Shown one piece after another: positions 1-64,000 of a stretch of DNA of 64,000 nt. Every line of letters begins with the position of its first letter. Position 1 is the stretch's first letter. Position numbers and translations under genes: made by a program. Origin of the DNA: Cellulophaga algicola DSM 14237 (GTDB lineage: Bacteria; Bacteroidota; Bacteroidia; Flavobacteriales; Flavobacteriaceae); NCBI RefSeq assembly GCF_000186265.1, contig NC_014934.1, positions 1,116,001 to 1,180,000 of the forward strand. Reading direction: 5' to 3'. The notes under the pieces are model-generated. The model ran no database searches. It was not told the origin of the DNA and was given only the letters and a program-made list of their open reading frames with translations.

Positions 1-555
1 ATGCCCTAATTTCTCTAAAAGCTTCCATATTTTAGGATTACTCCCTGTAGTAACTAGTAGTTTTTTAGCAAAATATTTTTTTTGGATAGACTCAATCATC
101 CACCCTTTTAAAGGTGATTCTTCTGATTTTTCTACAGTTTCAATAGCAACTACAGAACTGTTTCTAAGCAATTTTATACCTAAACGTTCTGCTTCACTCA
201 TGAAACAATCAATAATAGTTTGAGAGGTATTACTTTCCGGAAACATTCTACCATCTTCTTCAATCTTAAGTGTAATTCCTCTTTTATCAAAAAAAGCAAT
301 AGTATCCCCACTACAATAGGTATGAAAAGGGCCCCGAAGCTCTTTCTCTCCTCTTGGATAATTTTTAACCAATTCATTAGGATCAAATTCCGCATGGGTC
401 ACATTGCAGCGCCCTCCACCTGAAATTTTTACTTTGGTCAACACTTCTTTACCACGTTCTAAAATGGCAATTTTTAATTCTGGATTCGCTTCTGCGATAT
501 GAATCGCTGCATAAAAACCAGCCGCTCCACCACCCACTACAATTACATCAAACAT
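1..555 (-). CDS. NAD(P)/FAD-dependent oxidoreductase, BaiN/HI0933-like (3' part cut off by window edge)
   Basis: Read by hand on the minus strand: ATG at 555 and open for 185 codons to the window edge, so the C-terminal half is missing. The product starts MFDVIVVGGGAAGFYAA, a textbook N-terminal FAD-binding Rossmann motif (GGGAAG). It continues with ISGGGRCNVTH, the signature of the HI0933/BaiN (aminoacetone oxidase-like) flavoproteins. These are cytosolic FAD enzymes whose physiological substrate is often unknown. It lies 3 bp after the glycerophosphodiesterase stop, so it is probably the last visible gene of the lacI-pgmB-GH65-GH13-GDPD operon. Any link to maltodextrin metabolism is not supported by family knowledge. 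Confidence 0.85.
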   Translation of the reverse strand, partial: MFDVIVVGGGAAGFYAAIHIAEANPELKIAILERGKEVLTKVKISGGGRCNVTHAEFDPNELVKNYPRGEKELRGPFHTYCSGDTIAFFDKRGITLKIEEDGRMFPESNTSQTIIDCFMSEAERLGIKLLRNSSVVAIETVEKSEESPLKGWMIESIQKKYFAKKLLVTTGSNPKIWKLLEKLGH

Positions 556-558
556 TAA

Positions 559-1302
559 TTACTTTATTCTTTCTGGAAAGTTGGTAAACATACCATCTAC
601 GCCAATTCGTTTCATTTCTTCAATTGCCTCGGGCTTGTTTACAGTCCAAGGGTAAATTTTAAATCCTGCTGCTCTTATTTCATTGGCAATTTCCAAATCT
701 AATTTTTCATAATCAGGATTAATTGCTATTGCTTTTAATTCTTTTGCTAACGGAATAGCTTCTCGTGGATCGTCATTTTCAATCAGTACGGCTAGTGCAA
801 TAGTAGCATTTTCAATCCGCATTAATTTAAGCTCTTCCCAATTAAAGCTAGAAATTACAAAATCTTCTAAGGTCCATCCTTTTTGTATAAAGTCTGCTAT
901 AATCCTATTTACCTCTTTAGCGGTACCTGCTCCTTTTAGTTCAATATTTAAAGACACCTTTCTATCTATTACTGTTATCACTTCGGTTAGTAAAGGTATT
1001 TTATGATTCCCTATAACCGTAAGCTTCTGCAGTTGTTCCCAAGAGTAAGTCTCTATATTTCCCTTCCCGTCTGTTAAACGCTCAACAGTATCATCATGAA
1101 AAACAACTATTTCTCCGCTTGCAATTTTAAAGACATCTATCTCTATCATATCTACTCCTAATTCCAAAGCCCTATAGATTGAAGGAATTGTATTTTCAGT
1201 TTCATGACCCATTGCACCACGATGTCCAATGATTAAAGGTGATTTATTTTCCATACAAGAACAAGCTATAAGTAAAATAAGAAACGAGTATCTAATTTTC
1301 AT
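559..1302 (-). CDS. Glycerophosphodiester phosphodiesterase, lipoprotein (UgpQ/GDPD family)
   Basis: The 247-residue protein hydrolyses glycerophosphodiesters to glycerol-3-phosphate and an alcohol. The N-terminus is a lipoprotein signal (LIAC lipobox, Cys14), so the enzyme should sit in the periplasm or outer membrane. The GDPD catalytic set is visible: IIGHRG (His27-Arg28), TENTIPS (Glu36), MIEIDV (Glu54, Asp56) and VFHDDTVERLT (His69). The C-terminal YPWTVNKPEAIEEM and GVDGMFTNFP blocks are typical of the UgpQ-like family. Length is normal. It starts 5 bp after the amylase stop and ends 3 bp before the flavoprotein start, consistent with translational coupling in one minus-strand operon. 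The substrate headgroup cannot be deduced. Confidence 0.92.
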   Translation of the reverse strand: MKIRYSFLILLIACSCMENKSPLIIGHRGAMGHETENTIPSIYRALELGVDMIEIDVFKIASGEIVVFHDDTVERLTDGKGNIETYSWEQLQKLTVIGNHKIPLLTEVITVIDRKVSLNIELKGAGTAKEVNRIIADFIQKGWTLEDFVISSFNWEELKLMRIENATIALAVLIENDDPREAIPLAKELKAIAINPDYEKLDLEIANEIRAAGFKIYPWTVNKPEAIEEMKRIGVDGMFTNFPERIK

Positions 1303-1307
1303 TTCTA

Positions 1308-3179
1308 TTATTTTAATCTAAAAATAAATGACTCCAGAGGTTTTATCTGTATTGAGAACGCACCCGTTTTATTCTCTTCGACCAATAAATTAGGTTCTAT
1401 GGTATGATACAACTGATCTTCCATTGGATATGCTCCAGGAGCTAGTGCCCATTTTTCAATCATAAATTCTGGTACTTTTAAAGTGAAATCATAAGATTTC
1501 TCCTTATCAAAATTTGTCACTATAATTAGTTTTTCATCTGACGACCATCTACAAAAAGTAAATAAGCGGTGATCATAACCCGGAGTATTATCTTTATTAT
1601 AATAATGAATTTCTTGATATTCGCCCATTAAGGCATCACTTTGAATGGTAAAGCTTAATAAGCGTTTATAAAAATCGCGTAAGTTTTTCTCTTCTTCTGT
1701 AGATTGTCCTCCATCAAAATTTTTATTATTGACCCAACGTTGAAATGTAGGCACACCAATATAATCAAAGATTGATGTTCTACTTGGACTACCAAAACCA
1801 GCGTGCTCTGCTGCAGGCTCCCCAACTTCTTGTCCAAAATAAATCATGGTAGGCGCCGTACTCAAGGTAGCAGACACTACCATTGCAGGTTTTGCAATTT
1901 TAGGGTCTCCTGCAAACTCAGGACTTGCAATACGCTGCTCATCATGATTTTCTAAGAAACGAAGCATGTGGTGCTCAATATCTTTCATACCATGTTCTAC
2001 GGTCTCTATATGATCTGTCCACCCATGGCCCTCCATAATATGTTTGAGGCTATCATATAATTCTACTTTATCATACAGATAGTCCATTTTACCTTTATGA
2101 ATATAGGCTCGATACAAATCAGGATTATACACTTCTGCCAATAGAAAAGCCGTTGAATTTTTCATTTTGATGCTAGAATTCATGTAGCTCCAAAATTCTA
2201 CAGGAACCATTTCTGCCATATCAAAACGGAAGCCATCAACTCCCTTTTCTAACCAATATAATGCGATATCTTTAAATTTAATCCATGAATCAGGAACGTC
2301 TTTATCCTTCCAAAATTCAAAATGTGCTTTATAATCTTTGGTATCAAAATTTTCAGGAAGCACCTCAAAATCATAAGTACCATCTGGACGTACTCCGTAG
2401 TTAACTTTTACAGTTTCATACCAATCATTCCTATCTGGTTGCGCTAAACGGGATCCATTGCCCGTCCATCTGGCTGGAACCTCGGTATATTTCCCGTCTG
2501 CTAAATCTATTTTTTCACCCCCTAAAGGCAAATATCCATCTTGCCATTGTGGGACTTGAAACGCTGCATTCGGGATGTAATAAAAATTATTATCACGATG
2601 GTATTCCACCGAGGTATCATCTGATGCTCCGAAAGGCTCCTTTCCTTTTGGAGTGGTTTTCCCTTCGTAATTACGAGCCACATGATTTGGAACGATATCA
2701 ATAATTACTTTTAAACCAACTTTATGTGATCGCTTAATTAAATCTTGAAACTCTTTTAATCTATTTTTTGGGTCATCTGCCAAATCAGGATTTACATTGT
2801 AATAATCCTTCACTGCATAAGGAGAACCCGCTCTCCCTTTCACGATATCTGGGTCGTCATTAGAGATACCAATTGCCGTGTAATCCCTAATCACATCATG
2901 ATGCGGAACACCTGTATACCAAATATGGGTTACCCCTAAATCTTTAATTTGGTTTAGCGCTTTTTCTGAAAAATCAGAAAATTTACCTACTCCGTTTTCC
3001 TCAATAGTTCCCCAAGGTTTATTGGTCGTATTTGTATTTCCAAAAAGTCGTGTAAACACCTGGTACACCACTTCTTTCTTTTTAATTGAACTTGTAGGTT
3101 TCATGATTTTTTCTTCTTTTTTATCATTCTTACAGGCAAATACTACGACTAAAACGAGTAAAGTATACCATTTTTTCAT
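1308..3179 (-). CDS. Alpha-amylase family glycoside hydrolase (GH13), lipoprotein
   Basis: Hydrolyses alpha-1,4-glucan or maltodextrin outside the inner membrane. The GH13 conserved regions occur in order: VIIDIVPNHVA (region I), GFRFDMAEM with the nucleophile Asp (region II), LLAEVYN with the acid/base Glu (region III) and FLENHDEQR with the transition-state Asp (region IV). A C-terminal beta domain ends at SFIFRLK. The N-terminus MKKWYTLLVLVVVFAC is a lipoprotein signal followed by KNDKKEEK, a charged stretch compatible with surface export. I chose the ATG at 3179 rather than the in-frame GTG at 3185, because AAGGGG lies at SD distance upstream of the ATG. It follows the GH65 gene closely and probably feeds it maltose. 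Confidence 0.93.
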   Translation of the reverse strand: MKKWYTLLVLVVVFACKNDKKEEKIMKPTSSIKKKEVVYQVFTRLFGNTNTTNKPWGTIEENGVGKFSDFSEKALNQIKDLGVTHIWYTGVPHHDVIRDYTAIGISNDDPDIVKGRAGSPYAVKDYYNVNPDLADDPKNRLKEFQDLIKRSHKVGLKVIIDIVPNHVARNYEGKTTPKGKEPFGASDDTSVEYHRDNNFYYIPNAAFQVPQWQDGYLPLGGEKIDLADGKYTEVPARWTGNGSRLAQPDRNDWYETVKVNYGVRPDGTYDFEVLPENFDTKDYKAHFEFWKDKDVPDSWIKFKDIALYWLEKGVDGFRFDMAEMVPVEFWSYMNSSIKMKNSTAFLLAEVYNPDLYRAYIHKGKMDYLYDKVELYDSLKHIMEGHGWTDHIETVEHGMKDIEHHMLRFLENHDEQRIASPEFAGDPKIAKPAMVVSATLSTAPTMIYFGQEVGEPAAEHAGFGSPSRTSIFDYIGVPTFQRWVNNKNFDGGQSTEEEKNLRDFYKRLLSFTIQSDALMGEYQEIHYYNKDNTPGYDHRLFTFCRWSSDEKLIIVTNFDKEKSYDFTLKVPEFMIEKWALAPGAYPMEDQLYHTIEPNLLVEENKTGAFSIQIKPLESFIFRLK

Positions 3180-3188
3180 CGACACCCC

Positions 3189-5501
3189 TTAATTAGAAAC
3201 TACTGTTTCTTTATTCGGAGCTATAACCACACGTTTTCCGTTAACACGTATTGATGTTTCTTCTGCACCTTCCAATTGAAATTTAGTTTCTTTTTGTGAA
3301 ACGGCAACTTTTAGAATCCGATTCCTAAAATTTATTTTAAACGAATATGCCTCCCATTGTTCTGGAATTCTAGGAGTGAAAGATAATTTATCTTTTACCA
3401 CACGCATACCCCCAAAACCTTCCACAATACTCATCCAAGTACCCGCCATAGACGTAATATGTAAGCCCTCTTCTACTTCTTTATTGTAATCATCTAAATC
3501 TAAACGAGAAGTACGCAAATAAAACATATATGCCTGCTGCATTCTATTTAACTTAGATGCTTGTATACTATGTACACAAGGAGATAATGATGATTCATGT
3601 ACCGTAAATGGTTCGTAAAAGTCGAAATGTTTTTCTAAAGCTTCTATAGAAAATTGATCTTCGAAAAGATAAAACCCTTGCAACGTATCTGCTTGCTTAA
3701 TATATGGAGAACGTAAAATTCGGTCCCAACTCCATTTTTGATTAATAGGACGTTGAGATTTTGGCAAATTAGCCACCGGTATTAATTCTTTATCTAAGAA
3801 CCCATCCTGCTGGAGGTAAATACCATGTTCCTTTGAAAACGGAAAGTACATATTACCCGCTACCACTGCCCATTTCTCTAGCTCTGTATCATTAAGTTTT
3901 GTTACCCCAATAATTCTATGGTAATCATCAGAATAACCTTCTTTTACTTTCTGTAGTTGCTCTAAAGTATAAGTAATACACCATTTGGCTAAATAATTAG
4001 TATACCAATTATTGTTAACGTTATTTTCGTATTCATTAGGACCTGTAACTCCCAAGATTACATACTTATCTTTCTGTGTAGAAAAAGTAGCTCTTTGATG
4101 CCAAAAACGTGCAATACCAATAAGTACCTCTAGCCCCATTTCTGGAATGTAAGTATAATCTCCCGTGTACCGGTAATAATTATAAATTGCAAAAGCAATA
4201 GCACCATTTCTATGGATTTCTTCAAAAGTAATTTCCCATTCATTATGGCACTCTTCCCCGTTCATTGTTACCATAGGATACAATGCAGCACCTTTAGAGA
4301 AGCCTAATTTCTGAGCATTTTCAATCGCTTTTTCTAAATGATTGTAGCGGTATTCTAAAAGATTACGTGCCACTTTCGGTTCCTTAGTCGCCATATAAAA
4401 CGGAATGCAATATGCCTCTGTATCCCAATAGGTACTACCACCATACTTTTCTCCTGTAAACCCTTTAGGACCAATATTTAAACGAGAATCTGTTCCTAAA
4501 TAGGTTTGGTTCAATTGAAATATATTAAATCGGATACCCTGTTGTGCTTTTACATCTCCTACAATAGTGATATCACTCATCTCCCAGATATTTGCCCAAG
4601 CTAATTTTTGAGTATCTAGAAGTGCATCGAAACCTAAATCTAACACCTTTTTTAATGCTGTTTTTGCTGCTTTTATTAATTCTAATGGCTTGTGGTTTCT
4701 ATCTACAGTATACCCACCAAATTTATGAAGCGCAACAGTTTCTCCTTTTTTAACGTGTTGAACATAGGAGTGTTTAACTAAAAATTCCGTCTTAGATTCT
4801 ACAGGGGTTTGAATAGTTACTTCGCCATTATAAATCAATTGAGACTGCATAAACGTACAGGTGGCAAAATTGGTCTTCATGGTATGTGCTTCTATAAAAG
4901 CTTGACCACCTTCAGCCGTAATAGATGTGGTATTCCAGAACTTATCATCCCAATTACTATCCTCATTAGTAATACCACTATCTAAGTAAGGCTCAAAGAT
5001 TACTTCCGCATCTATTTCAAGCGGAGTTACTTCATATGCTATTGCTCCTATCTCATTAAAAGCTAAACTTAAAAATCGGGTTGCCTTAACCGTAATTTTA
5101 ATATTATTAGGTAGGACAGCTTCGAAAGAACGTTGATACCAACCCTCTTTCATGTTTAGTTCTCGCCTATACCCTGAAACAGCTTTACAAGTATTAAGAT
5201 CCAGGTACTCTCCATTAATCCTAACATCAATCCCTATCCAGTTTGGTGCATTTAATACTTTAGCGAAATATTCAGGATAGCCATTTTTCCACCAACCAAC
5301 ACGCGTTTTATCGGGGTAGTAAACCCCTGCAATATAACTTCCTTGAAACGTATGCCCCGTGTATTTCTCTTCAAAATTAGCACGTTGCCCCATTGCACCA
5401 TTACCCATACTAAATAAACTTTCGGAAGACTTTACACGTTCTTTATCAAAACCTTCTTCTATAATTGACCAAACGTCTGGTTTTATATAATCTTGATTCA
5501 T
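3189..5501 (-). CDS. Glycoside hydrolase family 65, maltose phosphorylase-like
   Basis: The 770-residue cytosolic enzyme has no signal peptide. GH65 phosphorylases cleave alpha-glucosyl disaccharides (maltose, trehalose, kojibiose) with phosphate to beta-glucose-1-phosphate plus sugar. Evidence is full family length, the N-terminal SLFSMGNGAMGQRANFEE block, GGSTYWDTEAYC in the (alpha/alpha)6 barrel, and VTGPNEYENNVNNNWYTNY, whose Glu is the general acid of this family. The C-terminal all-beta domain is present. The neighbouring beta-phosphoglucomutase gene is the expected partner that turns beta-glucose-1-phosphate into glucose-6-phosphate, and the downstream amylase makes maltose the likeliest substrate. 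Specificity among the GH65 phosphorylases is inference. Confidence 0.92.
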   Translation of the reverse strand: MNQDYIKPDVWSIIEEGFDKERVKSSESLFSMGNGAMGQRANFEEKYTGHTFQGSYIAGVYYPDKTRVGWWKNGYPEYFAKVLNAPNWIGIDVRINGEYLDLNTCKAVSGYRRELNMKEGWYQRSFEAVLPNNIKITVKATRFLSLAFNEIGAIAYEVTPLEIDAEVIFEPYLDSGITNEDSNWDDKFWNTTSITAEGGQAFIEAHTMKTNFATCTFMQSQLIYNGEVTIQTPVESKTEFLVKHSYVQHVKKGETVALHKFGGYTVDRNHKPLELIKAAKTALKKVLDLGFDALLDTQKLAWANIWEMSDITIVGDVKAQQGIRFNIFQLNQTYLGTDSRLNIGPKGFTGEKYGGSTYWDTEAYCIPFYMATKEPKVARNLLEYRYNHLEKAIENAQKLGFSKGAALYPMVTMNGEECHNEWEITFEEIHRNGAIAFAIYNYYRYTGDYTYIPEMGLEVLIGIARFWHQRATFSTQKDKYVILGVTGPNEYENNVNNNWYTNYLAKWCITYTLEQLQKVKEGYSDDYHRIIGVTKLNDTELEKWAVVAGNMYFPFSKEHGIYLQQDGFLDKELIPVANLPKSQRPINQKWSWDRILRSPYIKQADTLQGFYLFEDQFSIEALEKHFDFYEPFTVHESSLSPCVHSIQASKLNRMQQAYMFYLRTSRLDLDDYNKEVEEGLHITSMAGTWMSIVEGFGGMRVVKDKLSFTPRIPEQWEAYSFKINFRNRILKVAVSQKETKFQLEGAEETSIRVNGKRVVIAPNKETVVSN

Positions 5502-5561
5502 TTTTTTAAATTATAATATTTTATTTTAATATAAAAGCATCTAAAACGATGGTCGATTGCA

Positions 5562-6224
5562 CTATTCTATAATTAGTGTATCTAAAAATGAAAGGCTTAT
5601 TTCTGTAAAATCTTTAAAATTATATTTTGCCTGGTTTAATATTTCGGCATCACCAATACCAATACTAATCATTCCTGCAGCGTTAGCCGCCTCTATTCCC
5701 GCTACTGCATCTTCAAAAACAATACAATTGCATGGTTTTACCCCTAATTGTTTTGCAGCAATTAGGAATACTTCAGGATCTGGTTTAGCTTTGGTAACAT
5801 TATTACCATCCACTAGTACATCAAAATAAGACAATAAGTTTACCTTCTCTAATATTGGCTTTGCATTCTTACTTGCAGAACCTAAGGCAATAGGGATATT
5901 TTTATGCTTTAGATAATCCAATACTTTAGGAACATCAGGTAAAATCTCAGAGACATCCATGTTTTCAATATAAGCCAGGTAATCTACGTTTTTTTCAATC
6001 ATCCAAGAATCAAACTGTTCTTGGGTTGCTTTAATTTTACCTATAGCTAATAAAATTTCTAAACATCGTTTTCTACTTACTCCTTTAAAAAGTTCATTTT
6101 GCTCATGAGTAAACTCAAAACCCAATTCATTAGCAAGCTTTCTCCATGCTAAATAATGATATTTTGCAGTATCTACGATGACACCATCTAAATCGAAAAT
6201 AAAACCAGTTTTAATAGTATTCAT
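5562..6224 (-). CDS. pgmB: Beta-phosphoglucomutase
   Basis: HAD-superfamily phosphatase-fold mutase converting beta-glucose-1-phosphate to glucose-6-phosphate via beta-glucose-1,6-bisphosphate. In the 220 residues the HAD motif I FIFDLDGVIVD gives nucleophile Asp11 and acid/base Asp13. A helical cap follows (KGVSRKRCLEILL, typical of beta-PGM). Motif II/III residues appear in LGSASKNAKPILEK, and the Mg site in CIVFEDAVAGIEAANAAGM. It sits between the LacI regulator (19 bp) and the GH65 phosphorylase (60 bp), the standard context. Cytosolic, no signal peptide. Confidence 0.94.
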   Translation of the reverse strand: MNTIKTGFIFDLDGVIVDTAKYHYLAWRKLANELGFEFTHEQNELFKGVSRKRCLEILLAIGKIKATQEQFDSWMIEKNVDYLAYIENMDVSEILPDVPKVLDYLKHKNIPIALGSASKNAKPILEKVNLLSYFDVLVDGNNVTKAKPDPEVFLIAAKQLGVKPCNCIVFEDAVAGIEAANAAGMISIGIGDAEILNQAKYNFKDFTEISLSFLDTLIIE

Positions 6225-6243
6225 TTTTTAAACGTGTTATTTT

Positions 6244-7272
6244 TTACGCATTAAGTGTTGATTCTCTTTCTATTATTGTAGGCTCTAGAATTTCAGTACG
6301 ATAAGTTTCTACCTCATTATCGCTTTCTATCTTTTCAATCAACATTTCCGCAGCTATCTCACCCATTTTTTCTCCATGCTGCGCAACTGCAGTAAGAGTA
6401 GGGTTTGAGAATTTAGATAAAATACCATCTGTAAAACCTATAAATTCAATATCCTGTGGAATATTAAATCCTAATTTTTGAGCGATACGCATTCCATGAA
6501 TTGCATAAATCTCATTTACACACAAAACAGCATCTACTTTTTCATTTTTAAAAAAGTTCTCCATAGCATCGCCTTCAACACTACTCATAGAAGGCAATTT
6601 CAAAATCAGGCTTTCTTTTACTTCAATATTAAATTCTTTCAAAGCTTGAAAGTAACCATCAGCTCTTTCTTTGCTCACACTTAAATAGTCTTCGGTAGCG
6701 ACAAGAGCAATCCTCTTTTTGCCATTTTCAATTAGTTTCTTAACCGATCTATACGCACCATCTCTATCATTTATTAAAACCTTATCGCATGCAACCTCAT
6801 CCGTAACCCGATCAAACAAAACCAATGGGATACCTTGCTCCGTAAGCTCCTTTAAATGATTGTAATCATTCTTAAGTTGAGTTTCGGAAGATAAAGACAT
6901 GATAAAACCATCTACACTCCCATTAGCCAATATTTCCATGTTAATTACTTCCTTATCAAAAGATTCATCTGATACACAAATAATTACATTGTACCCCTTT
7001 TCATTGGCTATTTTTTCTATACCATGAAAAACAGTAGTAAAAAAATGATGCACAATATCTGGAATGATTACCGCTATATTTTTAGTGCTTTTATTCTTTA
7101 GACTAATGGCTATATTATTTGGCTTGTAATTATAAAGCTTTGCAAAGGCCTGAATTTTCTCTTTAGTATCCCTACTAATCTCTTCACTATTTTTAAGTGC
7201 TTTAGAAACTGTAGAGATTGAAACTCCTAATTCTCGCGCAATGTGCTTTAGAGTGATTTTTCGCTTTAACAT
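6244..7272 (-). CDS. LacI/GalR-family transcriptional regulator of the maltodextrin genes
   Basis: The 342-residue regulator has an N-terminal helix-turn-helix (ITLKHIARELGVSISTVSKAL). It is followed by the hinge KPNNIAISLKNKST, whose Leu normally intercalates at the central CpG of the operator. The periplasmic-binding-protein-like effector domain begins at KNIAVIIPDIVHHFF. It is the first gene of the minus-strand sugar operon and is divergent from susC. A 16-bp near-palindrome with central CG lies in the 347-bp divergent region (7511-7526) and is the obvious operator candidate. The effector is probably a maltose-related sugar, by context only. Whether it represses or activates cannot be told. 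Confidence 0.93.
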   Translation of the reverse strand: MLKRKITLKHIARELGVSISTVSKALKNSEEISRDTKEKIQAFAKLYNYKPNNIAISLKNKSTKNIAVIIPDIVHHFFTTVFHGIEKIANEKGYNVIICVSDESFDKEVINMEILANGSVDGFIMSLSSETQLKNDYNHLKELTEQGIPLVLFDRVTDEVACDKVLINDRDGAYRSVKKLIENGKKRIALVATEDYLSVSKERADGYFQALKEFNIEVKESLILKLPSMSSVEGDAMENFFKNEKVDAVLCVNEIYAIHGMRIAQKLGFNIPQDIEFIGFTDGILSKFSNPTLTAVAQHGEKMGEIAAEMLIEKIESDNEVETYRTEILEPTIIERESTLNA

Positions 7273-7619
7273 TTTTAAATTTTGAGTAGTTACTTCAATT
7301 AATAGGTTAAATTAACATATAAATACGCACCCCATAGCAAATATTAGTTTTTTAACAATTGGCCGTGATATTCTAAAAAAATTAAGAAAAAAATAAATAC
7401 GTATCTTAGAGTTATATTTTCAAATTCTCACAATAATTATAAAATTTTAAGAAAAATCTAATCTACCGAGGTGTATTTTAAAATTAGCGCAACAAAATAA
7501 AGTTATCAACACGAAACCGTTTTCGTAAAATCATATTGATTACGCCCTATAACTTTAACAACTTTTTTACATATTTTTAACTTTTGAATTTAAATTAACT
7601 CAACTTAAATTAATTATCT
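7273..7619. other. Divergent intergenic region lacI | susC
   Basis: This is 347 bp of AT-rich sequence between the divergent lacI and susC starts. The only specific element I can support is the LacI-type near-palindrome at 7511-7526. A weak -7-like TAACTTTT occurs at 7578 about 40 bp before the susC ATG, but no convincing -33 TTTG is at the right distance, so the promoter is not called. No small ORF with a believable start was found. Confidence 0.5.
7511..7526. promoter_or_regulatory. Putative LacI-family operator upstream of susC
   Basis: The sequence ACGAAACCGTTTTCGT is a 16-bp palindrome with one mismatched pair and a central CG, as bound by LacI/GalR regulators with a hinge leucine. It lies 94 bp upstream of the susC ATG and 239 bp from the lacI start. 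I see no second copy in the divergent region. Binding by the adjacent regulator is inferred from proximity and symmetry. Confidence 0.6.
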
Positions 7620-10600
7620 ATGAAGATTAAGCTATTTAAAAGCTTGCTTATTGCTGGGGCATTTCTATGCTTTGGCATGATACAAGCACAGGAGGTATCA
7701 GGGACTGTTTCTGATGCCAGCGGGCCTTTACCTGGAGCGAGTGTTTTAGTAAAAGGTACCACAAACGGTACTCAAACCGATTTTGACGGAAATTTTTCAT
7801 TAAGTAACGTAGCATCTGATGCTACCTTATTGTTTAGCTACATAGGATATAAGACATCTGAAGTAGCTGTAAATGGGAAAACAACCGTGAACATAACTCT
7901 TGCCGAAGACGCAGAGGCCTTGGATGAAGTTGTTATTATTGGATATGGTACTACTACCGTTAAAGATGCTACAGGATCTGTTGCATCTGTAACGTCGGAA
8001 GATTTTAACGGCGGTGTTATTGCATCTCCCGAACAATTGATTCAAGGTAAAACTTCTGGAGTACAAATATCTCAGTCGAGCGGTGAACCCGGTGCTGGTA
8101 TTGCCTTAAGAATTAGAGGTACAGGTTCTGTTCGAGGAAACAACAGTCCTCTATTCGTAATTGACGGAGTTCCTGTTTCAAATGAAAGTGTTTCTGCATC
8201 AGGTCAAGATGTTGGAGCCGGAACTAGCGGATCTAAGAACCCATTAAACTTCCTTAATCCCAACGACATTGAAAGCATGAGCATCTTAAAAGATGCCTCT
8301 GCAACTGCTATTTATGGGTCAAGAGGTGCAAATGGAGTTGTCGTTATTACTACAAAATCAGGAAAAGGTGGCGGTTCTAATGGCCAATTTACATTTTCCA
8401 GTAACTTAAGTATATCAAAAGTCGCCAATCAATATGACTTACTAACTACTGAAGAATTCATTGAAAGAGGAGGGGCTAACTTAGGCGCGTCTACTGACTG
8501 GCAAGACTTCATATTTAGAACTTCGGCTTCAACAGACAATAACTTTTCGTATTCACAAAATTATGGAAGTGGAAACGTTAGAGCTACTTTTGGTTACTCA
8601 AAACAATTCGGTATTATAGAAAATACTGATTTAGAAAGAATTACAGGAAGAATTAACGTAAATCAGAGATTCTTTAAAGACAAATTAAAAGTTGGCGTAC
8701 AAACAACTATATCTAGAATAAATGATAGAGTTCCTTTCATCACTAGAACAGCAGGTAGTACTGGAGATTTATTAGCCTCAGCATATTATTCAAACCCGAC
8801 ACTGAATGCTGATCCAAACTATAATACAAGTCCTGATAGAAATCCTGCAAATTTACTAGCCTATTATGATGACAATACCTATACGGATAGATTTTTAGGT
8901 AATGTTTCTTTAGATTATTCAATTACCAGCGAATTGTCTGCTAAATTAAATTTAGGTCTTGACACTTCTACATCTTCAAGAGAACAAGTTGCTGGTCCTC
9001 AAACATTAGGATTAGGAAATGGCGTTGTAGGAAATGGTAGAGGGGCAGTAAGTATTTTAGATACTCAAAATAAATTACTAGAATTAACAGCTAGTTACAC
9101 CAAGGAATTTGAAAATTCTAAACTAGATGCACTTGTAGGTTTTTCTTATCAAGACTTTAATAGAAATGGACAAAACTTACTAGGTCAAGGTTATGGAACA
9201 TCAGACTTGAATGAAATTGCCGCAATCACCAATCAAGCTTACGAAAACACAAAAAACATTACCAGTAATTACCAAGGTTACGGTATAGGTGTTTTTGATG
9301 ATAACGTTGCTGCTGGAAACCAGTTTAGAGCATTAAACTTATTCCCAAATTTAAATGAAACGACTCTTAGTGCACCTTCTACAGGAATTGACGCTTTTAG
9401 AGTTGATACATTTGACAATACTGACGAATTACAGTCGTTCTTTGGAAGACTGAACTATACGCTTTACGACAAATATCTTTTCACTGGAACTTTCAGAGCT
9501 GATGGTTCTTCAAGATTTGGTACAAATAATCAATATGGATTTTTCCCATCAGCTGCAGTTGCATGGAAACTTAATCAAGAAGATTTTATAAACGAAGAGA
9601 CCTTCTCTACCTTAAAGTTAAGATTTAGCTGGGGTATTACGGGTAATCAAGACGGTCTTGGCTATGGCAACTTTGTAAATAGAACTAGATGGAATGCCCT
9701 AGGAATTTCTGCAGGAACGCAATTATCACAACCAGCTTCCTCTGAAGTAGCATTTGCTAATCCAGATCTTAAATGGGAATCTACCGCTCAATATGGCCTT
9801 GGTTTAGACTTTGGTTTTATTAATGATCGTTTAACAGGTAATATTGACGTGTATAGAAAAGAAACAACTGACATCTTATTAAATTTACCAGCGGTACAAC
9901 CTGCTACTTCTCCATTTGTTTTTCAAAATGTTGACGGAACAATCTTAAATCAAGGTATCGAATTAGGACTAGATTACGATATAATAGTTGGGGATGGTTT
10001 TAATTGGAATGCAAATTTCAATATATCATACAACGACAATAAACTAACAGATTATGAAGGTCCCAATATATTTGCAGGGCAATTATATGGTCCTGGTTTA
10101 ACGGATTCTTTCTCACAGGTTTTAGCTAATGACAAACCACTCTACACCTACAATGTTAGATTAGTAGATGAAAACTATCAAGTAGATGAAAACTCAACGA
10201 TTTTAGATAAGTCTGGATTACCAAAAATTATTGCTGGTTTTTCCACAAGTGCATCGTATAAAAATTGGGATGCTTCCGTATTTTTTGCTGGCCAATTTGG
10301 GCACTATGTTTACAACAACACGGCTAATGCCTTATTTGCACAACCTCAGATTGGAAGCAGAAATAACCTAAAAAGTGTTTTAGATGACAACATAAACCTT
10401 TCATCTGGTAACGCTAGTACCTATTTTCTTGAAAAAGGTGACTTTGTTAGACTTCAAAATGCCTCATTATCTTACAATGTACCCTTAAGTGGCGCAGGAG
10501 TTTTTAAAAGCATGCGTTTAAGCGCTGTTGGCCAAAATCTTTTTCTAATTACCGATTATAGCGGATTAGACCCTGAAGTAAGTACTTCTAATGTATCAGC

Positions 10601-10685
10601 AAGTGGCTTACCTTCTGCATCTATCGATTATTTATCATACCCTAGACCAAGAACTTTTAGTTTTGGAATTAACATGACTTTTTAA
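7620..10685 (+). CDS. SusC/RagA-family TonB-dependent outer-membrane transporter
   Basis: The 1021-residue protein imports oligosaccharide across the outer membrane using TonB energy, with the SusD lid lipoprotein encoded next. A signal peptide ends near IQAQ (residue ~23). A CarboxypepD_reg-like domain with GTTNGTQTDFDGNFSL follows (~25-108). The plug contains VIIGYGTTTVKDATGSV, RIRGTGSVRGNNSPLFVIDG and ILKDASATAIYGSRGANG. The remainder is a beta-barrel ending in FSFGINMTF with the expected C-terminal Phe. Regulation through the LacI-like operator 94 bp upstream is likely. Alpha-glucan is the likely ligand from the divergent amylase/maltose phosphorylase operon, but barrel specificity cannot be read from sequence. 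Confidence 0.95.
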   Translation: MKIKLFKSLLIAGAFLCFGMIQAQEVSGTVSDASGPLPGASVLVKGTTNGTQTDFDGNFSLSNVASDATLLFSYIGYKTSEVAVNGKTTVNITLAEDAEALDEVVIIGYGTTTVKDATGSVASVTSEDFNGGVIASPEQLIQGKTSGVQISQSSGEPGAGIALRIRGTGSVRGNNSPLFVIDGVPVSNESVSASGQDVGAGTSGSKNPLNFLNPNDIESMSILKDASATAIYGSRGANGVVVITTKSGKGGGSNGQFTFSSNLSISKVANQYDLLTTEEFIERGGANLGASTDWQDFIFRTSASTDNNFSYSQNYGSGNVRATFGYSKQFGIIENTDLERITGRINVNQRFFKDKLKVGVQTTISRINDRVPFITRTAGSTGDLLASAYYSNPTLNADPNYNTSPDRNPANLLAYYDDNTYTDRFLGNVSLDYSITSELSAKLNLGLDTSTSSREQVAGPQTLGLGNGVVGNGRGAVSILDTQNKLLELTASYTKEFENSKLDALVGFSYQDFNRNGQNLLGQGYGTSDLNEIAAITNQAYENTKNITSNYQGYGIGVFDDNVAAGNQFRALNLFPNLNETTLSAPSTGIDAFRVDTFDNTDELQSFFGRLNYTLYDKYLFTGTFRADGSSRFGTNNQYGFFPSAAVAWKLNQEDFINEETFSTLKLRFSWGITGNQDGLGYGNFVNRTRWNALGISAGTQLSQPASSEVAFANPDLKWESTAQYGLGLDFGFINDRLTGNIDVYRKETTDILLNLPAVQPATSPFVFQNVDGTILNQGIELGLDYDIIVGDGFNWNANFNISYNDNKLTDYEGPNIFAGQLYGPGLTDSFSQVLANDKPLYTYNVRLVDENYQVDENSTILDKSGLPKIIAGFSTSASYKNWDASVFFAGQFGHYVYNNTANALFAQPQIGSRNNLKSVLDDNINLSSGNASTYFLEKGDFVRLQNASLSYNVPLSGAGVFKSMRLSAVGQNLFLITDYSGLDPEVSTSNVSASGLPSASIDYLSYPRPRTFSFGINMTF

Positions 10686-10697
10686 AAAAAAATAAAT

Positions 10698-12287
10698 ATG
10701 AAAAAAATAATAAATTATTCATGCTTAACACTATCTCTATTACTGATAACAGCTTGTTCAGATTTAGAGATTGAGCCAACGGACTCTTTAATTAGCGAAG
10801 GTTTTGCAGGTGTTGCCAATGTAGATAGTGAAGTTTCTAACCTTCAAAATATCGTAGCCGGAGGTGATTTAGCAAATCAAGCAGGACTATATGCATTGAA
10901 TGAAGTTTCAACGGATGAATACATTATTCCTACAAGAGGAACAGATTGGGGTGATAACGGTAGATGGCTTTCCATGCATAAACAAACCTGGAATGCAGAA
11001 TTAACAGATATTATCAATACTTGGCAAGAACTTAACAGTATCACTATCAACGCCACTCGTATAATCAACCCCCAAAGTACAATCACTGCGGACGGCGATT
11101 TAATTGAGCAAAAAGCAGCAGCTCATTTTTACAGAGCCTGGGCAATGACGTGGATCCTTGATATGTGGAGACAAGTACCTTATAGAGATGTTGATTTACC
11201 AAATAGTGAAACACCATCTGTATTAACTGGTCAAGCAGCTATTGATAGTATTGTTGCCGATTTGAATATCGCACTTAGAGACCTCCCAACAGTTACTGCT
11301 AGTGATGATATTTCAAAAAAATCACTACCAACTAAAGCATCAGCCAATCAACTATTAGCTGCACTTTATTTAAATAAGCATATTTACTTAAATACGGCTG
11401 CAAACCCAGCCGATATGCAAGTAGTAATTGATGCCGTAGATGCTATAGCTGCTGATGGTTATACTTTAGCTGCAGCTGGAGATTTCTTTGATATCTTTAG
11501 ACCAAGTAATGACGTAGAAACAATTTGGTGGTCTCCTGCCGGCACAGGGTCTAGAATTTGGCCTACATTACATTACAATCTTAACTCTCCAGATCAAGCT
11601 GATGGTGGCTGGAATGGCTTTGCAACTCTTTCAGAGTTTTATCAATTGTTCGAAGGTGATCCAGATACGAACTACCAAGGCGACGGTCAAGAAGAACGAA
11701 GAGGATGGGTACCTGATGCTACTACTGCAAATTCAGATAATTTAGGTATTGGATATGGTTTCTTAATAGGTCAACAATATGAAGAAGATGGAACAGCATT
11801 AACCGCAAGGGATAATGTTGGTGGAGTACCATTAGTCTTTACTAAAGAAGTTGAAAAGGCTGAATATACCGCTCCTTCAGATAATGCAACATTAGAAACA
11901 TCTGGAACAAGAATGTTAAAATACCACCCTAATGAAGAAGGTGGCCATGATAGAAAACACATTGTAAAATATAGATTTGCCGATGCCTATTTAATGAAAG
12001 CTGAGGCAATGTTTAGAAATGGTACTGATGTAACTGCTATGATCAACACTTTAAGAATACAAAGAGGCGCAACAGCTTTAGCTACGGTAAGTGAAGCAGA
12101 TTTACTTGCAGAAAGAGGACGAGAATTGTACGCAGAAGGCTTTAGAAGACCGGATTTAATTAGATTTGGTCAGTATCTTAGAGCATGGAATCTTAAAGAT
12201 GCAGGAGATGCTCATTTAGAAATTTTCCCAATTCCATTATCTGATGTATTAGCTAACCCTAACTTAGTGCAGAACCCAGGGTATTAA
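10698..12287 (+). CDS. RagB/SusD-family nutrient-binding outer-membrane lipoprotein
   Basis: The 529-residue lid/binding subunit is paired with the SusC 12 bp upstream. The lipobox LITAC gives lipidated Cys20, followed by SDLEIEP, typical for surface-exposed SusD. The TPR-rich SusD fold is recognisable from AAAHFYRAWAMTWILDMW near the N-terminal helices, and from the C-terminal ADAYLMKAEAMFRNG and LLAERGRELYAEGFRRPDLIRFGQ blocks. No SusE or SusF gene follows. A strong terminator lies 26 bp after the stop, so susCD form a two-gene unit. Confidence 0.95.
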   Translation: MKKIINYSCLTLSLLLITACSDLEIEPTDSLISEGFAGVANVDSEVSNLQNIVAGGDLANQAGLYALNEVSTDEYIIPTRGTDWGDNGRWLSMHKQTWNAELTDIINTWQELNSITINATRIINPQSTITADGDLIEQKAAAHFYRAWAMTWILDMWRQVPYRDVDLPNSETPSVLTGQAAIDSIVADLNIALRDLPTVTASDDISKKSLPTKASANQLLAALYLNKHIYLNTAANPADMQVVIDAVDAIAADGYTLAAAGDFFDIFRPSNDVETIWWSPAGTGSRIWPTLHYNLNSPDQADGGWNGFATLSEFYQLFEGDPDTNYQGDGQEERRGWVPDATTANSDNLGIGYGFLIGQQYEEDGTALTARDNVGGVPLVFTKEVEKAEYTAPSDNATLETSGTRMLKYHPNEEGGHDRKHIVKYRFADAYLMKAEAMFRNGTDVTAMINTLRIQRGATALATVSEADLLAERGRELYAEGFRRPDLIRFGQYLRAWNLKDAGDAHLEIFPIPLSDVLANPNLVQNPGY

Positions 12288-12312
12288 TATTTATTTTATC
12301 CATAAAATCACT

Positions 12313-12345
12313 AGACCGTACTTAACGTACGGTCTTTTACTTTTT
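12313..12345 (+). terminator. Rho-independent terminator after susD
   Basis: A perfect 9-bp stem, AGACCGTAC (12313-12321) with GTACGGTCT (12327-12335), has a TTAAC loop and a T-rich tail. It separates susCD from the next operon. Confidence 0.8.
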
Positions 12346-12532
12346 AACATTTTTGCAGCTCTAAAAAATGCCTTTTTAGTTTTACGTGCCTACTTAATTA
12401 ATTACCTTAGCTGATAGGGACCAATGCTAATTTTAAAAAAATAGAATTAGTAACTTATGTAATTTAAACCTCGCTTTTTGACTAGAAAAAAATTACACAC
12501 TTTCTACTTTTATACAAAAATTACTACTTAAA

Positions 12533-15500
12533 ATGATTACTAAACGTATACACCTATTGAAATCTAAAAAAATTCTTTACTTCTCCCTATTAAGTTTAGC
12601 AATCCTATCTTCTTGTAACGAAGAAAAAAAATCTGAAAAGCAAAAAGTAAGTATCGAAAATCAAATGTTTACGTTACTAGACTCCACGGCTACAGGAATC
12701 AACTTTATCAATGAAGTACAAAATCAAAAAAACTTCAACGTTTTTAAATATAGAAACTTCTACAATGGTGGTGGTGTAGCCATTGGAGATATAAATAATG
12801 ATGGGCTACCAGATATCTACTTAACCTCTAATATGCATTCCAATAAATTGTATTTAAATAAAGGGAATTTAAAATTTGAAGACATTACCGATAAAGCTTT
12901 GGTTGCTGGAAATAAACCATGGTCTACAGGAGTCGTAATGGTAGATATAAACAATGATGGCTTTTTAGATATTTATGTAAGTAATGCCGGAAACATGAAA
13001 GGCAACAATCATGACAATGATTTATATATTAATAACGGTGACTTAACCTTTACCGAAAAAGCTACGCAATATAATTTAGCAAAAACAGGTTTCTCTACGC
13101 AAGCATCTTTTTTTGATTACGATAAAGATGGCGACCTTGATGCCTACATATTAAACAACAGTAATATACCTGTAAGTAGCCTTGGCTATGCCGAACAAAG
13201 AGGTGTTCGCGCTCAAGACTGGGAAGGGGTTCCTGATATTTTTAAAGGGGTTGGAGATATGCTTTTAAGAAATGATAACGGAAAATTCGTTGATGTTAGT
13301 GAAGAATCTGGGATATACGGAAGTTTAATAGGTTTTGGTCTTGGAGTTATGGTTAGTGATATCAATGGAGATTTGTATCCTGATATCTATATCTCAAATG
13401 ATTTCTACGAAAGAGATTACCTCTATATTAATAATCAAGACGGAACATTTAATGAAGAAATAGAAAACTGGACTTCACACCTATCTTTATCTGCAATGGG
13501 CGTAGACATGGCCGATATAAATAATGACGGTCTTACTGATATATATATAACAGACATGTTACCAGAAGGGGACCAAAGAGTTAAATCTGTCATGGAATTT
13601 GAAGGTTACAACGTATTTAAGCTTAAGCAAAGTAAAGATTTTTATCAGCAATATATCCAAAACACGCTCCAACTCAATAATGGTAATAATACTTTTTCTG
13701 AAATCGCTTATTATAGTGGAGTAGGAAAAACAGATTGGAGTTGGGCTGGTCTATTGTTTGATATGGACAATGATGGCTTAAAAGATATCTATGTCACTAA
13801 TGGGGTTAATCACGATTTAACCGATCTTGATTTCATAGATTTTTTTGCAAGTGAGATTGTTCAAAAAATGGCGTTAACAGGTAAAAAAGAATCTATAGAT
13901 TCCATTATTAATAAAATGCCCATTGCACCACAATCTAATTATGCTTACCAAAATAATGGTGATCTCACCTTTAATAATGCCACTAAAAAATGGGGATTAG
14001 AAATACCTAGTTTATCCAATGGCGCGGCTTATGGTGATTTAGATAATGATGGCGATTTAGATTTAATTGTTAACAATGTAAATATGCCACTTTTTATTTA
14101 CGAAAATAATACACAAAAATTATCACATAACAATTATATTAAACTAAAACTAGAAGGTTCAGAAAAAAATAGATTTGCCATTGGCGCCAGTGTTAAACTC
14201 TATCTTAACGATACAATTTTACTTCAAGAACTTATGCCTTTTAGAGGTTTTCAGTCTTCTATGGATTACACCATGACTATAGGTCTGGGGAAAACAAAAA
14301 AAATAGATTCATTACAAGTTTTATGGCCTGATGATCAGACTCAAAAGCTATTTGATGTAAAAGCTAATCAGTTTTTAACTTTAAAACACAAAGACGCAAA
14401 AGAGAAGTACATCCCAATTAAAAATACACAACAAAAAACTTTACTAACTCCAATTAATGAAGACAATCTAATTGCTCATAAGGAAAATACATATCAAGAT
14501 TTTGATTACGAAGGTTTGATTTCTAAAGCAATTTCACAAGAAGGACCAGCCTTGGCGGTAGGTGATATAAACAATGATGGAAATGAAGATGTTTTCATTG
14601 GAGGCTCAAAAAACCAGTCAGGTATAATATACATTCATAAGGGCAGCGGAAAATTAACCGCAAGTAAGCAACCAGCTTTGATTGCTGATGCAAATGCCGA
14701 AGATACCGCAGCAGCCTTATTTGACGTTGACCAGGACGGAGATCTCGATTTAATGGTTGGATCTGGCGGAAATGAAGTTGATAGCGAAAATACGTATACA
14801 ACAAGACTCTATTTAAACGATGGCAAAGGGACGTTTCGTAAAAGCAAAGAAAATCTTCCTTCAGCATTTAAAAATATTTCAGTAATTGCCCCTGTAGATT
14901 TTGACCAAGATGGAGATATTGATGTTTTTATAGGCTCTAGAAGTATTGTTGGAAATTATGGCATTGATCCAAATCATATATTCTTAGAAAATAATGGAAA
15001 TGGCACTTTTAGCAATGCAACAGAAAAAATAGCTTATGATACTAAAAATGCAGGAATGATAACGGATGCTATCTGGGTTGATATTGACGGCGATAACAAA
15101 CCAGACTTAATTACAGTATCTGATTGGGGAGTTCCTAATATTTATAAAAATAACGGGAGGAGGTTAGCTAAATTCCCTACTGATCTAGATAATCTAAAAG
15201 GGTTTTGGAATACCATAGAAACTGCAGATATTGATAATGATGGCGATTTAGATTTAATAATAGGGAATCAAGGTAGTAATGTTCCTTACAAAGCTACAAA
15301 TTCAAATCCAATGAAAATGTGGATTAATGACTTTGACTCCAATGGAACTATTGAACAAATTTTCACTCAAAGTTTTAGTGGCAATGATTACCCACTACAT
15401 CAGAAGAGAGAAATAATGGCACAAATAGTTTCACTAAAAAAGAAAAATCTAAAAGCATCTGAATACGCAAAAAGAACAATTTCTGAGTTGTTCCCTAAGG

Positions 15501-15913
15501 ATGTTTTTGAAAGTTCTATATGTAAAGAGGCAACAATAATGGAATCTATTGTTGCTATAAATGATGGTACCGGACAATTTACATATAAAATTCTTCCTCC
15601 TCGAGTTCAATTTTCATGCACTTGTGGCATCACTTGTACTGATGTTAATAATGACGGAAATATAGATTTAATACTAGCCGGGAATAATTTTGAATTTAAA
15701 CCGCAATACTCTAGGCAAGATGCTAGCTATGGAAATGTATTACTGGGTGATGGTTTAAATAATTTTGAATGGCAAGCTTATGCAGTAAGTGGTTTTGAAA
15801 TAAAGAATGAAGTTAAACACCTCAAGTTATTCAAAGACAAAAGCGGTAAAGTTTTTCTTATAGCAGCTATTAATAATGAACAACCTAAAGTATTTAATCT
15901 AAATGAAAAATAA
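12533..15913 (+). CDS. FG-GAP/VCBS-repeat lipoprotein with ASPIC/UnbV domain (first of two)
   Basis: The 1126-residue beta-propeller protein has a lipobox LSSC (Cys28). I count about a dozen calcium-loop repeats of the D-x-N-x-D-G-x-x-D type (for example GDINNDGLPDIYL, DYDKDGDLDAYI, DLDNDGDLDLIV). These are spread over the N- and C-terminal halves and flank an ASPIC/UnbV region, IGASVKLYLND...GFQSSMDYTMTIGLG...LQVLWPD (~550-610). Such proteins are thought to be Ca-dependent surface adhesins or binding proteins, and the ligand is unknown. It starts a new operon 245 bp after susD, and its end overlaps the start of the second copy by 11 bp. Function beyond cell-surface binding is inference. Confidence 0.9.
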   Translation: MITKRIHLLKSKKILYFSLLSLAILSSCNEEKKSEKQKVSIENQMFTLLDSTATGINFINEVQNQKNFNVFKYRNFYNGGGVAIGDINNDGLPDIYLTSNMHSNKLYLNKGNLKFEDITDKALVAGNKPWSTGVVMVDINNDGFLDIYVSNAGNMKGNNHDNDLYINNGDLTFTEKATQYNLAKTGFSTQASFFDYDKDGDLDAYILNNSNIPVSSLGYAEQRGVRAQDWEGVPDIFKGVGDMLLRNDNGKFVDVSEESGIYGSLIGFGLGVMVSDINGDLYPDIYISNDFYERDYLYINNQDGTFNEEIENWTSHLSLSAMGVDMADINNDGLTDIYITDMLPEGDQRVKSVMEFEGYNVFKLKQSKDFYQQYIQNTLQLNNGNNTFSEIAYYSGVGKTDWSWAGLLFDMDNDGLKDIYVTNGVNHDLTDLDFIDFFASEIVQKMALTGKKESIDSIINKMPIAPQSNYAYQNNGDLTFNNATKKWGLEIPSLSNGAAYGDLDNDGDLDLIVNNVNMPLFIYENNTQKLSHNNYIKLKLEGSEKNRFAIGASVKLYLNDTILLQELMPFRGFQSSMDYTMTIGLGKTKKIDSLQVLWPDDQTQKLFDVKANQFLTLKHKDAKEKYIPIKNTQQKTLLTPINEDNLIAHKENTYQDFDYEGLISKAISQEGPALAVGDINNDGNEDVFIGGSKNQSGIIYIHKGSGKLTASKQPALIADANAEDTAAALFDVDQDGDLDLMVGSGGNEVDSENTYTTRLYLNDGKGTFRKSKENLPSAFKNISVIAPVDFDQDGDIDVFIGSRSIVGNYGIDPNHIFLENNGNGTFSNATEKIAYDTKNAGMITDAIWVDIDGDNKPDLITVSDWGVPNIYKNNGRRLAKFPTDLDNLKGFWNTIETADIDNDGDLDLIIGNQGSNVPYKATNSNPMKMWINDFDSNGTIEQIFTQSFSGNDYPLHQKREIMAQIVSLKKKNLKASEYAKRTISELFPKDVFESSICKEATIMESIVAINDGTGQFTYKILPPRVQFSCTCGITCTDVNNDGNIDLILAGNNFEFKPQYSRQDASYGNVLLGDGLNNFEWQAYAVSGFEIKNEVKHLKLFKDKSGKVFLIAAINNEQPKVFNLNEK

Positions 15914-18900
15914 TTTAATACTTATCATATACAGCGTTTTACTCATAAGTTGTGGGCATAACGAGGGAAGTCTTTTTAAAAATCCAACACCAGAAGAAAC
16001 TAATATTCTATTTACAAATACACTTACAGAAACCGATGATGTAAATATTTTAGATTACCTCTATTTTTATAATGGTGGCGGCGTAGCAATTGGCGACATC
16101 AATAATGATGGCCTCCCTGATATTTATTTATCAGGAAATCAAGTAAAAAATAAATTGTATTTAAACAAAGGTAAGCTTGTTTTTGAAGATATTACCCAAA
16201 CAGCAGGTGTTGCAGGCAACAGTTCTTGGAATACAGGAACTATTATGGGTGATGTAAATGGTGATGGTTTATTAGACATTTATGTTTGTGCAGTAGTAGG
16301 AATAAATGGTTTTAGCGGACACAATGAACTATTCCTTAACAATGGAAATAATACATTTACAGAAAGTGCTGCAGAATATGGCTTAGATTATGACTCCTAC
16401 AGTTCTTCTGCTGCATTTATTGATTATGATGCTGATGGAGATCTAGACATTTACCTACTTAATCATGCCGTACATACCCAAGAATCTTTTGGTAAAGCAA
16501 ATCTTAGACTAAAAAGAGATTTTCAGTCTGGCGATAAACTTCTACGTAACGACAACGGAAAGTTCATTGATGTGAGCAAAAGTGCTGGAATTTATGGTGG
16601 AGTAAATGGTTATGGACTTGGTATTTCAATAGCTGATTTTAACCAAGATGGATATCCTGACATATATATAGGAAATGATTTTCATGAAGATGACTATTAC
16701 TATTTAAATAATGGTAATGGCACTTTTACTGAAAGCCTCAGAGACAATTTTGGTCACACGAGTCGTTTTACAATGGGTATGGATGCTGCAGATATCAACC
16801 ATGATGGATGGTCTGACTTACTAACCTTAGATATGTTAGCAGAAGATGAGAAAGTGCTAAAATCTTCAGAAGGAGATGATGACATTCAAATACAAAAATT
16901 AAGAACTGGGTTGTATGGTTACCATTATCAATTTACTCGAAACATGCTTCAAGTAAATCAAAAAGATGCCCCATATTCAGAAACCGCCCTATTAAGTGGC
17001 ATTTCTGCAACAGATTGGAGCTGGAGCGCACTTTTTGGAGATTATGATCAAGACGGAGAACAAGATGTTTTTATCTCTAACGGCATACCTAAACGCCCTA
17101 ACGATTTAGATTTTATCAATTTTGCATCAAATGAACAAATCGTTCAGAAATTAAATAACACTAAACTAGTAGACAAACAAGCACTAAACATGATGCCCTC
17201 GGGAGCTGCACAAAATTATATTTTTAAAGGTCTTGGTGATTTAAAATTTAAGGATGAATCTAAAACTTGGATAGCAAATGATTCTCTTATCTCTGGCGCA
17301 TCAGCTTTTGCTGATTTAGATAATGACGGTGATTTAGATATTGTTGTGAATAATATTAATACGCCCGCCCAGGTATACGTAAACCAAACCAACAGTAAAG
17401 CTAGGTATTTAAAGCTAAAATTTGAGTACAGCAAAAAAAACAACGATGGCATAGGCACAAAAGTTTTTACGTATACCAATAACATATTACAATATAAAGA
17501 ACTGTATACCGCAAGGGGTTTTCAATCAAGTTCTGAACCAATTGTTCATTTTGGCTTCAATCAGACAGAAAAAATAGATTCTATAAAAATAATTTGGCCA
17601 AATAATACCTACCAAGTTTTAAAAAATGTAAAAACAAATCAGACATTAACTTTAAAACCTGAAAACACCAAGACCTTTGATTATAACGAATTAAAAACTA
17701 GCTCAAAAAAACTATTTAATAAAGCTGAAGGAAATTTAGGTATTAATTTTACTCATAAAGAAGATAATTATATAGACTTCAACAGACAGAAACTAATGCC
17801 GTATCAAATTTCTGACAATGGCCCAGCATTAGCGATAGGTGATATTAATAATGATGGCAAAGAAGATATTTTTTTTGGAGGTTCAAAACTTATACCTTCT
17901 CAAATTTATATTCAAAACGATCGTGGTTTTGTTCGCACCAAGTACCCCTCAATCTTCAATGATTCTATCAAAGAAGATATAGCTACTGTTATTGCTGACT
18001 TTAATGGTGATAAAAAAAATGATTTATTTATTGCGACTGGTGGTGGCGATTTCTATAATAAAATGGCACCACTTAATGATAGCTATTATGTTGCAAAAGA
18101 TTCTGTTTTTGAACTAAAAAATATTGTTGAGGACTTTGAAAATGCTTCAATTGTAAAACCATTTGATTATGACAATGATGGCGATTTGGATCTATTTATT
18201 GGAAACTACGCGACTTCTAATGATTTTGGAAAAATTCCATCATCATATTTACTTAATAACAATAAGGGGAACTTTATTAAAGTAAAAAACAAAGCATTAG
18301 AACAAACTGGCATGATTACAGATGCCATTTGGGATGATTTTGATAATGATGGCATTAAAGACTTAATAATTGTGGGAGAATGGATGTCTCCATTATTTTT
18401 TAAAAATGACAAAGGCAATCTTATTAAAACAGACGTAAACTTAAGAAATAGCAATGGGCTATGGCAAACAATTATCCCTTTCGATATTGATAATGATGGA
18501 GATAAAGATTATTTAATTGGCAACTGGGGAACAAACACTAAATTTATAGCCTCAGAAAAATATCCATTAAAAATGTACTATTCAGATTTTGACAAGAACG
18601 GAAGTACTGAAACGATAGTCGCTATTGAAAAAAATAATGCTTATTATCCTTTAGAAAATGCTGTTGAACTGACTAGTCAACTGGTAAGTTTAAAAAAGAA
18701 ATTTCCTACGTACAAAAGTTTAGCAGGAAAAACAGTAGACCAGATATTTGGGACTGATATAATTAAAAAAGCTACACTTTTCTCAGTACAAGAGCTGCGG
18801 TCAGGATATTTAAAAAATGATAATAATAAATTCACTTTTGTTGCTTTTGAAAATAAAATGCAAACGGCACCAATTACAGCATTTGTTAATTTTGATTTTG

Positions 18901-19151
18901 ACAAAGACGGGAGAGATGAAATTTTAGCAGGTGGTAATTATTTTGGCGTTAAACCATTTCAAGGGAGGTTTGACTCATTTTCAGGAGCACTTATAAAAAA
19001 TATAAATAACATTAAACTAGGTAATGAAATTGGATTAGACTTTTCTTTAAAGTCAGTAAGACACTTAAATATTATTTATATCAACAAAAAACCTTTTTTG
19101 TTGGCAACGATAAACAATGACAAAATTCAAGTTTATAACTTATTAGATTAA
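15903..19151 (+). CDS. FG-GAP/VCBS-repeat lipoprotein with ASPIC/UnbV domain (second of two)
   Basis: This 1082-residue paralogue of the preceding protein has lipobox LLISC (Cys17) and the same layout. Calcium-loop repeats such as GDVNGDGLLDIYV, DYDADGDLDIYL and DFDKDGRDEILA run from end to end. An ASPIC/UnbV block (IGTKVFTYTNN...GFQSSSEPIVHFGF...IKIIWPNN) sits in the middle. The start overlaps the previous gene by 11 bp and the haloperoxidase-like gene begins 3 bp downstream, so the three are translated from one message. The paired paralogues may form a heteromeric surface complex, which is inference. Ligand unknown. Confidence 0.9.
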   Translation: MKNNLILIIYSVLLISCGHNEGSLFKNPTPEETNILFTNTLTETDDVNILDYLYFYNGGGVAIGDINNDGLPDIYLSGNQVKNKLYLNKGKLVFEDITQTAGVAGNSSWNTGTIMGDVNGDGLLDIYVCAVVGINGFSGHNELFLNNGNNTFTESAAEYGLDYDSYSSSAAFIDYDADGDLDIYLLNHAVHTQESFGKANLRLKRDFQSGDKLLRNDNGKFIDVSKSAGIYGGVNGYGLGISIADFNQDGYPDIYIGNDFHEDDYYYLNNGNGTFTESLRDNFGHTSRFTMGMDAADINHDGWSDLLTLDMLAEDEKVLKSSEGDDDIQIQKLRTGLYGYHYQFTRNMLQVNQKDAPYSETALLSGISATDWSWSALFGDYDQDGEQDVFISNGIPKRPNDLDFINFASNEQIVQKLNNTKLVDKQALNMMPSGAAQNYIFKGLGDLKFKDESKTWIANDSLISGASAFADLDNDGDLDIVVNNINTPAQVYVNQTNSKARYLKLKFEYSKKNNDGIGTKVFTYTNNILQYKELYTARGFQSSSEPIVHFGFNQTEKIDSIKIIWPNNTYQVLKNVKTNQTLTLKPENTKTFDYNELKTSSKKLFNKAEGNLGINFTHKEDNYIDFNRQKLMPYQISDNGPALAIGDINNDGKEDIFFGGSKLIPSQIYIQNDRGFVRTKYPSIFNDSIKEDIATVIADFNGDKKNDLFIATGGGDFYNKMAPLNDSYYVAKDSVFELKNIVEDFENASIVKPFDYDNDGDLDLFIGNYATSNDFGKIPSSYLLNNNKGNFIKVKNKALEQTGMITDAIWDDFDNDGIKDLIIVGEWMSPLFFKNDKGNLIKTDVNLRNSNGLWQTIIPFDIDNDGDKDYLIGNWGTNTKFIASEKYPLKMYYSDFDKNGSTETIVAIEKNNAYYPLENAVELTSQLVSLKKKFPTYKSLAGKTVDQIFGTDIIKKATLFSVQELRSGYLKNDNNKFTFVAFENKMQTAPITAFVNFDFDKDGRDEILAGGNYFGVKPFQGRFDSFSGALIKNINNIKLGNEIGLDFSLKSVRHLNIIYINKKPFLLATINNDKIQVYNLLD

Positions 19152-19154
19152 AAT

Positions 19155-20486
19155 ATGAAAACAAAACTAAAAGCTATAGCCCTCTTTGCACTTTTAATTA
19201 GTTCATGCAAAGAAAAAAATGAACCCATTATAGTAACAACAGATGAATATCATGCATCAGTAGATAAAATTACTAACATCATGATTCATGATATATTTTC
19301 TCCTCCTGTTGCGAGTAGAATATTTGCGTATCCGAATATTGCTGCTTATGAAATAGTAGCACAAAACAATAGTGACTACGCTACATTAGTTGGACAAATT
19401 AAAGACTTAACGAGCATACCAACACCAGATAAAGATATTCAAATTAACTACCAAGTATCTGCATTAATAGCACATATGGATCTAAGTAGAAAGCTAATAT
19501 TTTCAGAGGATAAAATGGAAGTTCTTAGAGATAGCTTATATAAGGTTTGGGAAACAAAAAATAGGCTAACATTTAACAATTCTAAAGCCTACGGTCTTAA
19601 AGTTGCAGAACATATTGCAAAATGGATGGATAAAGACAATTACAAGCAAACCCGTACCATGCCAAAATTTACAGTAGATACTGATGATCAATCCAGATGG
19701 CAACCAACCCCTCCTTCCTATATGGATGGTATTGAACCACATTGGAGTAAAATAAGACCTTTTGCTCTAGATTCTGCCTCACAATTTAAACCAGTACCTC
19801 CACCTCCATTTTCTATGGACAAAAATTCAAAGTTTTACAAAGAGTTAATTGAAGTCTACAATGTGAGTAACGAAATGGAAAAAAAGGGAGATACTTGTGA
19901 AGAAATAGCCATAGCGCAATTTTGGGACTGCAACCCATACGTATCTGTTACTCAAGGACATCTTATGTTTGCGAAAAAGAAAATAACGCCCGGAGCACAT
20001 TGGATTGGCATTACCAAAATAGCAAGTAAAAAGACTAATGCTGATTTTGATAAAACTATTTTTGCTCATACTAAAACATCTATTGCTATGTATGATGCTT
20101 TTATAAGTTGTTGGGATGAAAAATATAGAAGCAATTTAATTAGACCTGAAACTCTAATCAATCAATATATTGACGAAAACTGGAAACCCGTTTTACAAAC
20201 ACCTCCATTTCCTGAATACACTAGTGGCCATAGCGTTGTCTCTGGAGCAGCTGCCACAACACTTACGAGTATTTTTGGTGAAAATTTTGATTTCGAAGAC
20301 GATAGTGAAATTAATTTTGGATTACCAGTTAGGCACTTTAAATCTTTCTTACAAGCTGCAGATGAAGCAGCCATAAGCAGAATGTATGGGGGTATACATT
20401 ACCGTTCTGCAGTAGAAGTAGGCATAAATCAAGGTAGAGATCTTGGAGGTTTTGTTAATAAAAAGCTAACAATGCTTGCTAAATAG
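19155..20486 (+). CDS. Vanadium-dependent haloperoxidase / PAP2-type phosphatase family lipoprotein
   Basis: The 443-residue lipoprotein (lipobox ISSC, Cys18) has the three-part signature shared by vanadium haloperoxidases and acid phosphatases. It reads K323-x6-R330-P331, then TSGHS with His359, then S408-R409-x5-His415. These residues bind vanadate or phosphate. The Asp usually four residues after the last His is Ala419 here. It follows two UnbV-type propeller proteins by 3 bp and would act in the periplasm or at the surface. Halide oxidation versus phosphatase activity cannot be decided from sequence. Confidence 0.85.
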   Translation: MKTKLKAIALFALLISSCKEKNEPIIVTTDEYHASVDKITNIMIHDIFSPPVASRIFAYPNIAAYEIVAQNNSDYATLVGQIKDLTSIPTPDKDIQINYQVSALIAHMDLSRKLIFSEDKMEVLRDSLYKVWETKNRLTFNNSKAYGLKVAEHIAKWMDKDNYKQTRTMPKFTVDTDDQSRWQPTPPSYMDGIEPHWSKIRPFALDSASQFKPVPPPPFSMDKNSKFYKELIEVYNVSNEMEKKGDTCEEIAIAQFWDCNPYVSVTQGHLMFAKKKITPGAHWIGITKIASKKTNADFDKTIFAHTKTSIAMYDAFISCWDEKYRSNLIRPETLINQYIDENWKPVLQTPPFPEYTSGHSVVSGAAATTLTSIFGENFDFEDDSEINFGLPVRHFKSFLQAADEAAISRMYGGIHYRSAVEVGINQGRDLGGFVNKKLTMLAK

Positions 20487-20509
20487 GACATTTCACACTG
20501 GTTATCAAT

Positions 20510-21406
20510 ATGAAAAAAAAAATTATTTCAATACTATCAATTATTAGTATTGGCGGATTAATCTGGTATTTATTCATTAAACCGTATGATTATTTAGTCC
20601 GTTTTAAAACGAACACAAATGTTGGAGTAATTAATCAAGCCTTAAAAGCTTGGTCCAACTCGTATACTGATTCTAAAATTCAATTTTCAGATAATTTAAA
20701 TATGCTAAGTCAGCAAATAGATTTGGGTGAAGACACATACACCTACGAATGGGTTATAGAGCCAACTACAGACTCTACGTCATTTGTAAAAGCGTATGCT
20801 ACAGATACTAAAAACAGCCTTATAAACAAGCTAAAAATTCCTTTTACAGAAACAACTATTGAAAAAAAAGTAAAAGAAAATATTTCTGAATTTAACACCT
20901 ATTTAATTGAACATCTTAAGAACTTTAAAGTTGGAACTGTAGTACAAGAGAAATTACCATCTAAATATGTGGCTTACGTAAGCATTAAAACCACACAAAA
21001 TAAAAAAGTTGGTGGTATGATGAAAAACCATCCTTATCTCGACAATATTATGGCTACTAATAAAATAAAACCAGATGGTCTTCCTTTTATAGAGGTTACC
21101 TATTGGAATACAAAAAATGATAGCATTTATTATGACTTTTGTTATCCAATCATAAAAGAAGACAGCTTACCTTATTTTAAAGACATTAAATACAGAAGAT
21201 TTGAAGGAGGTAATATGCTTAAAACAGAATACAACGGCAACTACATTACATCAGACAGAGCATGGTACAAACTAATGAATACCGCTAAATCCAAAAATAT
21301 ATCGGTTAAGAAATTACCGATTGAAGTTTTTTATACGAATCCTAATTTTGGAGGTAATGAACTAGAATGGAAAGCTGAAATTTTTATGCCCATAATTATT
21401 AAATAA
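20510..21406 (+). CDS. SRPBCC/GyrI-like domain protein with N-terminal membrane anchor
   Basis: The 298-residue protein has one N-terminal hydrophobic helix (IISILSIISIGGLIWYLF). A region of ~120 residues resembling an SRPBCC (START-like) domain follows. The C-terminal part looks like a GyrI/effector-binding domain: LPFIEVTYWN, RFEGGNMLKTEYNGNY, then PIEVFYTNPNFGGNELEWKAEIFMPI. Such domains bind small molecules. No DNA-binding domain is present. It is 23 bp after the haloperoxidase-like gene and ends at a strong terminator, so it is the last gene of that operon. Role unknown; domain assignment is from pattern memory only. Confidence 0.65.
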   Translation: MKKKIISILSIISIGGLIWYLFIKPYDYLVRFKTNTNVGVINQALKAWSNSYTDSKIQFSDNLNMLSQQIDLGEDTYTYEWVIEPTTDSTSFVKAYATDTKNSLINKLKIPFTETTIEKKVKENISEFNTYLIEHLKNFKVGTVVQEKLPSKYVAYVSIKTTQNKKVGGMMKNHPYLDNIMATNKIKPDGLPFIEVTYWNTKNDSIYYDFCYPIIKEDSLPYFKDIKYRRFEGGNMLKTEYNGNYITSDRAWYKLMNTAKSKNISVKKLPIEVFYTNPNFGGNELEWKAEIFMPIIIK

Positions 21407-21438
21407 AAAAAGGAACTCTTTTCAGAGTTCCTTTTTTT
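21405..21438. terminator. Bidirectional Rho-independent terminator
   Basis: The stem GGAACTC/GAGTTCC is flanked by a run of A on the left and T on the right, so it works on both strands. It separates the plus-strand VCBS/haloperoxidase operon from the convergent symporter gene. Confidence 0.9.
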
Positions 21439-21460
21439 ATTTAATAATTTATCTTAAGAC

Positions 21461-23113
21461 CTACTTTGCAAAGTAGACATAAATAGCAATAACAATAACA
21501 CAAATAGCAATACCTATTTGATTTACATATTTATACGGTGTAATAGATACCTGATTGGTATACTCTAAAACAAATGGTTCTTTTCTTGGATAGAAATATC
21601 CAATAACCAACATAATAGCTATATTCAATACAAATAAAATTGCCAAGTTATGTAAGAAATGAGGATATGCACCAGCCTCTATTAACCTAAGTGCATTTAC
21701 ATCCGTAACACCTGCTAATTCCGCTTTCTCTAATGCAGCTTTTACCATGCTTGGCCCAACAACAAACTCACTAATAATGTATAATATGGAACCGGATATA
21801 ATACCGATCTTTGCTGCAATTGCAGGCACCCTTTTTGTAAAATAACCCACAACAATAATGGTAAAAATTGGAATACTATAAATTCCGTTTATTTTCTGTA
21901 AATAATTAAATAAACTATCGGCATTAGCAATTAAAGGAGCTATAAACATTGCCGCTAAAGCCAAACAAACTCCAAATATTTTTCCATATTTTACAACAAT
22001 ATTTTCTGGAGCCTCTGGATTAATGTGTTGCTTATAAATATCAATTCCGAAAAGTGTTACAGAACTGTTTAAAACACTATTAAAAGAGCTTAAAATAGCC
22101 CCGAAGAGTACTGCTGCAAAGAAACCTACTAAAGGTTTTGGCAGTACTGCCCGTACTAATTCAGGATATGCCATATCACTAGATGCTAGTCCATTATCAA
22201 AATAATGGTAGGCTATCATTCCTGGTAAGACTAAAATTAACGGACCTAATATTTTTAAAAATGAAGCTAAAAGTAATCCTTTCTGTCCTTCTGCAAGATT
22301 CTTGGCACCTAATGCTCTTTGAATAATTTGTTGGTTGGTTCCCCAATAAAATAATTGCACCAACATCATCCCTGTGAAAATCGTTGAAAAAGGAACCTCT
22401 TGACCAGGGTTTCCTGTAGAATCAAACCGCGCTGGATCTGAAGTTATTAAAATATCTAATCCTCCTAAAACACTACCATCACCGATAGCCATTAATCCAA
22501 ATATAGGAATCAGCATTCCTCCTATCAATAAACCAATTGCATTTATAGAATCTGAAACCACAACAGCTTTTAACCCTCCAAATACAGCATATATAGAACC
22601 TATAATTCCTATACCCCAAATACACAGTACAAGAGCCGTTTTATCAGAAACATCTAATAGGGTAGGAATATCAAACATACCACTTATCGCTACAGAGCCA
22701 GAATAGAGTATAACTGGTAATAGAACTACAACGTAACCCGTTAAAAATAAGGCTGAAGTTATTGTTTTTGTGGTAGTATCAAATCGTTTTGCTAAAAACC
22801 CTGGTATCGTGGTTAATCCTCCTTTTAAATATCTAGGTAATAAAAAGATTGCAGTTACGACGATGGCTATCGCAGCTAAAGTTTCCCATGCCATAACAGA
22901 TAATCCGTCTTTATAAGCACTACCATTTAACCCTACAATTTGCTCTGTAGATAAATTAGTTAACAATAAAGAACCTGCAATTACTCCTGCCGTTAAGCTC
23001 CTTCCTCCTAAAAAATAACCATCTGATGAAGATTCGTCTGTCTTCCGCGTAGCAAAGTAAGAAATGATAGCCACAAGAGCTGTAAATCCTACAAATGAAA
23101 TAATTCCTAACAT
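21461..23113 (-). CDS. Sodium:solute symporter family protein (SSS/SglT-like)
   Basis: The 550-residue inner-membrane protein has about 14 hydrophobic segments. The N-terminus (SSDGYFLGGRSLTAG, then LLLTNLSTEQIVGLNG) is characteristic of the sodium:solute symporter family near the Vibrio SGLT branch. FYWGTNQQIIQRALGAKN is a strongly conserved SSS block in the sugar/myo-inositol subgroup. It would import a small solute, probably a sugar, with Na+. It is monocistronic, convergent with the VCBS operon, and is the only inner-membrane sugar-type transporter in this block. The neighbouring maltose operon has none of its own. Confidence 0.88.
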   Translation of the reverse strand: MLGIISFVGFTALVAIISYFATRKTDESSSDGYFLGGRSLTAGVIAGSLLLTNLSTEQIVGLNGSAYKDGLSVMAWETLAAIAIVVTAIFLLPRYLKGGLTTIPGFLAKRFDTTTKTITSALFLTGYVVVLLPVILYSGSVAISGMFDIPTLLDVSDKTALVLCIWGIGIIGSIYAVFGGLKAVVVSDSINAIGLLIGGMLIPIFGLMAIGDGSVLGGLDILITSDPARFDSTGNPGQEVPFSTIFTGMMLVQLFYWGTNQQIIQRALGAKNLAEGQKGLLLASFLKILGPLILVLPGMIAYHYFDNGLASSDMAYPELVRAVLPKPLVGFFAAVLFGAILSSFNSVLNSSVTLFGIDIYKQHINPEAPENIVVKYGKIFGVCLALAAMFIAPLIANADSLFNYLQKINGIYSIPIFTIIVVGYFTKRVPAIAAKIGIISGSILYIISEFVVGPSMVKAALEKAELAGVTDVNALRLIEAGAYPHFLHNLAILFVLNIAIMLVIGYFYPRKEPFVLEYTNQVSITPYKYVNQIGIAICVIVIAIYVYFAK

Positions 23114-23335
23114 TTTTTATTTAGTTTGATTATAATTTATAAATATATTGGAATAATTACACATAATTTAATTTACACGCCTATAATTATTAGTATAGTA
23201 GAATCATTTATCATATTCATACAACTACAACGTTTTCTTTAATCAAAAATTCATTTTAACAGGAATTTCACCATTTTAAAAAAGCTATTTCGTTGCTTTG
23301 TAAAATCTAAATGAAAAATTTTTTAAATCGAAAAA

Positions 23336-24187
23336 ATGAAACTTTTATCGTTTATATCTATTGCTGTTTTTTTAACAGGTTGTTCCAACTACGGACAGCT
23401 AACCTTTGTTACCAAACTACCTAAAGCCGTAAAAGAAAATTCTGGAATTGCTTATTACGGGAATGAAAAGGCTTGGTTTGTAGAAGATCATGGTAATGAT
23501 GATGTACTATATCAAATTGGTTTTAATGGCAAAATTTTAAAAGAGCTCCGAGTTAAAAATGCTAAAAACCATGATTGGGAAGATTTAACTCAGGATAAAA
23601 AAGGAAATCTTTATATTGGTGATATTGGTAACAATGCTAACGAACGAAAAAATTTAGTTGTTTACAAAGTTCCAAACCCAGAAATAGAGCCTGGAAATAA
23701 AATTGATGCACAGCAAATAGAATTTTATTATCCTGAGCAAAAAGAATTTCCTCCAAAAAAAGATAATTTAATTTATGATGCTGAAGCCTTGTTTCATTTT
23801 AATAATGCACTTTATATCATCACAAAAAACAGATCAGAACCTTTTACTGGAAAAACGTTTATTTATAAAATCCCAGATACTCCTGGAAAATACGCTGCAG
23901 AATTAGTGGGTGAATTTACTCCTTGTGAAACTGCTCGAGTATGTCAAGTTACCTCTGCTACTATTTCTCCAGACGGGAAAAAACTAGTGATCTTAGGGTA
24001 TGGCTTTTTATGGATTTATTCTGATTTTAAAGGTGATGATTTTATTAATGGTAGGTTAAAAACTATTGATTTAGGTGCAACAACGCAAATAGAATCTGTT
24101 TGTTTTAAAGACGACAACACCCTTTTAGTCTCTGATGAAGAGCGCGCTAAAACGGGTCAAAATCTATATTCATATACCTTAAAATAA
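23336..24187 (+). CDS. Lipoprotein, probable beta-propeller, unknown function
   Basis: The 283-residue lipoprotein has lipobox FLTGC (Cys16). Recurrent short beta repeats occur, such as NSGIAYYGNEKAWFVEDHG, HDWEDLTQDKKGNLYIGDIG and DAEALFHFNNALYIITKNR. They suggest a small propeller of the esterase-like or SMP-30-like type. I see no catalytic signature. It is a single gene with a 222-bp upstream region in which I find no clear promoter, and it is convergent with the large phosphoesterase-barrel gene. Function unknown. Confidence 0.75.
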   Translation: MKLLSFISIAVFLTGCSNYGQLTFVTKLPKAVKENSGIAYYGNEKAWFVEDHGNDDVLYQIGFNGKILKELRVKNAKNHDWEDLTQDKKGNLYIGDIGNNANERKNLVVYKVPNPEIEPGNKIDAQQIEFYYPEQKEFPPKKDNLIYDAEALFHFNNALYIITKNRSEPFTGKTFIYKIPDTPGKYAAELVGEFTPCETARVCQVTSATISPDGKKLVILGYGFLWIYSDFKGDDFINGRLKTIDLGATTQIESVCFKDDNTLLVSDEERAKTGQNLYSYTLK

Positions 24188-24209
24188 AACAGCTCAAGCC
24201 CTATATAAG

Positions 24210-27200
24210 TTAGAATCCAAAGCCTAGCCCAAAAGTAAATCTTGCACCATCTGTACTATTAAAAATAGCTACATTAACAGATATGATATCTGCAGCATTC
24301 AAGAAAAAACCACCCCCATATGAGGTATGCCAAGTATTTGAATCTATTGTAGGAATCCAAACTTTACCATAATCAAACCCTCCATAAATTCCCATGGCTG
24401 TAGGTAAAATATTGGTTCTTTTTTTTCGCAAGCTAAACCTTAGATCTGTATTTTGATAATAGGAAGATTTTCCGGTAAACCGTTGATTTCTAAATCCACG
24501 TAACCCATCTACCCCTCCAATACTAGCCCCTTGGTAAAATTCATAATCATTACCAACAATAAAGTGACCTTTCCATTTAGTAGCTAAGACTAATCTCCCA
24601 TTTGATATTAATTTGTAATCAAAAGACAAACTTGGCACTACGTAAGCAAACCCATTATCGGCGTCATTTAAATCTGTTTTATACCCTAATTTAAGCGCTG
24701 TGGCCATCCCTAAGGTTGGAAATGCTTGGTTATCCTTATTTTCATATGTATATTCTGCTTCCGCACCAATAAAACTATTTCTAGTTTCTTCACCATTGGC
24801 CTGGTAAAATTCATTTACAAACCTATCTGCTGTTTCTTCTACCTCGATAGATTCAATATTAAATCCTGCTTTAAACTTTGCTCCTAATCTACCCCTCCAA
24901 ACTAAAGAGGGAGCAAATTTTACAGTTTCAATACGCACTCTATTATAGTCCATACTAAAATCATCATCAAAGTTTTCCGTGTCATTCCCAAATCCAAAAA
25001 AGTTAATTGAAAAATTTGGACTCGTAAATCGTGCTGCAAGTTCTAAATTCCAGTTTTCAAAAATATGTGCAAATTCCCCGGTATAGGCAACATCATAACC
25101 ACTCGTTGCAAAATAATATGATGCTGCAAGTTCATGTTTCTGTGTAAACGGATTTTGTCTAAACCCGTTATATGTATAGGTATTCTGGAACCCTATCTTA
25201 ACACCATCATCCGGATTAAAACCTAAAGTGGGTATAATCTGGTTTGTACTGGTCCTTATTTTTAAGGGCTGATAGGTATTCACCGTATAATCATCCATCA
25301 GCTTTACCTTAACGCCTTTTACATTTTTAAATGTATTCTCCTTGCTCTTATAATCGTAAATACTAATATTACGTGGTGTCTCTACATCGTATATATCATT
25401 ATTCTGACCTCCAATTAGTCTTACTTTAATTGCATTATTCTTAACTCCTTTTACCTCAAATAAATCATCATCATCTAAACCATACACCCAAATTTCTTTA
25501 GTGGTTTTTTTATTGAAAGTCTTCTCGAAAAACAGCTTCTTCTTTTTATCGCCTATATTTCTGTACGCTTTAATTTCTGTTTCATTTTCATTTATTCTAT
25601 TAATTACAAACCAATCATCCTTATCTGTTCCTGTAACTACTGCAAATTTATTTAGGATGGAAAAATACGTTTCTGCGGTTTCTGTTATTGAAGCTAAACG
25701 GGATAACAAAGTACTTTTAATTTCAGCAACTTTCTCATCTCTTATTTCTTCAGGAAAAGCTAAAAGTGCTTCATCTATAACTGCTGGAGTAATATGTTTC
25801 TTAAGGTAATTAGCTTGTTCTATCCATTCACTTTCCGTAGTCTCTGGTAACAAAGCCATGTCCAAGACATAGGTTTTAGGAGATGAATTAAAGCCTTTTA
25901 CACTTCTAATTTTATCATTAAAACCTTCCATTAATCGCAAACCAGGTATTATACGCGTTGCAATATTCATTAATATACCATCTCCCATTTCTGAGAATAC
26001 TTGATCCCGATCTCTTGGCACTGGTCTGTATACTACTTTTTTGGTATCTTTATCTTTAAATTCTGCCCAACGCCATTGATCTGTGTGCCTATCCCAATCT
26101 CCAATAGCCATATCAAACAAACGTGCTCTAATATAAAGCTTAGTATCTACACTATACTTCTCATCATCTCGTAAATCTTCAAGCATAGAATCTGTACTTT
26201 TCAATTCATCACTATATCCAAAACTTTTTAAATCTCCGTGTCCGTCTCCCGCATGCTCTTCAATCATATACAACTCATCTCCAAAGGTATCGTTGTATTC
26301 TTTTAAGGCAGATTGCTTTGGCACATAATAAAGTACAGGGTTTGTATGGTATAAATCTACCGCATCTGATAAGGTTGCTACTGCAAAAGGAGCAAAAGGA
26401 TGTGCGCCTGTATAAAAATCTTCTAATAATTTTTCAGTATAGGTATCTTTTAAATCATCTGCAATATACTGGTCTTGGAATGCCATGGATTGAAGGTATA
26501 ATTCTGCACTTTTACGAATAGCACGCATTACATATTCTTTACCATTCTTATCTCGTAATCGTAATGATTTAGATTGATGACCCCCACCTTTTTTAACAGG
26601 TTCTAGACCGCCAAATAAGGTATCTATCCTTACCGTTGGGGCAGAAATTTTAGTACCATAATACTTTCGGTATTTTTTTCCCCATATTTTTTCGTGCAAT
26701 TTAGATTTATCTACTTCTTCCGCACTATAAATTGAAGAGCTTACGGTAGCAGGAAAGTTTTCATCATAGATTGTATCATCTAAAAATCTATCTCTTTTCA
26801 ATACTTCAGTACCAAAAAGAAAATTTTCAGATAAATCATCATCCAAGCCATAGAAACGAACCTTTGAGGAACCATCTTTATAAACCTCTAATACAGCATA
26901 CCCCATTTGTCCAGTTGAAAACTCACTACCATTCAGCAATTTTGTATGTCCCTTTTTTGATCCAGAGCCGCTTACAATCTGTGGTGTATTTTTCTCAACA
27001 ATATATTGCAGGGTATGTTCATGACCAGATGCAAAAATTACTTTATCAGAGAACTGAGCTAATGTGGTAATTCTATTACGCAGTTCCCGATACATTTTAT
27101 TGTTATTATCTTCAATAGAAGGTCCCGCTGTTTTCCTAAGCACATTTGCCACGGTACCAAGCACGGGTAAAGGAATATTTTTGTTTGATGGGTACAGTTG

Positions 27201-27923
27201 TTGTTTTAACGTGGTTTGGCCACCGTGAGAACCATAGGTAAACATAGGATGATGCAGCGCAATTATAGTAGTACGCTCGCGATTGTCTTTGATAACATCC
27301 TCTACTTCTAACAAAAATTTGTCTCTACTCTTAATATCGCACTTATCATTAATATCTGGCCGTTTATCCCAATTTGTCAAGTACCACTCTGTATCTATCA
27401 CTACAACCACGACATCATCATTAATCTCAATAGTTTCAATAGGACAGCCGTTTTCCGGAAAAAAGACATCATCACTAGCTAATTTTTCTTGAATATATTT
27501 CTGTTCTCTTTTTAGCCCTACTAGTCCCTCTGTATACCAATCATGATTCCCTGGAATAAAATATTTATTTCCCTTAAAATTAGCTAAGGTTGAAATCTGA
27601 GCATCTAAATGGCTAGCAGCAGTTCTAAAAGCCGAGGTAGAATCTACCGGATCAGGCAAACCAGCTGGATAAATATTATCACCAAGAAAAATGGCAGTAC
27701 TATTTTTATCTGCTTTAGTTAATCTTTCTTTAAAAACCTTTAATGCAGGATTCATACCTCCAATAGGAGACAAACCCGCATCGCCAATCAAATAAAAAGT
27801 ATGCGAAACTTCTTTTGTAGTGGCTGTATCTTGATTGTCGTCTATATTTTTATACTTAGCATGATAAGTAGCACATCCTGAAAAAAACAAAAGAATTACG
27901 ATAAGAGTAAAATGTTTATGCAT
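24210..27923 (-). CDS. Outer-membrane fusion protein: calcineurin-like phosphoesterase, kinase-like region, Omp85-type barrel (copy A)
   Basis: About 1237 residues from the ATG at 27923. An in-frame ATG at 27971 would put 16 residues before the signal and is less likely, because the remaining start gives a clean lipoprotein signal (FFSGC). The phosphoesterase metal motifs are complete: YLIGDAG, FLGDNIYP, PGNHDWY, ALHHPMF and SGHEHTLQY. The middle region has GGGHQSKSLRL, YVMRAIRK, IGDWDRHTDQWRW and PVPRDRDQVF, which look like the nucleotide-loop, Lys, catalytic-loop and metal motifs of an atypical kinase fold. The C-terminal ~400 residues form a barrel with the Omp85 signature GGVDGLRGFRNQRF, ending in Phe. 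Substrate unknown. A paralogue lies at 38402-42133. Confidence 0.85.
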   Translation of the reverse strand: MHKHFTLIVILLFFSGCATYHAKYKNIDDNQDTATTKEVSHTFYLIGDAGLSPIGGMNPALKVFKERLTKADKNSTAIFLGDNIYPAGLPDPVDSTSAFRTAASHLDAQISTLANFKGNKYFIPGNHDWYTEGLVGLKREQKYIQEKLASDDVFFPENGCPIETIEINDDVVVVVIDTEWYLTNWDKRPDINDKCDIKSRDKFLLEVEDVIKDNRERTTIIALHHPMFTYGSHGGQTTLKQQLYPSNKNIPLPVLGTVANVLRKTAGPSIEDNNNKMYRELRNRITTLAQFSDKVIFASGHEHTLQYIVEKNTPQIVSGSGSKKGHTKLLNGSEFSTGQMGYAVLEVYKDGSSKVRFYGLDDDLSENFLFGTEVLKRDRFLDDTIYDENFPATVSSSIYSAEEVDKSKLHEKIWGKKYRKYYGTKISAPTVRIDTLFGGLEPVKKGGGHQSKSLRLRDKNGKEYVMRAIRKSAELYLQSMAFQDQYIADDLKDTYTEKLLEDFYTGAHPFAPFAVATLSDAVDLYHTNPVLYYVPKQSALKEYNDTFGDELYMIEEHAGDGHGDLKSFGYSDELKSTDSMLEDLRDDEKYSVDTKLYIRARLFDMAIGDWDRHTDQWRWAEFKDKDTKKVVYRPVPRDRDQVFSEMGDGILMNIATRIIPGLRLMEGFNDKIRSVKGFNSSPKTYVLDMALLPETTESEWIEQANYLKKHITPAVIDEALLAFPEEIRDEKVAEIKSTLLSRLASITETAETYFSILNKFAVVTGTDKDDWFVINRINENETEIKAYRNIGDKKKKLFFEKTFNKKTTKEIWVYGLDDDDLFEVKGVKNNAIKVRLIGGQNNDIYDVETPRNISIYDYKSKENTFKNVKGVKVKLMDDYTVNTYQPLKIRTSTNQIIPTLGFNPDDGVKIGFQNTYTYNGFRQNPFTQKHELAASYYFATSGYDVAYTGEFAHIFENWNLELAARFTSPNFSINFFGFGNDTENFDDDFSMDYNRVRIETVKFAPSLVWRGRLGAKFKAGFNIESIEVEETADRFVNEFYQANGEETRNSFIGAEAEYTYENKDNQAFPTLGMATALKLGYKTDLNDADNGFAYVVPSLSFDYKLISNGRLVLATKWKGHFIVGNDYEFYQGASIGGVDGLRGFRNQRFTGKSSYYQNTDLRFSLRKKRTNILPTAMGIYGGFDYGKVWIPTIDSNTWHTSYGGGFFLNAADIISVNVAIFNSTDGARFTFGLGFGF

Positions 27924-27969
27924 AGCAGCAAGTAAAGAGTTATAAAATTTGTAATTTGGACTTTTAATC

Positions 27970-29181
27970 ATGATTCATATGAACGACATATTATCCAAAA
28001 CCGAAGAACATGCTACAGAGCTACTGACTAAAAAATTAGATAGCAGCTATTTGTATCATAATCTAAGACACACTCAAAGAGTCGTTAAAAGTACTAAAGA
28101 ATTACTAAACTTTTATAGCCTAAAGGAGGAAGAAAATAACGCAATCACTATTGCTGCATGGCTTCATGACATTGGTTACACCGTTAGCGCTACAGATCAT
28201 GAAGAACACGGAGCTAAACTTGCTAAAGCATTTTTAGAAAACTTAAATTGTGAACAAGGTCTTATAACGACCGTTTGCAGATTAATTTTAGCCACTAAAA
28301 TGGGTCATGACCCCAAAGATATTTGTGAAGAAATTATAAAAGATGCAGATTGTTCGCATTTTGCACAAAGTAGTTACGTAGAAACGTCTGAACTTTTAAG
28401 AGATGAATTAGCCCAGTTAAACATCGCTACTTTAACTAGAAAAGAATGGCGTAATAAGAATATTGAGCTCTTTAGAACGCAACATCATTATTATACCGAG
28501 TATGCCAAAGAAAATTGGCAACCAAAAAAAGACGAAAACTTAGAAGACTTATTAAAGAAAAAAAAGAAAAATAGCAAGCTCGTAAAAAAAGAAGAGTTAA
28601 AAGTTAGCTTAAAAAACAAAAGTCCTGAACGCGGCATCCAAACTATGTTTCGCGTAACCATGCGCAATCATTTAAAGCTAAGTGATATTGCAGATACAAA
28701 AGCTAACATTTTACTATCCGTAAATGCTATTATTATCTCTTTAATTTTAGCCAACCTAATACCAAAACTGGATAACCCCACAAATGATTACTTAGTAATA
28801 CCCGCTGCAATATTTGTTATTTTTAGTGTTGCATCAATGATTATGTCAGTATTAGCTACGCGGCCTAATGTAACGAGTGGCGAGTTTACCAAGGAAGATG
28901 TTGAAAACAAAAAAGTAAATCTACTATTTTTTGGAAACTTTCATAAAATGAAACTAGAGGAATATGAATGGGCAATTCAAGAATTAATAAAAGACCAAGT
29001 ATATGTGTATTCTTCATTGACTAAAGATTTATATTTTCTAGGATTAGTTTTAGATAAAAAATATAAGCTTTTACGCTGGACGTATACTATCTTTATGATT
29101 GGTATGGTACTATCTGTAATTGCATTTTTTGTAGCCTTAAAATTTTATGGACCAGAACGCATCATAGAATTACCTACTTAA
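27970..29181 (+). CDS. HD-domain phosphohydrolase fused to Pycsar-effector (PycTM-like) membrane domain
   Basis: The 403 residues divide in two. Residues ~25-200 are an HD domain: RHTQ (His34), WLHDIGYT (His66-Asp67), HEEHG, ATKMGHDP and KDADCSHF. The C-terminal ~180 residues begin MFRVTMRNHLKLSDIADTKA and carry hydrophobic segments near 240-260, 268-290 and 377-397. This is the pattern of the PycTM (DUF5706) domain, known from Pycsar anti-phage effectors. A Lys-rich linker joins them. It is divergent from copy A with starts 46 bp apart. No pyrimidine cyclase or CD-NTase gene is in the window, so a defence role is only a possibility. A start at 27979 is also possible. Confidence 0.82.
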   Translation: MIHMNDILSKTEEHATELLTKKLDSSYLYHNLRHTQRVVKSTKELLNFYSLKEEENNAITIAAWLHDIGYTVSATDHEEHGAKLAKAFLENLNCEQGLITTVCRLILATKMGHDPKDICEEIIKDADCSHFAQSSYVETSELLRDELAQLNIATLTRKEWRNKNIELFRTQHHYYTEYAKENWQPKKDENLEDLLKKKKKNSKLVKKEELKVSLKNKSPERGIQTMFRVTMRNHLKLSDIADTKANILLSVNAIIISLILANLIPKLDNPTNDYLVIPAAIFVIFSVASMIMSVLATRPNVTSGEFTKEDVENKKVNLLFFGNFHKMKLEEYEWAIQELIKDQVYVYSSLTKDLYFLGLVLDKKYKLLRWTYTIFMIGMVLSVIAFFVALKFYGPERIIELPT

Positions 29182-29292
29182 AAGGAATTTATATAAAGTA
29201 AATTTTTTAAATCAACCACCATTTTAAACTGCAACTTATCTTTCAATAAGAAAGAGGCTGCATTGTTTTATTTGAATTAATATAACACTTCA

Positions 29293-30381
29293 ATGACAAC
29301 TACTGGTGAAAAACTTAAAGAAAGAATAAAAGAACTTACGTGTCTCTACGAGGTAACTTCTATTATCGTAAATTGTGATTACAACCAATTAGAAACTACA
29401 TTAGAAGCCATTGTAGACTGCTTAAAAAAAGCAATGCGATATGATAAAGATGCTTTTGTATTTCTTTCCTGTGACCAATATGATATAACCTCTCATTCTA
29501 TACTTCCTGCACTCGTATCTATAAAATCTCCTATAAACGTTTTTAATACTATTGATGGACATATTATTGTAGGCTATCCTGAAAGCGATTATACTCCAAA
29601 AGATTTCTTAAAAGAAGAACTTACGTTACTAAATAATATAAGTCTTGCCATTGGGAACCTATTAGAAAAAAAACAAATACGAGAAAATGAAATTACTATA
29701 AAAAGGCAAGTTGAGCGAGCAGATAGATTAAATATATTAGGAGAAATCACTGCGGGAATAGCGCACGAATTAAACACACCGCTTGCCAATATCTTAGGTT
29801 TTGCAGAACTTCTAAAAACTAACCTTACAGAAGAAAAAGCCATTCGTGATTTGGATAAAATTGTTGACAGCGCTATTTTCTCGAGAGAAGTAGTTAAAAA
29901 ACTGATGTTTTTTACTTGCGAAATGCCACAACAAATGGGCATATTAACCATTAATCCTATTATTTTAAATGTACTGAATCTCTTAGATCTTACTTTTAAG
30001 AAAAATAAAGTAAAACACAGCCTTTCTATAAATAAAGATGCTATTCAACTAAGAGCAGATAGTGTTCAACTAACACAAGTCTTGTTTAATTTAATTATGA
30101 ATGCTATTTACTTTTCTCCACCGCACTCCACAATTTCAATTAAGGTTGAAGAATTGGTACACCATATAAAAATTAGTATTTCTGATGAAGGTTCTGGCAT
30201 ATCAAAAACCAATGAGGAAAAAATATTTCAGCCTTTCTTTACCACCAAACCCGTAGGAGAAGGCTCAGGGCTAGGATTAAGTGTAGTACATGGCATTGTA
30301 AAAAGTCATAAAGGCCAAATTATTTATTCCCCTAACACTCCAAAAGGGGCAACTTTTATTGTTGATTTTCCTAAATTATAA
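29293..30381 (+). CDS. Cytosolic sensor histidine kinase (GAF-like sensor, HisKA, HATPase)
   Basis: The 362-residue protein has no membrane segment. Residues ~1-130 look like a GAF-type sensor (LTCLYEVTSIIVN opening, ending LLNNISLAIGNLLEKK). HisKA follows with GIAHELNTPLANILGF and phospho-acceptor His158. The HATPase domain has the N box LFNLIMNAIYFS, the G1 box SDEGSGIS and the G2 box GEGSGLGLSVVHGIV. The next gene, 2 bp away, is an NtrC-type activator and is clearly its partner. A soluble input suggests sensing an internal metabolic signal, possibly nitrogen status given the downstream glutamate dehydrogenase. That link is inference. Confidence 0.92.
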   Translation: MTTTGEKLKERIKELTCLYEVTSIIVNCDYNQLETTLEAIVDCLKKAMRYDKDAFVFLSCDQYDITSHSILPALVSIKSPINVFNTIDGHIIVGYPESDYTPKDFLKEELTLLNNISLAIGNLLEKKQIRENEITIKRQVERADRLNILGEITAGIAHELNTPLANILGFAELLKTNLTEEKAIRDLDKIVDSAIFSREVVKKLMFFTCEMPQQMGILTINPIILNVLNLLDLTFKKNKVKHSLSINKDAIQLRADSVQLTQVLFNLIMNAIYFSPPHSTISIKVEELVHHIKISISDEGSGISKTNEEKIFQPFFTTKPVGEGSGLGLSVVHGIVKSHKGQIIYSPNTPKGATFIVDFPKL

Positions 30382-30383
30382 TT

Positions 30384-31703
30384 ATGCAATTACTTAAAGA
30401 AAATATCTTAATTGTAGATGATGATGTTAATATTTTAGAATTACTACAACGTCAATTGCAACTACTAAATTACCATATTTACAAAGCTGTATCTGTGCAA
30501 CAAGCCTTATATATTCTTAAAGAGACAGAAATAGATTTATTAATAACTGACATACAAATGCCAGAAGTTGATGGTTTAGAGCTTATAAAATACGCCTCAG
30601 AACATTATCCAAAAATACCAAAACTAGTTATTACTGGTTTCCCCTCTTTGGATGGGGCTTTAAACGTTATTAAATCTGGAGCTACAGATTATTTAACGAA
30701 ACCTTTTACTAAAGAAGAGCTAAAACTAGCTGTAAAAAAGAGTTTAGAAAATAAAACGTCAGTAGTTTCCATTAGAAACACCAAACATACAGAAGATCTA
30801 AATTCTGAAATGATTGGTAATTCTCCTTCCTTTAAAAAAATTACTCATATTATCAACAGGGTTAAAGACAATAAGGCCACCGTTTTAGTGCAAGGCGAAA
30901 GTGGTACCGGTAAAGAATTAGTTTCTAGAGCCATTCATTATTCAGGAAAATTTTCTCGCGAACCTTTTATTGCTGTGAACTGTGCTGCGATACCAGAAAA
31001 CTTATTAGAAGCAGAATTATTTGGTTATACAAAAGGTGCTTTTACTGGTGCCAATGAAAATAGAAATGGTTTTTTTCAAGCATCAAACAAAGGAACATTA
31101 TTTCTAGATGAAATAGGAAATGCCTCTTTGGCTGTACAAGCAAAATTACTTAGAGCGTTACAAGAAAAAGAAATTACAAAAGTAGGCTCTCAAAAAACAG
31201 AAAAAATAGATGTAAGAATTATTGCGGCCACGAATGAAAACCTATCTGCAATGATTGACAAAAAACTATTTAGAGAAGATTTATATTATAGACTTACCGT
31301 AGTCCAAATTGTAGTGCCACCGCTTAGAGAAAGAAAGGACGATATTAAATTACTAGTTGATAAGTTTATTCGAAAATATGGCATTGAGTATAAAGACAGG
31401 CTCTTAAACATATCGCAAGAAGCATTGGCTATTCTTGAAAGGTACTCCTGGCCAGGAAACATTAGAGAGCTTGAAAATGTCATACAAAATGCCGTAATCA
31501 TGAGTGATCGTATTATTGATGTTGAAAATCTTCCTGAAAACCTAAAATTTAAAATAGAATTCCCTAAAAATTCACTTAAATCATTAGCCGAAATTGAAAA
31601 AGAGTACATTCAAAAAGTACTTTTTTCTACCAATAACAACAAAACTAAAGCTGCAGAAATCCTTCAAATAGATCGTAAAACTTTACGTGAAAAACTAAAG
31701 TAA
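30384..31703 (+). CDS. NtrC-family sigma-54-dependent response regulator
   Basis: The 439 residues comprise a receiver domain (ILIVDDD, phospho-acceptor in LLITDIQMP at Asp56, TGFPS, and Lys in YLTKPF), a sigma-54 AAA+ domain and a Fis-type HTH. The AAA+ domain has Walker A GESGTGKE (171-178), the sigma-54 contact loop GAFTGA (218-223) and Walker B GTLFLDEIG. The C-terminus is NNNKTKAAEILQIDRKTLREKL. It is cotranscribed with the kinase 2 bp upstream. A well-formed -24/-12 promoter lies 130 bp downstream of its stop, in front of the glutamate dehydrogenase operon, making that operon its most likely target. Confidence 0.95.
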   Translation: MQLLKENILIVDDDVNILELLQRQLQLLNYHIYKAVSVQQALYILKETEIDLLITDIQMPEVDGLELIKYASEHYPKIPKLVITGFPSLDGALNVIKSGATDYLTKPFTKEELKLAVKKSLENKTSVVSIRNTKHTEDLNSEMIGNSPSFKKITHIINRVKDNKATVLVQGESGTGKELVSRAIHYSGKFSREPFIAVNCAAIPENLLEAELFGYTKGAFTGANENRNGFFQASNKGTLFLDEIGNASLAVQAKLLRALQEKEITKVGSQKTEKIDVRIIAATNENLSAMIDKKLFREDLYYRLTVVQIVVPPLRERKDDIKLLVDKFIRKYGIEYKDRLLNISQEALAILERYSWPGNIRELENVIQNAVIMSDRIIDVENLPENLKFKIEFPKNSLKSLAEIEKEYIQKVLFSTNNNKTKAAEILQIDRKTLREKLK

Positions 31704-31792
31704 CTACTGATACCAAAACACCCAAGCGAGACTTTTCTCCTCAATGGCTTGGATATAACAATACTACAAAAACAGATGTAATTAATTGATTT

Positions 31793-31818
31793 TTAGGTTT
31801 TTAATATTAAAAACCTAA
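31793..31818. promoter_or_regulatory. Perfect 26-bp palindrome, candidate activator (enhancer) site
   Basis: The left arm TTAGGTTTTTAAT is followed immediately by its exact reverse complement. It is centred about 53 bp before the predicted sigma-54 transcription start. A related single arm recurs at 31899-31914. Symmetry and position suit a dimeric Fis-type HTH activator. The alternative is an AT-rich terminator hairpin for the regulator gene, but no clean T-run follows. Confidence 0.5.
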
Positions 31819-31832
31819 TTACAATCTTTTAT

Positions 31833-31847
31833 TGGCATACAACTTGC
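31833..31847 (+). promoter_or_regulatory. Sigma-54 (-24/-12) promoter
   Basis: TGGCATACAACTTGC matches TGGCA-N6-TTGC exactly in both core elements and in the GG-to-GC spacing. It lies directly downstream of an NtrC-type activator gene and upstream of the small Cys protein and glutamate dehydrogenase. The expected start of transcription is near 31859. Confidence 0.8.
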
Positions 31848-31958
31848 CTACTAATAAAGTATTCATATTTAAAAATGTTGCTAACATAAGACTATGAATT
31901 TTTAGGTTTTAAACATTTAGTTTGGAACCACAATCATAATCGTGGTTGATTGATGATG

Positions 31959-32003
31959 TCTACTTGGCTTTCTAGATTTAAGGTCTAATGGAAGTCAGGT
32001 AGA
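31959..32003 (+). ncRNA. Structured leader hairpin of the glutamate dehydrogenase operon
   Basis: TCTACTTGGCTTTC (31959-31972) can pair fully with GGAAGTCAGGTAGA (31990-32003), using three G-U pairs. An inner TAGA/TCTA helix extends it. Because G-U pairs replace Watson-Crick pairs, this looks like RNA rather than a DNA-binding palindrome. It ends 28 nt before the ATG of the small Cys protein, so it could control translation or message stability. It matches no riboswitch family I recognise. Confidence 0.45.
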
Positions 32004-32031
32004 TTATTAAAATACTAATTAGTAATCGCTT

Positions 32032-32199
32032 ATGGAAAAATATAGTAATAGTATTTGTTCTACCTGTACACATCAAAAATATTGTGTACTTACTAGTAAC
32101 CAAGAAAACATAAGTTCTTGTGGCGAGTATGAGCATTATACAGAAAGTTTAAATAGTAACGAATACGCAATTAAACGTATTCAAACACAAGGGTATTAG
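32032..32199 (+). CDS. Small four-cysteine protein (55 aa), possible zinc-binding
   Basis: Read by hand: ATG at 32032, TAG at 32197-32199, 55 codons, no signal peptide or membrane segment. Cysteines fall at residues 9, 12, 18 and 30 (CSTCTHQKYC then ISSCGEYEHY). This is a CxxC-x5-C-x11-C spacing that could hold Zn or an Fe-S cluster. It is the first ORF after the sigma-54 promoter and ends 15 bp before glutamate dehydrogenase, so it is probably the leader gene of that operon. I recognise no family. Operon position and Cys pattern support a real gene. Confidence 0.6.
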   Translation: MEKYSNSICSTCTHQKYCVLTSNQENISSCGEYEHYTESLNSNEYAIKRIQTQGY

Positions 32200-32214
32200 T
32201 CTAAAATAGAAACA

Positions 32215-33504
32215 ATGATTGCAAAAGCAAAAGAAGTAAAGGCTACAAAACAAGGCATGTTAGATAATGTAATGCGCCAGTTTAATAATGCCGCAGATAT
32301 TATAGATCTGAACTCAAATATTAGAAAGATTCTAGAAATTACAAACAATGAACTTGTAGTACATTTTCCTGTAAAAATGGACAATGGAGAAGTAGAAATT
32401 TTCACAGGATACCGTGTTCAACACAATAACGCTTTAGGACCATACAAAGGCGGATTACGATACCACCCTACGGTAGATATTGACGCCGCTAGAGCTCTTG
32501 CTATGTGGATGACTTGGAAAACATCTCTTGCTGGCTTACCATACGGGGGAGCAAAAGGGGGTATACAATTAGATCCTTCAAAATATTCTATTTCAGAATT
32601 GGAACGTATCACCAGAAGGTTTACGTATGCTTTAGGCGATAATATAGGACCAGAATTAGATATTCCTGCTCCTGATGTGAACACCAATCCACAAACTATG
32701 GCTTGGATTCTAGATACCTATATGTCTACAAAATCTCCTTCAGAACGCTCAAAGAACATGCACGTTGTAACAGGAAAACCCTTAGGAGCAGGTGGCTCTG
32801 AAGGGAGAGATCGCGCCACAGGATATGGTGTGTTCTTAAACATTAAATTTTGGGCTTTAGAAAAAAAAATAGACTTAAAAGATAAAAAATTTATTGTTCA
32901 GGGTTTTGGTAACGTAGGGTATTGGACTGCTCATTTTCTTGAAAAAGAAGGTGCTAAACTAGTCGCTGTTCAAGATCAATTTGGCTGTATTACTAATGAA
33001 AACGGAATTGAAGTAGAAACACTTTTTGAATATACTAAAGCGAATAAAGGAAGTATTCTTGGTTTCGCAAATACGACACCCATTAAAAATAAAGATTTCT
33101 TTAGTGTAGATTGTGATATTTGTATCCCAGCAGCCTTAGGAAACCAAATTACTGAAGAAAATGCTCCTTCAATTAAAGCATATTTAATTGCAGAAGGTGC
33201 TAATGGTCCTACTGATATTAATGCTGAACAAATATTACTAAAAAAAGGGACTGATATTATCCCTGATATTCTATGTAATTCTGGAGGAGTAATTTGTAGC
33301 TATTTTGAATGGCTTCAGAATAGAAACGGAGAAATATGGCATCTAAATGAAGTCATGGAAAAGCTAGAGAAAAAACTAGAAGAGTCCTTTAGAAAAGTAA
33401 TTGAAACATCAAAAAGAAGAGCTGTTGATATGAGGACTGCAGCTTTCATTATAGCCATTGAACGATTAGAACTTGCTTACGTACAAAGAGGGATTTTCCC
33501 TTAA
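32215..33504 (+). CDS. Glu/Leu/Phe/Val dehydrogenase, probable glutamate dehydrogenase
   Basis: The 429-residue cytosolic enzyme interconverts glutamate and 2-oxoglutarate plus ammonium with NAD(P). The N-terminal substrate domain has YRVQHNNALGPYKGGLRYH, MTWKTSLAGLPYGGAKGGI (catalytic Lys114) and PAPDVNTNPQTMAWI with the catalytic Asp. The Rossmann domain has VQGFGNVGYWTA (GxGxxG), and the C-terminal block is CNSGGVICSYFEW. Length and motifs fit the 420-430-residue hexameric class. The sigma-54 promoter and the upstream NtrC-type activator point to nitrogen or stress control. Cofactor preference is not determined. Confidence 0.93.
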   Translation: MIAKAKEVKATKQGMLDNVMRQFNNAADIIDLNSNIRKILEITNNELVVHFPVKMDNGEVEIFTGYRVQHNNALGPYKGGLRYHPTVDIDAARALAMWMTWKTSLAGLPYGGAKGGIQLDPSKYSISELERITRRFTYALGDNIGPELDIPAPDVNTNPQTMAWILDTYMSTKSPSERSKNMHVVTGKPLGAGGSEGRDRATGYGVFLNIKFWALEKKIDLKDKKFIVQGFGNVGYWTAHFLEKEGAKLVAVQDQFGCITNENGIEVETLFEYTKANKGSILGFANTTPIKNKDFFSVDCDICIPAALGNQITEENAPSIKAYLIAEGANGPTDINAEQILLKKGTDIIPDILCNSGGVICSYFEWLQNRNGEIWHLNEVMEKLEKKLEESFRKVIETSKRRAVDMRTAAFIIAIERLELAYVQRGIFP

Positions 33505-33506
33505 TA

Positions 33507-33956
33507 ATGAGTGCCATCAAATTTAAATTAGGTAAGATGAAATACGGAACTATAACAATTGAGAAAAAAGAATACGTTATGCTAAAACGTTTCTTACACT
33601 TATCTGGTTATCACAGAGACACAACTTTTAAAAAATCTATTAGAAAACTTTCGGAAGAATTAAGCTTTGCCAAAGTTTGTAATAATAATGAGATGCCAAA
33701 AGATGTGATTCGTTTTAACTCTATCGTGACAATAACAGCAAATAATGGCTGGACTAAAGAGTTTCAACTAGTAACACCAAAAGATAGTGACCTTAAAAAC
33801 AATAAAGTTTCTATTCTAACCCCAATGGGAGCTGCTGTTATTGGTTATGCCGAAGGAGATACTATTTCTTGGGAGTTTCCTAGTGGTGAACAACAATTAA
33901 CCGTCTCTAAAGTAGAGCAGAAGAATAGTCAAATTGATATTAATGTTTTATTATAA
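33507..33956 (+). CDS. GreA/GreB-family C-terminal domain protein
   Basis: The 149-residue protein has a short N-terminal helical part (YVMLKRFLHLSGYHRDTTFKK). An FKBP-like GreA/GreB C-terminal domain follows: DVIRFNSIVTI, FQLVTPKDSD, NKVSILTPMGAAVIGYAEGD and WEFPSGEQQLTVSKV. Without the full GreA coiled coil it resembles the Rnk-like regulators that contact RNA polymerase. It lies 2 bp after glutamate dehydrogenase and overlaps the upstream alternative start of the next ORF. Effect on transcription elongation is inferred from the family. Confidence 0.85.
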   Translation: MSAIKFKLGKMKYGTITIEKKEYVMLKRFLHLSGYHRDTTFKKSIRKLSEELSFAKVCNNNEMPKDVIRFNSIVTITANNGWTKEFQLVTPKDSDLKNNKVSILTPMGAAVIGYAEGDTISWEFPSGEQQLTVSKVEQKNSQIDINVLL

Positions 33957-33963
33957 AAAAATA

Positions 33964-34347
33964 ATGAGAACATTCAACCTTACAGAATCGGACACTACAA
34001 TACTGCTAAAAAAAGATAAGGCAGAAATTGAAAATTGGATAGAAAACCTAGAATTTATCAATACAGAACTAGAGTACTTTACTGAAATTGAAACCAAAAT
34101 TCTAAAAGATAATTCAATAAATCAATTGATTCAAACTTTAAAAAGAGGTAACACTTTAAAATTAGGCATATTATATCGCTGTGAAAGTAATATGTCTAAA
34201 ATTAGAGAATGTGATAGTATGCAATGTGATACATACTATCTAAATAATCATGAAAAAAACAGAACTTCCTATTTAGAACACATGAAACTGTGCTATCAAT
34301 TAAAAACTAAGATATATGATAATTTATTAAAATTTAAAGTTACTTAG
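33964..34347 (+). CDS. Hypothetical protein (127 aa), last gene of the glutamate dehydrogenase operon
   Basis: I chose the ATG at 33964 (MRTFNLTESDTTILLKKD). An in-frame ATG at 33934 lies inside the preceding gene and would add a hydrophobic stub. The product is mostly charged helix (AEIENWIENLEFINTELEY, TSYLEHMKLCYQLKTKIYD) and probably forms a small helical bundle. Cysteines are scattered (RCESN, ECDSMQCD). It starts 7 bp after the GreA/GreB-like gene and stops 8 bp before the convergent GAF gene. I recognise no family. The alternative start cannot be excluded. Confidence 0.65.
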   Translation: MRTFNLTESDTTILLKKDKAEIENWIENLEFINTELEYFTEIETKILKDNSINQLIQTLKRGNTLKLGILYRCESNMSKIRECDSMQCDTYYLNNHEKNRTSYLEHMKLCYQLKTKIYDNLLKFKVT

Positions 34348-34355
34348 GAACAGAA

Positions 34356-36740
34356 TTAAATTTCAAACTCTTCAATTAGGTCTTCATAAGTATACATTTT
34401 ATCTGTGCTCACTGCTGTTTCAGAATCTTTAACAGAATACAAAATATCTGCTCTAATAGCTTTTAATCCTGCAACACCTTGAAGACCTTCTAATTCTACT
34501 ATTTCTAGTTTTCCGCTAAAATAGCCTTTAGATTTTAAGAATTTTATATACCGAAGGTATTCTAATTCATCACTTTTTTGAGCGTATACTATGACCATTT
34601 TACCTGGCTCTGTTATACGCTTATTTGTCCCTTTTATATATGACTTATCAATACGTTTTTTAATGATTTCATACCTGGCATTATAAGTACCATCTACATC
34701 AAAACGTTTTTCATCCATTCTAAAACGAATAGCTAAAGACGTATTGTACACTAGCATTAATGATGCTACATCAAGCGGAACAGAAAGCTCTGGCTTTAAA
34801 TTATAGTGCTTATTTTCCATTTCGCACATAATCTGCAATTGCCACAACCTTAAATTACTTAAATAAAGCGAATCAAACTTTTGATCATCTACTATAGAAG
34901 CTCCTATGTACATATTGTGTTCTACACCATCTGTCTTATAACGTTCAAAATAATGCGGAAACATTGCCTGTGCATCTTTCTGTTTTTTATCAATCACAGC
35001 AGATAGCTTTTTGTTAATCATCATAACACTTTCATCATAATTTCTACGATGATCGTAATATGACTTTGTTCCCATATCAATGCTAGATTCATATGAAATA
35101 ATCATTTGAAGCAATTCTTTATCCTGATTTTTTAAATGCTCAAAAACGGGCACAATTTCATTTTGAACAAAATTAAATACCGCTTGCTCACTGTTGGTAT
35201 TTAGCAATTCTTTTACCTCATCAATATAATTGCTGATTCTAAATATTAACTCTTCATAGATGGGTAATTTATTTTTTTGCCATGCAAATTCTAATACCTT
35301 ATTAATTTCAGATAGCTGAATCATTATATCTCGCTGAATAGCTGTATTTCTAGCTAAAGAAGAATCTTTTATATCTATTTGTCCATAAAGAGGATACACA
35401 TCTTTAAAAACAATTTCTTTAAATGAAGGTTGTCTATCTTCTAATCCATCAACAATAAAACGCTTAGCTTCCTCTCTAAATTTCCAATATACCGAGGAAT
35501 GTACAGATGTACACTCGTTTTGAATAATTGCATCAATTCTATTTTCTTCCTCAGACATAGAACGCAGTACTCCCGTGACAATAAACGGCATAATATCTTC
35601 TAGCTTATTAGCATTTACACTATTAAGTCCGTTTTTCTGTGTAGATACTAACTCTAATACACCCAATAAGTTTCCTTCAGAAGCTATAGGTGCAAAAATC
35701 ACACTTTTAATCCCTTGCTCTTTAAGGCTCTTATAAGGCATAATACCTCCAGAAAGTTCAAAATATTTATCCACATCAGAAATAGAAAAATATCCATTTT
35801 CAGTCAAAAGCTTACTATACGAAGATTGACAAAGTGCCTCTTTACAAGCCTCTACTTCCTTATCTTGAAGTATAAAACTCTCCAAGCCAACACCAAATAC
35901 TTTTTCAAATTGATCTTTCTTAGGGTTATAGGTTACAAAACCAGCACGTATATCTGGAATACTAAAAAAGGATTTAAAGGTTTCCTGCAAGTTGTACATG
36001 AAACTCTCGCTCCCTCTTTTATCATTAGCAATTAAACTAGATTTTATTTCAGAAATAGCATGTTCATTGGTAACATCAAACATAGAAGAAATTACAAAAC
36101 CTTTACCAATAAAACTTTGTGGAGGAAATTTCTCTTGCCACAGTGCTAAATTGTCAAAATTCTCTAAAAGCTCATCAATATCTTCTTTAGATAAATTTTT
36201 CGCTTTTTCTGTTGGAAGAATCTCCATAAAATCAGCATTATACAAAATGCGATAATGACGCATAACCCCATTTTTATCAGGTATATCGTAAAAAAAAGGT
36301 CTTTTAAAATCTATAGAATACCCATAATGTGCACTTAGAATAATAGTACAGGTCATTATATATAAATGATGATCAGGAAAATCACGAAGGTGTGGTAAAA
36401 ATTCTTTTCCTCCAGCATTTTCTAAAATTCTTTTAAATCTTTCTGAAGAATTAAAAACCACATTATCAAATGGTAATGAAGCTGTTTTTATTTCATTGTT
36501 GGTTAATACCTCCGAAAAGGTGTCTTGTAATATAATTTTAATGACATTTTTATACTTTTTAAGTAATGAAATATCAGTAAAACCTTCTCGCAATTCCGGA
36601 TAAGGTGCCTGAGCAGCTAATATATGCTTAGCCTTACTAGCCAGATAACTATCGTCACTTTGAGCCATGGCATCATATTGCTTTAATATTTCATTAAAAC
36701 TAATCATCTGACTAAGTGGTGATTGCAACTTATCTATCAT
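34356..36740 (-). CDS. Large GAF-domain protein of unknown function (~794 aa)
   Basis: From the ATG at 36740 (MIDKLQSPLSQMISFNE). The longer in-frame start at 36791 would add MWIFFCNFTG, which looks unnatural. Residues ~240-400 read as a GAF domain (FKSFFSIPDIRAGFVTYNP, GIKSVIFAPIASEGNLLGVLELV). The flanking ~230 N-terminal and ~380 C-terminal residues are helical and match no domain I know. No histidine kinase, GGDEF or HTH signature is visible, so the output is not obvious. It is a single gene, divergent from the LpxH-like phosphoesterase and convergent with the glutamate dehydrogenase operon. Likely a cytosolic sensor; role unknown. Confidence 0.8.
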   Translation of the reverse strand: MIDKLQSPLSQMISFNEILKQYDAMAQSDDSYLASKAKHILAAQAPYPELREGFTDISLLKKYKNVIKIILQDTFSEVLTNNEIKTASLPFDNVVFNSSERFKRILENAGGKEFLPHLRDFPDHHLYIMTCTIILSAHYGYSIDFKRPFFYDIPDKNGVMRHYRILYNADFMEILPTEKAKNLSKEDIDELLENFDNLALWQEKFPPQSFIGKGFVISSMFDVTNEHAISEIKSSLIANDKRGSESFMYNLQETFKSFFSIPDIRAGFVTYNPKKDQFEKVFGVGLESFILQDKEVEACKEALCQSSYSKLLTENGYFSISDVDKYFELSGGIMPYKSLKEQGIKSVIFAPIASEGNLLGVLELVSTQKNGLNSVNANKLEDIMPFIVTGVLRSMSEEENRIDAIIQNECTSVHSSVYWKFREEAKRFIVDGLEDRQPSFKEIVFKDVYPLYGQIDIKDSSLARNTAIQRDIMIQLSEINKVLEFAWQKNKLPIYEELIFRISNYIDEVKELLNTNSEQAVFNFVQNEIVPVFEHLKNQDKELLQMIISYESSIDMGTKSYYDHRRNYDESVMMINKKLSAVIDKKQKDAQAMFPHYFERYKTDGVEHNMYIGASIVDDQKFDSLYLSNLRLWQLQIMCEMENKHYNLKPELSVPLDVASLMLVYNTSLAIRFRMDEKRFDVDGTYNARYEIIKKRIDKSYIKGTNKRITEPGKMVIVYAQKSDELEYLRYIKFLKSKGYFSGKLEIVELEGLQGVAGLKAIRADILYSVKDSETAVSTDKMYTYEDLIEEFEI

Positions 36741-36853
36741 ATCTTCATTGGTCGTTATCGAGCCTGTAAAATTACAAAAGAAAATCCACAACTTTAGTAT
36801 TTAGATTTGTTTAGATACCTTCGTTTTTTAGAACTTTACATAAACACAAAATT

Positions 36854-37747
36854 ATGTCTTCAAGCACAAGACTTTCACGAGCGTATGAAAATGCCAAAAC
36901 GGTACCTTTTGATGATGATTCAAAATTTATCTTGTTTAGTGATTGTCATCGTGGAGATAACAGTTTTGCCGATGATTTTGCGAATAATAGAAACATCTAT
37001 TTCCATGCCTTACAGTATTATTTTAAAGAAGGCTATGAATATTTTGAATTAGGTGATGGCGATGAGTTATGGGAAAATTCAAACTTCGAATCTATATTTA
37101 ACGCTCATAAGAACGTATTTCAATTGCTACGGGAGTTCCATATTCGTGGGAGATTGCATATGATTTGGGGCAATCATGATATGGTATATAAAAGTGATTC
37201 CTATGTAAAGCAGCAGCTAAGTAGCTATTTTGAACCTATTGAAGGTTGTGAGAAAGAACTTTTTCAAGATATTACCTATAATGAAGCTATTGTTTTAAAA
37301 CATAGAAAGACCAATCAGGAAGTATTTTTAACCCATGGCCATCAAGCAGACTGGTGGAATTATACCTTTTGGCGCTGCGGAAGGTTTCTAGTGCGCGTAT
37401 TATGGAAACCATTACAAGTCTGGGGTATTGCAGATCCTACCAGTCCCGCAAAAAATTATACGGAATTAATCAAAATTGAACGCCGCATAAAAAGGTGGAT
37501 TGTTAAAAATAATTTACTAATCACCATCGTAGGACACACGCACAGACCACGTTTTCCAGAACCCAAAGACATTCCTTTTTTTAATGATGGTAGCTGTGTA
37601 CACCCAAGAAGCATTACGGGTTTAGAAATTGAAAACGGCAAAATTTCGTTAATCAAATGGCATATTTCTACGACTGAAGATGGTACACTTAGAGTGGTAC
37701 GCGTACTTTTGGAAGGACCTCAAAAATTAAGTGATTATAAGAGCTAA
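36854..37747 (+). CDS. Calcineurin-like metallophosphoesterase (LpxH-like)
   Basis: The 297-residue cytosolic protein has all five metallophosphoesterase motifs: LFSDCHRGDN, LGDGDELWEN, IWGNHDMV, LTHGHQADWWN and IVGHTHRPRF. The GDxxE spacing and late GHTHRP resemble the UDP-2,3-diacylglucosamine hydrolase (LpxH) branch. However, the protein is about 50 residues longer and the true lipid A enzyme cannot be assigned from sequence alone. It is divergent from the GAF gene (starts 113 bp apart) and converges, 3 bp away, with the PepSY-like lipoprotein gene. Confidence 0.88.
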   Translation: MSSSTRLSRAYENAKTVPFDDDSKFILFSDCHRGDNSFADDFANNRNIYFHALQYYFKEGYEYFELGDGDELWENSNFESIFNAHKNVFQLLREFHIRGRLHMIWGNHDMVYKSDSYVKQQLSSYFEPIEGCEKELFQDITYNEAIVLKHRKTNQEVFLTHGHQADWWNYTFWRCGRFLVRVLWKPLQVWGIADPTSPAKNYTELIKIERRIKRWIVKNNLLITIVGHTHRPRFPEPKDIPFFNDGSCVHPRSITGLEIENGKISLIKWHISTTEDGTLRVVRVLLEGPQKLSDYKS

Positions 37748-37750
37748 GAT

Positions 37751-38179
37751 CTAATTAATTATTGCACCACTTTTTAGAAACTCTACGTCTTGTTTATTAC
37801 CGTCTTTAGTGATTTCAACATCATAGAAGAATCCTTTTTGATAATGAGTAACCTCCTCTATCTCTACAATCTTATAGGCTTCATATTTTGTATCTATGAT
37901 ATCTTGAATAACCTCTGGCAAGTCTTTCTTATCTATATTGTTTTCTGTTTCTATCCAATTACCATTGGGGCTAAAATCAGCTCTATAATGAACACCATCC
38001 TTTTTAAAACTAGCTTCAAAATTATCATTTTTATCTATGTCCCAATCAGGATCATTCTCATTTGGATACTTTGCATTAAAATTCTCTTTTACAACTTTCG
38101 GCACTTTTCCATCCTGGTATTGACAACTCATATAGGTTACCGAAATAAATAATGTCAAAAAAAATAAACAGGTTCTCAT
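37751..38179 (-). CDS. PepSY-like (DUF2874-type) lipoprotein
   Basis: The 142-residue lipoprotein has lipobox YMSC (Cys19). Two copies of a PepSY-like beta unit follow: VVKENFNAKYPNENDPDWDID...FEASFKKDGVHYRADFSPNGNW, and VIQDIIDTKYEAYKIVEIEEV...GFFYDVEITKDGNKQDVEF. Small proteins of this family are periplasmic and often of unknown function. It is a single gene between the LpxH-like gene and the 222-bp region before copy B. No specific partner is evident. Confidence 0.8.
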   Translation of the reverse strand: MRTCLFFLTLFISVTYMSCQYQDGKVPKVVKENFNAKYPNENDPDWDIDKNDNFEASFKKDGVHYRADFSPNGNWIETENNIDKKDLPEVIQDIIDTKYEAYKIVEIEEVTHYQKGFFYDVEITKDGNKQDVEFLKSGAIIN

Positions 38180-38401
38180 AAGCTTTTTTCTTTAGATGTT
38201 GTGCTGCGAAGAAACTGAATATGGAAGTCAAAGTTTAACTTAAAAAAAAGGAATACTAGCTCAAAAGCTACACAACTAAAAAAAATAGCTTTTAGACCTA
38301 TATCTTCGCGCTACGAACAAATTTAAACGCATTATACCATTGAGAATTGAGACCCGTCTCTAATTCTTGAACTAAATTAGCTTCAAAACCAACATTACAC
38401 T

Positions 38402-41400
38402 ATGCATGCATCTTTTAGAAAGAATACTACTCAATATTTAAGTGTTACACGCTTAATAGCCTATCTTATTTTTATACTATTTTTAAATGGGTGCGCTACT
38501 TTTAAAATGCAAGAGACAGATGAAATTAAGGATTCAAAATCAACTTCTAAAACACCTGTTCATACCTTTTTTCTTGCAGGCGGTTATGGAGACTACACCA
38601 TTACTGAAAACAAAACTGCCGCTACACTTTTAAAAAAACAGTTAGCCAGCGCAGATAAAAACACAACACTTTTATTTACAGGAGATAATATTTCTGCAAC
38701 CACTAAAAACTGGAACACAGATAAAGAATTAATTCAAGAGCAAATTGCTTTAACGGAAAATTTTAAAGGGAACACTATTTTTATGCCAGGCGTTAACGAA
38801 TGGAAAAGCTACAACACGCGTGATGTAGAAAAAGTGGAAGAATATTTAGACTCCGTTGATTCTGATGCGCTAAAATTCTTTCCTAAAAATGCCTGCCCTA
38901 TTGAGCATATTATAATCAATGATGATTTAGATTTAATATTAATTGATTCTAAATGGTTTACAGGCAATTGGTCTAGATTAGAAAATATAAATAAAAAATG
39001 TACCGATATAAATACCCGAATGCGCTTTGCTGAAGAATTAGAGGGCTACATTAATGACGGACAGGGTAAAAATATTGTGATTGCCATGCACCAACCAATT
39101 TTTAGCAACGGGGAGTTTGCGGGTAAAAAATCCTTTAAATCACATATGACTCCAGCGCCAATTGTAGGCACCGTAGTAAACACCGTATTAGATTTAGGGG
39201 CTTTTTCCTCAGACCTTTTAAATGCAAGACCTTATGAATATTTAAGAATATTAGTTAGCTCACTTGCCAAAGCATCAGATAGAATAACTGTTGTCTCTGG
39301 TCATGAAGAGAGCTTACAATATTTAACAGGGGGAGGCATTCATCAAGTAATTAGTGGTTCGCTCAGTCAAAAATCGGCTACGAAATTATCTAAAGATAAT
39401 CTAAGTAGTATTGGCGGAACACTAGATTTTGAAGGCAAATTTACCTATGGAAAAAAGGGTTTCGCAAAACTGGTGTATTATGAAGATGGTTCCTCCGAGG
39501 TAACTTTTGTTACCGAAGATGATGATGAAAAAAATATTTCCATACTTCCCAGCTTACAAAAAGACACCACATCTGTAACATTTTCTAAGAACCAGGCAAA
39601 AACCATAAAAACAAGTATTATTAAAGATACTGATGCCATAAACAAATCAGATTTTTACACCTTTTTATGGGGACAACGGTATCGTTCTTATTTTGGAACT
39701 CCTGTTACCGCAAAAATCGCACAGTTAGATACCCTTTATGGCGGACTGAAAGTACTTAAAGAAGGAGGAGGTCATCAATCATTCTCAGTTAGACTTGCTG
39801 ATAAAAATGGAAAAGAATACAATATGCGTTCCTTAAGAAAAAACGCTTTAAAATATTTAAAATTTAAAATTAAGGGAGTGGCTTATAATGAAAACGATTA
39901 TAAGAATACGCTAACCGAAGAAACTATTTCAGATTTCTTTACCACCGCTCATCCCTATATGCAATTAGTAATTAATCCGCTGGCCAAATCTATAGGCTTA
40001 AACCACTCAAGTCCTGAATTGTTTTACATTCCAAAACAAGAAACTTTAGGAGATTTAAATAATGAGTTTGGAGATGAACTTTATTTCATTGAAGAAAGAC
40101 CTTCAGACGAGCAATTAAATCATAAGGGCTACCGAAGAGAAATTGATGAATCTGGCGAAATAACAGACTTTGAGAGTACAACAGATATGCTCGAAAAAAT
40201 TAAGAGTGATGAATCTTACAGTGTTGACCAACGAGCTTATATAAGAGCCCGTATTTTTGATATGCTAATTGGCGATTGGGACCGGCATGAAGATCAATGG
40301 CGTTGGGTAGAATATGAAACAAATGATGGGAAAAAAGAATTTCAACCGGTACCAAGAGATCGTGATAATGCATTCCCCAAATTTGATGGCAAGGCCTTAA
40401 AAATAATTAAACTATTTGCTGCAGACTCCAGGATGTGGCAAAATTATGACGCCGATATTCAAGATGTAAAATGGTTAAATAATAACGGGAACAGTCTAGA
40501 CAGAGCTATTTTAACTAAATATGATGCTAAAACCTGGGAAGAAGAAGCCAAATTTATCCAAGAAAATTTAACGGAAGCTAAGATTGATGCCGCTTTTAAC
40601 AATTTACCGAAAGAAGTTAAAGATTCTACTGCCGTTGAAATAAAAGATAATTTAAAATTGCGCTTAATGACTATCAGACAGGATGCTAAAGCCTATAGTA
40701 AGTATCTAGATAAAATGGTTTCATTACACGGTACTGAGAAAGATGATAAATTTGAAATTACAAGGTTACCAAATGGTGAAACAAAAGTTGTTATTAAGAG
40801 AATACTTTCTGACAAAGAGAACCCAATAATATTTGAACGTACTTTTAATAAAAAGGATACTAAAGAATTATGGCTGTATGGTTTGGGCGATGATGATGTT
40901 TTTGAAGTTACAGGAGATGCTAATAAATCTATTTTTATACGCTTTATTGGCGGCTATGGAGATGACAAATTTAATATTCAAAATAAAAAGAATTTAAAAG
41001 TTTACGATTGGAAACATGAGACTAGTGTTTTTGAAGGAGAGCAACCAAAAAAACAATTGACCAATCTTTATGATACAAACATGTACCATTGGCGTTATTT
41101 TGAAGAGAATTCTAATATGCTTATTCCTAATATAGGTTTTAGAACAGATGATGGGCTTTACATAGGTGCTACAAATATTTACACAAACAAAGGGTTTAAT
41201 CGTAATGGTTTTAGACAAAAACACAAGATTGTTGCTAATTACTATTTTGGCTTTAAAGCTCTTGAACTAGGTTATTATGGTGTTTTTGCAAATATATTCC
41301 CTAAATGGAATTTTGAAATTAGCGCCTACCACTCTACTGATCGATTCTCAAACAACTTTTTTGGAATAGGAAATGAAACTATTAATTTGGATGATGATTT

Positions 41401-42133
41401 AGATAAAGATTTTAATAGAGTTAGAATTGAAAAAACAAGGTTTGATGCGGGTATTGCTTATCACACTTTAAAAATAAAAGGTGTGTATGAATCTTTTGAG
41501 GTTATTGAACAAAACAACCGCTACTTAAATTCTGATAATTTTCAACCTGAATTGTTTGACAACCAACGTTATTTAGGAATAGAAACCGAAGCTTACTATG
41601 ATAATGATGATGCTAAAGATTTTCCTTCAAGATCAATTATGTTTGGATTGAATGCTGGCTACAAGGCAAATATGCAAATAAATGACAATCAATTTGGGTA
41701 TTTAAAGTTTAAAACAGGCATTAGCCACAAACTTATATCTTCCGGCGATTTGGTTTTGAGTACAAAAGCAGAAGTGAGTACTACTTTCGGAGACACATAT
41801 TTCTTTTACAATATGCCGTCTATAGGAGGGAACAATGGGTTGAGAGGTTTTAGAGACGAACGCTTTACTGGAAAAACTTATTTCTATGAGACAACAGATT
41901 TACGCTTTAGAATTAAAAAATATATGACTCCGGTTGCTCCAATAAACGTTGGTGCATATGGAAGTTTTGATTATGGTAGGGTGTGGAATAAAAATGAAAG
42001 TTCAAACGTTTGGCATACTTCACAAGGTGTAGGAGTATGGGCTAGTGCTTATAATTTTTTAACCTTAAATGTTGGATACTTTAATTCTGTTGAGGGCAAC
42101 ATAGTGCAATTTAAATTTGGTTTTGATTTTTAG
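38402..42133 (+). CDS. Outer-membrane fusion protein, degenerate phosphoesterase, kinase-like region, Omp85-type barrel (copy B)
   Basis: This 1243-residue paralogue of the protein at 24210-27923 aligns by eye along the whole length. It has a lipobox LNGC (Cys31). The phosphoesterase domain keeps its outline but loses most metal ligands: LIGDAG is LAGGYGD, GNHDW is GVNEW, ALHHP is AMHQP and SGHEHT is SGHEES. Only the GDN motif remains. The kinase-like motifs are kept (GGGHQSFSVRL, YNMRSLRK, IGDWDRHEDQWRW, PVPRDRDNAF), as is the barrel with GGNNGLRGFRDERF and a terminal Phe. It is intact, not a pseudogene, and looks like a pseudo-phosphoesterase. A coiled-coil lipoprotein gene follows 67 bp later. 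Confidence 0.85.
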   Translation: MHASFRKNTTQYLSVTRLIAYLIFILFLNGCATFKMQETDEIKDSKSTSKTPVHTFFLAGGYGDYTITENKTAATLLKKQLASADKNTTLLFTGDNISATTKNWNTDKELIQEQIALTENFKGNTIFMPGVNEWKSYNTRDVEKVEEYLDSVDSDALKFFPKNACPIEHIIINDDLDLILIDSKWFTGNWSRLENINKKCTDINTRMRFAEELEGYINDGQGKNIVIAMHQPIFSNGEFAGKKSFKSHMTPAPIVGTVVNTVLDLGAFSSDLLNARPYEYLRILVSSLAKASDRITVVSGHEESLQYLTGGGIHQVISGSLSQKSATKLSKDNLSSIGGTLDFEGKFTYGKKGFAKLVYYEDGSSEVTFVTEDDDEKNISILPSLQKDTTSVTFSKNQAKTIKTSIIKDTDAINKSDFYTFLWGQRYRSYFGTPVTAKIAQLDTLYGGLKVLKEGGGHQSFSVRLADKNGKEYNMRSLRKNALKYLKFKIKGVAYNENDYKNTLTEETISDFFTTAHPYMQLVINPLAKSIGLNHSSPELFYIPKQETLGDLNNEFGDELYFIEERPSDEQLNHKGYRREIDESGEITDFESTTDMLEKIKSDESYSVDQRAYIRARIFDMLIGDWDRHEDQWRWVEYETNDGKKEFQPVPRDRDNAFPKFDGKALKIIKLFAADSRMWQNYDADIQDVKWLNNNGNSLDRAILTKYDAKTWEEEAKFIQENLTEAKIDAAFNNLPKEVKDSTAVEIKDNLKLRLMTIRQDAKAYSKYLDKMVSLHGTEKDDKFEITRLPNGETKVVIKRILSDKENPIIFERTFNKKDTKELWLYGLGDDDVFEVTGDANKSIFIRFIGGYGDDKFNIQNKKNLKVYDWKHETSVFEGEQPKKQLTNLYDTNMYHWRYFEENSNMLIPNIGFRTDDGLYIGATNIYTNKGFNRNGFRQKHKIVANYYFGFKALELGYYGVFANIFPKWNFEISAYHSTDRFSNNFFGIGNETINLDDDLDKDFNRVRIEKTRFDAGIAYHTLKIKGVYESFEVIEQNNRYLNSDNFQPELFDNQRYLGIETEAYYDNDDAKDFPSRSIMFGLNAGYKANMQINDNQFGYLKFKTGISHKLISSGDLVLSTKAEVSTTFGDTYFFYNMPSIGGNNGLRGFRDERFTGKTYFYETTDLRFRIKKYMTPVAPINVGAYGSFDYGRVWNKNESSNVWHTSQGVGVWASAYNFLTLNVGYFNSVEGNIVQFKFGFDF

Positions 42134-42200
42134 CATATTGTATACAATTAAATAGATGTTGATTTTTGATTAATTTAGCACTCTATTTAAAAACACAACC

Positions 42201-42854
42201 ATGTTTAAAAAATCTATTACACTTATTATAATCTGTCTTTCTCTAACATCTTGTTGGAAAGATAAAAGTCCAGAAGATTTAATCCGATTAAAAGAAAAAT
42301 TTAAGTCGCAAGTATCTTCTTTTGAAAACAAGAAAGAAAATGCAAATAAGATTGTCAATTCTGGTCTAGAGTCCCTCAACTCCTTAAAGAGCGCTTTAGA
42401 AGACACTAAAAATGAAGATAAAGAATTTGCTAAGGTTTATGGAGATTGGGAAAAAGTAAACAATCGTGTAGAGAAATTGAATAAAGAATACGAAGATTTA
42501 AAAACTAAAGCCGCTAACCTTTTTTCCGCAATGGAAACGCAAACCAATAGCCTAAGCGATGAAGACAGCAAAAAAACGCTATTAAAAGCAATTAATAGCG
42601 CAAGAAAAAAATACAATGGTACACTCGAGAATACTTCTAAAGCTATCGAGAAGTTGCGCTTATTGCATGGAGATGCTGTTGAAGTAGTTAAAGCCTTAGA
42701 AGTAGCAGCTGCATTAAATTCTTTTGACACTATTAATGATCAAATGAAAAGTATTGAAGGTCGTGTAGACGGCATCATGCAAGAATTAAACGTTGCGGTT
42801 GTAGAAAGTAAAAAGCTTTACGAAAAGAAAATTACGGAGTTAGAAGACAAATAA
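42201..42854 (+). CDS. Coiled-coil lipoprotein, unknown function
   Basis: The 217-residue protein has lipobox LTSC (Cys15). Almost the whole mature chain is charged amphipathic helix (KEKFKSQVSSFENKKENANK, VNNRVEKLNKEYEDLKTKA, DGIMQELNVAVVESKKLYEK), consistent with a periplasmic coiled coil. No enzymatic motif. It follows copy B of the phosphoesterase-barrel protein by 67 bp on the same strand and may be cotranscribed with it. I recognise no family. Confidence 0.75.
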   Translation: MFKKSITLIIICLSLTSCWKDKSPEDLIRLKEKFKSQVSSFENKKENANKIVNSGLESLNSLKSALEDTKNEDKEFAKVYGDWEKVNNRVEKLNKEYEDLKTKAANLFSAMETQTNSLSDEDSKKTLLKAINSARKKYNGTLENTSKAIEKLRLLHGDAVEVVKALEVAAALNSFDTINDQMKSIEGRVDGIMQELNVAVVESKKLYEKKITELEDK

Positions 42855-42954
42855 GGAGCGTTAGGAGATGCTACTCGTCTAATTTAACAACAATTTTAAA
42901 TTCATTGGCAGGGTATTTGCTAAATTTACTATTAGCTAACAACTATATTAACCT

Positions 42955-43605
42955 ATGAAGCAGTTTCTAATTTTTTTATTTTTTGGTTTACTTTTTCAAG
43001 TAGGTTTCTCTCAAGAAGGAGTGATTAAGGCACAGCCTTTGAAAATAGAAAGCAAAACTCCTAGTGATTTAAAATTAACTCCCGAAAAGAAGACCAACCT
43101 ATCTTTGAATATGCCAGACTTATTAGAAAAGCAAGAAGACTACAACATGAAGGATTCTTCAAAGACTACTATTTCTATGTTACCAAATAAAGAGCTGGTC
43201 CAAGCTGGAAAAGATTTAAAATTGAATCCGAAATTTGGTGAAAACTCAGGCGAAAGTCAGGGCAAACATTTTCCCAATATGTATTTAGGTGATATTAAAA
43301 ACAATGGAAAATTTATTGGTATTGTTTGTCGTGATCACGAATATGTAGATGGAGATTTAGTGAGTATCTCTGTAAACGGAGAGGTTGTTGATCCAAAATT
43401 ATTTCTAACGGGAGCCTTCAAGGGAGTTAATGTAGATCTTAAACAAGGCTTTAACAGAATAGAATTTAAAGCATTAAATGAAGGTTCTTCTAGCCCAAAT
43501 ACCGCACAAATTAATGTGTACGATGATGAAGGTAAATTGCTTTATGCCAATCAATGGAATTTATCTGCGGGCAGCGTAGCTACTTTTATAGTGACCAAGG
43601 ATTAA
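42955..43605 (+). CDS. Secreted protein of unknown function
   Basis: The 216-residue protein has a signal peptide (MKQFLIFLFFGLLFQVGFSQ, cleaved after FSQ). A low-complexity, Lys/Pro-rich stretch follows (~25-90), then a folded C-terminal domain rich in beta strands (NNGKFIGIVCRDHEYVDGD, VSISVNGEVVDP, VNVDLKQGFNRIEFKALNEG). No lipobox and no T9SS sorting domain, so it is likely periplasmic. The domain looks like a small Ig-like sandwich, which is inference. It is on the same strand as the preceding lipoprotein, 100 bp away. Confidence 0.72.
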   Translation: MKQFLIFLFFGLLFQVGFSQEGVIKAQPLKIESKTPSDLKLTPEKKTNLSLNMPDLLEKQEDYNMKDSSKTTISMLPNKELVQAGKDLKLNPKFGENSGESQGKHFPNMYLGDIKNNGKFIGIVCRDHEYVDGDLVSISVNGEVVDPKLFLTGAFKGVNVDLKQGFNRIEFKALNEGSSSPNTAQINVYDDEGKLLYANQWNLSAGSVATFIVTKD

Positions 43606-43850
43606 TACTATTGTAAATGTCCCCCTATAAAAAGTAATATCCCTATACACACCAGCTATCCTTTCTTTATCACTTTTCATAAGTACCGTACCTTTTAACC
43701 AATAAGTCTGTTATAACGTTTAGTCACTTAGGTATCACCCTAATTAAACATCTAAAAATTTAATCCAAAAGGCCTACAATAGTGCTTTAGTTCTAAAATA
43801 ATATGTAGTTTGAGCCGTTTCTAAGAGACAACCACCAATAAAACCGCCAA

Positions 43851-44669
43851 ATGAAGAGTCTCTTTACCACCTTATTATTAAGTAGTTTGTTATTTTCTTG
43901 TGTTGATAAAAATCCAGAAGTAGATGAAACAAAATACTTGACGGCACAAAAAGAATACGAAGAAAAGAAAGAAACACTTACCAAAAGCAAAGGCTTGTAT
44001 TTTAAAGAAAATAGCGCTGCTATTATCGCTAAAATAACCAACCTTCATAAATTAGCAGATTCTACAAACACGTTCAAGGAAGCATCTACTGATTCTACCC
44101 TATTTTACCGAAGCTCCGCAATTAACTTTATAAATTTTCCCAACTACATTGTAACAGACAAAAGCAAAAGCGTAAACTATTCTAGTTTTGAATTTAGAGC
44201 AAAAGAAAAAAGTAATGTCCCTTCTAAATCTGCAGTTTTTATTGCTAAAGAGAATAATGAATTTGCCAAGCAAAACATAAAAGATGTCTTGGAACATTTA
44301 TATTCTTGTACCGATACCCCATTAGATATAAGCTGTACCAGTTTAAACGAAGAAGAATTAGAGCAATTTAAAGACATTAGCTTGGCCTTTATTATAGAAG
44401 GTTATAGTGTTATGGATCCAAAATTAGATGCTGCTGATAATTTCTCTTCTGGGTTATTTTTTGCATCCATCACAGCCATAGACATAGAAAAAAATTATCC
44501 AATCTTAAAATTTAATGTTACTGCTACGAACAGCGATCAAATTGAATATCGTGAGGGCGGGTTCATGAATGAAAGTCCTTCTCAGAAGATTAATGAAGAT
44601 TACAGAAACAACATCCGAAAGGCGATATTAGCGGCATGTAAAAAACACTTTACAGTTATCAATTATTAA
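43851..44669 (+). CDS. Lipoprotein of unknown function (272 aa)
   Basis: The lipobox LFSC (Cys17) is followed by a short helical, charged stretch (YLTAQKEYEEKKETLTKSK). A mixed domain with a possible disulfide pair follows (HLYSCTDTPLDISCTSLNEEE). No catalytic or binding motif is recognisable. The gene stands alone after 245 bp in which I see nothing distinctive, and ends 15 bp before a perfect terminator hairpin. Probably a periplasmic or outer-membrane lipoprotein. Confidence 0.72.
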   Translation: MKSLFTTLLLSSLLFSCVDKNPEVDETKYLTAQKEYEEKKETLTKSKGLYFKENSAAIIAKITNLHKLADSTNTFKEASTDSTLFYRSSAINFINFPNYIVTDKSKSVNYSSFEFRAKEKSNVPSKSAVFIAKENNEFAKQNIKDVLEHLYSCTDTPLDISCTSLNEEELEQFKDISLAFIIEGYSVMDPKLDAADNFSSGLFFASITAIDIEKNYPILKFNVTATNSDQIEYREGGFMNESPSQKINEDYRNNIRKAILAACKKHFTVINY

Positions 44670-44684
44670 TAAAAACACCAGTAT

Positions 44685-44724
44685 AAAAAAAGGACTAAAT
44701 CTTATAAGATTTAGTCCTTTTTTA
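44685..44724. terminator. Bidirectional Rho-independent terminator
   Basis: A perfect inverted repeat GGACTAAATCTTA (44692-44704) with its complement is flanked by A and T runs. It serves the lipoprotein gene on the left and the convergent gene on the right. Confidence 0.92.
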
Positions 44725-44747
44725 TTATCCAGTAAACACCTGAAACT

Positions 44748-45482
44748 TTAATTCTGCGCTACATCAAGTTTTTCTCTATCCATTCCTTTAAATACATAGC
44801 ACCAATTCATATCCTTTAAAACGACATCATCACCATAGTCTCTGTATTCTTTAAGGAACGAATTCATAATGTCTTCTTTCTTCAGTTCAAAAGAGTTGTA
44901 GCGGTAATCAAGATTTTTATTTATTTCTGACTGAATTGAATAGGAATATTGATTACTATCTAAAATATTCATGTATGCACTTGAAAACTCTATGCTATCC
45001 TCATCATAAGCAATAACTTTCACTATGATTTCTGCAGGACGGCTATTGGTATCTGAGCATTCAAAAGCTTTAAATTTGTAATAATCTCCGGTTGTCGGAT
45101 ATTTAACCTGCATCTTCTGATCTGCCTGCTCTGCATAGAATCTATTTTCCCATTTGATATCTTTCATTTTTTCATTTCCGAAAAAAGACACTCCAATAAA
45201 TAGCGCCAAAAAGATAAGAGCAAATGAATACCAAGGCGTTTTTATATCATCTCTTTGTGATAGTAGATGCTGCAATTCAAGCGGCATCTCGTACATATTA
45301 CTATCGCCTTCTTTTCTAACGACATAGGCTTTACCTATAGGAAAGAATGGAATCCAAAATAAATGAAAATAACGCTGACGTACCTCTAGAGTTATCCTTT
45401 GATCACCAGGATTTTCTGGAATACCTAGTTCTCTAGGTGAAAAACTTTTTATTTTAAAATTATTATGTCCGAATACAATCAT
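44748..45482 (-). CDS. Membrane protein of unknown function (244 aa)
   Basis: The start was placed at the ATG 45482 (MIVFGHNNFKIKSF). An in-frame ATG at 45527 adds an unlikely MVYVRLKTTNQQ. The N-terminal ~75 residues include QRYFHLFWIPFFPIGKAYVV, seen in Bacteroidota proteins of the zinc-ribbon/membrane type, although no Cys ribbon is present here. One clear membrane segment occurs (TPWYSFALIFLALFIGVSFF), then an extracytoplasmic beta domain (PTTGDYYKFKAF onward). No functional motif. The gene shares a bidirectional terminator with the convergent lipoprotein gene. Confidence 0.7.
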   Translation of the reverse strand: MIVFGHNNFKIKSFSPRELGIPENPGDQRITLEVRQRYFHLFWIPFFPIGKAYVVRKEGDSNMYEMPLELQHLLSQRDDIKTPWYSFALIFLALFIGVSFFGNEKMKDIKWENRFYAEQADQKMQVKYPTTGDYYKFKAFECSDTNSRPAEIIVKVIAYDEDSIEFSSAYMNILDSNQYSYSIQSEINKNLDYRYNSFELKKEDIMNSFLKEYRDYGDDVVLKDMNWCYVFKGMDREKLDVAQN

Positions 45483-45696
45483 ACTAAAGGCTTGTTGGTT
45501 GGTTGTTTTTAAGCGAACGTAAACCAAACTTATTTAGTATTTATTTTCGATGAACACCAAGCTAAGGGCTAAAAATGCGCAAAAACTGAAATACCTACTA
45601 TTTTAAAAATGTATTAGTTTTATTCTCCCGCTCCGCATAGTCTCCCGACTTTAAGGCTACAGTCTTCAAAATTTTAATTCTTTTTAGTACTTGAAA

Positions 45697-47877
45697 TTAC
45701 TTTCGCTCTCCCGGCCTATAGGTTTCCTTTGCTCTTTTCAACACATCGTCTTTATAAAAAGCGACGTCTTTAAATTGCATGGCAGCATAGCGTGCTATTT
45801 GATCATCAAAATGAGGTGATTTTGGATCTCCACATTGCCCACCAGCCAACATACTTTTTGCCTTCACTTTAGCTCCAAATTCTACAACAGCCACAAAACT
45901 ATTGCCCCTAGTCCCGTAAATCTTTTTAGTATCATTGGTGTAACTTACGCCATAGGCTGCCAATGCACCCCACCTACCCGATGCAAACCCAATAGGAATA
46001 CTCGGCAAACTATCATTAAAAGCTTGATGAATAGCCCCATCTAAGCGTTGGTATCTATTTACCTCTCCCCAAGGCATATTCCAAGTACCAAAATCTTCCT
46101 CAAGCTTTTCTAGTACTGCCTTAAAAACTCTTAATCGCTCTTCAAATGGCGTATCCGTACCAAAATAATTCAAGCGTTCCATATCACTAAAATCCTTAGG
46201 CACCTCAACCATTTTACTATACATGGTTCCGTAATAATGCGCTAAAGTCATGGCTACTGAAGTTTCAGAAGTTTTTAAATCCCAAGATCTCAGTACTTCT
46301 ATTGGAGCTCCTAATTCTTTGGTTTTATCTGCCTTATCATATGCCTCTACCAAACCTGGAATTAATTTTTCAAATGCTGGTAAATACGGATCGTGTGCCA
46401 ATTTAATGAGGCTATCTATGGTATACCCACTTCTATCAGTCAATAAATTAATGGCATGAACTCCTCTAAAATTCTCTTGGTCCTTAGACATATAATTAGG
46501 ATACGCTTCCTTTTTAGGACTGTATGCTAATGCTGCTGTAAATGGGGTAGAGTTACAATTCTGAAACCATCCGTTCTCCGGATTTAAAATCAGAATATTT
46601 TCATCTACCGTGTGCAAACCTTGCCAGTCTGTTTTTGGGTTACTACCATCTACCGGTAGCGTATAATCATAAATGGTATCCCGTTTCGGGACAAAATTAC
46701 CATGGAAATACGCTATATTCCCTTCCGCATCTGCATAGACGGTATTATTGGAGGAGTTGGTTCTTATATCCATCATTTCTCTAAACCCTTTGTATCCTGT
46801 CTGTTTGGTACGAATATAAGATTGCTCTAAAGCTTTTACAGGTTCCCACATCATTGCCGAAGCCGTCCACTGGCCATCTACCATATGTGTAATTGGTCCG
46901 TGGTGGGTTCTATAACTTGGCACTTTCTTTTCCTTAATACTATCACCCTCTTTATATTTTAGTATAAGTTCACCCACGGTAACGGGTCTCAATTCTTCTC
47001 CGTATTGATATACCAACTGGTCATCAACCTCCAGAATAGTTTCTTTAAATTCATCCATGACATCTGTATAGGTAGAGGTATGCATCCAACCTGTTTTTTC
47101 ATTGAACCCTTGATACACAAAAAACTGACCCCAAGTAACGGCACCATACGCATTTAACCCTTCTTCACTTACTACATGCACTTCACCTCTAAAGAAAAAT
47201 GAGGTATGTGGGTTGATAAGTAATAAGGCGTTTCCGGAAGCGGTTAACTTCCCAGATATTGCTATCCCGTTAGAACCTTGTGGCTCTGCCATTTCTTCCT
47301 CTTTTTTTAATTCTAACTGCTGTAGTTTTGGCAACTCCATTCCGCTTTCATAAAAGGCTTTTATTTTACTGCTGGATATGCGTTCTATATCTCCACCAAT
47401 AGAACCTTCGCTAAAATACATAGGCATCCACGGATCAAAATGGGTAAGTAACTTTGGCTTTACTTCTGGATGTGTTTCCAAATAATAGTTAACGCCATCA
47501 GCAAATGCATCACATAATTTTTTTAACCATTCAGGGCTATTCTTATAATTTTCCTTTGCTTCATCTTCGGTCATAAATAGTTTAGCCCGCAAATCACTAT
47601 ACAAAGCACTTTCCCCCTCTACCTCTGCCAACCTACCTGTTGCCCAAATATAATTCTGCTCTACTCTATTAAAGTCATCCTCGCATTGTGCATATAAAAG
47701 TCCGAATACGGCATCGGCATCTGTTTTTCCGTAAATATGCGGCACTCCAAAATCATCTCTAATGATTTCTACATTAGTAACATACTCTACATATTGATCG
47801 GGAACCGTAGTAGTTTTTGATTCTGATTGGCAGCTAATTAAAGCGATTACAAAAACCGATAAAAGATAATTTTTCAT
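45697..47877 (-). CDS. Penicillin-acylase-family (Ntn hydrolase) lipoprotein
   Basis: About 726 residues from the ATG at 47877, which gives a clean lipoprotein signal (MKNYLLSVFVIALISC). The upstream in-frame ATG at 47922 would bury it. The family order is intact. The A chain opens VEIIRDDFGVPHIYGKTDADAVFGLLYAQ, followed by the processing site GSNGIAISGKL, whose Ser becomes the N-terminal nucleophile. LLLINPHTSF and GWMHTSTYTDVMD then follow in the B chain. Such acylases hydrolyse amides of fatty acids, homoserine lactones or beta-lactams. The substrate here is unknown. A quorum-quenching role would be speculation. Confidence 0.9.
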   Translation of the reverse strand: MKNYLLSVFVIALISCQSESKTTTVPDQYVEYVTNVEIIRDDFGVPHIYGKTDADAVFGLLYAQCEDDFNRVEQNYIWATGRLAEVEGESALYSDLRAKLFMTEDEAKENYKNSPEWLKKLCDAFADGVNYYLETHPEVKPKLLTHFDPWMPMYFSEGSIGGDIERISSSKIKAFYESGMELPKLQQLELKKEEEMAEPQGSNGIAISGKLTASGNALLLINPHTSFFFRGEVHVVSEEGLNAYGAVTWGQFFVYQGFNEKTGWMHTSTYTDVMDEFKETILEVDDQLVYQYGEELRPVTVGELILKYKEGDSIKEKKVPSYRTHHGPITHMVDGQWTASAMMWEPVKALEQSYIRTKQTGYKGFREMMDIRTNSSNNTVYADAEGNIAYFHGNFVPKRDTIYDYTLPVDGSNPKTDWQGLHTVDENILILNPENGWFQNCNSTPFTAALAYSPKKEAYPNYMSKDQENFRGVHAINLLTDRSGYTIDSLIKLAHDPYLPAFEKLIPGLVEAYDKADKTKELGAPIEVLRSWDLKTSETSVAMTLAHYYGTMYSKMVEVPKDFSDMERLNYFGTDTPFEERLRVFKAVLEKLEEDFGTWNMPWGEVNRYQRLDGAIHQAFNDSLPSIPIGFASGRWGALAAYGVSYTNDTKKIYGTRGNSFVAVVEFGAKVKAKSMLAGGQCGDPKSPHFDDQIARYAAMQFKDVAFYKDDVLKRAKETYRPGERK

Positions 47878-47991
47878 TAAGGTTGTTTTAGGTTGATACC
47901 ATGAAATTAAATGACTTGACAATTAAATACTAATTTTCAACTAAAAAAAACTGACTAGAGACTACCAGGTACAATTTCAATCATTTTAAAG

Positions 47992-47999
47992 TAACTTTG
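47992..47999 (+). promoter_or_regulatory. Bacteroidota -7 promoter box for the ABC exporter
   Basis: TAACTTTG matches the TAnnTTTG -7 element exactly and is followed by C, as is common in Flavobacteriia. It is 31 bp before the ABC transporter ATG. No clear -33 box was found. Confidence 0.6.
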
Positions 48000-48029
48000 C
48001 ATTTTATTTATTTATTGTAATTTTCAATT

Positions 48030-49766
48030 ATGGCAGAAAAAAAAGTGAGTATTCTTACCGCATTCAAAACGATTATTTGGCCAAGGAGAAACCTTGTATT
48101 TATAGGGCTTTTATTAATTGTCATTAGTAAAGCAGCAAGTTTTGTAGCTCCATTATCACTTAAGTATTTAATGGATGATATTATCCCAAATAAAAACATA
48201 CACCTTTTAAAATTATTGGTAGCCGCTGTAGCTTTAGCAATTTTAGTACAATCTGTTACTTCATTTTTACTGACTAAAATTTTAAGTGTACAAGCACAGT
48301 ACCTGATTTCCGAATTACGAGCACAAGTTCAAAAAAAGGTACTTTCATTACCTATTCGGTTTTTTGACAATGCAAAATCTGGAGCTTTAGTCTCTAGAAT
48401 TATGTCTGATGTTGAAGGAGTTCGTAATTTAATAGGTACAGGATTAGTACAATTAGTGGGTGGATCTATCACAGCTATCGTCGCTTTAATTTTATTACTA
48501 CAGACGAGTGTTTCTATGACTTTATTCACCTTAGTACCACTAGCTATATTTGCTATTATTGCTTTAAAAGCCTTTAAAGTAATAAGACCAATTTTTAGAA
48601 ATAGAGGTAAAATAAATGCTGAAGTAACGGGTAGACTAACAGAGACTTTAGGCGGGGTTAGAGTTATTAAAGGATTCAATGCTGAAGAGCAAGAAAGTAA
48701 GGTATTTGAAGAAGGTGTTGATAAACTGTTTCAGAATGTAAAAAAGAGTTTAACAGCCACGGCTTTTATGACTAGTTCTAGTACATTTCTATTGGGTATA
48801 GCTACTACGGGAATTATGGGAATTGGCGGGTATAAAATAATGATGGATGAACTTACCATAGGTGAATTTTTAACCTTTACTTTTTTATTAGGATTGATGA
48901 TTGCTCCGATTGTACAAATGAGCAACATTGGAAGTCAGTTAACTGAAGCATTAGCGGGCTTAGACCGTACCGAAGAATTAATGAATATGACTCCCGAGTC
49001 TGATGAAGAAAATAGAACGATTGTTTTAGAGGACATAAAAGGAAAAATCGTTTTTAACGATGTTTCTTTTGCTTATGAAGAAGATAAAGATGTACTCCAT
49101 AATATAAATTTTGAAGTTAATTCTGGTGATGTAGTTGCCTTAGTAGGTAGTTCTGGTTCGGGAAAATCTACTATAGCAGGTTTAGCCGCTACGTTTTTAA
49201 ATCCGCAATCGGGTATGATTACGATAGACGGTAATGATGTATCTAAAGTAAACCTTAACAGTTACCGAAAAAATCTTGGTGTTGTGCTACAAGATGAGTT
49301 TTTGTTTGAAGGCACTATCCGTCAAAATATTTTATTCCCAAGACCAAATGCTTCTGAAGAAGAATTACGTGCTGCGGTAGAAGCTGCCTATGTAAATGAA
49401 TTTACAGATCGATTTGAAAAAGGGCTAGACACTTTAATCGGGGAACGCGGTGTAAAATTATCTGGTGGCCAACGTCAGAGAATTGCTATCGCTAGAGCCG
49501 TTTTAGCAAATCCCAAAATATTAATTTTAGATGAAGCAACGTCTAATTTAGATACGGAAAGTGAAGCCTTAATTCAAAAAAGTTTAGCCACCTTAACCGA
49601 AGGGAGAACTACTTTTGTTATTGCCCACAGGTTAAGCACCATTCGCAAAGCCAATCAAATATTGGTCATTGAAAACGGTAGGATTGCAGAGCAAGGAACG
49701 CATGACGATTTAATTGCAAAAGAAGGTCGTTACTATAACTTGTTTACGTATCAAGCAAGAATATAA
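48030..49766 (+). CDS. ABC transporter, fused permease and ATPase (MsbA-like exporter)
   Basis: The 578-residue half-transporter has an N-terminal six-helix ABC exporter domain (~15-315) with LSLPIRFFDNAKSGALVSRIMSDVE, the coupling-helix region of type-1 exporters. The nucleotide-binding domain has Walker A GSSGSGKST, Q-loop GVVLQDEFLFEG, signature LSGGQRQRIAIARA, Walker B ILILDEATSNLD and the H-loop VIAHRLST. It functions as a homodimer. Lipid or lipid A export (MsbA) is the closest general guess, but the family also holds drug exporters. Single gene with its own -7 box and terminator. Confidence 0.93.
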   Translation: MAEKKVSILTAFKTIIWPRRNLVFIGLLLIVISKAASFVAPLSLKYLMDDIIPNKNIHLLKLLVAAVALAILVQSVTSFLLTKILSVQAQYLISELRAQVQKKVLSLPIRFFDNAKSGALVSRIMSDVEGVRNLIGTGLVQLVGGSITAIVALILLLQTSVSMTLFTLVPLAIFAIIALKAFKVIRPIFRNRGKINAEVTGRLTETLGGVRVIKGFNAEEQESKVFEEGVDKLFQNVKKSLTATAFMTSSSTFLLGIATTGIMGIGGYKIMMDELTIGEFLTFTFLLGLMIAPIVQMSNIGSQLTEALAGLDRTEELMNMTPESDEENRTIVLEDIKGKIVFNDVSFAYEEDKDVLHNINFEVNSGDVVALVGSSGSGKSTIAGLAATFLNPQSGMITIDGNDVSKVNLNSYRKNLGVVLQDEFLFEGTIRQNILFPRPNASEEELRAAVEAAYVNEFTDRFEKGLDTLIGERGVKLSGGQRQRIAIARAVLANPKILILDEATSNLDTESEALIQKSLATLTEGRTTFVIAHRLSTIRKANQILVIENGRIAEQGTHDDLIAKEGRYYNLFTYQARI

Positions 49767-49771
49767 AACAT

Positions 49772-49820
49772 AAAAAAGGCTAGTTTAAAGCGATATCATC
49801 ACTGTCAACTAGCCTTTTTA
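49772..49820. terminator. Bidirectional Rho-independent terminator
   Basis: GGCTAGTT (49778-49785) pairs with AACTAGCC (49807-49814), flanked by A and T runs, with a 21-nt loop. It lies between the ABC exporter and the convergent Fe-S operon. Confidence 0.8.
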
Positions 49821-49840
49821 AATTTATTCAAACTTTATTT

Positions 49841-50170
49841 TCAACTCTCAGGAGCCAATTCTAACTCCAGCCCTTCTAAATCATCCGTAAGATGAATTTG
49901 ACATCCTAGACGGCTGTTATCTTTTACATAGAAAGCTTCTGCTAACATAGCATCCTCATCGTCAGATTTTTCTGGTAAAGCCACATCATTTAGCACATAA
50001 CATTGACAAGAAGCACACATTGCCATACCTCCACAAACACCAATAGTACCCTCTGGAGCTAATTCGTAAGCACGAACTAATTCCATGACATTCATGTTCA
50101 TATCTGTTGGTGCATCTACTTCGTGTGCGACCCCTTCTCGATCTATAATTTTAATTTTAATATCGGCCAT
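49841..50170 (-). CDS. 2Fe-2S ferredoxin
   Basis: The 109-residue electron carrier is of the adrenodoxin/Isc-ferredoxin type. Cluster ligands are visible as C-x5-C-x2-C in VCGGMAMCASCQCYV, with the fourth Cys in LGCQIHL. DEDAMLAEAF is the family-typical stretch between them. It is acidic overall. It is the third gene of the mrp-nifU-like operon (72 bp after the NifU-C gene), so its most likely job is electron supply for Fe-S cluster assembly. Confidence 0.9.
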   Translation of the reverse strand: MADIKIKIIDREGVAHEVDAPTDMNMNVMELVRAYELAPEGTIGVCGGMAMCASCQCYVLNDVALPEKSDDEDAMLAEAFYVKDNSRLGCQIHLTDDLEGLELELAPES

Positions 50171-50242
50171 GGTTACTTCATATTAAAAATTCCCATAGAT
50201 TTTTAAGTCCAAGGGAATATTACTTTATTTTATTACTACTAA

Positions 50243-50482
50243 TTAAGCTAAATTGATCACTTCTTCTATTTGAGGAGCATACTTTTTAATCGTCATTTCA
50301 ACACCACTCTTTAAAGTCATCTGATTAACAGTACACCCTATACAAGCGCCTTCTAATCTAACTTTAACTGAAGTATCGTTATCTATAGAAACTAATGAAA
50401 TATCACCACCATCACTTTGCAAAAAAGGTCGAATTTCTTCCAACGCTTTTTCAACATTTAATCTTAGTTCTTCTGATGTCAT
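50243..50482 (-). CDS. NifU C-terminal domain protein (Fe-S scaffold)
   Basis: The 79-residue stand-alone NifU-C/Nfu domain begins RLNVEKALEEIRPFLQSDGGDISLV. It carries the cluster-binding CxxC in GACIGCTVNQMTLKSGVE. It transfers Fe-S clusters to client proteins. It starts 2 bp after the Mrp-like ATPase gene, which is also an Fe-S carrier, and precedes a 2Fe-2S ferredoxin. Confidence 0.93.
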   Translation of the reverse strand: MTSEELRLNVEKALEEIRPFLQSDGGDISLVSIDNDTSVKVRLEGACIGCTVNQMTLKSGVEMTIKKYAPQIEEVINLA

Positions 50483-50484
50483 AA

Positions 50485-51636
50485 TTATTTCTTTTTAACC
50501 GGCGAGCAACCCGCCATAGTCGTTATTTTAATTGCCTCTGTAGGCGGTAGCTCTTCATTTCTGTTTACTACTTCTTGCACAACATTTTTAGTAATCTCTT
50601 CAAAAGCTTTCGCTATTGGAGTTCCTTCTTGCATTGCTGCAGGCCTACCAATATCACCCGCTTCTCGTATACTCTGCACTAAAGGAATCTCTCCTAAGAA
50701 AGGCACTTTCAAATCTTCAGATAGATGCTTAGCACCTTCTTTTCCAAAGATATAATATTTATTATCCGGAAGTTCTTCTGGTGTAAAATACGCCATATTT
50801 TCAACGATACCTAACACAGGAACGTTAATAGAGTCTTGCTGAAACATGGCAACACCTTTACGCGCATCTGCTAAAGCAACTTCTTGCGGAGTACTTACGA
50901 CTACAGCACCAGTAACTGGCATTGCTTGCATAATACTTAAATGAATATCACCTGTTCCAGGAGGTAAATCTATCAACATAAAATCTATTTCTCCCCAATG
51001 TGCATCAAAAATCATTTGATTTAATGCCTTAGACGCCATTGGTCCTCTCCAGATAACTGCTTGATTAGGTTGTGTAAAAAAGCCAATAGAAAGTAACTTA
51101 ACACCATAACTTTCTACGGGTTTCATTTTAGACTTACCTTCTATAGTTACTGCTAGGGGTTTCTCCATAGCAACATCAAACATAATTGGCATTGATGGCC
51201 CGTAAATATCAGCATCTAACAAACCTACTTTAAAGCCCATTTTAGCTAAGGTTACGGCTAAATTTGCTGTCACTGTAGATTTCCCTACACCACCTTTACC
51301 GGAGGCTATAGCAATAATATTTTTAATCCCAGGAAGTGGCTTCCCTTTTATTTCGTTAGCCTTTGGTTTACCTGCTGCTGTTGCCGGAGCCTCTACCTTA
51401 ACGTTAATTTTTATCTTTGCTTTTTCGTAAACCTCTTTGTGTATGATCTTCAAAATTTCTACCTCGGTCTTTTTTCTTGCTTGAAGACTTGGGTTTGCAA
51501 TGATTACATCTATCTCAACTTCATCACCAAAAATCTGAATATTTTTTACAGCACCACTTTCTACCATGTTTTTACCTTCTCCTGGTACTGTAATTTGTTC
51601 TAGAGCTTTAAGAACATCTTTTTTTTCTAATTTCAT
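50485..51636 (-). CDS. Mrp/NBP35-family Fe-S carrier ATPase (ApbC-like)
   Basis: The 383 residues have an N-terminal MIP18/DUF59 domain (~1-90), an Ala/Pro linker, then the P-loop ATPase with the deviant Walker A ASGKGGVGKSTVTAN. Switch motifs LLDADIYGPSMPIMF and LIDLPPGTGDIH follow. The region that usually holds the CxxC cluster ligands after VENMAYF reads TPEELPDNKYYIFG, without the pair. A single Cys is near the C-terminus (AGCSPVKKK). It is the first gene of the Fe-S operon, with a -7 box at 51762-51769. Confidence 0.93.
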   Translation of the reverse strand: MKLEKKDVLKALEQITVPGEGKNMVESGAVKNIQIFGDEVEIDVIIANPSLQARKKTEVEILKIIHKEVYEKAKIKINVKVEAPATAAGKPKANEIKGKPLPGIKNIIAIASGKGGVGKSTVTANLAVTLAKMGFKVGLLDADIYGPSMPIMFDVAMEKPLAVTIEGKSKMKPVESYGVKLLSIGFFTQPNQAVIWRGPMASKALNQMIFDAHWGEIDFMLIDLPPGTGDIHLSIMQAMPVTGAVVVSTPQEVALADARKGVAMFQQDSINVPVLGIVENMAYFTPEELPDNKYYIFGKEGAKHLSEDLKVPFLGEIPLVQSIREAGDIGRPAAMQEGTPIAKAFEEITKNVVQEVVNRNEELPPTEAIKITTMAGCSPVKKK

Positions 51637-51761
51637 CTGAGTATTTTACTGCTGTTTATCTGTAAGACGTAATTTTCATGAATTCATTTCAAAAAAAACT
51701 TAGAAAAGAACCCTAAAATCACGTATTATCATCCAGTTCTATTAAAACTGATTCTCAGCTA

Positions 51762-51769
51762 CAAAGATA
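51762..51769 (-). promoter_or_regulatory. Bacteroidota -7 promoter box for the Fe-S operon
   Basis: The minus strand reads TATCTTTG, an exact TAnnTTTG match, 126 bp upstream of the mrp start. The rest of this 228-bp gap shows nothing specific. Confidence 0.5.
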
Positions 51770-51864
51770 CGGTTTAGAAAGGATATTAAGAAAACAAGAA
51801 ATTGAAATATAACATTGTTAGATAAGATTGGACTATCTGATATTTTCTGCAACTTTTAAACTAA

Positions 51865-52209
51865 TTATAAATCTATTTCTAGTTCTAAAAATGGATCCCA
51901 AAAAAGAGCATCAAGATTTTGAATTTGATTTTCTATAACCTCAACACCTTCATTTTCTAAAAGTTGCTGCATTAAGTTTGTTCCATCAAAATGATGCTTT
52001 CCTGTTAACAATCCTTTTTTATTAACCACTCTATGCGCCGGTACATCTTCCATATTATGAGAAGCATTCATTGCCCACCCTACCATTCTGGCACTTCTGG
52101 CAGCACCTAAATATTTGGCTATTGCTCCGTACGATGTTACGCGACCGTATGGAATTAACTTAGCCACTTCATATACTTTCTGAAAGAAATTCTGATTCTC
52201 TTCTTTCAT
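51865..52209 (-). CDS. Alkyltransferase-like protein (MGMT family, no active-site Cys)
   Basis: The 114-residue protein has the Ogt/MGMT C-terminal domain: VAKLIPYGRVTSYGAIAKYLG, SARMVGWAMNAS and the active-site segment VPAHRVVNKKG. MGMT proteins have PCHRV; the methyl-accepting Cys is Ala here, as in alkyltransferase-like (ATL) proteins. ATLs bind O6-alkylguanine and hand it to nucleotide excision repair rather than repairing it. Length fits ATL rather than full Ogt. It is the last gene of trmB-lysE-atl, 2 bp after the LysE-type gene. Confidence 0.9.
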   Translation of the reverse strand: MKEENQNFFQKVYEVAKLIPYGRVTSYGAIAKYLGAARSARMVGWAMNASHNMEDVPAHRVVNKKGLLTGKHHFDGTNLMQQLLENEGVEVIENQIQNLDALFWDPFLELEIDL

Positions 52210-52211
52210 TT

Positions 52212-52841
52212 TTATTGATTAAAAATTCTGAATAATGTGATGATAAAAAGCAAGCCCATTAATCCACTTAATATATAGTTGGAGTTTCTAGAGAAGGCGT
52301 TATTTTTTGTTTCTAATTTAAAAAAATAAATAGTATAAATATAAAGTACCACAAAGGTTCCTGTTCCTGCAGCAAGTACAAAAATTACGATATCCGTGAT
52401 TTCAAACTTAATCCACCCCGACGCCTTCCACATGGCATTAAGACCACTATAATAAGGAATAGTGAGCAAATTTATTGCCGCTAAGAAAATCCCTTTAAAG
52501 AAACTATTTTTCTTACTAACATTGATCGTCTTCTGTTTTTTAACAGTATTCCGCTTTGCAAGAATAAAAAAGTAGACACATAAAAAAGCAAATACGACTA
52601 ATGCTATTATTAATAAAACAGCGACTACTTCTGGGTGGTTGTGTAGGTATTTTGAAATAAGCACGGCGATATACGCCTGAATCATAATCATGGAAGAAAC
52701 GCCAAGACTAAATATGATTCCGTTGAGCTTACCCTTCTCTACACTAGTTTTTGCCGCATTCATATTCAATAACCCTGGCGGTACGGTTGCTATAAAGGCA
52801 GCCGAAAAGGTCGCAAAAAATAAAAGTAGCAAATGCGCCAT
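52212..52841 (-). CDS. LysE-family transporter
   Basis: The 209-residue inner-membrane protein has about six hydrophobic segments. The N-terminal AFIATVPPGLLNMNAAKTSVEKGKLNG is the LysE/RhtB family opening (PGP-type motif). Members export amino acids or related small molecules. Substrate unknown. It lies between trmB (3 bp) and the alkyltransferase-like gene (2 bp) in one operon. Confidence 0.85.
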   Translation of the reverse strand: MAHLLLLFFATFSAAFIATVPPGLLNMNAAKTSVEKGKLNGIIFSLGVSSMIMIQAYIAVLISKYLHNHPEVVAVLLIIALVVFAFLCVYFFILAKRNTVKKQKTINVSKKNSFFKGIFLAAINLLTIPYYSGLNAMWKASGWIKFEITDIVIFVLAAGTGTFVVLYIYTIYFFKLETKNNAFSRNSNYILSGLMGLLFIITLFRIFNQ

Positions 52842-52844
52842 TAG

Positions 52845-53516
52845 TTAATTGACTTTAAATTGAGTAAAAGTAATAGGTTTTCCTTTCTCAAGATACTGAT
52901 TTTCGTAGAACGTTTGAATTGTCAAGACCTCTTTAGGACTGCCTTCGTTTTTATACACATCATGATTGGCATATATAACTTCAAGTCCTAATCCATGTAA
53001 AAGCCCTAAGGTATAGCCGTGCATAAATTCACTATCTGTCTTTAAATTTACAACACCCTTCTCGTCTAATATGTAGTTGTATTTATCTAAAAACAATTTA
53101 TTGGTAAGCCTATGTTTTGTGCGCTTGTATTTTATTTGTGGATCTGGGAAGGTAATCCAAATTTCAGAAACTTCATTTTCTGCAAAAAGTAAATCAATTA
53201 ATTCTATTTGCGTTCTTAGAAAAGCCACGTTAGCTAAGCCTTCTTCTTTTGCAGTTTTAGCACCACGCCAGAAACGTGCACCCTTAAGATCTACCCCAAT
53301 AAAATTTTTATTTTTATCTTGTCTTGCTAATCCAATCGTGTACTCTCCTTTACCGCATCCTAATTCTAAAACAATAGGATTATCATTCTTGAAAAATTCG
53401 CTCCATTTTCCTTTCAAATCGCACAAACCCTTCTGAACATCGTCTCTATCAGGTTGAAGAACATTTTCAAATGTATCGTTCTCTCTAAACCTTTTTAACT
53501 TGTTTTTACTCCCCAC
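52845..53516 (-). CDS. trmB: tRNA (guanine(46)-N7)-methyltransferase
   Basis: The 223-residue enzyme uses SAM to methylate G46 in tRNA. The Rossmann SAM motif is VLELGCGKGEYTIGLA, with the acidic ligand in FIGVDLKGARFWRG. The TrmB-specific WITFPDPQIKYKRTKHRLT block (substrate Asp and basic residues) is present, as is the C-terminal TFYENQYLEKGKPI typical of TrmB. First gene of a three-gene operon with a -7 box at 53540-53547. Confidence 0.95.
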   Translation of the reverse strand: MGSKNKLKRFRENDTFENVLQPDRDDVQKGLCDLKGKWSEFFKNDNPIVLELGCGKGEYTIGLARQDKNKNFIGVDLKGARFWRGAKTAKEEGLANVAFLRTQIELIDLLFAENEVSEIWITFPDPQIKYKRTKHRLTNKLFLDKYNYILDEKGVVNLKTDSEFMHGYTLGLLHGLGLEVIYANHDVYKNEGSPKEVLTIQTFYENQYLEKGKPITFTQFKVN

Positions 53517-53539
53517 TTTTGTAATATTTATTGAATCGG

Positions 53540-53547
53540 CAAAACTA
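53540..53547 (-). promoter_or_regulatory. Bacteroidota -7 promoter box for trmB operon
   Basis: The minus strand reads TAGTTTTG followed by CC, an exact TAnnTTTG match, 24 bp upstream of the trmB ATG. Confidence 0.55.
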
Positions 53548-53620
53548 CTAAAATCTTAGCATTAAGAATGATGCAATATGAGAATATCTAAACAAAAGAA
53601 TATTTATACTTTTAAGTGGT

Positions 53621-54670
53621 TTACTTTGGGTTTACTTTTTCAAGCGTAAATGAAAATTCTGACCCTACACCTTGCACACTTTCTACATAAATACGCTCAT
53701 TATGTGCTTCTATGATATGCTTTACAATAGACAAGCCTAATCCTGACCCACCTTCTTCTCTACTTCCGCTTTTATCAACACGATAAAAACGCTCAAAAAG
53801 TCTAGGTATATTCTGTTTTGAAATTCCTTCTCCATTATCCGTCACCCTAACAATCACCTTATTTTTAATAAGATTTTCAACACTTACCTCTGTGGTACCG
53901 TTCTCATGACCGTATTTAATGGAGTTTACTAATAAGTTGGTAACTACTTGCTGAATTTTTTCCCTATCCGCATTAACCAAAATAGGTGTCTTGTATTTCA
54001 TATCAAAAGTGAGCGAGATATTCTTCTTGGCTGCTTTCATTTCTAAAAGATCAAACACATTCTGAATTAACTCTACAATATTAAACTCTCTTAGTTCTAC
54101 ATTTAAATCACCCACTTCTAATTTGGTTATTAAATCTAAATCTTTAACGATATAAATTAAACGGTCTACCCCTTTACTTGCCCGTTGTAGGTATTTTTTA
54201 CGGAGCACTTTATCATCCGCAGCACCATCTAGCAAGGTAAGTATATAGCCTTGCACCGTAAATAGAGGCGTTTTCAATTCGTGCGAAACATTCCCTATAA
54301 AATCGCGACGGTATTCTTCACGAATTTTAAGGGTATCTATTTCTATTTTTTTGTCTTTCGCAAATTTTTCAATTTCAGAAGTTAGCGTACCCATATCTGT
54401 AGTTACGGTACGCGATGCCAAACTAGAAGATTCTAATAATGAAACATCATCATAGATTCTTTTGATTCGTTTGTAAATAAATTTTTCTACCCGAAGTTGA
54501 ATTACAAAAAAACAAACGGTAAATGTAATCAGCATAAACACAATTAGAAGCAACCAGTCTAATTCATCCTTTAACCACAAGAAAGTAGATAAGAATAATG
54601 TTATTGCTACCGTAATATAAGTCGCTGAGCGAAATGCAAATTTGTATGATTTTTTAAAGGATATTGCCAT
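53621..54670 (-). CDS. Membrane sensor histidine kinase (PhoR-like)
   Basis: The 349-residue protein has two adjacent membrane segments (ATYITVAITLFLSTFLWL and LLIVFMLITFTVCFFVIQL) and almost no periplasmic sensor, as in PhoR-type kinases. HisKA contains FIGNVSHELKTPLFTVQGY with the phospho-His. The HATPase domain shows VTNLLVNSIKYG, VTDNGEGIS and EGGSGLGLSIVKHII. The start overlaps the stop of the regulator gene by one base. PhoR identity is inferred from architecture and the PhoB-like partner. Confidence 0.9.
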   Translation of the reverse strand: MAISFKKSYKFAFRSATYITVAITLFLSTFLWLKDELDWLLLIVFMLITFTVCFFVIQLRVEKFIYKRIKRIYDDVSLLESSSLASRTVTTDMGTLTSEIEKFAKDKKIEIDTLKIREEYRRDFIGNVSHELKTPLFTVQGYILTLLDGAADDKVLRKKYLQRASKGVDRLIYIVKDLDLITKLEVGDLNVELREFNIVELIQNVFDLLEMKAAKKNISLTFDMKYKTPILVNADREKIQQVVTNLLVNSIKYGHENGTTEVSVENLIKNKVIVRVTDNGEGISKQNIPRLFERFYRVDKSGSREEGGSGLGLSIVKHIIEAHNERIYVESVQGVGSEFSFTLEKVNPK

Positions 54671-55356
54671 TATAACACAAACTTATACCCTACTCCTTTT
54701 ACGGTTTTAAAATGATCATCTCCTATTTTCTCCCGAAGCTTTCTAATATGAACATCAATAGTTCTTCCGCCAACAACAACTTCATTACCCCACACTTTAT
54801 CTAAGATAACTTCTCTTTTAAATACTTTGTTAGGTTTAGAGGTAAGTAATGATAACAACTCAAACTCTTTTCTTGGCAGCACTAATTCTTGACCGTCATT
54901 CACAATTTTATATTCCTCCCGATTTATGACAATGTTCCCTACTTTCACAATGTCTTCTGCAGCGGCTTCCTCATCTTTTAAACGTCTTAATAAAGCTTTT
55001 ACTTTACTTACAAATACTTTTGGCTTTATAGGTTTTGTAATATAGTCATCTGCTCCAGCATCAAAACCAGCAACTTGAGAATAATCTTCACTACGTGCTG
55101 TTAAGAATGTAATGATCGTTTCTTCTAAACCTGGCGTATTTCTGATAATTTCACATGCCTCTATACCATCCATTTCTGGCATCATAACATCTAGTATGAT
55201 CAAATGTGGCTGTTTCTTTTTTGCCTTAGCTACCCCTTCCGCTCCATTTTTAGCTGTAAAAACTTCATAGCCTTCTGCGCTTAGGTTGTAACTTAAAATC
55301 TCAAGAATATCTGGCTCATCATCTACCAATAATATTCTAATGTCCTTCTTTTTCAT
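54670..55356 (-). CDS. OmpR/PhoB-family response regulator
   Basis: The 228 residues comprise a receiver domain (ILLVDDEPD, phospho-Asp in LIILDVMMPEMDG, Lys in YITKPIKP) and a winged-helix domain (LPRKEFELLSLL, VWGNEVVVGGRTIDVHIRKLREKIG, TVKGVGYKF). Cotranscribed with the kinase. It is divergent from a TonB-dependent receptor gene, with 11-bp-phased TAAC repeats in between, the geometry bound by PhoB-like dimers. Phosphate as the signal is probable but not proven. Confidence 0.93.
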   Translation of the reverse strand: MKKKDIRILLVDDEPDILEILSYNLSAEGYEVFTAKNGAEGVAKAKKKQPHLIILDVMMPEMDGIEACEIIRNTPGLEETIITFLTARSEDYSQVAGFDAGADDYITKPIKPKVFVSKVKALLRRLKDEEAAAEDIVKVGNIVINREEYKIVNDGQELVLPRKEFELLSLLTSKPNKVFKREVILDKVWGNEVVVGGRTIDVHIRKLREKIGDDHFKTVKGVGYKFVL

Positions 55357-55522
55357 TTGATACTTGAATTAAATTCTGGAACTTTCTATGGCATAAATTA
55401 CATTCTTATCGCTGTATATCAACAACTTGCAATCATTACCCCTAAAGCCTTTTAGTTTGTTAATCGCTCAAAAGTAAAGATAATACAATTACGACTAAAG
55501 CACTTAACATTGATTTAATATC

Positions 55523-55582
55523 GTAACATTAAGTTAACGCTTAAAAAATAAATCTTTAACATAGAGGTAACATCACTTTTAC
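55523..55582. promoter_or_regulatory. Phased TAAC direct repeats, candidate Pho-box-like site
   Basis: GTAAC, TTAAC, TTAAC, GTAAC and TTTAC end at 55527, 55538, 55560, 55571 and 55582. All spacings are 11 or 22 bp. Direct repeats with an 11-bp period are how OmpR/PhoB-family proteins bind. The array ends 41 bp before the TonB-receptor ATG and is 167 bp from the regulator start. One further TTAAC at 55504-55508 is out of phase. Confidence 0.6.
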
Positions 55583-55623
55583 CCTGCCGAACGTTCTTTG
55601 CCGCGTAAAAAGACAAAAACAAA

Positions 55624-58386
55624 ATGAAGTATCTATTAGTATCATTATTTTTAATAGTATCCACTTTATCTTACGCACAGGACAAAGGAAGTGTTGTTGG
55701 GAAAGTAATTGACAAAGAAGCAAGTGATGAACCCTTGGCGTTTGCCAACGTGTTAATAAAAGGGACAACGAAAGGTACGACTACAGATTTTGACGGATTA
55801 TACGAAATTGCAAATATTGATCCAGGCACCTATATCGTTGTATTTAGCTATTTAGGGTATGAATCTGTTGAAATCCCGAATGTAGCGATAGAAGCAGGAA
55901 AAGCAACCACTATAAATGTTCCTATGGCAGCGAGTGAAGGAATGTCTTTAGACGAAGTGGTTGTAACAACAACTACTAGAAAAGATTCTGAAGCCGCACT
56001 TTTATTAGATCAAAAAAGAGCTGTAGAGATAAAAACAGCAATTGGAGCACAAGAATTAGCAAAGAAAGCAGTTTCAGATGCTGCAGATGCAACTACGAAA
56101 GTAACAGGGGTAAACAAAAAAGAAGGCTCTAGCAAAATTTATGTTAGAGGTTTAGGTGATCGTTATAACAGTACCACGTTTAACGGACTACCATTACCAT
56201 CAAATGATCCAGGAGATAAAAATATAGATTTATCACTTTTTGGTACTGATATTATTGAGAACGTAGGGATCTCTAAATCATTTTCATCCAACTTATCTTC
56301 TGATGTAGCGGGTGCTAATATTGATATAGTAAGTAGAGAAATGACTACTTCATCTTTATTTAAAGTAGGGATCTCTTCAGGTTATAATTCACAAACCACC
56401 TTTAAAGACTTCAAAAATATTGATGGTGCTAATTGGGTGGGCGTAAATACAGATACAAAGCACAACATTAGAGATTTAACAGCATACAGCTTTTCTAACG
56501 GTTTTACTCCTGAAACAAATACGGCAAGTCCTAATTTAGGAGTATCCATAAACTACGGAAAGAAATTTCAAGTATCTGACGAAAGTACTATCAGTTTCTT
56601 CTTAGTAGGGTCTTTTGACAATAAGTATAGTTTTCAAGATGGTGTTTCAGAAAACGCTATTGATGTTGGAAATACTGGATCACAATTCGACACTAAAACA
56701 TACAGCTACAATGCCTCTAAAATGTTAATGGGAAATTTAGTGTATAAGATAAATGCAAATCACAAATTAAGTTTTAATCACTTATTTGTTCATTCTAACA
56801 ACCAAAAAATAGAAGACTTCACGGGGACAACTACTGATATAGGTAGAGGCGAAGACGACAATAGACTTGTAAACTTACTATTACAAACTGAAGTACAAAA
56901 TAGACTTTTTGTAAATCAACTTTTGTCTAACCATAAGTTTGGAGAAACTATTGACGTTAACGCATCTCTTGGATACAGCTCTATATATAATGACGAACCA
57001 GACCGAAGAAAAAACACCTTCATTATAGATAATGATGATAACACCACTAGAATTTCGCAAAATGCAGTAAGAGACAATAGTCGTTTTTACGGAAATTTAT
57101 TTGAAAATGATTATTCTGCAAACGTAAACGCTGTAAAGTATTTAGGGGAGCGCTTTGAAAATAAAGGAAAAGTAACCTTAGGATACAACGGAAGAATTAC
57201 AGACCGAAAATTTGATGGTATCTATTTTGACCATAACTTTTCTTCTCCAAGAACTGCTTTTGTTGACCTTGATAATCTTGACAATACTTTCAACCAAGAA
57301 AACCTTTCCAATGGTGTTTTTGGTATTGAAACCTCTAGAGGTAGAAATAATAACGATGCAGAAACGTATTTACCACAATTATATGATGCTGATAAAAAAG
57401 TACATGCAGCCTATATTGATGCTATTTACAACGTAACAGACAAATTCACTGCTAACGTAGGTATTAGAGCGGAAGATATTAAAATGAACGTAACTTGGAA
57501 CACGAACATAAGCTTCCCTGGTTTTTCAAATAATAGCAGCATTGATTTAGATAAGCAGTATATTTTACCTTCTTTGAATTTGAAGTATGCTTTGAATGAT
57601 AAAATAAACTTAAGAGCTTCTGGTAGTTTGTCATATACGTATCCTCAATTTAAAGAAATTGCTCCTTTTGCTTACGAAGGTATCAATTATCAAGAATCTG
57701 GTAATCCTGGACTTTTACCTTCCGATAACTACAATGCTGAAATTAAATTTGAATTGTTTCCTAAATCAAATGAGCTATTTGCTGTTGGCGTTTTTGGAAA
57801 ATTAATTCAAAACTCAATTAACAGACTTGAAAGAAACTCTTCCATAGAAAGAGACTTTACTTTTGACAACGCTGGTGATGCTTCTGTATTTGGAATAGAA
57901 GTAGAAACAAAATTAGATCTTTTTAATAGTGAATCTGACAATTTTAAAAGAAACAACATAAGTGTTGGCGCAAATGCTACCTTTATGAAAACTAAATTAG
58001 AATACAACGCGAATAATACTTCATTTAATTATACCGGTAGTAGTTCTGAATTAGAAGGCGCCTCACCTTTTACTGTAAATGCAGATGTTTCTTATAAATT
58101 TGATTTTGAAGAAAAAGAAACTATTGCCTCTCTAGTTTTCAATTATCAAAGTGACAAAGTATACAGTATAGGTACAAACTTCCAAGAAAATATTATTGAA
58201 AAAGCAGTTCCAATTTTAGATTTAGTGCTTAGCCACAAGTTTAATAAAACTATTGGATTAAAATTAAATGCTAAAAACATCTTAAATCCTAGCTTTGAAC
58301 GCTACAGAGATATTCCTGAAAAAATTACAATGAATTCGTATAAGAATGGCGTTGGTATATCTGCTGGATTATCGTTAAACTTCTAA
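55624..58386 (+). CDS. TonB-dependent outer-membrane receptor
   Basis: The 920-residue protein has a signal peptide ending SYAQ, then a CarboxypepD_reg-like domain (ANVLIKGTTKGTTTDFDGLYEI). The plug has AADATTKVTGVNKKEGSSKIYVRG and GDRYNSTTFNGLPLP. The barrel ends GVGISAGLSLNF. It lacks the SusC-type extra features and has no SusD, so it belongs to the ordinary TonB-receptor class. The partner may be the beta-helix lipoprotein 176 bp downstream. The upstream 11-bp-phased repeats suggest control by the adjacent PhoB-like regulator. A phosphate-linked ligand is inference. Confidence 0.92.
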   Translation: MKYLLVSLFLIVSTLSYAQDKGSVVGKVIDKEASDEPLAFANVLIKGTTKGTTTDFDGLYEIANIDPGTYIVVFSYLGYESVEIPNVAIEAGKATTINVPMAASEGMSLDEVVVTTTTRKDSEAALLLDQKRAVEIKTAIGAQELAKKAVSDAADATTKVTGVNKKEGSSKIYVRGLGDRYNSTTFNGLPLPSNDPGDKNIDLSLFGTDIIENVGISKSFSSNLSSDVAGANIDIVSREMTTSSLFKVGISSGYNSQTTFKDFKNIDGANWVGVNTDTKHNIRDLTAYSFSNGFTPETNTASPNLGVSINYGKKFQVSDESTISFFLVGSFDNKYSFQDGVSENAIDVGNTGSQFDTKTYSYNASKMLMGNLVYKINANHKLSFNHLFVHSNNQKIEDFTGTTTDIGRGEDDNRLVNLLLQTEVQNRLFVNQLLSNHKFGETIDVNASLGYSSIYNDEPDRRKNTFIIDNDDNTTRISQNAVRDNSRFYGNLFENDYSANVNAVKYLGERFENKGKVTLGYNGRITDRKFDGIYFDHNFSSPRTAFVDLDNLDNTFNQENLSNGVFGIETSRGRNNNDAETYLPQLYDADKKVHAAYIDAIYNVTDKFTANVGIRAEDIKMNVTWNTNISFPGFSNNSSIDLDKQYILPSLNLKYALNDKINLRASGSLSYTYPQFKEIAPFAYEGINYQESGNPGLLPSDNYNAEIKFELFPKSNELFAVGVFGKLIQNSINRLERNSSIERDFTFDNAGDASVFGIEVETKLDLFNSESDNFKRNNISVGANATFMKTKLEYNANNTSFNYTGSSSELEGASPFTVNADVSYKFDFEEKETIASLVFNYQSDKVYSIGTNFQENIIEKAVPILDLVLSHKFNKTIGLKLNAKNILNPSFERYRDIPEKITMNSYKNGVGISAGLSLNF

Positions 58387-58387
58387 T

Positions 58388-58419
58388 AAAAAAACCTCCT
58401 ATACCAAGGAGGTTTTTTT
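58388..58419 (+). terminator. Rho-independent terminator after TonB receptor
   Basis: The stem AAACCTCCT/AGGAGGTTT with an ATACCA loop and a following T run lies immediately after the stop. Confidence 0.9.
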
Positions 58420-58562
58420 ATGCCTATTTGTAATTAATTAGCAATAAACATAAGCTTAACATTAGAAAACGTTACTTAACACAATACTAATATTTAGGTA
58501 ATCCTATAGTTAAGATGTTGTCTTTAATTTGTGTGAAACAAAAAACGTAAACAAAAACTAAA

Positions 58563-59759
58563 ATGAAAACTTTAAAAACTTTAATTTTCGCTGCATGCGC
58601 TGCAACTGTAATGTCTTGTTCTTCTGATGATGACAATAGAGAAATAACAGCACCTGAAGAAAGTAACGGAGAAATTACAGGGAGTGAACTAGTTGGAGAA
58701 ATAACTGAAGATAGTAAATTATTGGCTTCAATTGAATATACCATCACAGGCTCATTAACTGTAAAAGAAGGCGCTACATTAACGATAGAGCCTGGAACCG
58801 TTATTAAAGCAAAAAGTGGTAGAACTGATGTATTTTTAGCTGTGGAAAGAGGCGCTAAGCTTATGGCACAGGGAACTGCAACAAACCCTATTACATTTAC
58901 TTCTGATGCCGCTTCTCCAAAAGCTGGTGATTGGGGTGGAATTGTTTTAGCAGGAAAAGCACCTTCAAATAAAGGGACTGATGTACAGTCTGAAGTTGCA
59001 GGATTATTTTACGGAGGTACTACCAATGATGACAATTCTGGAGAATTAACTTATGTAATTGCAGAGTATACTGGCGCAAAAATTAATGGAGAATCAGAAT
59101 TTAATGGCATCTCTTTCTTTGGTGTTGGTAGCGGAACTATTGTAAACAATATCGTAGTAAATAACGGTAATGATGATGGTATCGAGTTTTTTGGAGGTAC
59201 TGTTAATGTAACAAATGTATTCTGTTCTAATATTGCTGATGATATGTTTGATTGGACAGAAGGTTATACAGGTACAATCGACAACGCTTTTGGAGTTCGT
59301 AATGATGGTTTTGATGTTGCTTCAGAAGACCCAAGAGGTATTGAAGGAGATAGTAACGGAAGTGACGCTACAGCAACCCCTATTTCTATGCCTACATTAA
59401 ATAATGTAACAATATTAAACCTAAACCCTGGTGTAGCACTTAAAGCTGGAGCAGAAATTAGAAGAGGTACCGTTGCTACTATAAACAATTTACTTTTTGC
59501 CACTTACGGATCTGCATCTTTCGAAAACAGAATAGATACTGCTGATGACAAAGGAGATGGTACTGTTACTCTTACTGATGCTTACGCTCAAGGTAACGTT
59601 GGTGAAGATAAAATTGGAGGAGACATTAATGGCGCTATTACAGTTATTGAAGACGGGATTACAGTAACCGCAGACAATACAGTAACTGGCAAGGCTGGTA
59701 TCGGAGCAGATCTAACAGCTTTTGATTGGGCTAGCCCATCATTCGTAGTTATAAAATAA
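58563..59759 (+). CDS. Surface lipoprotein with right-handed beta-helix
   Basis: The 398-residue protein has lipobox VMSC (Cys19) followed by SSDDDNRE. That Ser/Asp-rich stretch resembles the lipoprotein export signal that sends Bacteroidota lipoproteins to the cell surface. The rest has the spacing of a parallel beta-helix: ITGSLTVKEGATLTIEPGTVIKA, NPITFTSDA, GDWGGIVLAG, NNIVVNNGNDDGIEFFGGTVNV. Such proteins are often mislabelled multidrug transporter in databases; I see no transporter feature. It follows the TonB receptor but after a terminator. Probably a surface binding partner of that receptor, which is inference. Confidence 0.82.
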   Translation: MKTLKTLIFAACAATVMSCSSDDDNREITAPEESNGEITGSELVGEITEDSKLLASIEYTITGSLTVKEGATLTIEPGTVIKAKSGRTDVFLAVERGAKLMAQGTATNPITFTSDAASPKAGDWGGIVLAGKAPSNKGTDVQSEVAGLFYGGTTNDDNSGELTYVIAEYTGAKINGESEFNGISFFGVGSGTIVNNIVVNNGNDDGIEFFGGTVNVTNVFCSNIADDMFDWTEGYTGTIDNAFGVRNDGFDVASEDPRGIEGDSNGSDATATPISMPTLNNVTILNLNPGVALKAGAEIRRGTVATINNLLFATYGSASFENRIDTADDKGDGTVTLTDAYAQGNVGEDKIGGDINGAITVIEDGITVTADNTVTGKAGIGADLTAFDWASPSFVVIK

Positions 59760-59784
59760 TACCACCGAACAAAATACAGTACTT

Positions 59785-59815
59785 AAAAGCCTCGCAATTG
59801 CGAGGCTTTTTTTTT
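59785..59815 (+). terminator. Rho-independent terminator
   Basis: The perfect inverted repeat AAAAGCCTCGCAA plus its complement is followed by a long T run, 25 bp after the beta-helix lipoprotein stop. Confidence 0.93.
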
Positions 59816-59975
59816 ACATCATATATTCTATGAAATTTAAAAAATGCACCTTTAATCTACTATATTTCAAACATACAGCACCATTTATCGAAAATTTTTG
59901 ATTTAAATTTAACAATTCGTTTCTACACTTATAATTTTACTATCTTCGTGGTATACTATTTGTTACCGGTATAAT

Positions 59976-60284
59976 ATGAAACAACTCTACTTTGTAATCT
60001 TCCTATGTATTGCAACTCTTGGTTATAGCCAGGACAAGCCTACTACTGGTGATATTGAAGGGTTTAAATTATACCCTAATCCTGTAACTAACGGAAAAAT
60101 CTACATCAATACCCTATTAAATGCTCCTAAAAAAGTATTAATTTTTGATGTCCTTGGTACTAAGGTCATGGAATCTACCATTATCGGTACCGAATTAAAT
60201 CTTTCTGATATAGATGCCGGCATCTATGTAATTCGTGTTTACGAAAAAGACAAAATGGTAACACGAAAACTTATCGTAAAGTAG
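59976..60284 (+). CDS. Stand-alone T9SS type A sorting domain protein (102 aa)
   Basis: A signal peptide (MKQLYFVIFLCIATLGYSQ) is followed after about ten residues by a complete type IX secretion C-terminal sorting domain. It reads FKLYPNPVTNGKIYI, VLIFDVLGTKVME, LNLSDIDAGIYVIRVYEKD, then MVTRKLIVK. In normal cargo this ~75-residue domain follows a large passenger and is removed at the surface; here there is no passenger. It may be secreted alone, or act on the T9SS machinery. A similar gene follows at 60509. Function unknown. Confidence 0.85.
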   Translation: MKQLYFVIFLCIATLGYSQDKPTTGDIEGFKLYPNPVTNGKIYINTLLNAPKKVLIFDVLGTKVMESTIIGTELNLSDIDAGIYVIRVYEKDKMVTRKLIVK

Positions 60285-60508
60285 ATCACATTTCACCCCA
60301 TTTTTGATTACAACTGAGTAATTATCCTACAAATATAATTAAAGAGGCCTACACACTCGTATACCTAAAAGACTCATTTACAAAGTAAAAACCTCATAAA
60401 AAGAGAAAAAAGTCTGTTTACCTACAATATTCTGTGTTTCACAACATTTAGTACTGCTCCCTATACTCTTTTACTAAATTTACATCAGATATCCCAATCA
60501 AATCACAC

Positions 60509-60829
60509 ATGAAAAAAATCTACTTAATCCTACTTATGGTTTTTACATTCTCTCTTTCAGGACAAGAGCTCGTAGAAAACCGTGCAAATAATACCGAAAT
60601 AACTGGCTTCAAATTATATCCTAACCCTACTTTTAATGATGTGGTTTACATTACCACAAAAGACAACCTAAAGAAGAATATTCAAGTATATGATTTATTA
60701 GGAGAATTAGTGTTACAAGTAAACAGTCACTATAAAGAATTAAATATCTCTAAACTAGATGCAGGAGTTTACATTGTGCAAGTAACAGAGAATAACAAAA
60801 CCACCTCTAGAAAGCTAGTCGTGAAATAA
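60509..60829 (+). CDS. Stand-alone T9SS type A sorting domain protein (106 aa), second copy
   Basis: Same plan as the preceding mini-protein: a signal peptide (MKKIYLILLMVFTFSLSGQ), a ~15-residue linker, then the sorting domain FKLYPNPTFNDVVYI, IQVYDLLGELVLQ, LNISKLDAGVYIVQVTENN, TTSRKLVVK. The two differ enough to be an old duplication or independent members. They are separated by 224 bp in which I see no element I can name. A long hairpin terminator follows. Confidence 0.85.
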   Translation: MKKIYLILLMVFTFSLSGQELVENRANNTEITGFKLYPNPTFNDVVYITTKDNLKKNIQVYDLLGELVLQVNSHYKELNISKLDAGVYIVQVTENNKTTSRKLVVK

Positions 60830-60847
60830 CCCAAACCAAACTATTAT

Positions 60848-60892
60848 AATTAAAACTCTTTTTCTATCATTGAAAAAGAGTTTTAATTTTTT
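60848..60892 (+). terminator. Rho-independent terminator
   Basis: A 17-bp perfect stem (60848-60864 with 60872-60888, core AAAACTCTTTTTC) with a 7-nt loop and T tail follows the second T9SS mini-gene. Confidence 0.85.
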
Positions 60893-60909
60893 AGACCAAT
60901 GAGTATGAT

Positions 60910-60917
60910 TACTTTTG
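60910..60917 (+). promoter_or_regulatory. Bacteroidota -7 promoter box for the LuxE-like gene
   Basis: TACTTTTG matches TAnnTTTG exactly. Its position favours the ATG at 60936 and makes the in-frame ATG at 60915 unlikely, since that lies inside the promoter box. Confidence 0.6.
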
Positions 60918-60935
60918 TGGTCGTATTATTTAGTT

Positions 60936-61913
60936 ATGGACGCTTCTTCTATTTTTACTATTCAATCACCATCAGATTTTAATTCCGTAGCCCTACAGGT
61001 CTACCGTCATCAATATACCCATAACCTTGTGTATCAAGAATTTTGTAACTACCTGAAGAAAACACCTAGCAACGTTTCTAAAGTCGTCGCTATTCCTTTT
61101 TTACCTATTGAATTTTTTAAATCCAAAAAAGTAGTCGCTACTACTAAAAAACCCGAGATACTTTTTACCAGTAGCGGAACCACAGGAACAATGACGAGTA
61201 CACATTATGTAACAGATGTTTCTATCTACGAAGAAAGTTACCTAAAGGCGTTTACTCATTTTTATGGTGCTGTTACAGATTATTGTGTTTTAGCCTTATT
61301 ACCTTCTTATTTAGAACGCCAAGGTTCGTCATTAATCTATATGGCCGATGATTTAATTAAAAGAAGTAAGCACCCAGAAAGCGGATTTTATTTAGACACC
61401 CTTGATCTTTTAGTCCAGAAATTAAAAGAGTTAGACCAATCAAATACCAAAATTCTTCTCATCGGAGTTTCTTTCGCCCTTTTAGATATTGTAGAAAACT
61501 ACACTCTTAAGCTAAAAAATGTAATTATCATGGAAACCGGCGGAATGAAAGGCCGAAGAAAAGAAATGATTAGAGAAGAACTACATGACACACTAAAAGA
61601 GGGCTTTGGGGTGCAGAAGATACATTCTGAATATGGCATGACCGAACTGTTATCACAAGCATACTCTAAAGGCGATGGTATCTTTGAAACTCCACCTTGG
61701 ATGGATGTGATCATTAGAGACCCAGAAGATGCCCTGAGTTACCAAAGTACAGGAAAAACTGGCGGCGTTAATGTTATAGATTTGGCCAATATAAATTCCT
61801 GCTCCTTTATTGCGACACAAGATTTAGGTAAAAAATATGATGATGATACGTTCGAGGTATTAGGCCGTTTTGACCATTCTGATATTCGAGGCTGTAATTT
61901 ATTAGTTTTTTAA
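60936..61913 (+). CDS. LuxE-like acyl-protein synthetase family protein
   Basis: About 325 residues from the ATG at 60936 (MDASSIFTIQSPSDF), chosen because the -7 box overlaps the earlier ATG at 60915. The adenylate-forming core motif is ILFTSSGTTGTMTS. KVVAIPFLPIEFFKSKKV, VIIMETGGMKGRRKEMIREEL and IHSEYGMTELLSQAYSKG are LuxE/acyl-protein-synthetase family blocks. Such enzymes activate fatty acids; no lux genes are near, so the role here is unknown. Single gene. Confidence 0.88.
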   Translation: MDASSIFTIQSPSDFNSVALQVYRHQYTHNLVYQEFCNYLKKTPSNVSKVVAIPFLPIEFFKSKKVVATTKKPEILFTSSGTTGTMTSTHYVTDVSIYEESYLKAFTHFYGAVTDYCVLALLPSYLERQGSSLIYMADDLIKRSKHPESGFYLDTLDLLVQKLKELDQSNTKILLIGVSFALLDIVENYTLKLKNVIIMETGGMKGRRKEMIREELHDTLKEGFGVQKIHSEYGMTELLSQAYSKGDGIFETPPWMDVIIRDPEDALSYQSTGKTGGVNVIDLANINSCSFIATQDLGKKYDDDTFEVLGRFDHSDIRGCNLLVF

Positions 61914-61930
61914 AAACACAATAAATATTT

Positions 61931-61967
61931 AAATAAAAACCTTGACAATTATAAATTACCAAGGTTT
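61931..61967 (-). terminator. Terminator for the small lipoprotein gene
   Basis: On the minus strand AAACCTTG pairs with CAAGGTTT around a 15-nt loop and is followed by a T-rich run. On the plus strand no T run follows. Confidence 0.55.
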
Positions 61968-61993
61968 CAATATTTCAAACAAAAATATAAGTT

Positions 61994-62521
61994 CTACAAT
62001 CCCAATATTTTTGCATCAACAGCAAAAACAGAATGCACGTCAATTTTATGATCTTGACTTATAGCCTCATCAGTTACGGTACTCATACGAAGTGTAAAAG
62101 AGTCTTTCTTAATATATTCTTGCAAATCAGAATCTGCTAGATCTAATTCTAAAACTGATGCTGTTGCATCAACCTCTGTTTTAGAGGCGATTAAAATCTC
62201 ATCTAAATCATCAGCATTAATATAAACTTCAATAGATTCTAAAAAACTAAAATCGGCGGTTTCAGGAGACGTAATTGTTAATGTAATTTCTTTCAGGATT
62301 ATTTCTTCAATTAAATCCTTACGTGTGTCATTTACTTCAAATTCAGATTCTGAATTTGTTTCCATATCTGGAGTAGACACATTAAAAGGCAAATCTATTA
62401 TTGTTGAAGATTCAATGGTTACTTGACTATCATAATCAATGTCAAATTTGGTTAATTCATCTAACTTATCACAGCTAGTTATTACCAAGATCAATATAAA
62501 AAACTTAAAAAAAGTACGCAT
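61994..62521 (-). CDS. Lipoprotein of unknown function (175 aa)
   Basis: The lipobox VITSC (Cys17) is followed by a very acidic mature protein (SPETADFSFLESIEVYINAD, ASVLELDLADSDLQEYIKKD) with alternating beta strands. It looks like a small sandwich domain. No catalytic motif. Single gene between the LuxE-like gene and tyrS. I recognise no named family. Confidence 0.75.
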   Translation of the reverse strand: MRTFFKFFILILVITSCDKLDELTKFDIDYDSQVTIESSTIIDLPFNVSTPDMETNSESEFEVNDTRKDLIEEIILKEITLTITSPETADFSFLESIEVYINADDLDEILIASKTEVDATASVLELDLADSDLQEYIKKDSFTLRMSTVTDEAISQDHKIDVHSVFAVDAKILGL

Positions 62522-62594
62522 TTACTTACAAAATTAACGATTACTCTATACTAACGTGTTTATAATTTATTTATTGACTTTAATTTAAAAAAAA

Positions 62595-63890
62595 TTAAAC
62601 AACGACTACTACAAAATAATTTTTCTTTCCTCGCTGTAGAAGAACAAACTTATCGTTGATTAAATCTTCTTTTGTAATTATGTAGTCTTCTTTAACCTTC
62701 TCTTTATTTACCGAGATAGAGTTTTGTTTCAGCTCTCTTCTAGCTTCCCCATTAGACCCTAAAAAATTAGTCTTCGCGGCTAAAGCTCCAATCATATCTA
62801 AACCTTCCTCAACATCTGCCATAGCTACCTCTGCTTGAGGAACACCTTCAAAAATGTCTAAGAATGTTTTTTCATTTAATTTCTTTAAACTTGCGGCTGT
62901 AGATTTTCCAAAAAGAATTCCACTTGCCTCAACAGCGTTATCAAGTTCTTCTTGTGAGTGTACCATTACGGTAATCTCATCTGCTAAACGCTTTTGAAGT
63001 ACACGTAAATGGGGCGCTTCTTTATGCTCCGCTACTAAAGCTTCTATTTCCTCTTTACCGATAAAGGTGAATATTTTAATATACTTTTCTGCATCCTCAT
63101 CAGAGGTATTTAACCAATATTGGTAAAATTTGTAAGGTGATGTACGTTCTGCATCTAGCCAAACATTACCCCCTTCAGTCTTTCCAAACTTAGTACCATC
63201 TGCTTTTGTAATTAATGGACAGGTAAGTGCATAACCCTTACCACCACCCATACGTCTTATAAGTTCTGTTCCTGTGGTTATATTACCCCACTGGTCACTA
63301 CCTCCCATTTGTAAGGTGCAATTGTGTTCTTTAAAAAGATGTAAAAAATCATACCCTTGAACAAGTTGGTAGGTAAACTCTGTAAAAGACATTCCTTCTT
63401 TTGCTTCTGAAGAAAGACGCTTTTTTACAGAATCTTTTGCCATCATATAATTTACAGTAATATGCTTCCCCACATCACGGATAAATTCTAAGAATGAAAA
63501 GTCTTTCATCCAATCGTAATTATTGACAAGAATAGCCGCATTATCTGCTGCACCGCTAAAATCTAAAAAACGAGAAAGCTGTGCTTTCAAAGCATCCTGA
63601 TTATGGCGTAAGGTTTTTTCATCTAAAAGGTTACGTTCTGTAGATTTCCCAGAAGGATCTCCAATCATTCCCGTAGCACCACCAATAAGCGCATACGGTT
63701 TATGGCCTGCTAATTGAAAGTGACGCAACATCATCACCCCTACTAAATGCCCTATATGCAACGAATCTGCCGTAGGATCTATACCAACATAAGCCGATTG
63801 CATTTCATTCATTAAATGCTCTTCTGTTCCTGGCATGGCATCATGTAACATGCCTCTCCATTGTAATTCTGCTACAAAATTGGTTTTCAT
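62595..63890 (-). CDS. tyrS: Tyrosyl-tRNA synthetase
   Basis: The 431-residue class I synthetase charges tRNA-Tyr. The HIGH motif is [12 protein letters not shown]. The tyrosine-binding region is [21 protein letters not shown], then [12 protein letters not shown] and [23 protein letters not shown] takes the place of KMSKS, as in bacterial TyrRS-B/TyrS. The C-terminal S4 domain ([17 protein letters not shown]) is complete. A -7 box lies at 63917-63924. Confidence 0.97.
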
Positions 63891-63916
63891 TAGTGTACTA
63901 TTTTTTAATGTAGCTG

Positions 63917-63924
63917 CAAATATA
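63917..63924 (-). promoter_or_regulatory. Bacteroidota -7 promoter box for tyrS
   Basis: The minus strand reads TATATTTG followed by C, an exact TAnnTTTG match, 27 bp upstream of the tyrS ATG. Nothing else is seen in the last ~75 bp of the window. Confidence 0.6.
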
Positions 63925-64000
63925 AAAGAATGTAGAGTTTTAGCCTCCGTAAAAATTGATTAAATGATTTACAATTCCGTATTTTTAAACCATGATTTTA

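Follow-up and report, generated by a model that had tools for sequence, protein, structure and literature searches.

A kinase-like paralogue with a degenerate phosphatase domain in a phosphatase-kinase-barrel family of Bacteroidota

Two full-length paralogues and their gene neighborhood

The window analyzed here, a stretch of 64,000 nucleotides from Cellulophaga algicola DSM 14237, carries two open reading frames (ORFs) of one protein family, and a search of the genome for copies found only these two. Copy B (38402..42133, + strand) starts with ATG and encodes 1243 amino acids; copy A (24210..27971, − strand) encodes 1253. As the first-pass annotation had claimed, they align throughout and are full-length paralogues (487 of 1253 positions identical end to end, 39%, 876 bits), with identities of 37% in the phosphatase domain and 42% in both the middle domain and the barrel. 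Its description of the motifs as almost unchanged fits GDWDRHxDQWRW, PVPRDRD, and the GLRGFR barrel motif, all of which are kept, but not the domains as a whole at these identities.

In copy A, where both sites are intact, a purple-acid-phosphatase-like (PAP) domain with complete ligands (26814..27812, − strand) is followed by a kinase-like domain (25602..26768, − strand) and a BamA/TamA-type barrel. Copy B has the same architecture on the + strand, starting with a lipoprotein-like N-terminus whose putative signal ends at Cys31 (LNGC; 38402..38494), as identified by reading the sequence and by a regular expression. Then come a degenerate, pseudo-PAP metallophosphoesterase domain (residues 50–385; 38549..39556), a kinase-like domain (residues 390–786; 39569..40759), a linker with a GLGDDD motif, beta-rich in the secondary structure of the model (40760..41071), and the beta-barrel (41072..42130). 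This barrel is of the BamA/TamA type and falls within the Omp85 superfamily, with Foldseek matches to BamA (1.5e-9) and TamA (6.5e-9); the NCBIfam Omp85_fam model matched with an E-value of 4e-15 and 56 bits, below its 200-bit cut-off. No match to POTRA repeats was obtained in either copy, and Omp85 members without an N-terminal extension are described in the accessible text of Heinz and Lithgow 2014 (PMC4104836).

Three neighbors are conserved in A-type loci. The gene of an HD-PycTM protein (27970..29181, + strand), divergent from copy A, is also co-duplicated beside some B genes elsewhere; the other two encode an SdiA-regulated-like protein that scores below the Pfam cut-off (23336..24187, + strand) and an 811-amino-acid protein for which Pfam gave no match at E up to 0.01 (34356..36791, − strand). 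Directly upstream of copy B lies a gene for a separate Metallophos protein (36854..37747, + strand).

The middle domain is predicted to adopt a kinase-like fold

In the AF2 model (pLDDT 91.6), the middle domain of copy B is a kinase-like fold of the HipA/CtkA/Fam20 type, which supports an earlier guess from the sequence. The best Foldseek matches were CtkA (1.1e-5) and HipA (6.6e-5), and the 16 matches with E of 0.001 or below were named kinases or HipA, apart from entries titled MDT protein, which we take to be HipA; TM-scores were about 0.2–0.5 among the 50 matches listed. The sequence match to CtkA was not significant (E 0.3), and it is in this alignment that the DRH loop lines up with that of CtkA. 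With an E-value limit of 1, Pfam Fam20C matched five members out of 80, the strongest at 9e-4.

The catalytic-loop motif of copy B, GDWDRHEDQWRW, spans residues 624–635 (40271..40306, + strand), and the PRDRD motif (residues 651–655; 40352..40366, + strand) lies close to the position of the kinase DFG Asp; we take its DRD to stand where kinases have a DFG-type motif. The loop carries Gln at what is presumably the position of Asn in HipA and PI3K. Besides DRH and DRD, Arg87 and Lys91 of the domain are invariant, their equivalence to kinase residues being read through the same E 0.3 alignment. The Asp and His of DRH, the Gln, and both Asp of DRD were all kept in 246 of the 261 homologous ORFs and in 5/5 aligned separate membrane-anchored relatives.

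This conservation bears on a rival explanation, which we consider rather unlikely, in which the middle domain is a ligand-binding or scaffold fold that helps the barrel to insert lipids or proteins, and the phosphatase is an optional extra that B does without. The BamA/TamA type of the barrel and the Gln in place of Asn would suit such a role, as would the kinase-barrel proteins without this phosphatase domain that often occur elsewhere in the phylum and the periplasm itself, where ATP is generally not expected. A scaffold, however, would not need the DRH, Gln, and DRD residues, and the whole middle domain accelerates in the clade that lost them (see below).

Copy B has lost phosphatase ligands and the catalytic histidine

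The full set of PAP metal ligands and the catalytic His are present in copy A and incomplete in copy B. Copy A also matches PF00149 (3.7e-8), where a Pfam search of copy B at E up to 1 returned no match. Ligand roles were assigned by alignment to the human tartrate-resistant/purple acid phosphatase (TRAP) together with the known biochemistry of TRAP; a profile of 23 intact copies matched human TRAP at E 6.7e-9 with the motifs aligned, and the motif blocks of intact copies align in part with GAP50 (4.6e-4). In copy A numbering, the replacements in copy B are D64G, Y101S, N142V, H143N, D144E, and H319E, with D98, H240, and H317 kept. Copy B lacks four of the seven metal ligands (D64, Y101, N142, and H319), of which we take D64, Y101, and H319 to be the site-1 ligands of TRAP, as well as the catalytic His of GNH.

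The four motif changes quoted in the first-pass annotation (LIGDAG to LAGGYG, GNHDW to GVNEW, HHP to HQP, and GHEHT to GHEES) are all present, but one of them is no ligand loss: in the TRAP alignment, the ligand of HHP is its first His, which copy B retains. A further loss, of the Tyr of GDNIY to Ser, had gone unmentioned. We also dropped D144E as a sign of inactivation, since GNHE occurs in seven intact copies as well, a count taken from the motif-filtered ORF set before the unfiltered reclassification.

The same pattern recurs across the B clade (n = 28, 22 members outside the genus). D64 is replaced by Gly in 27/28 and by Asn in one; Y101 is changed in all 28 (Ser in 21, a gap in one, Tyr in none); and H319 is His in none and Glu in 22/28. 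As these three positions are changed in 28/28 members and every ligand is present in 17/17 A copies of the genus, chance is an unlikely explanation. The description of the ligands as lost one by one is apt only in part, D64, Y101, and H319 being gone throughout the clade and site-2 residues patchily. Indeed, H317 is retained in 28/28, H240 in 26/28, D98 in 25/28, and N142 in 12/28, while the catalytic His (H143) is lost in 24/28. Inactivation is less certain for some members than for the window copy, because 4/28 keep the catalytic-His position and 12/28 keep N142.

These retention counts mean that site 2 is largely kept, and the phosphatase of B might be alive through altered ligands, the Glu at H319 acting with D98, H240, and H317 in a one-metal or different reaction. 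We judge this improbable: the recurrent Glu would fit, but the site-1 Asp and Tyr are gone in every member and the catalytic His in most, N142 is Val in the window copy and three close species, and the window copy has no Pfam match. The proposal that B combines a pseudo-phosphatase with a kinase-like domain that is still intact is supported. The first-pass annotation went on to suggest a regulatory or substrate-binding part for such a pseudoenzyme, which the dead domain of B may conceivably play.

Every domain of copy B is under purifying selection

A per-domain selection analysis, as proposed in the first-pass annotation, gave dN/dS values well under 1 for all domains of B (phosphatase domain, 0.04–0.17 versus 0.03–0.07 in A), indicating purifying selection over the whole gene. 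In 16 matched genomes, the phosphatase domain of B was 1.50-fold more divergent than that of A and the middle domain 1.10-fold. Kinase-degenerate copies showed the reverse against their sister kinase-only copies in six matched genomes, with 2.06-fold in the middle domain and 0.73-fold in the phosphatase domain; the kinase-degenerate copy was the more divergent one in 15/15 pairs for the former and 0/15 for the latter.

That B is on its way to becoming a pseudogene is very improbable, since, despite the faster evolution of its phosphatase domain, it is open without internal stops in 6/6 genomes of the genus and present in several genera, and both the recurrent replacement pattern shared by the group of 28 and the dN/dS values argue against gene decay.

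Reciprocal losses across the family

The 261 homologous ORFs, classified without a motif filter, comprised 167 with both sites, 67 kinase-only, and 13 phosphatase-only copies, proportions that are not population frequencies because multi-copy genomes were chosen on purpose; at most four candidates per genome were scored among the matches listed (a third match of G097 was left out). Of the 247 ORFs scorable for both domains, none had both sites degenerate. A Fisher test on the 2×2 class table gave p 0.022, but it takes no account of relatedness, and we base no conclusion on it. A rule that no protein has lost both functions was dropped because of L181 and L182, shorter proteins with no phosphatase domain and a degenerate kinase motif.

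Active and inactive copies were found together, an association that had been suggested for checking, in 6/6 B-carrying genomes of the genus and in the wider set, where 51/51 genomes with a phosphatase-degenerate copy have another copy keeping that site. In each of the 13 genomes where a phosphatase-only copy occurs, a kinase-only copy accompanies it, and no bifunctional copy was recovered from any of them. The opposite pattern to that of B, an intact phosphatase site with a degenerate kinase motif, was seen in a clade of 12 and in L042.

On a midpoint-rooted tree of motif-filtered ORFs, a filter that hid the kinase-degenerate L042 and one such ORF in L068, the phosphatase site required eight changes and the kinase site one; the loss in L042 is a second one, identified outside the tree set. 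The reciprocity comes mainly from one clade, as full-length kinase loss amounts to two events. The opposite losses in relatives suggest that these bacteria divide the phosphatase and kinase jobs between sister proteins.

Kinase and PAP-like genes are separate but adjacent in two genomes. A strict pairing of kinase and phosphatase was rejected: among 20 genomes outside the family with a short kinase-domain ORF, a search for a PAP-type match was negative in 16 and positive in four (strong in G326, weak in G232, G424, and G434). Within the family, G077 has a single copy with neither site recognizable and no PAP match. The frequent occurrence of kinase-barrel proteins without this phosphatase leads us to read the middle domain plus barrel as the core, in line with the eight changes against one. 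The view that the middle region is what matters holds to that extent, but not in every copy, the clade of 12 and L042 having lost the kinase motif.

Proposed role of copy B

Our preferred explanation, towards which we lean with modest confidence, is that B represents the kinase type among the paralogues of an outer-membrane phosphatase-kinase-barrel family of Bacteroidota, its dead phosphatase kept as a selected module. The barrel would hold B in the outer membrane, and its soluble domains would lie on the periplasmic side; the phosphatase domain would be catalytically dead yet retained, the kinase-like domain would still be competent, and copy A would have both activities. Beside A, B might supply extra kinase without an opposing phosphatase and so tip the balance at a common envelope substrate. 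Certain other lineages have kinase-only and phosphatase-only copies in tandem instead of the bifunctional gene, an arrangement that suggests a single substrate or pathway for both activities.

We advance more tentatively, as doubtful though possible, a general envelope phospho-switch of Bacteroidota: opposed barrel-anchored periplasmic PAP and kinase activities, split between sister proteins by duplication and reciprocal inactivation, coupled by way of HD-PycTM membrane proteins co-duplicated as partners, and needing an extracytoplasmic phosphate donor. If both activities are real, an outer-membrane barrel would carry a reversible phosphorylation system at a site where ATP is not expected, and sister proteins that naturally keep only the kinase or only the phosphatase would allow gene-by-gene testing.

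Comparison with known systems

Part of this architecture is already in print as the 'Metallo' subfamily of Omp85/TpsB proteins, with an N-terminal PF00149 domain and an Omp85 barrel (Heinz and Lithgow 2014, PMC4104836); the accessible text of that paper calls PF00149 a metalloprotease domain and does not contain the word 'kinase'. Copy A fits this subfamily, whereas copy B has lost the PF00149 signature and would be a degenerate member by descent, judging from its full-length alignment with A. The kinase-like domain, the pseudo-phosphatase paralogues, and the reciprocal kinase-degenerate class are undescribed in the accessible portions of the literature searched, which lies largely outside subscription journals and includes PMC4104836, PMC4494059, PMC10281475, PMC12045153, and PMC12611786.

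TamL, a TamA-like Omp85 lipoprotein of Bacteroidota (PMC4494059, PMC12045153), is similar in its Omp85 barrel and likely N-terminal lipid. According to the accessible text of these sources, Omp85 lipoproteins have POTRA domains (PMC4104836) and the TamL gene lies in operons with TamB (PMC4494059), whereas the barrel of the present family follows phosphatase and kinase-like domains.

The motif blocks of intact copies resemble PAP/TRAP and GAP50, but the family is fused to kinase-like and barrel domains, and copy B differs from PAP/TRAP in lacking the site-1 ligands and catalytic His. A Riemerella metallophosphoesterase was reportedly the subject of work by Niu et al. in 2021. Finally, the predicted fold and the CtkA-aligned DRH loop resemble those of the HipA/CtkA/PI4KII/Fam20 branch, from which the proteins described here differ in their envelope location and barrel fusion.

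Two paralogues differing at the phosphatase site

Copy B (38402–42133, forward strand, 1243 aa) and copy A (24210–27971, reverse strand, 1253 aa) are 39% identical in an alignment that spans both, and no other copies of the family were found in the 4.89-Mb genome. Both carry a lipobox-like sequence (Cys33 in A, Cys31 in B) and a C-terminal Omp85 barrel that scored below the NCBIfam model cut-off. Pfam recognized Metallophos in A (3.7e-8) and gave no match on B at E up to 1. Identity between the copies was 37% in the phosphatase domain, 42% in the middle domain, 40% in the linker, and 42% in the barrel; it is the active-site residues, not overall conservation, that set them apart. A stand-alone Metallophos protein (36854–37747) lies directly upstream of copy B, and one was found beside B in all six B-carrying genomes of the genus.

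The motif changes named in the first-pass annotation (LIGDAG to LAGGYG, GNHDW to GVNEW, HHP to HQP, and GHEHT to GHEES) were all found when A and B were compared. A profile from 23 intact copies matched human tartrate-resistant/purple acid phosphatase (TRAP/PAP, 6.7e-9), with the GDxG, GDNxY, GNHD, AGHYP-like, and GHxH blocks aligned. On this map, where we take the assignment of metals to individual residues to follow TRAP biochemistry, the B of the window has lost D64, Y101, and H319 of site 1, N142 of site 2, and H143, the catalytic histidine (copy A numbering), and retains D98, H240, and H317. The HHP to HQP change had been counted as a ligand change, but in the TRAP alignment the ligand histidine is still present in B.

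B-type copies occur in 6 of the 18 genomes of the genus (74–100% identical to the window copy) and beyond it, for example in Arenibacter, Zeaxanthinibacter, Croceivirga, Gelidibacter, Allomuricauda, and Maribacter (13 loci, best-segment identity 48–64%); the Flavobacterium copy L088 is more distant (44%). They group together as a 28-member clade in a tree of 216 members (support 0.94). Within this clade D64 has become Gly in 27 copies and Asn in the other, Y101 is Ser in 21 and Tyr in none, H319 is Glu in 22 and His in none, and D144 is Glu in all 28. H143 has been replaced by Asn in 20 and is retained in 4, N142 is retained in 12, and D98, H240, and H317 are kept in 25, 26, and 28, respectively.

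Pairwise dN/dS among the six B copies of the genus was 0.04–0.17 in the phosphatase domain and 0.04–0.08 in the middle domain, many dS values being near or above 1 and some undefined. Across 16 genomes with both copies, the B/A divergence ratio, from non-independent pairs, was 1.50 in the phosphatase domain (B higher in 117/120 pairs), 1.10 in the middle domain (83/120), 0.97 in the linker (45/120), and 1.18 in the barrel (84/120). B shows an easing confined to one domain rather than decay. Class C copies of the genus (L026–L029) retain the kinase motifs, have most phosphatase ligands altered, and carry no lipobox; A, B, and C occur together in genomes G008 and G010.

A predicted kinase-like fold

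The AlphaFold2 model of the middle domain, built from 80 sequences, had a mean pLDDT of 91.6. Foldseek against the PDB placed CtkA (1.1e-5) and HipA (6.6e-5) at the top; lower within the best 50 came PI4KII (1.6e-3) and Fam20, the Golgi casein kinase (3.6e-3), all with modest TM-scores. At the sequence level, the match to CtkA was weak (E 0.3), as was that to Pfam Fam20C, which picked up 5 of the 80 members, the best of them at 9e-4. The predicted fold agrees with the earlier description of the region as kinase-like and supports that assignment. The barrel part of a full-length model (pLDDT 87.8) matched BamA and TamA, and the Omp85 topology would place the soluble domains in the periplasm.

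Reciprocal loss of the two sites

We classified 261 distinct homologous ORFs of at least 700 codons stop-to-stop, without a motif filter and after removal of 66 duplicate or contained ORFs. Both sites were intact in 167; the phosphatase was degenerate with the kinase intact in 67, the kinase motif degenerate with the phosphatase intact in 13, and the phosphatase absent or truncated with the kinase intact in 12. Two shorter members (L181 in G093, L182 in G077) combined a degenerate kinase with an absent phosphatase, and none of the 247 ORFs with both domains scored was degenerate at both sites.

The 216-member tree required eight changes at the phosphatase site and one at the kinase site. The kinase-site loss is a clade of 12, whose sister (support 0.88) is a kinase-only clade of six; L042, a later addition not placed on this tree, appears to be a second loss of the kinase site. 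Some members stand in tandem, two or three to an array, with complementary active-site losses (L168–L172, L174, L176, and L179), the order in L168 being kinase-only, phosphatase-only, kinase-only. In six matched genomes, kinase-degenerate copies diverged 2.06-fold relative to their kinase-only sisters in the middle domain (15/15 pairs), 0.73-fold in the phosphatase domain (0/15), 1.73-fold in the linker, and 1.10-fold in the barrel; the acceleration falls on the domain whose site was lost.

Copies with an active and with an inactive phosphatase site do share genomes. A phosphatase-degenerate, kinase-intact copy was present in 51 of 93 mapped genomes, and all 51 had an intact phosphatase site on another copy, bifunctional in 38 and phosphatase-only in 13. 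The 38 are weak evidence because bifunctional members are frequent across the family. The informative cases are the 13, all with a kinase-only copy and none with a recovered bifunctional one (the count for G097 leaves out a third listed match). Three genomes had no intact phosphatase site among recovered copies: G077, whose single copy has neither site recognizable, and G123 and G141, where genes are interrupted at contig ends. The first-pass observation is right, and its reading of B as a pseudoenzyme is right in part; predicted fold supports its kinase-like middle domain. It did not foresee reciprocal inactivation, which is the more interesting result.

Gene neighbourhood

Neighbours were scored within each stretch at 79 loci (14 B-type, 65 other). 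The HD-PycTM membrane protein (27970–29181), a conserved neighbour of A-type genes, has homologues in 59 of the 65 non-B loci, an SdiA-like protein in 54, and an 811-aa protein in 53. HD-PycTM was present in 7 of 14 B-type loci, directly adjoining B in four (L060, L065, L070, and L071) and apart from it in three (L061, L062, and L068), in two of which (L062, L068) it lies beside the other copy. In whole-genome searches, A and B each had an HD-PycTM neighbour in G167, G172, G177 (which has two B genes), and G178. Its link to the family is real but partial. HD-PycTM is co-duplicated beside some B genes and beside one separate kinase-like gene, which a further HD-PycTM adjoins in G178 (G178:C9).

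Distribution across the phylum

The kinase-like-domain profile matched 111 of 296 genomes sampled across the phylum, from which 20 stretches were taken. In seven, a single protein carries the two domains (L303, L304, L305, L310, L312, L313, and L314). Seven others (L296, L297, L298, L306, L308, L309, and L315) encode the kinase-like domain in proteins of 795–941 aa; none of these eight proteins (two genes in L308) had a phosphatase match, and all eight hit the Omp85 model below its cut-off, with E-values of 9e-15 or better. Five (L299, L300, L301, L302, and L307) encode kinase-domain proteins of ~500–560 aa, one ORF being trimmed to 396; NCBIfam gave no match on those of L299 and L307. L311 is a 423-aa membrane-anchored form.

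In L299 and L300 the gene for a lipoprotein-like kinase domain has a same-strand neighbour encoding a PAP-like phosphatase, which runs off the stretch end in L300; this is a natural split of the fusion. Separate kinase-like relatives of ~423–457 aa (L188, L189, L190, L191, L192, and L311) have one N-terminal hydrophobic segment and the motif GDWDRHAKQWG; none of four scanned (L188, L189, L191, and L192) reached a Pfam cut-off.

The PAP domain was matched in 7 of 24 genomes searched, 20 of which lie outside the family and were picked for a short kinase-domain ORF. Known carriers G459, G336, and G093 matched, and G077 did not. Outside the family, G326 matched strongly (1e-77, a separate gene on another contig) and G232, G424, and G434 weakly, with no match in the remaining 16. 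On this distribution, the kinase-barrel is the core, with the phosphatase as an optional partner. At least in its passage on Omp85 'Metallo' proteins, PMC4104836 labels PF00149 a metalloprotease domain, whereas the Pfam name of that family is Calcineurin-like phosphoesterase.
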